Shown here: piece by piece, positions 1-17,232 of the stretch
Layout of the letters: each line of letters opens with the position of its first letter
How positions within the stretch are numbered: position 1 is the stretch's first letter
DNA from: Muribaculaceae bacterium
Lineage (GTDB): Bacteria > Bacteroidota > Bacteroidia > Bacteroidales > Muribaculaceae
Length of the DNA stretch: 17,232 nucleotides
Reading direction: 5' to 3'
Assembly: GCA_024400895.1 (NCBI GenBank)
Contig: JAKSMA010000020.1
Span: forward strand, 1 to 17,232
Made by a program: the position numbers and the translations under genes
Notes under the pieces: generated by a model
The model's input: only the letters and a program-made list of their open reading frames with translations
What the model was told of the DNA's origin: nothing
Database searches by the model: none

Positions 1-167
1 AGCACCACGCGCACATCACCACGGTAGTCCTTCACGTAGAAGAAATACCCACCATCATGCCAATAGCCGTAGTCATTATGAATCTTATCCAGCACCCCGT
101 GGTTGATATAACCTGGTGGAGTGGACCATTTGCAGGTGCGGAGGTCTGTAATGCAGTTGTGCTTCAT
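1..167 (-). CDS. Rhs-repeat-associated protein, 5' end (runs off left edge)
   Basis: The minus-strand frame opens at ATG 165-167 and is still open at the window edge, giving about 55 residues. The second half reads GVLDKIHNDYGYW followed by YFFYVKDYRGDVRVV. This matches the Rhs core of Bacteroidota proteins, where a glycine/tyrosine-rich segment precedes the conserved (K/R)DxxGxVRVV signature. Rhs proteins are normally very long surface or secreted proteins with many YD repeats before this point. Here the signature comes only about 40 residues after the start, and the first ~22 residues do not look like Rhs, so this is a 5'-truncated copy or a short stand-alone derivative. A good promoter (189-221) lies just upstream and the leader is about 20 nt, so the short form may be expressed. 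What follows the core, possibly a toxin tip, is outside the window. Family call fairly sure, functionality unknown. Confidence 0.6.
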   Translation of the reverse strand, partial: MKHNCITDLRTCKWSTPPGYINHGVLDKIHNDYGYWHDGGYFFYVKDYRGDVRVV

Positions 168-188
168 ATCCAGTCTTATTGTATATTG

Positions 189-221
189 CAAAAGTAGAAA
201 ATAACTCGGATAACCTCCAAA
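189..221 (-). promoter_or_regulatory. Bacteroidota-type promoter for the Rhs-like gene
   Basis: On the minus strand TACTTTTG (plus-strand 189-196) is an exact TAnnTTTG -7 element, and TTTG at 218-221 sits 21 nt upstream as the -33 element. The start codon at 167 lies about 20 nt downstream. Confidence 0.55.
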
Positions 222-369
222 TTTTTCACCACTTTTTCCAATCCCAGGAACTTACACATTTCCAGTATTTTACACAACGAAGAAAAAATTTTTTGAATCA
301 CCCTCAAAAAACTCAGATAACCCAGCCCCAAAAAAAACGACGCTAAACACACACGCCTCGCCAGCCACA

Positions 370-386
370 AGTCGTCGGCGACGACT
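370..386. repeat. 17-bp palindrome
   Basis: AGTCGTCG and CGACGACT form two perfect 8-bp arms around a single central base. No adjacent gene start makes it an obvious operator, and its role is unknown. Confidence 0.5.
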
Positions 387-654
387 GATTATGCTAAACA
401 CCATGCAAGCGAGTGAGCGAAGCGATACGAAGCGCAGCTTGGTGATATAGCCGTCTCCCTCTTATCTGAGGCATCATCCGAAGAAACCTTTTTGGCATTG
501 CCATCGCCTCGCGAATCCGCTATCTTCGCGCCAGAGTTCTTTGGCGTATTGATAGAGAAAAACAGGTGTTTCACTTCCAAACACGAAAACAGCCCCACTT
601 CCGATATAGACCAAAAAATAGGCGGTTTTTGGTCCAAAAGCGAACTAAAAATGG

Positions 655-699
655 GTGTTTCAGGTGTTTCAGGTGTTTCAAGTGTTCTGGATGTTTCAG
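655..699. repeat. 9-bp tandem repeat, five units
   Basis: The unit GTGTTTCAG occurs at 655-663 and 664-672 exactly, then as GTGTTTCAA (673-681), GTGTTCTGG (682-690) and ATGTTTCAG (691-699). Because the unit is a multiple of three, it keeps overlapping frames open; the minus-strand frame reads E-T-P repeats. It looks like replication-slippage material rather than a regulatory array. Confidence 0.7.
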
Positions 700-839
700 A
701 TAATTCGACTGAAACATCCAGTCCACTTCCATCATCCACATCCTCGTCCTCGACCTCACACACAAAAACCATTTCGGCATCCAACCCCCATGCTCCACGT
801 GTTGGATGCGAAGATAATCACCCAAAAAAGACATAAGCA

Positions 840-893
840 AAAGAGTCTACGAAGGATGGCGAGTGGACCGACTCGCACCCCTGTAGACTCTTT
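840..893 (-). terminator. Nested hairpin, probable end of the efflux operon
   Basis: Outer arms AAAGAGTCTAC (840-850) and GTAGACTCTTT (883-893) are perfectly complementary over 11 bp. Inside them a second 6-bp stem, GCGAGT (859-864) with ACTCGC (871-876), closes a 6-nt loop. On the minus strand the closing arm runs into CTTTTGCTTATG and then a run of six T. It lies 74 nt beyond the stop of the membrane fusion protein gene, as expected for an operon terminator, although the two-storey structure is larger than a usual intrinsic terminator. Confidence 0.45.
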
Positions 894-920
894 GTTATCT
901 AAAAAACCGAAAAGTCGAAA

Positions 921-957
921 ACTCGTTGACTCGTTGTCTCGTTGACTTGTTGTCTTG
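921..957. repeat. 8-bp tandem repeat, 4.6 units
   Basis: The unit ACTCGTTG occurs at 921-928 and 929-936, then as TCTCGTTG (937-944), ACTTGTTG (945-952) and a partial TCTTG (953-957). It lies 10 nt beyond the stop codon of the membrane fusion protein gene, between that gene and its probable terminator. Confidence 0.7.
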
Positions 958-966
958 AAATAAGCC

Positions 967-2133
967 TTATTCCTCGCCGGTTTCTGATTTTTTCATTTCA
1001 GAGATGATGTAGTAGGCGCCGGTGAGCACCACTGGGGATGTGAGAGGTGCATCGAGAGCGAGTTCTACACGACCGTTTTCTTCACGTCCTTTGGTGATGC
1101 GCACTGGATGGAACACGCATTTGCCATTTTTGCGGGTCATTGTGAAGATGTAGCTACTACCCTCTTCGTCGATAATGCCTTCTGATGGCACCGACGGACT
1201 GGTTTGCTGTCCTGAGGCAATCTTGCCCTTTAAATACATACCCGACACGAGGTGGCGACTATCGCCAGTGAAAGAGGCACGCACATGCACAGCCTTGGTT
1301 TGAGGATCCACATCCTTGCCTACAGAATACACTTTTGCCTGGATGACGCGAGTGGGGTCGGACTGTGGCGAAAGCGACACCGACTGACCTACAGCCACGC
1401 GTGGAAGGTCTTTTTCATACACCATGAAGTCGGCAAACACGTTGTCGGAATTCACGATGCGGAACATGGGCGACTGTGGGTCGGCAAACTGCCCTGTGGA
1501 CACGAGCACCTCTTCCACCGTGCCGCTGATAGGGCTGGTGACGGTGATTTGTGTGGTGGTTTTGCCGGCTTTCACACTTTCGGGACTGATGCCGAGCATA
1601 CGGAGTTGCTGACCGATGGTGCTGATTTCGGTGCGGAGCGTGCGTTGCTCCGATTGTGCCTGCTGCAAATCACGGCCTGAGCCTGCATTGCCAGCCACGA
1701 GCGTCTTCTGGCGCTGGAGTTCCTGCTCCACAAATGTGAGTCGGTTTACGGCTGTGAGATAGCGTCCTTGCAATTCAATGAGGTCGGGGTGCGAAAGCAC
1801 TGCCAGCACCTGTCCACGACTCACGCTTTGGCCTTCGTGCACACTGATACTCTTTACATTGGCTCCAACAAATGGGGTGACTTTCGCCACACTTTGGGGC
1901 GATGCCTCCACCTGTCCTTTCACTTCGATGCCCGAAGCGAACATATACTGCTCGGGCTGGCCTGTGGTGATGTCCAATTGCTGCACTTGCTTATCGGTGA
2001 GCACCACATCCACCATGCCCACTTCTTCCTCCTCTTCTTCGGCCGATGCTTCACTTCCTGTTTGATTGCCACAAGATGAAACGCCAAGAATCATCGCTAA
2101 CGCTAAAACGGGGGTTATATATTTGCTAATCAT
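967..2133 (-). CDS. Membrane fusion protein (CzcB/CusB-like) of a metal efflux RND pump
   Basis: This 388-aa periplasmic adaptor is anchored by a lipid and links the inner-membrane RND pump to the outer-membrane channel. The N-terminus is a lipoprotein signal with VSSC ending at Cys21, followed by an acidic linker containing six consecutive glutamates. A lipoyl/barrel-sandwich half (roughly 90-120, with GQVLAVLSHPDLIELQ) leads into a coiled-coil hairpin (about 120-180) and the returning lipoyl half around SPISGTVEEVLVSTGQ. Beta-barrel and membrane-proximal segments fill the rest. Length and domain order are those of HlyD/CzcB adaptors of heavy-metal RND systems. The gene starts 32 nt after the outer-membrane-factor reading frame ends, so it is the last gene of the efflux operon. 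An acidic linker of this kind could bind metal, but that is inference. The substrate is probably a divalent cation, judged from the pump. Confidence 0.9.
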   Translation of the reverse strand: MISKYITPVLALAMILGVSSCGNQTGSEASAEEEEEEVGMVDVVLTDKQVQQLDITTGQPEQYMFASGIEVKGQVEASPQSVAKVTPFVGANVKSISVHEGQSVSRGQVLAVLSHPDLIELQGRYLTAVNRLTFVEQELQRQKTLVAGNAGSGRDLQQAQSEQRTLRTEISTIGQQLRMLGISPESVKAGKTTTQITVTSPISGTVEEVLVSTGQFADPQSPMFRIVNSDNVFADFMVYEKDLPRVAVGQSVSLSPQSDPTRVIQAKVYSVGKDVDPQTKAVHVRASFTGDSRHLVSGMYLKGKIASGQQTSPSVPSEGIIDEEGSSYIFTMTRKNGKCVFHPVRITKGREENGRVELALDAPLTSPVVLTGAYYIISEMKKSETGEE

Positions 2134-2165
2134 AATGAACTATCTATTATTTTTTTGCGTGTTGA

Positions 2166-2957
2166 TTACTTATTGTTGACATAATATTCCAAACGGAAGT
2201 GAGCCGAGAGATACTGCGCCACAGCGTCCCAATAGTCGAGTTCCACCTGGGTGGATTCTTTCATATTTTGTACAAACTCCACATACGACGATGCGCCTTC
2301 GCGGTAAGCCAGCAAGGCCGCAGCCCTTTGTTCTGCCGCCACAGGGAGTGCAGTTTGGCGATAATAGTCCACACTCTGGTTCCATTTCTTTTCTTCACTG
2401 ATGAGCGAACGGCGTGCTGCCGAAGTTTCGAGGCGCTGCTGATTGAGGCTTTGCACCGCAATGTCGTGGTTGATTTGCGCTTCCTTGATTTTGCTCTCTT
2501 TTGAAGAGAACAGCGGCACACTCACACCCAGACTGAACTGATGATAGCCCAACTTCGAGCCAATCATCTGACTTCCATATTCGGCGAAAAACTTGGGGCG
2601 ATATTGCGATTTTTCCAATTCGAGTTCGGCTTGGGAGAGTTTGATTTTCTCCTGCGCCAATCGTTCGGAAGGATGAAGACCAAGCACCTCGTCGGAAGCG
2701 TGGCACTCAATAGGGAGCACGTCTTCGGGAGCATACTTCACCGAATCGCCAAGCCAGCGGTTGAGGTTTTGCAGCGCTATCTGGTAGTCGATTCGTGCCT
2801 GGTCGAGCGACAGGCAGGCTTGCGACGACTGATTCTGTGCCGAAATGAGTTCGAGGCGAGAAGTGGCTTGTGCGCTAAATCTCACCCTTGCCGCACGTTC
2901 AAACTCGTGGCAAAGCGAATCGAGGCGTTCATACACCGCTACACGCTTACTTGCCAC
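2166..2957 (-). pseudogene. Remainder of the fused TolC-like outer-membrane factor, cut off by an in-frame TAG
   Basis: This 263-codon frame is in phase with the preceding RND gene and separated from it only by the TAG at 2970-2972 plus four sense codons. It continues the TolC/CzcC-type outer-membrane efflux protein that begins in the C-terminus of the pump. It contains the long amphipathic helices typical of the family, the mid-protein strand region (FSLGVSVPLFSS) and the second helical repeat up to the C-terminus. It lacks the first helix and any signal peptide. The only nearby in-frame start is GTG 2955-2957, with no ribosome-binding site, so independent translation would give a non-exported fragment. 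I therefore treat it as the disabled 3' part of a pump-channel fusion, unless the TAG is a sequencing error or is read through. Domain identity is firm; coding status is uncertain. Confidence 0.75.
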
Positions 2958-2969
2958 ATAGGCGGTGGC

Positions 2970-5900
2970 CTAGTCGATACTCACTTCGCGACGCAAATCG
3001 GCTTCGGCAAGCGACACTGCTGCACGGCCCACTTGCTCGCGCTGCCCGTGATAGTTGCGGAGTTTGTCGGCGCCAATCAAATCGAAATTCTGGCGCACGG
3101 TTATCAAATTCCAAACAGCCTCATTGCCACGGCCAATCTCCTCGCCACCGGTGCTGAATTCTGTTTCGCCAAGGTCCCACTTCGCCTCGCGCGCTGTGGT
3201 GGCAGCAGTCACTTCCATTCGGGCTGCCTTGAGCGATGGATAGTATGCCACCGCCATATCCTGTGCCTTCTGGAGCGAAACAGGAGTCTGCGCCTGTGCG
3301 CCGAGCGACGCCATCAGGAGCATCGCCACTGTGGCAACCGCCTTTTTCTTGGGGCGGCGGATGCGTTCTTCAAGTGCGTAGAGCAATGGCATCACAAAGA
3401 GTGTGAGCAGTGTGGCGCTAAACAAGCCGCCAATCACCACTGTGGCCAATGGGCGTTGCACTTCAGCACCAGCCGATTGCGACACTGCCATTGGCAAGAA
3501 ACCAAGCATAGCAGCCAACGCCGTCAGCAAGATAGGACGAATGCGTTCGCGTGTGCCTGTGATGATGATGTCGAGTGTATTGGTCATACCTTCGGATTTT
3601 AGAGAATTGAAACGATTGATAAGCACGAGACCGTTGAGCACCGCCACACCGAAGAGCACGATAAACCCTACGCCCGCAGAAATTGAGAACGGCATGCCAC
3701 GCAACCACAGCGAGCACACGCCGCCAATGGTGGCCATTGGCACAGCCACAAATATCATTACACTTTGCGAGAACGACTGCAAAGCGAAGTAAAGCAGCAC
3801 AAATATGAGGAGCAATGCGATGGGGAGCACGATGAGCAAGCGGTCGCGCGCCTCTTCCAAATTCTGGAATTCGCCGCCATACACCACATGATAGCCCGCC
3901 GGGAGCGAAACCTTGGTGCTCATCTGATGCTTGATGTCGTCGACCACCGACTGCACATCGCGCCCACGCACATTCACGCCCACATAGATGCAACGCGATG
4001 CGTGCTCACGCGAAATCTGCATTGGCCCTGGTTGATACGATACATCAGCCACCTCGCCAAGCGAGATTTGTTGGCCGTCGGGGGTGTCGATGAGCAGGTT
4101 GCGCAAGTCGTCGATATTATGACGATGCTCCTTGGCCAGGCGCACCACCATATCGAAGCGCTTTTCGCCCTCAAACACCACGCCAGCCTTGCCGCCGGCG
4201 AATGCTGTGCTCACATATTCGTTGAGTTTGTCGACTTGCAGCCCATAGCGCGCCATTTGTGCACGATTATAGTTCACCGTGATTTGTGGAAGGCCGTCGG
4301 TGCGCTCAAGAGCCACATCTTCGGCGCCAGGAATACGGCTAATCACCTTGGTCATCTTTTCGCCGAGCATGCCCAGTGTGTCGAGGTCTTCGCCATAGAG
4401 CATCACCGCCACATCTTCACGCACACCGGTGAGCAACTCGTTGAAGCGTAGTTCCACTGGCTGTGAGAACGAGAAGTTGAGGCCGGGAAGTTCGGCTTTC
4501 AGCTTTTCCTCCATCTTCTCGATGAGTTCTTCCTTGCTGCTTGCCGAAGTCCACTTACTCATATCCTTTTCAAGAATAATGAAGCTGTCGGTATAGTCGA
4601 AGCCCATCGGGTCGGTGGGAATGTCTGCCACACCGATGCGGGCACACACCGTCTGCACTTCGGGGAAATTCGCCTTAATCAGGCGTTCCACTTCCTGCTC
4701 GCGCTTGATGGTTTCGGAGAGCGAACTACCGGGGCGAAGGAAGGTCTGCATAGCGATGTCGCCTTCGTCAAGACTCGGGATGAACTCGCCACCCATCTGC
4801 GAGAATGTGATGCCTGTGGCCACCAGCATAACCAGCGAAGTGCCCAGCACCAATGCCTTATGGCGCAGAGCAAAACGCAATGCCGGGGTGTAAACTTTCG
4901 TAATTTTCCCCATCACCACATCGCTCATGCGCTCCAAAGCGCGTTCTGTGCGAGAGAAGAGGCTATTTTTGTTGGCCAACGGCTTCATCAGCAATGCCGA
5001 AGCCACTGGCACATAGGTCAGGCAGAGGATGATAGCGCCCAGCACAGCAAATGCGAATGTGAAAGCCATAGGCTGGAACATCTTGCCACTCACGCCTGTG
5101 AGGAACAATATCGGGGTGAACACGATGAGAATGATGAGCTGGCCAAAGAATGCCGAGTGCATCATGGTGGACGCCGACTGTTCGCTGATGCCGTCCATAT
5201 CTTTGCGGGAAACGGCCGAGGTGGCATTCTTCAAACGGTGTTCCACCTCAAGCACAATGCCTTCCACGATGATAACCGCGCCGTCGACAATGATACCGAA
5301 GTCGATAGCGCCAAGGCTCATCAAATTGGCCCAAACGCCAAAAATTCGCATCAATATGAATGCAAACAGCAGCGAAAGCGGAATGACCGACGCCGTGATG
5401 ATACCGCCACGAAGGCTACCCAAAAGCAGCACAAGCACAAAGATGACGATGAGCGCACCTTCAATGAGGTTGCGACTGATGGTACCGGTGGTGCGTGAAA
5501 TAAGGTTGGAGCGGTCGAGGAACGGACGGATTTCAAGGTCGGCAGGGAGCGATTCCTGCACTTCCTTGATGCGCTCTTTCACATCGGTCACCACCTTGTC
5601 GGAATTGGCGCCTTTGAGCATCAGAATCATGCCACCAACAGCCTCACGCCCGTCTTGCGTGAAAGCGCCGTAGCGCACCTGCTCACCGAAATTCACATCC
5701 GATGCCACATCGCCCACAAGCACTGGCACGCCGCCATTTTCCTTCACTACAATCTGACGAATATCGTCCACGCTCTTCACCAAGCCCTCGCCACGAATGA
5801 AGTGTGCCATGTGGTTTTTCTCAATGTAGGCGCCGCCGGTGTTCACATTGTTGGCCTTCAGTGCTTCTATCAGTTCGCCCATCGTCACGCCCATCGCATT

Positions 5901-6494
5901 GAGGCGGTCGGGCTCTACCGATATTTCATACTGCTTAATACTGCCACCGAACGAGTTCACCTCCACCACGCCCGGAATCATGGCCATCTGGCGGCGCACA
6001 ATCCAATCTTGAATGGTACGCAACTCCTGTGGAGTGTAGCGTGTGGAGTCTTTGGGCACGAGGGTGTACTGGAAAATTTCACCCAATCCCGTGGTGATTG
6101 GCCCCATCTCGGGTGAGCCAAAACCTTCAGGAATCTGCTCGCGCACTTCGTCGAGTTTTTCTTGCACGAGCTGTCGGGGCAAATATGTGCCCATATCGTC
6201 GGAAAACACCACCGTCACCACCGACAAGCCAAAGCGCGAAACCGAACGAAGGTCTTCCACGCCAGGCAAATTGGCCATCGCCAATTCCACTGGATAGGTG
6301 ACAAACTGCTCAATGTCGGCAGTAGACAGGTTTTCCGAAACGGTGATTACCTGCACCTGATTGTTAGTGATATCGGGTGTGGAATCGATATTGATGGTGC
6401 GCAACGAATACACACCGCCACCTATAATGGCAAGCAGCATGAGCAGCACCACAAACTTATGTTTGATGGAAAAATGAATAATTTTATTAATCAT
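2970..6494 (-). CDS. HME-RND heavy-metal efflux pump (CzcA/CusA family) with start of a fused TolC domain
   Basis: This 1174-aa inner-membrane proton-driven exporter expels heavy-metal cations. Residues 1 to about 1047 form a complete RND protomer: a first transmembrane helix near 13-31, two large periplasmic loops and two six-helix bundles. The transmembrane-4 motif DFGIIVDGAVIIVE (398-411) has the D-x5-D-x6-E pattern of CzcA-type pumps for Zn/Co/Cd, unlike the pattern in Cu/Ag pumps such as CusA. After a KKK boundary, residues about 1049-1070 form a signal-peptide-like segment ending AQAQ, and a TolC-like outer-membrane-factor domain begins. Fusions of this pump with its outer-membrane factor are familiar in Bacteroidota and reach about 1440 aa; here a TAG stops the frame after VSID. 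The start at ATG 6492-6494 is supported by the promoter 26 nt upstream. The RND part looks intact and the fusion looks broken. Confidence 0.88.
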   Translation of the reverse strand: MINKIIHFSIKHKFVVLLMLLAIIGGGVYSLRTINIDSTPDITNNQVQVITVSENLSTADIEQFVTYPVELAMANLPGVEDLRSVSRFGLSVVTVVFSDDMGTYLPRQLVQEKLDEVREQIPEGFGSPEMGPITTGLGEIFQYTLVPKDSTRYTPQELRTIQDWIVRRQMAMIPGVVEVNSFGGSIKQYEISVEPDRLNAMGVTMGELIEALKANNVNTGGAYIEKNHMAHFIRGEGLVKSVDDIRQIVVKENGGVPVLVGDVASDVNFGEQVRYGAFTQDGREAVGGMILMLKGANSDKVVTDVKERIKEVQESLPADLEIRPFLDRSNLISRTTGTISRNLIEGALIVIFVLVLLLGSLRGGIITASVIPLSLLFAFILMRIFGVWANLMSLGAIDFGIIVDGAVIIVEGIVLEVEHRLKNATSAVSRKDMDGISEQSASTMMHSAFFGQLIILIVFTPILFLTGVSGKMFQPMAFTFAFAVLGAIILCLTYVPVASALLMKPLANKNSLFSRTERALERMSDVVMGKITKVYTPALRFALRHKALVLGTSLVMLVATGITFSQMGGEFIPSLDEGDIAMQTFLRPGSSLSETIKREQEVERLIKANFPEVQTVCARIGVADIPTDPMGFDYTDSFIILEKDMSKWTSASSKEELIEKMEEKLKAELPGLNFSFSQPVELRFNELLTGVREDVAVMLYGEDLDTLGMLGEKMTKVISRIPGAEDVALERTDGLPQITVNYNRAQMARYGLQVDKLNEYVSTAFAGGKAGVVFEGEKRFDMVVRLAKEHRHNIDDLRNLLIDTPDGQQISLGEVADVSYQPGPMQISREHASRCIYVGVNVRGRDVQSVVDDIKHQMSTKVSLPAGYHVVYGGEFQNLEEARDRLLIVLPIALLLIFVLLYFALQSFSQSVMIFVAVPMATIGGVCSLWLRGMPFSISAGVGFIVLFGVAVLNGLVLINRFNSLKSEGMTNTLDIIITGTRERIRPILLTALAAMLGFLPMAVSQSAGAEVQRPLATVVIGGLFSATLLTLFVMPLLYALEERIRRPKKKAVATVAMLLMASLGAQAQTPVSLQKAQDMAVAYYPSLKAARMEVTAATTAREAKWDLGETEFSTGGEEIGRGNEAVWNLITVRQNFDLIGADKLRNYHGQREQVGRAAVSLAEADLRREVSID

Positions 6495-6526
6495 AAATCA
6501 CTGAATTTAAAAAGATTTTTACGCAG

Positions 6527-6534
6527 CAAAGGTA
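6527..6534 (-). promoter_or_regulatory. -7 element of the efflux operon promoter
   Basis: On the minus strand this reads TACCTTTG, an exact TAnnTTTG. It places the transcript start about 25 nt before the pump ATG, so the RND operon can be transcribed separately from the upstream small gene. The -33 region is occupied by TTGCA repeats instead of a clear TTTG. Confidence 0.55.
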
Positions 6535-6538
6535 ATAC

Positions 6539-6570
6539 TGCAAATGTGCAACTGGATTGCAAGTATGCAA
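6539..6570. promoter_or_regulatory. Four-copy TGCAA array, candidate metal-responsive operator
   Basis: TGCAA occurs at 6539-6543, 6547-6551, 6558-6562 and 6566-6570, spaced 8, 11 and 8 bp. It therefore forms two direct copies of TGCAAnnnTGCAA offset by 19 bp. The array begins 4 bp upstream of the -7 element and covers the -33 region, exactly where an activator or repressor would bind. No regulator gene is in the window. The binding protein is unknown. Confidence 0.5.
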
Positions 6571-6655
6571 CCAATGGCAAGATGCCGACATTTTTTCTAC
6601 AAAAAAGTCTGGCACACATGCACTGACAAGTGACAATGCGATGGAAATAAAGTGA

Positions 6656-7054
6656 TTATGATACAGGAGGAGCACGCAATCCCGCAATGCTGCAACAGGG
6701 AGCGAGCACAGCCAACGAGGCTGGGGATTCGTAAGTTACGACTTTTATCGTCGAGGGCTCTGGCACAGAAAAAGTGATGGCCTCGGTCGAGACAGATTGC
6801 AGAGCCACATATTTTGAAAAATCTAATTCCGACTTCTCGATTGAGGCGATTTTAGAGCCTTGCACCGGACAGTCGTCGGAGTCGTGTTGGTCGCTTTCGT
6901 GTGAAGTGTGTTCGTCGTTCACTTGACCGTCGACTTCGCAACGCTCTTCAGCGAAACAAATCATCGAAAGGTGGTGGTGATGGGGCAAAATGGTGGTTGA
7001 CAGCACCACAAGCGCCGCCATCAAAACCATCAATATTTTGCGATTTGTTTTCAA
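6656..7054 (-). CDS. Small His/Cys-rich exported protein upstream of the efflux operon
   Basis: The product is 132 aa. A basic start and a hydrophobic stretch (about 7-23) form a signal peptide or anchor, followed at once by HHHH (25-28) and then Cys33, Cys39, His49, His52, His57, Cys62 and a terminal CC pair (120-121). The acidic, histidine-bearing segment 40-62 looks suited to loose metal binding in the periplasm. The overall style resembles short proteins often found beside metal efflux operons in Bacteroidales (I think of DUF6769), but I cannot confirm the family. The start shown is TTG 7052-7054 because no in-frame ATG precedes the basic residues before an upstream stop; ATG at residue 9 is the alternative and would lose the positive n-region. 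The gene is separated from the pump by 161 nt containing a promoter. Confidence 0.6.
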   Translation of the reverse strand: MKTNRKILMVLMAALVVLSTTILPHHHHLSMICFAEERCEVDGQVNDEHTSHESDQHDSDDCPVQGSKIASIEKSELDFSKYVALQSVSTEAITFSVPEPSTIKVVTYESPASLAVLAPCCSIAGLRAPPVS

Positions 7055-7153
7055 CTTCGTGCTAAATTACAAAAAAATAGCGAATCCCCCACCATCATCA
7101 CCAGAAAAATCTCAATAAAAACGGAATCACCATCAATGAACTTTCACTATCTC

Positions 7154-7186
7154 TTGTGATTATATGCGAAATAATGAGTACCTTTG
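7154..7186 (+). promoter_or_regulatory. Bacteroidota-type promoter of the FISUMP gene
   Basis: TTGTG at 7154-7158 and an exact -7 element TACCTTTG at 7179-7186 are separated by 20 nt. The ATG at 7214 follows after 27 nt, preceded by TAAGGA as a weak ribosome-binding site. Confidence 0.65.
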
Positions 7187-7213
7187 TTTCTGTAATTCTA
7201 AAATGGTAAGGAA

Positions 7214-7933
7214 ATGAAAAAACTTTTTCTAATATTGTCTGTAGTTTTGGCGGCAGGTTGCATAGCAAATGCGCAGGAGAAAACCTACATGAATGTGCGC
7301 CAAGCAAATGGAGATAACAAGAGCTATGAAGTGACTGCTGACCTCAAAGTGACATGGGGCGCAAAAACCGAAAAAGAAGAAAATAAGGAAGTAGGACACA
7401 GATATGTCGACTTGGGCTTGCCATCCGGACTAAGGTGGGCTGCTTGCAACATCGGAGCAGAAGAGCCTTGGGAATATGGCCACTATTACACTTGGGGCGA
7501 GCTGGGGGTGAAAGAAAACTACTCCTTAACCACATATACATACAAAGACAACCCTGAAGTTTTGCCAATGGACAAGGATGTGGCTCACTTGAGTTGGCGA
7601 GGCTATTGGCGCATGCCCACACGAGAAGAAGTAAAGGAACTGATGGAAAACTGCACCTGGACTTTCGAGCGAAACTATCATGGAGCCCATGGGTATATAG
7701 TGAAAGGTCCAAACGGAAACTCCATTTTCCTTCCGGCAGGTGGACTTCGTAATGGTCTAAATCAGGTTTTGGACAATGAGTATGGATATTTCTGGACATC
7801 CAACATTATTCACCAAGCCAATGACAGAGGATGGATTTTGAGATTCGACTATACCTCCTACGACAGACTTGATGAACTTCGCCATTACGGATTGTCGGTT
7901 CGTCCAGTTTTTCCAAAACATGATGACGAATAA
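7214..7933 (+). CDS. Secreted FISUMP-domain protein
   Basis: The product is 239 aa with an N-terminal signal peptide (KKLFLILSVVLAAG) ending near Ala20-Gln21. Residues 22-50 form a short beta-like segment finishing KVTWG. From about 63 on it follows the Fibrobacter succinogenes major paralogous domain: VDLGLPSGLRWAACNIGA, then EYGHYYTWGE, WRMPTREEVKELM, a GPNGNSIFLPAGG segment, YFWTS and a final GLSVRPV. This domain is common in secreted and surface proteins of Bacteroidota and Fibrobacter. Its biochemical role is not established, so no activity is assigned. A Cys at 16 preceded by LAAG could hint at lipidation, but the lipobox is poor and cleavage after ANA is more likely. The gene is monocistronic with a clear promoter and faces the MATE gene. 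Confidence 0.82.
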   Translation: MKKLFLILSVVLAAGCIANAQEKTYMNVRQANGDNKSYEVTADLKVTWGAKTEKEENKEVGHRYVDLGLPSGLRWAACNIGAEEPWEYGHYYTWGELGVKENYSLTTYTYKDNPEVLPMDKDVAHLSWRGYWRMPTREEVKELMENCTWTFERNYHGAHGYIVKGPNGNSIFLPAGGLRNGLNQVLDNEYGYFWTSNIIHQANDRGWILRFDYTSYDRLDELRHYGLSVRPVFPKHDDE

Positions 7934-7977
7934 CAAGCTCTATTAGCAGAGGGAATGATGGCGAAGAGATTGTTATT
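7929..7977. terminator. Inverted repeat between convergent genes
   Basis: AATAACAAGCTCT (7929-7941) pairs with AGAGATTGTTATT (7965-7977) with one mismatch in 13. It overlaps the FISUMP stop codon and ends just before the MATE stop, so it is placed to act on both convergent transcripts. The stem is AT-rich and the loop is 23 nt, so strength is doubtful. Confidence 0.4.
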
Positions 7978-7985
7978 TGCCACTA

Positions 7986-9341
7986 CTATTTCTTGCGATG
8001 CACAACTGCCACAATCACAATGATGATGAAGGTGACGAGCTCGGTGGCTGGCAAGGCTAACCACAAGCCGGGCGCTCCAAGAAACGATGGCAATACCAAG
8101 AAACTCGGTATCATAAACAGATAGCCGCGCAAAAATGTGTAGGAATTCGACTTGTTGGTCTGTTCCACGCTCTGGTAGTAGCCGATAGCGGCAAGATTTA
8201 GGCACGAAAACAGGAATGTGATGCTGAAAAATGGCAAGCCTTCACAGCAGATTTCCCAAGCCTTGCAGGTTGTGTCGAGAAATATGGTGCTCACCAGTTC
8301 GGCGCCAAGCCACATGAACAGCAAACCCGCCACGCCTATAATCAAGGCGGTGCGCAGTGCGAGGGAGCTTGCTTCGCGTTCTCGCGCATGATTACCCACA
8401 CCATAGGCAAAACTGATGATGGGTTGGGCGCTTTGCACCACGGCATTGCCAAACATGAATGCGATAGGCAAGCAATAGCATCCCACTGAGAATGCAGCCA
8501 CGCCGTCTTCGCCCAAATAATTGAGAAACTGGTAGTTGCCCACAATAAAGAGCAATGCCATGGCCAACTCGCCCAATAGTGCGGAGAAACCCAATTTCAT
8601 CTGGTGGAACACATTTTTCAGGAAATTGTCGAAACCACGAAGCGATATCTTCAAGCGGCAGAACGACACCACCCGGCTAAACCATAGCATATACACCAGG
8701 GCACCAATGGCGCTTACGGAGTAGCTGACAGCAGTGGCTATGGCGGCACCTTCCACACCCATTTTGAATTCAAAAATCAAGAGCCAGTCGAGCACAATAT
8801 TCACCAGCGTGACCAGCACATTCAGAAACGAGGCAAACTTTGGCGAGCCGTCGATGCGTACCAAAAACATGCCCACTTGCGCAAGAATCGACAATGGCAG
8901 CACCAACGCTATCCAGAACATGTAGTCGCAAGCCACGGGCACCAAGTGGTCGGTGGCGCCAAAGATGCGACAGGTTTGAGGCATAAAGGCAAGAATGAGC
9001 GCTGCGAAAAACACACCCATCCCCATGCCGGCAACCACCGCTTGTGTAGCATTGATGCGCGCCATCTTGTATTGCTCACGCGCCAACTTGAGCGAAACCA
9101 CCACACTGCTACCGATACCAAACATCAGCCCAATACCAGTAAGCACCATGAACAGCGGCGCCACAATGTTGACGGCAGCAAGTCCAACAGCACCCACACC
9201 ATGCCCCACGAAAGCGCCGTCGGTCATGTTCAGCACCACCAGCGACACCATACCCACAATTGTTGGAAAAAACATTTTCCCAAACAATCGCTTCACAGGG
9301 GCGTTAGCAAAATCCATGTCATTTTTCGACATCATACGCAT
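7986..9341 (-). CDS. MATE family efflux transporter
   Basis: This 451-aa inner-membrane antiporter is predicted to export drugs or other organic cations using a cation gradient. It has about twelve hydrophobic helices in two related halves. The N-terminal half opens with PVKRLFGKMFFPTIVGMV, has the MTDGAFVGHGVGAVGLAAVN segment typical of the first MATE helices, and a PLSILAQVGMFLVRIDGSP region. The second half repeats the pattern with QPIISFAYGVGN. Length is normal for the DinF/NorM-like branch found in Bacteroidota. ATG at 9339-9341 is used, but the second and third in-frame ATGs (9333-9335 and 9330-9332) are equally possible. The gene has its own promoter and appears monocistronic. Substrate cannot be told from the sequence. 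Confidence 0.9.
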   Translation of the reverse strand: MRMMSKNDMDFANAPVKRLFGKMFFPTIVGMVSLVVLNMTDGAFVGHGVGAVGLAAVNIVAPLFMVLTGIGLMFGIGSSVVVSLKLAREQYKMARINATQAVVAGMGMGVFFAALILAFMPQTCRIFGATDHLVPVACDYMFWIALVLPLSILAQVGMFLVRIDGSPKFASFLNVLVTLVNIVLDWLLIFEFKMGVEGAAIATAVSYSVSAIGALVYMLWFSRVVSFCRLKISLRGFDNFLKNVFHQMKLGFSALLGELAMALLFIVGNYQFLNYLGEDGVAAFSVGCYCLPIAFMFGNAVVQSAQPIISFAYGVGNHAREREASSLALRTALIIGVAGLLFMWLGAELVSTIFLDTTCKAWEICCEGLPFFSITFLFSCLNLAAIGYYQSVEQTNKSNSYTFLRGYLFMIPSFLVLPSFLGAPGLWLALPATELVTFIIIVIVAVVHRKK

Positions 9342-9371
9342 TAATTAGTTTTCACTTGCATTTCTGCACTG

Positions 9372-9403
9372 CAAAGATACTCACTCTTTCTCTTCCCCAC
9401 AAA
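9372..9403 (-). promoter_or_regulatory. Bacteroidota-type promoter of the MATE gene
   Basis: On the minus strand TATCTTTG (plus 9372-9379) is an exact -7 element and TTTG (9400-9403) lies 20 nt upstream. The MATE start follows about 30 nt downstream. Confidence 0.65.
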
Positions 9404-9406
9404 TTA

Positions 9407-9440
9407 GGAAGATAAATTAGATGACCGAAAAATATCTTCC
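9407..9440 (-). terminator. Possible terminator after the deacetylase gene
   Basis: GGAAGATA (9407-9414) and TATCTTCC (9433-9440) are perfect 8-bp arms with an 18-nt loop, lying just beyond the deacetylase stop codon and before the MATE promoter. There is no clear T-run, so the call is weak. Confidence 0.3.
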
Positions 9441-9451
9441 GATGCCTGAAG

Positions 9452-10315
9452 TCAATATTTCACGGTCATTTTCACACCTCGGAGGGCATCGACACACCAA
9501 GTGCCGTCCCAACTTTTATAGGGTTTCAGACGTCGACCTTTCTGAACAATGCGCTTGGGCCGCTTGTCGAAGGTGTAGGTCGCCATCTTGGAGAGTCCTT
9601 TCTGGTAGGCAGTGACTTCGGCAAAAGTGGCAATCCAAAGTTGCCCAGTGTCGGCAAGCGCTTTTGCGTGTTGAAGATGTAGCCAAAGCGCTTCGGGATT
9701 GCTAAAATGATCCCAACCGTGGGTAATGCCATGAATCATTGCCACAGCCCAACGGCCGCCATCCATCTCGTCTTTCAGCCATGCATCAATAGTGGCAGCA
9801 TCCATGCCTCCTCCAATGCCTTTCTCATAAGTTCTGGCACCTGTGATGCCCTTATGAGCGAGCACTTGAGCGATAATTTCGTCGTTTCGTCCGTTGCCTG
9901 GAAAACAGAAGCTCACAGGATGCACGCCCACATGGCGAAAGATGGCACTGTCGTTCATCTCCATTTCGCGCTCGCGCTCAGCGGCAGTGATTTCATTCAA
10001 TGCGGTGTGGGTGTAGCCATGGCTGGCAATTTCATGCCCGTGCACCGCCATTTCTTTCACATTGGTCCAAGTCATGGGCTGGTGGTCGGCCATCGGCTTT
10101 TTAATATCGATGTTATTGGCAATTATCCAGAAAGTGCCTTTAATGCCCAATGTATCAAGGTGTGGCAGCACCATGGTGTAGTGTTCTATGAGTCCGTCGT
10201 CGAAGGTGTACGACACAGCCGCGCGGGCATTGCCCTTATATGGGGCAAGTTGCTGTGCCTTGACTTGCACACCCATCAGCACAAAAAGTATAGTAATAAG
10301 TTTGATTCGTTTCAT
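9452..10315 (-). CDS. Secreted polysaccharide deacetylase (carbohydrate esterase 4 fold)
   Basis: The product is 287 aa and predicted to remove acetyl groups from an N- or O-acetylated polysaccharide in the periplasm or outside the cell. A signal peptide (KLITILFVLMGVQVKAQ) is followed by the NodB-type motifs. The first is TFDDG with Asp39 and Asp40, the second HGHEIASHGYTH with metal ligands His99 and His103, then FCFPGNGRND (137-145) in the position of motif 3, and AMIHGITHG near 192-200. The C-terminal ~70 residues extend beyond the catalytic barrel as a small beta-rich tail. The first in-frame codon is GTG 10316-10318, but the adjacent ATG at 10313-10315 is the more natural start. Substrate is unknown. 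The gene is divergent from the formate/nitrite-transporter gene. Confidence 0.85.
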   Translation of the reverse strand: MKRIKLITILFVLMGVQVKAQQLAPYKGNARAAVSYTFDDGLIEHYTMVLPHLDTLGIKGTFWIIANNIDIKKPMADHQPMTWTNVKEMAVHGHEIASHGYTHTALNEITAAEREREMEMNDSAIFRHVGVHPVSFCFPGNGRNDEIIAQVLAHKGITGARTYEKGIGGGMDAATIDAWLKDEMDGGRWAVAMIHGITHGWDHFSNPEALWLHLQHAKALADTGQLWIATFAEVTAYQKGLSKMATYTFDKRPKRIVQKGRRLKPYKSWDGTWCVDALRGVKMTVKY

Positions 10316-10351
10316 CACCTATTTGTTAGATGCCATTTTGAAATAATGGGA

Positions 10352-10378
10352 TAAAGATACCAAAAAAAAAAACGTCAA
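10352..10378 (-). promoter_or_regulatory. Weak promoter candidate for the deacetylase gene
   Basis: The minus strand reads TATCTTTA at 10352-10359, one base off TAnnTTTG, about 37 nt before the start codon. A TTG at 10376-10378 lies 16 nt upstream, closer than the usual spacing. An 11-A run on the plus strand (10362-10372) fills the spacer. Confidence 0.35.
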
Positions 10379-10439
10379 CGACATATATTTTGTAAAAAAT
10401 GGTTTAGTCATAAAAAGTGAAATATTGAACGAAAATTGC

Positions 10440-10447
10440 TATCTTTG
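10440..10447 (+). promoter_or_regulatory. -7 promoter element of the formate/nitrite-transporter gene
   Basis: TATCTTTG is an exact TAnnTTTG about 25 nt before ATG 10473. It lies inside the longer open frame starting at TTG 10425, which argues for the downstream ATG as the real start. No clear -33 element is seen. Confidence 0.5.
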
Positions 10448-10472
10448 CATAAATAATATTTCCTACACGCAC

Positions 10473-11069
10473 ATGACATTTCAACAAAATATCCGTTCAT
10501 CGGTATTGGCAGGCATATGCATCGGCATAGCGGGATTTGGCTACCTTGCCGACGAGAAAGGAATCGTAGGTGCCGTGCTCTTTGCTTTCGGTCTTCTCAC
10601 CGTAGTGAATTATGGGCTGAAACTCTACACTGGCACTGCAGGATTTATCAAAAAAGGCGAAGTGGGCCAGTTGTTTTTAATCTTGGGTGGCAACATCGTG
10701 GGTTGCCTGCTGGTGGCATTGATGCTGCGATGCAGCCCTATGAATCTGCAAGAAATCGCACAAAAGATTCTTGAAGGACGCTTGGCTGTAGGCCCGCTGA
10801 AAGGCGGAGTGCTGGCTATCGGATGCGGTTTCATCATGACCACTGCCGTGACATTCGCCCGACAAGGCAACTTCCTGCCACTGCTGTTCGGTGTGCCGCT
10901 GTTTATCTTGTGCGGATTCCCCCACTGCGTGGCCGACGCATTCTATTATCTTTGTGTGCCTGTCGACTTTCTCGCAGAGAACTGCTTGAGCGTATTGGGC
11001 TTCTACGCAGCTATCGTGGTGGGCAATTTCATAGGATGCAACCTGTATCGCCTCATTTGGAAAGACTGA
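10473..11069 (+). CDS. Formate/nitrite transporter (FNT) family protein, short form
   Basis: The product is 198 aa and very hydrophobic, with about six membrane helices. The N-terminal LAGICIGIAGFGYLADEKG followed by GAVLFAFGLLTVV and LYTGTAG (51-57) matches the first helices and the Leu-Phe/Tyr-Thr loop of FNT channels. LGGNIVGCLL and GFPHCVADAFYYL (His151) match the conserved Gly-Asn and the central His segment (GxxHxVAN in FocA/NirC). FNT proteins are pentameric anion channels for formate, nitrite or hydrosulfide. This one is shorter than the usual 250-280 aa because the cytoplasmic loops and tail are trimmed. ATG 10473 was chosen over the upstream TTG because the promoter lies between them. 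It is followed after 26 nt by a small winged-helix gene, possibly co-transcribed. The transported ion is unknown. Confidence 0.8.
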   Translation: MTFQQNIRSSVLAGICIGIAGFGYLADEKGIVGAVLFAFGLLTVVNYGLKLYTGTAGFIKKGEVGQLFLILGGNIVGCLLVALMLRCSPMNLQEIAQKILEGRLAVGPLKGGVLAIGCGFIMTTAVTFARQGNFLPLLFGVPLFILCGFPHCVADAFYYLCVPVDFLAENCLSVLGFYAAIVVGNFIGCNLYRLIWKD

Positions 11070-11095
11070 TATAATAACTATAAACACAACACAAA

Positions 11096-11275
11096 ATGGA
11101 AGCAAAACAACAAGTATTAGACACTATGAAGCAAGCCGGCCAACCATTGAACGCTGGCAAAATCGCAGAACTCAGCGGACTCGACCGCAAAGAAGTGGAC
11201 AAGGCTATGAAGGAACTCAAGGCAGAAGGCGCTATCGTTTCGCAAGTGCGCTGCAAATGGGAACCTGCAAAGTAA
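11096..11275 (+). CDS. Small winged-helix DNA-binding-like protein, 59 aa
   Basis: The whole protein is a single helix-turn-helix unit. [19 protein letters not shown] forms the first helices, [16 protein letters not shown] is the recognition-type helix, and the end ([13 protein letters not shown]) suggests a short wing. It resembles the very short MarR-like proteins annotated as transcriptional regulators in Bacteroidales, with no effector or dimerisation domain visible. It lies 26 nt after the FNT gene with no separate promoter seen, so the two probably share a transcript, and it might sense or control that transporter. Its target is unknown, and a role as an architectural or RNA-binding protein cannot be ruled out. 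Confidence 0.75.
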
Positions 11276-11300
11276 GTAGCAACAAATCCTAAAACGAATC

Positions 11301-11358
11301 AACCCTTACCTTTCGCGGCAATTCCTAATGCGGAGCCAGCAACGAGGCAAGGGTTTTC
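11301..11358 (+). terminator. Hairpin after the small winged-helix gene
   Basis: AACCCTTACCT (11301-11311) pairs with AGGCAAGGGTT (11345-11355) with one mismatch in 11, followed by TTCT. It lies 26 nt after the winged-helix stop and 15 nt before the SDR start, so it may partly separate the two operons. The T-run is short. The same stretch includes TACCTTTC (11307-11314), one base off a -7 element, as a possible SDR promoter. Confidence 0.4.
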
Positions 11359-11372
11359 TAATATATCAGTAT

Positions 11373-12104
11373 ATGAATCGACGAATTTTCATCACTGGCG
11401 GTGCGCACGGCATCGGAAGAGCCATCGTGGAAGCGTTTGGCAACAATGGCGAGCAGGTGGCATTCTGCGACATCAACGCCACACTCGGAGCCGAGGTTGC
11501 CAAAAACACTGGAGCCATTTTCTATGAAGTGGATGTAACCGACCAACACCAGCTTGAGCACTGCATGGAACGGCTTTTCGCGCTTTGGGCCGACATTGAT
11601 GTGGTGGTGAACAATGTGGGCGTGGGCAATTTCAAGCCTATCACCGAAGTGAGTGTGGAGGATTTCGACAAGGTCATCAACACCAATCTTCGCTCGGCAT
11701 TTATCACTTCACGCATGCTGGCACGCCACCGTCACGCCAATGGCAACCACGCCTACGGCCGCATCATCAACATGTGCTCTTCTCGCTATCTGATGAGTGA
11801 AGCCGGCACCGAAAGCTACAGTGCTTCAAAAGGCGGAATCTACTCGCTTACCCACGCACTGTCGATTTCACTGGCACCGATGCACATCACCGTCAATGCC
11901 GTTGCTCCCGGCTGGATTCATGTGAACGACGACGAAATCCTGCGCCCAGAAGACCACGATTTCCACCCAAGCGGGCGTGTGGGAAAAGCCGACGACATCG
12001 CGCGAATGGTGCAATTCCTCTGTCAAGAAGACAACGATTTCATCAATGGGCAAACAATTACCGTCGACGGTGGCGTAACCCGTAAAATGATTTATCCAGA
12101 ATAA
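11373..12104 (+). CDS. SDR family NAD(P)-dependent oxidoreductase
   Basis: The product is 243 aa and a classical short-chain dehydrogenase/reductase. The dinucleotide motif TGGAHGIG is at 8-15, with Asp33 at the end of the second strand favouring NAD(H). NNVG (80-83), a serine pair (136-137), and YSASK with Tyr149 and Lys153 complete the catalytic set. PGW and the final GQTITVDGG are typical C-terminal marks. ATG 11373 is preferred to the 15-codon-longer frame from 11328 because it places the first beta strand at the N-terminus, as usual. The next gene starts 3 nt after the stop, so SDR and the two metallo-hydrolases form one operon. Substrate is unknown; the neighbours suggest a pathway that oxidises or reduces a small metabolite and hydrolyses an ester, lactone or phosphorus compound. 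Confidence 0.9.
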   Translation: MNRRIFITGGAHGIGRAIVEAFGNNGEQVAFCDINATLGAEVAKNTGAIFYEVDVTDQHQLEHCMERLFALWADIDVVVNNVGVGNFKPITEVSVEDFDKVINTNLRSAFITSRMLARHRHANGNHAYGRIINMCSSRYLMSEAGTESYSASKGGIYSLTHALSISLAPMHITVNAVAPGWIHVNDDEILRPEDHDFHPSGRVGKADDIARMVQFLCQEDNDFINGQTITVDGGVTRKMIYPE

Positions 12105-12107
12105 GAT

Positions 12108-12932
12108 ATGCGCATCACTTCGCTCATAGAAAACACAAGCCTCTGCGGATTTCCTACAGAACATGGATTGAGCCTCTATATCGAGTTGAACGATGGCACT
12201 CGAGTGCTTTTCGACATGGGACAAGGCACACTCTTTGCCCAAAATGCCCTTCGCCTCGGGCTGAATATCGCCGATGTGGATGTCGCCATCGTTTCGCACG
12301 GACATTACGACCATGGCGGTGGCTTGGAGCATTTCCTCACCCTCAACACGAAAGCAAAGGTTTTCATCCACGAGCAAGCATTTGAAAGCCACTACTCGCT
12401 TCGCGAAAACGGGCTACATTTCATTGGCATCAATCCCGAACTTAAAGCGAACAAGCGCATCACCCTCTGCAGCGGCACCGTGGATTTAGGACACGGATTG
12501 ACGCTGTTTTCTGGAGTGAATGGCACTTGCTGTCTGCCCAAAGGCAATCGCCTGCTCTATGGCGCAGCTCGCACTCACGACCGCTTTGAGCACGAACAAA
12601 ACCTCATCGTCAAAGAGGGCGAAAGCATGGTGCTGGTGGCAGGTTGTGCACACTGCGGCATCGTCAATATTCTCGACCACGCAGAACAAATGTTGCACAT
12701 GCGCCCCACCTATTTGCTGGCGGGAATGCATTTGGTAAAGAGTGGTTTAAGCGAAGAAGAAGAGAACGCATTTATCGGCGAACTTTCACAGCATCTCCTC
12801 AAAAGGAAATGGTGCCAATTCCACACGATGCACTGCACAGGCACCGACCAATTCTCAAAATTAAAGTGCATTATGGGCAAACAAATCAATTACCTCTCCT
12901 GCGGAGAGTCCATCACCATTCAGTCCAAATGA
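12108..12932 (+). CDS. MBL-fold metallo-hydrolase (COG1237-like)
   Basis: The product is 274 aa. The zinc motif HGHYDH is at 64-69, preceded by the family's EHGLSLYIE and LFDMGQG segments. Further ligands are likely His182 in AGCAHCGIVNI and His208 in AGMHLV. The C-terminal part ends with FHTMHCTGTDQF and a strand reading CGESI. This arrangement matches the COG1237 branch of the metallo-beta-lactamase superfamily, which includes archaeal beta-ribofuranosylaminobenzene 5'-phosphate-type enzymes and many uncharacterised bacterial members. No signal peptide, so cytosolic. It starts 3 nt after the SDR stop and its own stop overlaps the start of a second MBL hydrolase (ATGA at 12929-12932), so the three are translationally coupled. 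Substrate unknown. Confidence 0.87.
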   Translation: MRITSLIENTSLCGFPTEHGLSLYIELNDGTRVLFDMGQGTLFAQNALRLGLNIADVDVAIVSHGHYDHGGGLEHFLTLNTKAKVFIHEQAFESHYSLRENGLHFIGINPELKANKRITLCSGTVDLGHGLTLFSGVNGTCCLPKGNRLLYGAARTHDRFEHEQNLIVKEGESMVLVAGCAHCGIVNILDHAEQMLHMRPTYLLAGMHLVKSGLSEEEENAFIGELSQHLLKRKWCQFHTMHCTGTDQFSKLKCIMGKQINYLSCGESITIQSK

Positions 12933-13684
12933 ATATCACCTACATTTTCCATAGCGGTTTCGTAATTGAAGGAGAGCACTGCATCGCCGTGTTCGACTAT
13001 TGGCTTGACCCAGCCAATGTAATGCCCAATATGCTGGGTAAGGGCAAACATGTGTATGTGTTTTCAAGCCATTTTCACGAAGACCACTACACCAGCGCCA
13101 TCCTGCAATGGAAAGAGCAATACCCCACCACACCTATCACCTACATCCTTTCACGTGACATCTTGAAACGCCACCGTGCCAACTGGGACGATGCAGATGT
13201 ATGGATGGCCAAAGGTGCACAATGGAGCGACAACCACATCAAGGTCCGGGCCACAGGCAGCAACGACAGCGGCGTGTCGTGGATAGTGGAAATGGAAGGC
13301 AAACGCATTTTTCACGCCGGCGACCTCAACAACTGGTATGCACGATTCCTCACCGACGACTTCCAAGGTGGCACCATTTTCAGCCAGGAATTTGGAGAAA
13401 TCGACCCGCTCGCAGACGAGAAGCGCTATTTAGGCGAACTGACAGACATCCTGAAAATCAGCAACCGATTCGACATCGCCATGTTTCCCATCGATGGGCG
13501 CATCGGCAACGGATACACCCGTGGTGGACGACAATTCATCGACCGATTCAGTGTCGGTCTTTTCGTGCCCATGCACTTCGTGGTAAGCGGCTTTGAAAGC
13601 GCCTGGCGCATGAAAGAGTTCACCGACGAAAAGCACATCCCATTCTGGAGCATCACCCACGAAGGCGCCACCACCAAAGTTTAA
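12929..13684 (+). CDS. MBL-fold metallo-hydrolase (UlaG-like branch)
   Basis: The product is 251 aa. The zinc motif HFHEDH is at 48-53, GSNDSGVSW near 110-118 precedes the HAGDLNNW segment (129-136, Asp132 the likely bridging ligand), and PMHF (214-217, His216) supplies a late ligand. This layout is that of small cytosolic MBL hydrolases related to UlaG-type lactonases, different from the COG1237 branch of the neighbour. The two MBL genes are therefore probably not a tandem duplication. The start ATG overlaps the previous stop (ATGA). A much longer open frame from 12644 overlaps the previous gene and is not the real start. Last gene of the SDR operon; substrate unknown. Confidence 0.85.
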   Translation: MNITYIFHSGFVIEGEHCIAVFDYWLDPANVMPNMLGKGKHVYVFSSHFHEDHYTSAILQWKEQYPTTPITYILSRDILKRHRANWDDADVWMAKGAQWSDNHIKVRATGSNDSGVSWIVEMEGKRIFHAGDLNNWYARFLTDDFQGGTIFSQEFGEIDPLADEKRYLGELTDILKISNRFDIAMFPIDGRIGNGYTRGGRQFIDRFSVGLFVPMHFVVSGFESAWRMKEFTDEKHIPFWSITHEGATTKV

Positions 13685-13742
13685 ACAGAAAAACTACCCG
13701 CTATCCCTGATGGAACATTACCCTAAACGATACGCTTTTTGA

Positions 13743-13765
13743 CGTGTACACGCTTTCCAGGCGTG
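13743..13765. terminator. Palindrome/hairpin between convergent operons
   Basis: CGTGTACACG (13743-13752) is a perfect palindrome, and CACGC (13749-13753) can also pair with GCGTG (13761-13765) over a 7-nt loop. It lies midway between the second MBL gene and the DUF1294 stop, where a bidirectional terminator is expected. The stems are short. Confidence 0.3.
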
Positions 13766-13806
13766 CCTCTTCAGCCACAAGAGCGGTGGGGATTAGCATC
13801 AAGAAG

Positions 13807-14076
13807 TTAAATGGTGGTGAGGTATAGCAGTGCGGCTATTTGGAGAACGAGGACAAGCGGGATGGTGATGGTGAATTTTTGCTTTTGCGTTTTATGACGG
13901 AATGCTCTCATGCCGAGTAAAGCCCCCACGCTGCCGCCGGCTATTGCCATTAGCAACAGTGTGGCCTCGCTGATGCGCCACCGGTTGTGCTTGGCCTTAT
14001 ATTTATCAATGCCATAAGCCACAAAGGCCACAACATTCAGCACCGCCAAATATATTACCACAAATTTCAACAACAT
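13807..14076 (-). CDS. DUF1294 small membrane protein
   Basis: The product is 89 aa with about three hydrophobic helices. The segment AYGIDKYKAKHNRWRISEATLL, then AGGSVGALLGM and FRHKTQKQKF, is the hallmark of DUF1294 proteins. Their function is unknown; some members are fused to a cold-shock domain, but no such domain is present here. The frame can begin at GTG 14077-14079, but the adjacent ATG 14074-14076 is preferred. Upstream lies a 70-bp repeat that carries a promoter-like element and the mutated start of an antitoxin-like gene (14088-14157), so this gene may now be driven by a duplicated promoter. Confidence 0.85.
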   Translation of the reverse strand: MLLKFVVIYLAVLNVVAFVAYGIDKYKAKHNRWRISEATLLLMAIAGGSVGALLGMRAFRHKTQKQKFTITIPLVLVLQIAALLYLTTI

Positions 14077-14087
14077 CACATTAATTT

Positions 14088-14157
14088 CCTAATATGTCCA
14101 ATTCTTTTATTTGAATATCCATTGCTACATTTTAATTGTGCATTAAGACGATGCAAA
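14088..14157 (-). repeat. 70-bp direct repeat, copy A (next to DUF1294)
   Basis: It aligns without gaps to 16931-17000 with 58 of 70 positions identical (counted by eye). Read on the minus strand, it contains the promoter edge, a leader, and the first codons of the antitoxin-like gene. The ATG has become ATA, followed by KELDILGN and a stop, compared with MKEVSILGRS in copy B. The -7 element just outside reads TGTCTTTG (14154-14161), one base off consensus. It is therefore a degraded copy of that gene's start. Confidence 0.75.
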
Positions 14158-14202
14158 GACAAAGAAAACATTGCAATAACCACATGGCTCATTTTTGCGT
14201 GA

Positions 14203-14391
14203 CTATCTATCTACAACACAGAACTAAAGGGAGACATTAATGATTCGGTTCATGTCATCTGTAAGCATTATGGTGTCACTTGCGTTGATTTGCATGACAT
14301 CGACAAGCAAAAGTCACACCCATCTATTAAGGGCATGACTTCAATAGCCGAACAAGTAGTTAACGCACTAAAAACGCTACGTAGCAAATAA
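14203..14391 (+). pseudogene. 3' remnant of an SGNH/GDSL-type hydrolase
   Basis: The frame is open for 62 codons from just after a TGA at 14200-14202 to TAA 14389-14391 but has no usable start. It reads NDSVHVICKHYGVTCVDLHD followed by SHPSIKGMTSIAEQVVNAL. That is the C-terminal end of an SGNH/GDSL hydrolase: the Tyr-Gly-Val-x-x-Val-Asp-Leu strand, and the HP(S)xxGM segment where the catalytic histidine of the Asp/His pair sits. The nucleophile serine block and the rest of the enzyme are missing. It lies inside the repeat-bracketed block on the opposite strand from its neighbours, which suggests that an insertion or deletion replaced the front of the gene. Confidence 0.6.
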
Positions 14392-14447
14392 AAATATCCT
14401 AAATTCTCACATTATTATAAAATCATAGATACTGCTCTTAATAGTTT

Positions 14448-15224
14448 TCAATGTTCTTGGATGCTTAAATCTATGTACTTGCCGTGGTCGAAACTTATGT
14501 GCTCGTTATGGAATACATAACCCAATTGATTGGACAGGCATGTGGTTTGACCGATTACTTTGTCCACGTTGTAATGAGAGTGCCCAAATATCCAAAAGTC
14601 GATATCTGAGTCTTTGATATAGTCTTTCAATTCTACTGTGAAAGCTCCATTGGCAAGACTGCCCTCAAATTTAGGACACTGCATCAAGAATGATGGTACA
14701 TGGTGTGTGACAACGATTATGTTCTTGGCTGTACTGTCTTGAACTGACTTCTTGATGAACTCTAAACAGCGACCATGCTCTCTGTTAAAATCAGCGAATG
14801 CAAGCAACTCGCCATTGTAAAGAATCCTGCGGAAGTCGCTGATGACTTGCTCAGTATAGTAGGCTTCTTTCAGAGGTATATTTGACCACAGAGTAGATAT
14901 GATGAAGTCGGTGTCTTCTATGTGCACTACGGCGTTGTAGTAGCTGTGCACATTGTGCCGGATCTCCAGGCAGTAGCCATCTTGGAGTGTTGCGATGTCG
15001 AAACACTTGTAGAACTCATGGTTGCCCATACAGCAAATGACCTGTTTGTAGTTTTCGGAAGCCCAATCCCAGAATGGATGCTTGGTATAGTTTTCGTCAC
15101 CAAGATAGCCGATATCACCTGCAAGAACAAGTACATCGCCTGTAACCTTTAGAGGATACTCCTTGAGATACCGCCAATTTTCGGCAAACTCAAGGTGAAG
15201 GTCTGATGCATATTGTATTTTCAT
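14448..15224 (-). CDS. Calcineurin-like metallophosphoesterase, third gene of the NTase cassette
   Basis: The product is 258 aa. The complete di-metal phosphoesterase motif set is present: DLHLE (Asp8, His10), GDIG (Asp37), GNHEFY (Asn68, His69), THHVPS (His174, His175) and FGHSHYN (His215, His217). No signal peptide or membrane helix, so cytosolic. Enzymes of this fold cleave phosphomono- or diesters, including nucleotides and cyclic nucleotides. Its ATG overlaps the TGA of the nucleotidyltransferase gene by four bases (15221-15224), showing tight translational coupling. A phosphodiesterase coupled to a nucleotide-transferring toxin could remove the toxin's product or act as a second effector; this is inference. 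Last gene of the operon; 55 bp then separate it from the opposing SGNH remnant. Confidence 0.88.
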   Translation of the reverse strand: MKIQYASDLHLEFAENWRYLKEYPLKVTGDVLVLAGDIGYLGDENYTKHPFWDWASENYKQVICCMGNHEFYKCFDIATLQDGYCLEIRHNVHSYYNAVVHIEDTDFIISTLWSNIPLKEAYYTEQVISDFRRILYNGELLAFADFNREHGRCLEFIKKSVQDSTAKNIIVVTHHVPSFLMQCPKFEGSLANGAFTVELKDYIKDSDIDFWIFGHSHYNVDKVIGQTTCLSNQLGYVFHNEHISFDHGKYIDLSIQEH

Positions 15225-16003
15225 GAGCGTGGAATAAAGAGTTCGTTAAGTTGGTCTAACAATGCATCAATAAAGTCTTCGCTTTGGTCAAGAGACTTTG
15301 CCAAAGGAGAGGCAAGTTCATTCCAGTCATTTCTGATTGCTGTAACGAAGTCTTTTATACAACCTGCAATAGACGTTGGTGCAGATATAAATTCATCGGG
15401 AGATAGCAGGACTACATTCTTGAGTACGTCTGAACGATGCTTCTTGATGTCTTTTGTATTGACATGTTTACCATCTGCCTTATCTTGCACTAAGTTCAGG
15501 TATGCACGAGCCTTCAAGGCTATAAGTGCAGTTGAATCAGCGTGGCGGATGCCATCAGTCAATCGGCTATGCTCAATGGTGAAATGATAATAGTCATCGT
15601 CCAAAATAATTGCACTCAGACTTGAAACGTCTTCTCCTATAGGCAAAGGTTCAATGACCAATCCTTTTGGCTCGCCCAAAACATCCGGGTGACGTGAGAG
15701 CAACTCTATCATTTCTGGATAGCCAGGTTTGCCATCCACAAACCGATAGAGTTCGTATTTGACAGTTTCTTCTTTTGTGTGGCACTTTTCTGGACGATAA
15801 CCGGCTTCTCGAATGAATTGCCAGAATCGTTCACCATATCCAGGGCTCATCTTCTCGACGATGACAATCATGTCAATGTCGTGTGTTGCACGTGGCTTTA
15901 CCGCTGTGCCTTTCATTGTGATGTCACAAGCTGTGCCACCGATGATTACATAGTTATCCGAGTACGCCTCAAATGCTTCCTTGAATTTATCTAATCCTTC
16001 CAT
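15221..16003 (-). CDS. AbiEii-like nucleotidyltransferase (toxin candidate)
   Basis: The product is 260 aa. The nucleotidyltransferase signature is IIGGTACD with Gly22-Gly23, then THDIDMIV with Asp42 and Asp44 as the metal-binding pair; E100 in MIELL is a likely third carboxylate. The later helical part has ALIALKARAYLNL (Lys164) and KDIKKHRSD (184-192), the Lys and KDxxxxxxD pattern seen in AbiEii/AbiGii-type proteins. In characterised type IV toxin-antitoxin systems this fold adds nucleotides to tRNA 3' ends or otherwise blocks growth; target and activity here are unknown. The ATG (16001-16003) lies 13 nt inside the end of the preceding winged-helix gene, and the stop overlaps the phosphoesterase start. 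The gene is more AT-rich than the core genes to the left. Family call good; toxin role inferred. Confidence 0.8.
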   Translation of the reverse strand: MEGLDKFKEAFEAYSDNYVIIGGTACDITMKGTAVKPRATHDIDMIVIVEKMSPGYGERFWQFIREAGYRPEKCHTKEETVKYELYRFVDGKPGYPEMIELLSRHPDVLGEPKGLVIEPLPIGEDVSSLSAIILDDDYYHFTIEHSRLTDGIRHADSTALIALKARAYLNLVQDKADGKHVNTKDIKKHRSDVLKNVVLLSPDEFISAPTSIAGCIKDFVTAIRNDWNELASPLAKSLDQSEDFIDALLDQLNELFIPRS

Positions 16004-16953
16004 TCTATTTCATTTATTATTCTTAATAATTCGCCTTCAACTCGGGCGTCAGAGTCTTCTCGCAAGTTGATTGCGAGAGAAAGTTTGTCTACCCATTCTG
16101 AGGTTGAGCCTGAAAATGATACCACAGGATATTTCCATACCTCAATCATGACTTTGCCGTCAAACTCATTCATGTTGAGCAGAGCCTTATTGTCAATCAA
16201 CCTTTGCAATTCTTTCTTGCTCATCATGACCATCCTGTTGTCATCAGGATTCAACCAACTATAATGGGAAAGAGCATTGATGCTACAATTTGGGTATTTG
16301 GTATCGGATTTTAAAGCATCGCAATATAACCGTTTCTCTACAGGGTCAACCAGATATCCCTGTGCTTTGTCCCACAAGTTGCGACCTTTGGCAAGAAAGT
16401 GTACAATCTTGCTTTTGGAACCATTTGAAACCTTCTGACACAAGTTCAGATCTTCTAGACAGGTCAGCCCCAAAGTGATACTACCATACGAATATGGCAG
16501 TTTACCAATCATTTCTCTTGCTGATAACCCTTCGAGGCTTTCGACTTGCAGATGGTATAATAACATGTATTGTGCCACTAGTGACAAGCGTTTTGCGGGT
16601 CGAGTCTTACGCATTCTCTCGTTGGCTACCAATGTGGGTAAGAAAGCAAATTTATCACCCATAACAAAATAAACATTCTTGTCAATGAGTCTCTGCCGTT
16701 CGTAAGAAGGACCAGACGAAAGGATAAATACGACAGGCATTCCGAATATCGTCTGCATACGGTCAGCGGTGATGGAACATTCGCGAGGAGTTGGGTTATT
16801 CTTCTTCGGCTTAAGAAAAAGCAGATTCATCCCATAGAATTCACCATCATAAAAGAAGAATGTCAACGATTCTCCGATATTTATGCCCTTCAACTGCGCT
16901 TTGGTGCGCTGCCGAAGAGGAATACTTCTTCCTAATATGCTTACTTCTTTCAT
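15991..16953 (-). CDS. Winged-helix regulator/antitoxin-like protein of the NTase cassette
   Basis: The product is 320 aa. No standard family name is certain. Residues 1 to about 118 form a beta-rich N-terminal region. About 122-192 looks like a winged helix (QYMLLYHLQVESLEGLSARE, then SITLGLTCLEDLNL as recognition helix and a basic wing). The last 100 residues (IEVWKYP, EWVDKLSLAINLR, ARVEGELLRIINEIEW) resemble the C-terminal region of MarR-like proteins that sit beside such toxins. In AbiE systems the first gene is a winged-helix antitoxin that represses its own operon; gene order and overlap (13 nt, 15991-16003) fit that role. The promoter core, leader and first eight codons are duplicated at 14088-14157. 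Role inferred by position; it could instead be an activator of the downstream enzymes. Confidence 0.65.
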   Translation of the reverse strand: MKEVSILGRSIPLRQRTKAQLKGINIGESLTFFFYDGEFYGMNLLFLKPKKNNPTPRECSITADRMQTIFGMPVVFILSSGPSYERQRLIDKNVYFVMGDKFAFLPTLVANERMRKTRPAKRLSLVAQYMLLYHLQVESLEGLSAREMIGKLPYSYGSITLGLTCLEDLNLCQKVSNGSKSKIVHFLAKGRNLWDKAQGYLVDPVEKRLYCDALKSDTKYPNCSINALSHYSWLNPDDNRMVMMSKKELQRLIDNKALLNMNEFDGKVMIEVWKYPVVSFSGSTSEWVDKLSLAINLREDSDARVEGELLRIINEIEWKD

Positions 16954-17000
16954 TTGAATATCTGTTGCAACATTTTAATTATATATTAAAACGATGCAAA
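16931..17000 (-). repeat. 70-bp direct repeat, copy B (start of the antitoxin-like gene)
   Basis: Intact partner of 14088-14157. On the minus strand it spans the TTTG end of the -7 element, the leader, ATG 16951-16953 and the next seven codons. The most conserved blocks are the leader (CATTTTAATT on the plus strand), ACGATGCAAA next to the -7 element, and the early codons. Confidence 0.75.
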
Positions 17001-17004
17001 TATA
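16997..17004 (-). promoter_or_regulatory. -7 promoter element of the antitoxin/NTase/phosphoesterase operon
   Basis: On the minus strand this reads TATATTTG, an exact TAnnTTTG, giving a leader of about 38 nt before ATG 16951-16953. No good TTTG is seen 20 nt upstream, so an activator or autoregulation may matter. Confidence 0.5.
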
Positions 17005-17062
17005 ACACAAATATCTCTATTATCAGTATGTTAAATGTAAAAAAATCGTATTAAACGCAAAA

Positions 17063-17232
17063 TTACTTCTCTTTGTTACCCAATATTGACTTTAATGGTC
17101 CTTTTAACGATGGGATTGTTGCCATATCGTATTGTATATACAGTGAGGTTTTCTCAGAACCTGAAGAATTGGCAATTATGGGAATTAAGTTTTTGGTTTG
17201 ATGACCATCAATGTTCCATTAGGAGTCTTTTC
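17063..17232 (-). pseudogene. 3' end of an unidentified gene, apparently frameshifted
   Basis: From the right edge one minus frame reads TPNGTLMVIKPKT and stops. In another frame it continues as NLIPIIANSSGSEKTSLYIQ and on through GPLKSILGNKEK to TAA 17063-17065. Adding one A to the five-A run at 17190-17194 joins the two into one smooth sequence. This points to a one-base deletion, a sequencing error or programmed slippage in a gene whose body lies outside the window. I do not recognise the protein. It ends 59 nt before the -7 element of the cassette operon and is on the same strand, upstream of it. Confidence 0.35.

Follow-up and report, generated by a model that had tools for sequence, protein, structure and literature searches.

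A mobile regulator-nucleotidyltransferase cassette of Bacteroidales with a repeatedly gained metallophosphoesterase

The window analysed in this study is a whole contig (C113; 17,232 nt) of a Muribaculaceae draft genome that is 2.18 Mb in size and 67% complete. Three genes on its reverse strand make up a compact cassette: WH (15991..16953, −; 320 aa), a winged-helix regulator and putative antitoxin and autorepressor; NT (15221..16003, −; 260 aa), a nucleotidyltransferase (NTase) and putative toxin with the motif R38-x-T40-H-D42-I-D44; and MPE (14448..15224, −; 258 aa), a calcineurin-like metallophosphoesterase recognized by PF00149, phrog_1649, and its alignment. A first-pass annotation of the window had described three overlapping reading frames with intact catalytic motifs in both enzymes, lying in a block richer in A+T than its surroundings, and all of this was borne out: WH and NT share 13 nt and NT and MPE share 4 nt, the motifs are invariant in 42 aligned rows of NT and 29 of MPE, and G+C is 0.39–0.43 in the three 1-kb steps of 14001-17000 versus 0.43–0.56 in the other fourteen. 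The tight coupling of the cassette genes is retained in relatives, in which the gap between WH and NT is −13 or −7 nt in 100 of 111 pairs and that between NT and MPE is −4 or −1 nt in 57 of 74, near-identical copies included. The gap-free arrangement would fit transcription from one promoter, and the gene order, with the regulator gene preceding and overlapping the NTase gene, is the bicistronic layout of AbiE-type systems. Elsewhere in the window (967-6494, −) are genes that by eye belong to a heavy-metal RND-type efflux system, comprising an adaptor, an outer-membrane factor, and a pump of 1174 aa that at its C-terminus resembles the start of the outer-membrane factor.

WH has an N-terminal domain of ~115 aa and, at ~120–200 of its 320 residues, a MarR-like winged helix-turn-helix (wHTH). 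Upstream of its start, from −46 to −11, lies an imperfect palindrome (16965..17000, −) with 15-nt arms, 13 matches, and a 5-nt spacer, which is a putative WH operator; the wHTH and this palindromic leader together support the earlier view that NT has a DNA-binding partner. Such palindromes were found in 38 of 68 distinct WH leaders and in 13 of 122 control leaders (Fisher p 3.4e-11). The 68 leaders were those kept after dropping any that were ≥75% identical to a kept one, WH starts were picked by a length rule, controls were taken from up to two other ORFs per locus, and p values in the leader test came from plain shuffles (60 per WH leader, 30 per control). The WH palindromes are conserved and their arms diverge together; in L089, L091, L099, and L161, the arms are perfect yet different.

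The palindrome lies inside the upstream copy of a 97-nt direct repeat (16929..17025, −), which covers the WH leader and the first eight WH codons. The downstream copy (14086..14182, −) is 76% identical and holds a relic leader, a second palindrome at 14122-14157, and relic WH codons at 14087-14110 that lack a start codon (IKELDILG, versus MKEVSILG upstream); no third match to the palindrome was found in the draft genome with up to 3 mismatches. The cassette had been called repeat-flanked in the manner of mobile genes, and the repeat itself is real, but it looks unlikely to be a transposon end: it is a duplicate of the WH leader, with its palindrome, and the first eight WH codons, and its downstream copy is a relic. 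A cassette in another MAG (L002), 98.6% identical to this one, retains the downstream relic, and the identity stops at 14085, the edge of the relic. The simplest reading is that the relic would be the remains of a decayed second cassette. In another locus (L060:2-2743), a second WH fragment begins 15 nt after MPE on the same strand, and tandem cassettes are possible there. Between MPE and the relic leader, the window also carries 49 open codons ending in a stop on the forward strand (14242-14391, +; ...VDLHDIDKQKSHPSIKGMTSIAEQVVNALKTL...), which by eye resemble the tail of an SGNH-type hydrolase gene.

Neither NT nor WH reached a Pfam or NCBIfam cut-off, no PADLOC or PHROG family matched either protein at E ≤ 1, a result by which NT was not placed among the CD-NTases of CBASS, and a PDB sequence search with NT gave no match. 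The predicted structure of NT is nearest to MenT3 and MenT1 among the named matches and is of the MenT-type NTase fold, with MenT-type and antibiotic NTases as its top fold matches; Foldseek alone returned no match to the NT model at E ≤ 0.001. Residues G22-G23-x-A25, R38-x-T40-x-D42-x-D44, K164, and K188-H189-x-x-D192 are invariant in the 42 aligned rows, and the model and motifs together support a MenT/AbiEii-like NTase fold, in keeping with the enzyme first proposed. In all 107 NT proteins, 90 of them distinct, the first place of TxDxD is a threonine (104 identified by pattern and 3 by eye), as it is in all 21 proteins of NT2, a second NTase family considered below. In NT this residue, T40, stands two places before the first catalytic aspartate, as does the Thr/Ser phosphoacceptor of MenAT-type systems, an equivalence drawn by spacing and not by superposition. 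NT is broken or missing beside a full WH in six loci (L065, L066, L080, L099, L108, and L109) and WH is short beside a full NT in L018 alone; these numbers, low and drawn in part from draft assemblies, would fit an NT that acts as a toxin held by WH. MPE is retained in three of the loci with a broken or missing NT (L066, L108, and L109). The last of these (L109:6429-8157) is missing NT altogether, with MPE starting 1 nt after WH.

For the comparison with known kinds of systems we drew on the available parts of PMC3985639 and PMC12287305. Membership in classical AbiE (AbiEi/AbiEii), with which the first-pass annotation had compared the cassette, was not supported: PF08843 (AbiEii) did not match NT and matched 3 of 30 relatives below cut-off (best E 0.064), a local profile comparison of NT with 17 AbiEii proteins aligned only 34 columns around motif I, and a profile comparison of WH with 14 proteins encoded upstream of AbiEii genes, selected by position and not necessarily AbiEi, showed no similarity. 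Like AbiE, the cassette places a regulator ahead of an NTase with motif I, has a leader with inverted repeats, and is associated with mobile elements, but the wHTH, which is N-terminal in AbiEi-type antitoxins, lies mid-protein in WH, and MPE is an addition. Genes of the MPE type, or of two further phosphoesterase types termed MPE2 and MPE3, were found in 0 of 20 AbiEii control loci, whose flanks measured ~1.4 kb or less and might not reach a gene located past the upstream partner. With MenAT it shares the modelled MenT-type fold and the threonine two places before the first catalytic aspartate, whereas WH is large and winged-helix, a phosphoesterase is added, and NT lacks a PDB sequence match. 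HEPN-MNT type VII systems likewise pair a small NTase with a regulator or toxin; in the cassette, however, no HEPN family matched WH, NT, or MPE at E ≤ 1, and some loci lose NT yet keep MPE. By analogy, the cassette would work like MenAT or AbiE, as a regulator with an NTase, yet by Pfam it is not an AbiE member.

MPE matches PF00149 at E 1.1e-13 and the phage family phrog_1649 at E 3.5e-41. Its residues D8-x-H10, D37, N68-H69-E70, H174-H175, and H215-x-H217 are invariant in the 29 aligned rows; when strict motif patterns were applied to 126 MPE proteins, 18 missed at least one, and the alignment contains no GDxVDRG-type stretch. MPE also matches the PADLOC profile PDC-S10 (E 2.9e-10, 37.8 bits, best stretch residues 1-107), but PDC-S10, which we take from its name to be a single-gene candidate, has neither WH nor NT. 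MPE ranges more widely than the WH-NT pair, because among the scored candidates 4659 proteins matched MPE at E ≤ 0.001, as opposed to 1683 for NT and 712 for WH. In a sample of 393 genomes of the order, MPE was found at 66 places in 58 genomes (E ≤ 1e-30), 11 of them beside WH-NT and 55 elsewhere, and 30 of the 79 rows of the MPE tree are solo or stand beside another small phosphoesterase, MPE4. The overlap of MPE homologues with MPE4 (193 aa) is seen in L155:3270-5726 and L151:4255-6750; a T4 Rnl2-type RNA ligase gene immediately precedes the two in L155 (one locus), and in L151 a 376-aa gene occupies the position of the ligase. These arrangements could possibly be RNA-repair operons.

Among 79 loci from the genome-contig set (genome_contigs), MPE directly follows NT in 60, and all three genes are full in 51 of these, the other nine having one gene short or cut by a contig end. 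The remaining loci comprise one with all three genes degraded (L063), two within the clade that lack MPE (L048 and L051), two that are cut short (L059 and L065), and 14 distant loci (L067-L080) that have no MPE, in 12 of which (L067-L078) both WH and NT are full. WH adjoins NT in 75 of the 79; in three of the exceptions NT lies at a contig start and the fourth, L079, is an NT fragment only.

The cassette is also mobile. L023 and 13 further loci (14/79) share 4.9–14.8 kb at 99.4–100% identity across Bacteroides, Phocaeicola, Parabacteroides, Leyella, and Prevotella, and beside the L023 cassette are an integrase, a primase-like gene, DUF4134, and TraG. Relatives of NT occur in 49 plasmid records (32 predicted conjugative), 3 unverified phage records, and 3 viral contigs, counts that refer to NT matches, with WH checked only in the fetched records. 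Phage tail genes surround L105, and a gene for DUF2586, presumably a Mu-like tail sheath, adjoins L082 and L105. Type I restriction genes lie near the cassette in L097 and L104 (by Pfam) and in L095 and L100 (by eye); L096 has a SIR2 gene, and L003, L006, and L099 have AbiLi/AriA-like and PDC-M12 genes. These neighbours were noted in loci picked for closer inspection and do not give a frequency; for those loci, they support the mobile, defence-associated setting that had been suggested for the cassette. Both plasmid loci retrieved from outside Bacteroidota, L084 and L085, have WH-NT without a phosphoesterase neighbour. In L084 (6759-9077; Methylocella tundrae), the third gene after WH-NT, overlapping by 4 nt, encodes an nSTAND3 ATPase that has a sub-cut-off Mrr-like N-terminus and matches PADLOC PDC-S73.

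How firmly the phosphoesterase is linked to WH-NT was judged in the order sample, in which 26 of the 393 genomes had NT profile matches and 20 loci could be assessed. The six excluded genomes held fragments of 37 and 47 residues (G025 and G163), a match inside an NT2 gene (G116), a partial match (G210), or matches at contig edges (G279 and G329); G003 and G291 were judged from coordinates. MPE follows NT in 6 of the 20 (G000, G003, G120, in which NT is broken, G201, G315, and G356) and precedes WH in 5 (G022, G145, G159, G227, and G346), while MPE2 is adjacent in 3, after NT in G245 and G291 and divergent before WH in G006; none of these arrangements was seen in the other 6 (G007, G017, G130, G131, G179, and G370). 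A phosphoesterase is thus present in 14 of the 20 assessable loci, in two gene orders and of two types, and the proposed three-gene form escapes the refutation that had been set for it, absence of the phosphoesterase beside nearly all related pairs. Chance adjacency would be about one in a thousand per MPE copy (4 kb in 3.5 Mb), and of the 4 copies of MPE2 in 29 NT genomes, 3 adjoin WH-NT. That the three genes form a fixed unit holds for one Bacteroidales clade, in which MPE follows NT in 29 of 32 rows of the NT tree, but not beyond it, where the two-gene form is common. These data support near-fixation of the phosphoesterase within the close clade and its independent recurrence outside it. 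Within the clade MPE has been lost twice, in L048, whose genome has an MPE match elsewhere, and in L051, whose genome has none at E ≤ 1e-20. MPE is not needed to tolerate NT, because WH-NT without a phosphoesterase neighbour is common (L067-L078, L084, L085, 6 of the 20 order-sample loci, L048, and L051); it is helpful at most, and not essential.

Homologues of MPE led to another regulator-NTase pair, HTH2-NT2, whose NTase aligns with NT over 208 columns at 77% probability in a profile comparison and occurs in 29 of the 393 genomes. MPE is the third gene of HTH2-NT2 in L111, L158, L159, and L162; NT2 and MPE are fused into one polypeptide of 492 residues in L114 (one locus); and in L116 NT2 is mostly missing, with a stub that runs into MPE. 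In 8 of the 29 genomes, the gene immediately upstream of HTH2-NT2 encodes a different, PPP-type phosphoesterase, MPE3. It carries GDIHG, GDYIDRG, and GNHE, which we take to be PPP signatures, matches 1g5b, a Ser/Thr protein phosphatase, over its residues 4-198 of 220, belongs with protein phosphatases and ApaH to a PPP-like set, and has as its best solved relative 4j6o, presumably a Pnkp phosphatase domain. Seven of eight MPE3 copies scoring ≥290 bits are beside NT2, as is one broken copy (G268), and the eighth (G067) is on another contig. An adjacent phosphoesterase was found in 10 of the 29 NT2 genomes (MPE3 in 8, plus G139 and G185), and neither MPE nor MPE3 was seen beside NT2 in the other 19, among which G067 is counted provisionally; G029, G180, and G268 were judged from coordinates, and other phosphoesterase types were sought only in fetched regions. 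Of the 6 genomes with an NT2 match in a sample of 149 from the family, 4 have MPE adjacent to it. HTH2-NT2 stands between type I restriction R and S genes in L144:903-6370, in a setting similar to that of WH-NT in L095, L100, and L104.

Both trees are quick ones made without bootstrap, with 25 inner forks open in each; 127 candidate loci were reduced to 79 rows for the MPE tree, and 63 rows were kept for the NT tree, by dropping short ORFs and same-label rows >85% identical. On the MPE tree five contexts need 13 changes, and well-supported branches force at least 2 changes (gains or losses) for HTH2-NT2 and at least 5 for WH-NT-MPE, while the rows with MPE before WH group together with one solo row. 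Outside the main clade of the NT tree, rows with MPE before the pair, MPE after it, MPE2, or none of these are intermingled.

What MPE does beside NT admits several explanations. It could be a passenger on the same mobile islands that does not work with NT, given that unrelated genes gather on such islands, that many WH-NT loci have no MPE, and that 55 of its 66 places lie elsewhere; yet the 4-nt or 1-nt overlaps of NT with MPE in 57 of 74 pairs, the two gene orders, the several phosphoesterase types, the second NTase family, the fusion, and the 0 of 20 AbiEii loci make this quite unlikely. MPE could also be a protein phosphatase that switches NT on, with WH making NT autophosphorylate T40 and MPE removing the phosphate, in the manner of T39 in MenA1/MenT1. 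According to the available parts of PMC11375011, the antitoxins of MenT-type NTase toxins sequester the toxin or make it phosphorylate itself, which MenT1 does at T39, the equivalent of S78 of MenT3. The threonine before the catalytic aspartate in 107/107 NT and 21/21 NT2 proteins would suit such control, as would the PPP-type motifs, 1g5b match, and PPP-like set of MPE3, but MPE itself is without the GDxVDRG-type stretch, the threonine may be structural, and the available main text of that paper does not contain the word "phosphatase"; we consider this role unlikely, though a serious contender.

Two further explanations were weighed. Pairs of an NTase and a phosphodiesterase are usual in signalling, and NT might make a nucleotide signal that MPE degrades or answers to, for which the fusion of NT2 with MPE in L114 can be counted; however, the top fold matches of NT are MenT-type and antibiotic NTases, NT has no PADLOC family at E ≤ 1, and the cassette holds no further effector gene, so we regard this as very unlikely. 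Finally, the roles might be reversed, MPE being the toxin and NT an antitoxin that attaches a nucleotide to it, in the way of HEPN-MNT type VII, where MNT is the antitoxin and transfers NMP to the toxin (available parts of PMC11586414). The tight NT-MPE overlap would agree with this, but loci with a broken or missing NT (L066, L108, and L109) or with a stub of NT2 (L116) still have MPE, and MPE often stands alone, which leaves the reversal highly improbable.

The cassette is real and mobile, is ordinary as a toxin-like pair, and is unusual in its repeatedly gained phosphoesterase. Its architecture, fold class, palindrome, mobility, and repeated, independently gained linkage, one fusion included, are the ground on which we favour, with a confidence just short of even, a horizontally moving toxin-antitoxin or defence-like module in which WH represses and holds NT, NT modifies RNA, and MPE counteracts NT. 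In this module WH would bind the palindrome before its own gene, repress the operon, and check NT. NT would be a MenT/AbiEii-like toxin whose target is probably RNA, for example at tRNA acceptor ends. MenT toxins extend the acceptor ends of tRNA, according to the available parts of PMC10435456 and PMC11541572, and this activity, the RNA ligase neighbour in L155, and the match of MPE3 to 4j6o speak for RNA as the substrate of NT. MPE would be a recruited third component that most simply removes or repairs the nucleotidyl modification on the RNA target, and its likely use would be to limit leakage and to permit recovery once NT has acted. It is because the pairing recurs in several independent forms among gut bacteria and related taxa that the third enzyme is suggested to work with the toxin, whose effect it may undo.

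More tentatively, and with some doubt, HTH-NTase toxin modules of at least two families may have repeatedly and independently recruited at least three kinds of phosphoesterase, placed before, after, or fused, into a write-and-erase class, the mark set by the NTase, nucleotidyl or phosphoryl, being removed by the phosphoesterase. No description of an HTH-NTase-phosphoesterase trio appeared in the titles and abstract openings among the matches listed, which mostly leave out subscription journals. If true, write-and-erase toxin systems would be a new general class. A dedicated, independently gained phosphoesterase partner would mean that reversal of the NTase, or phospho-control, is built into many such modules, here in a compact module carried on conjugative elements of common gut bacteria.
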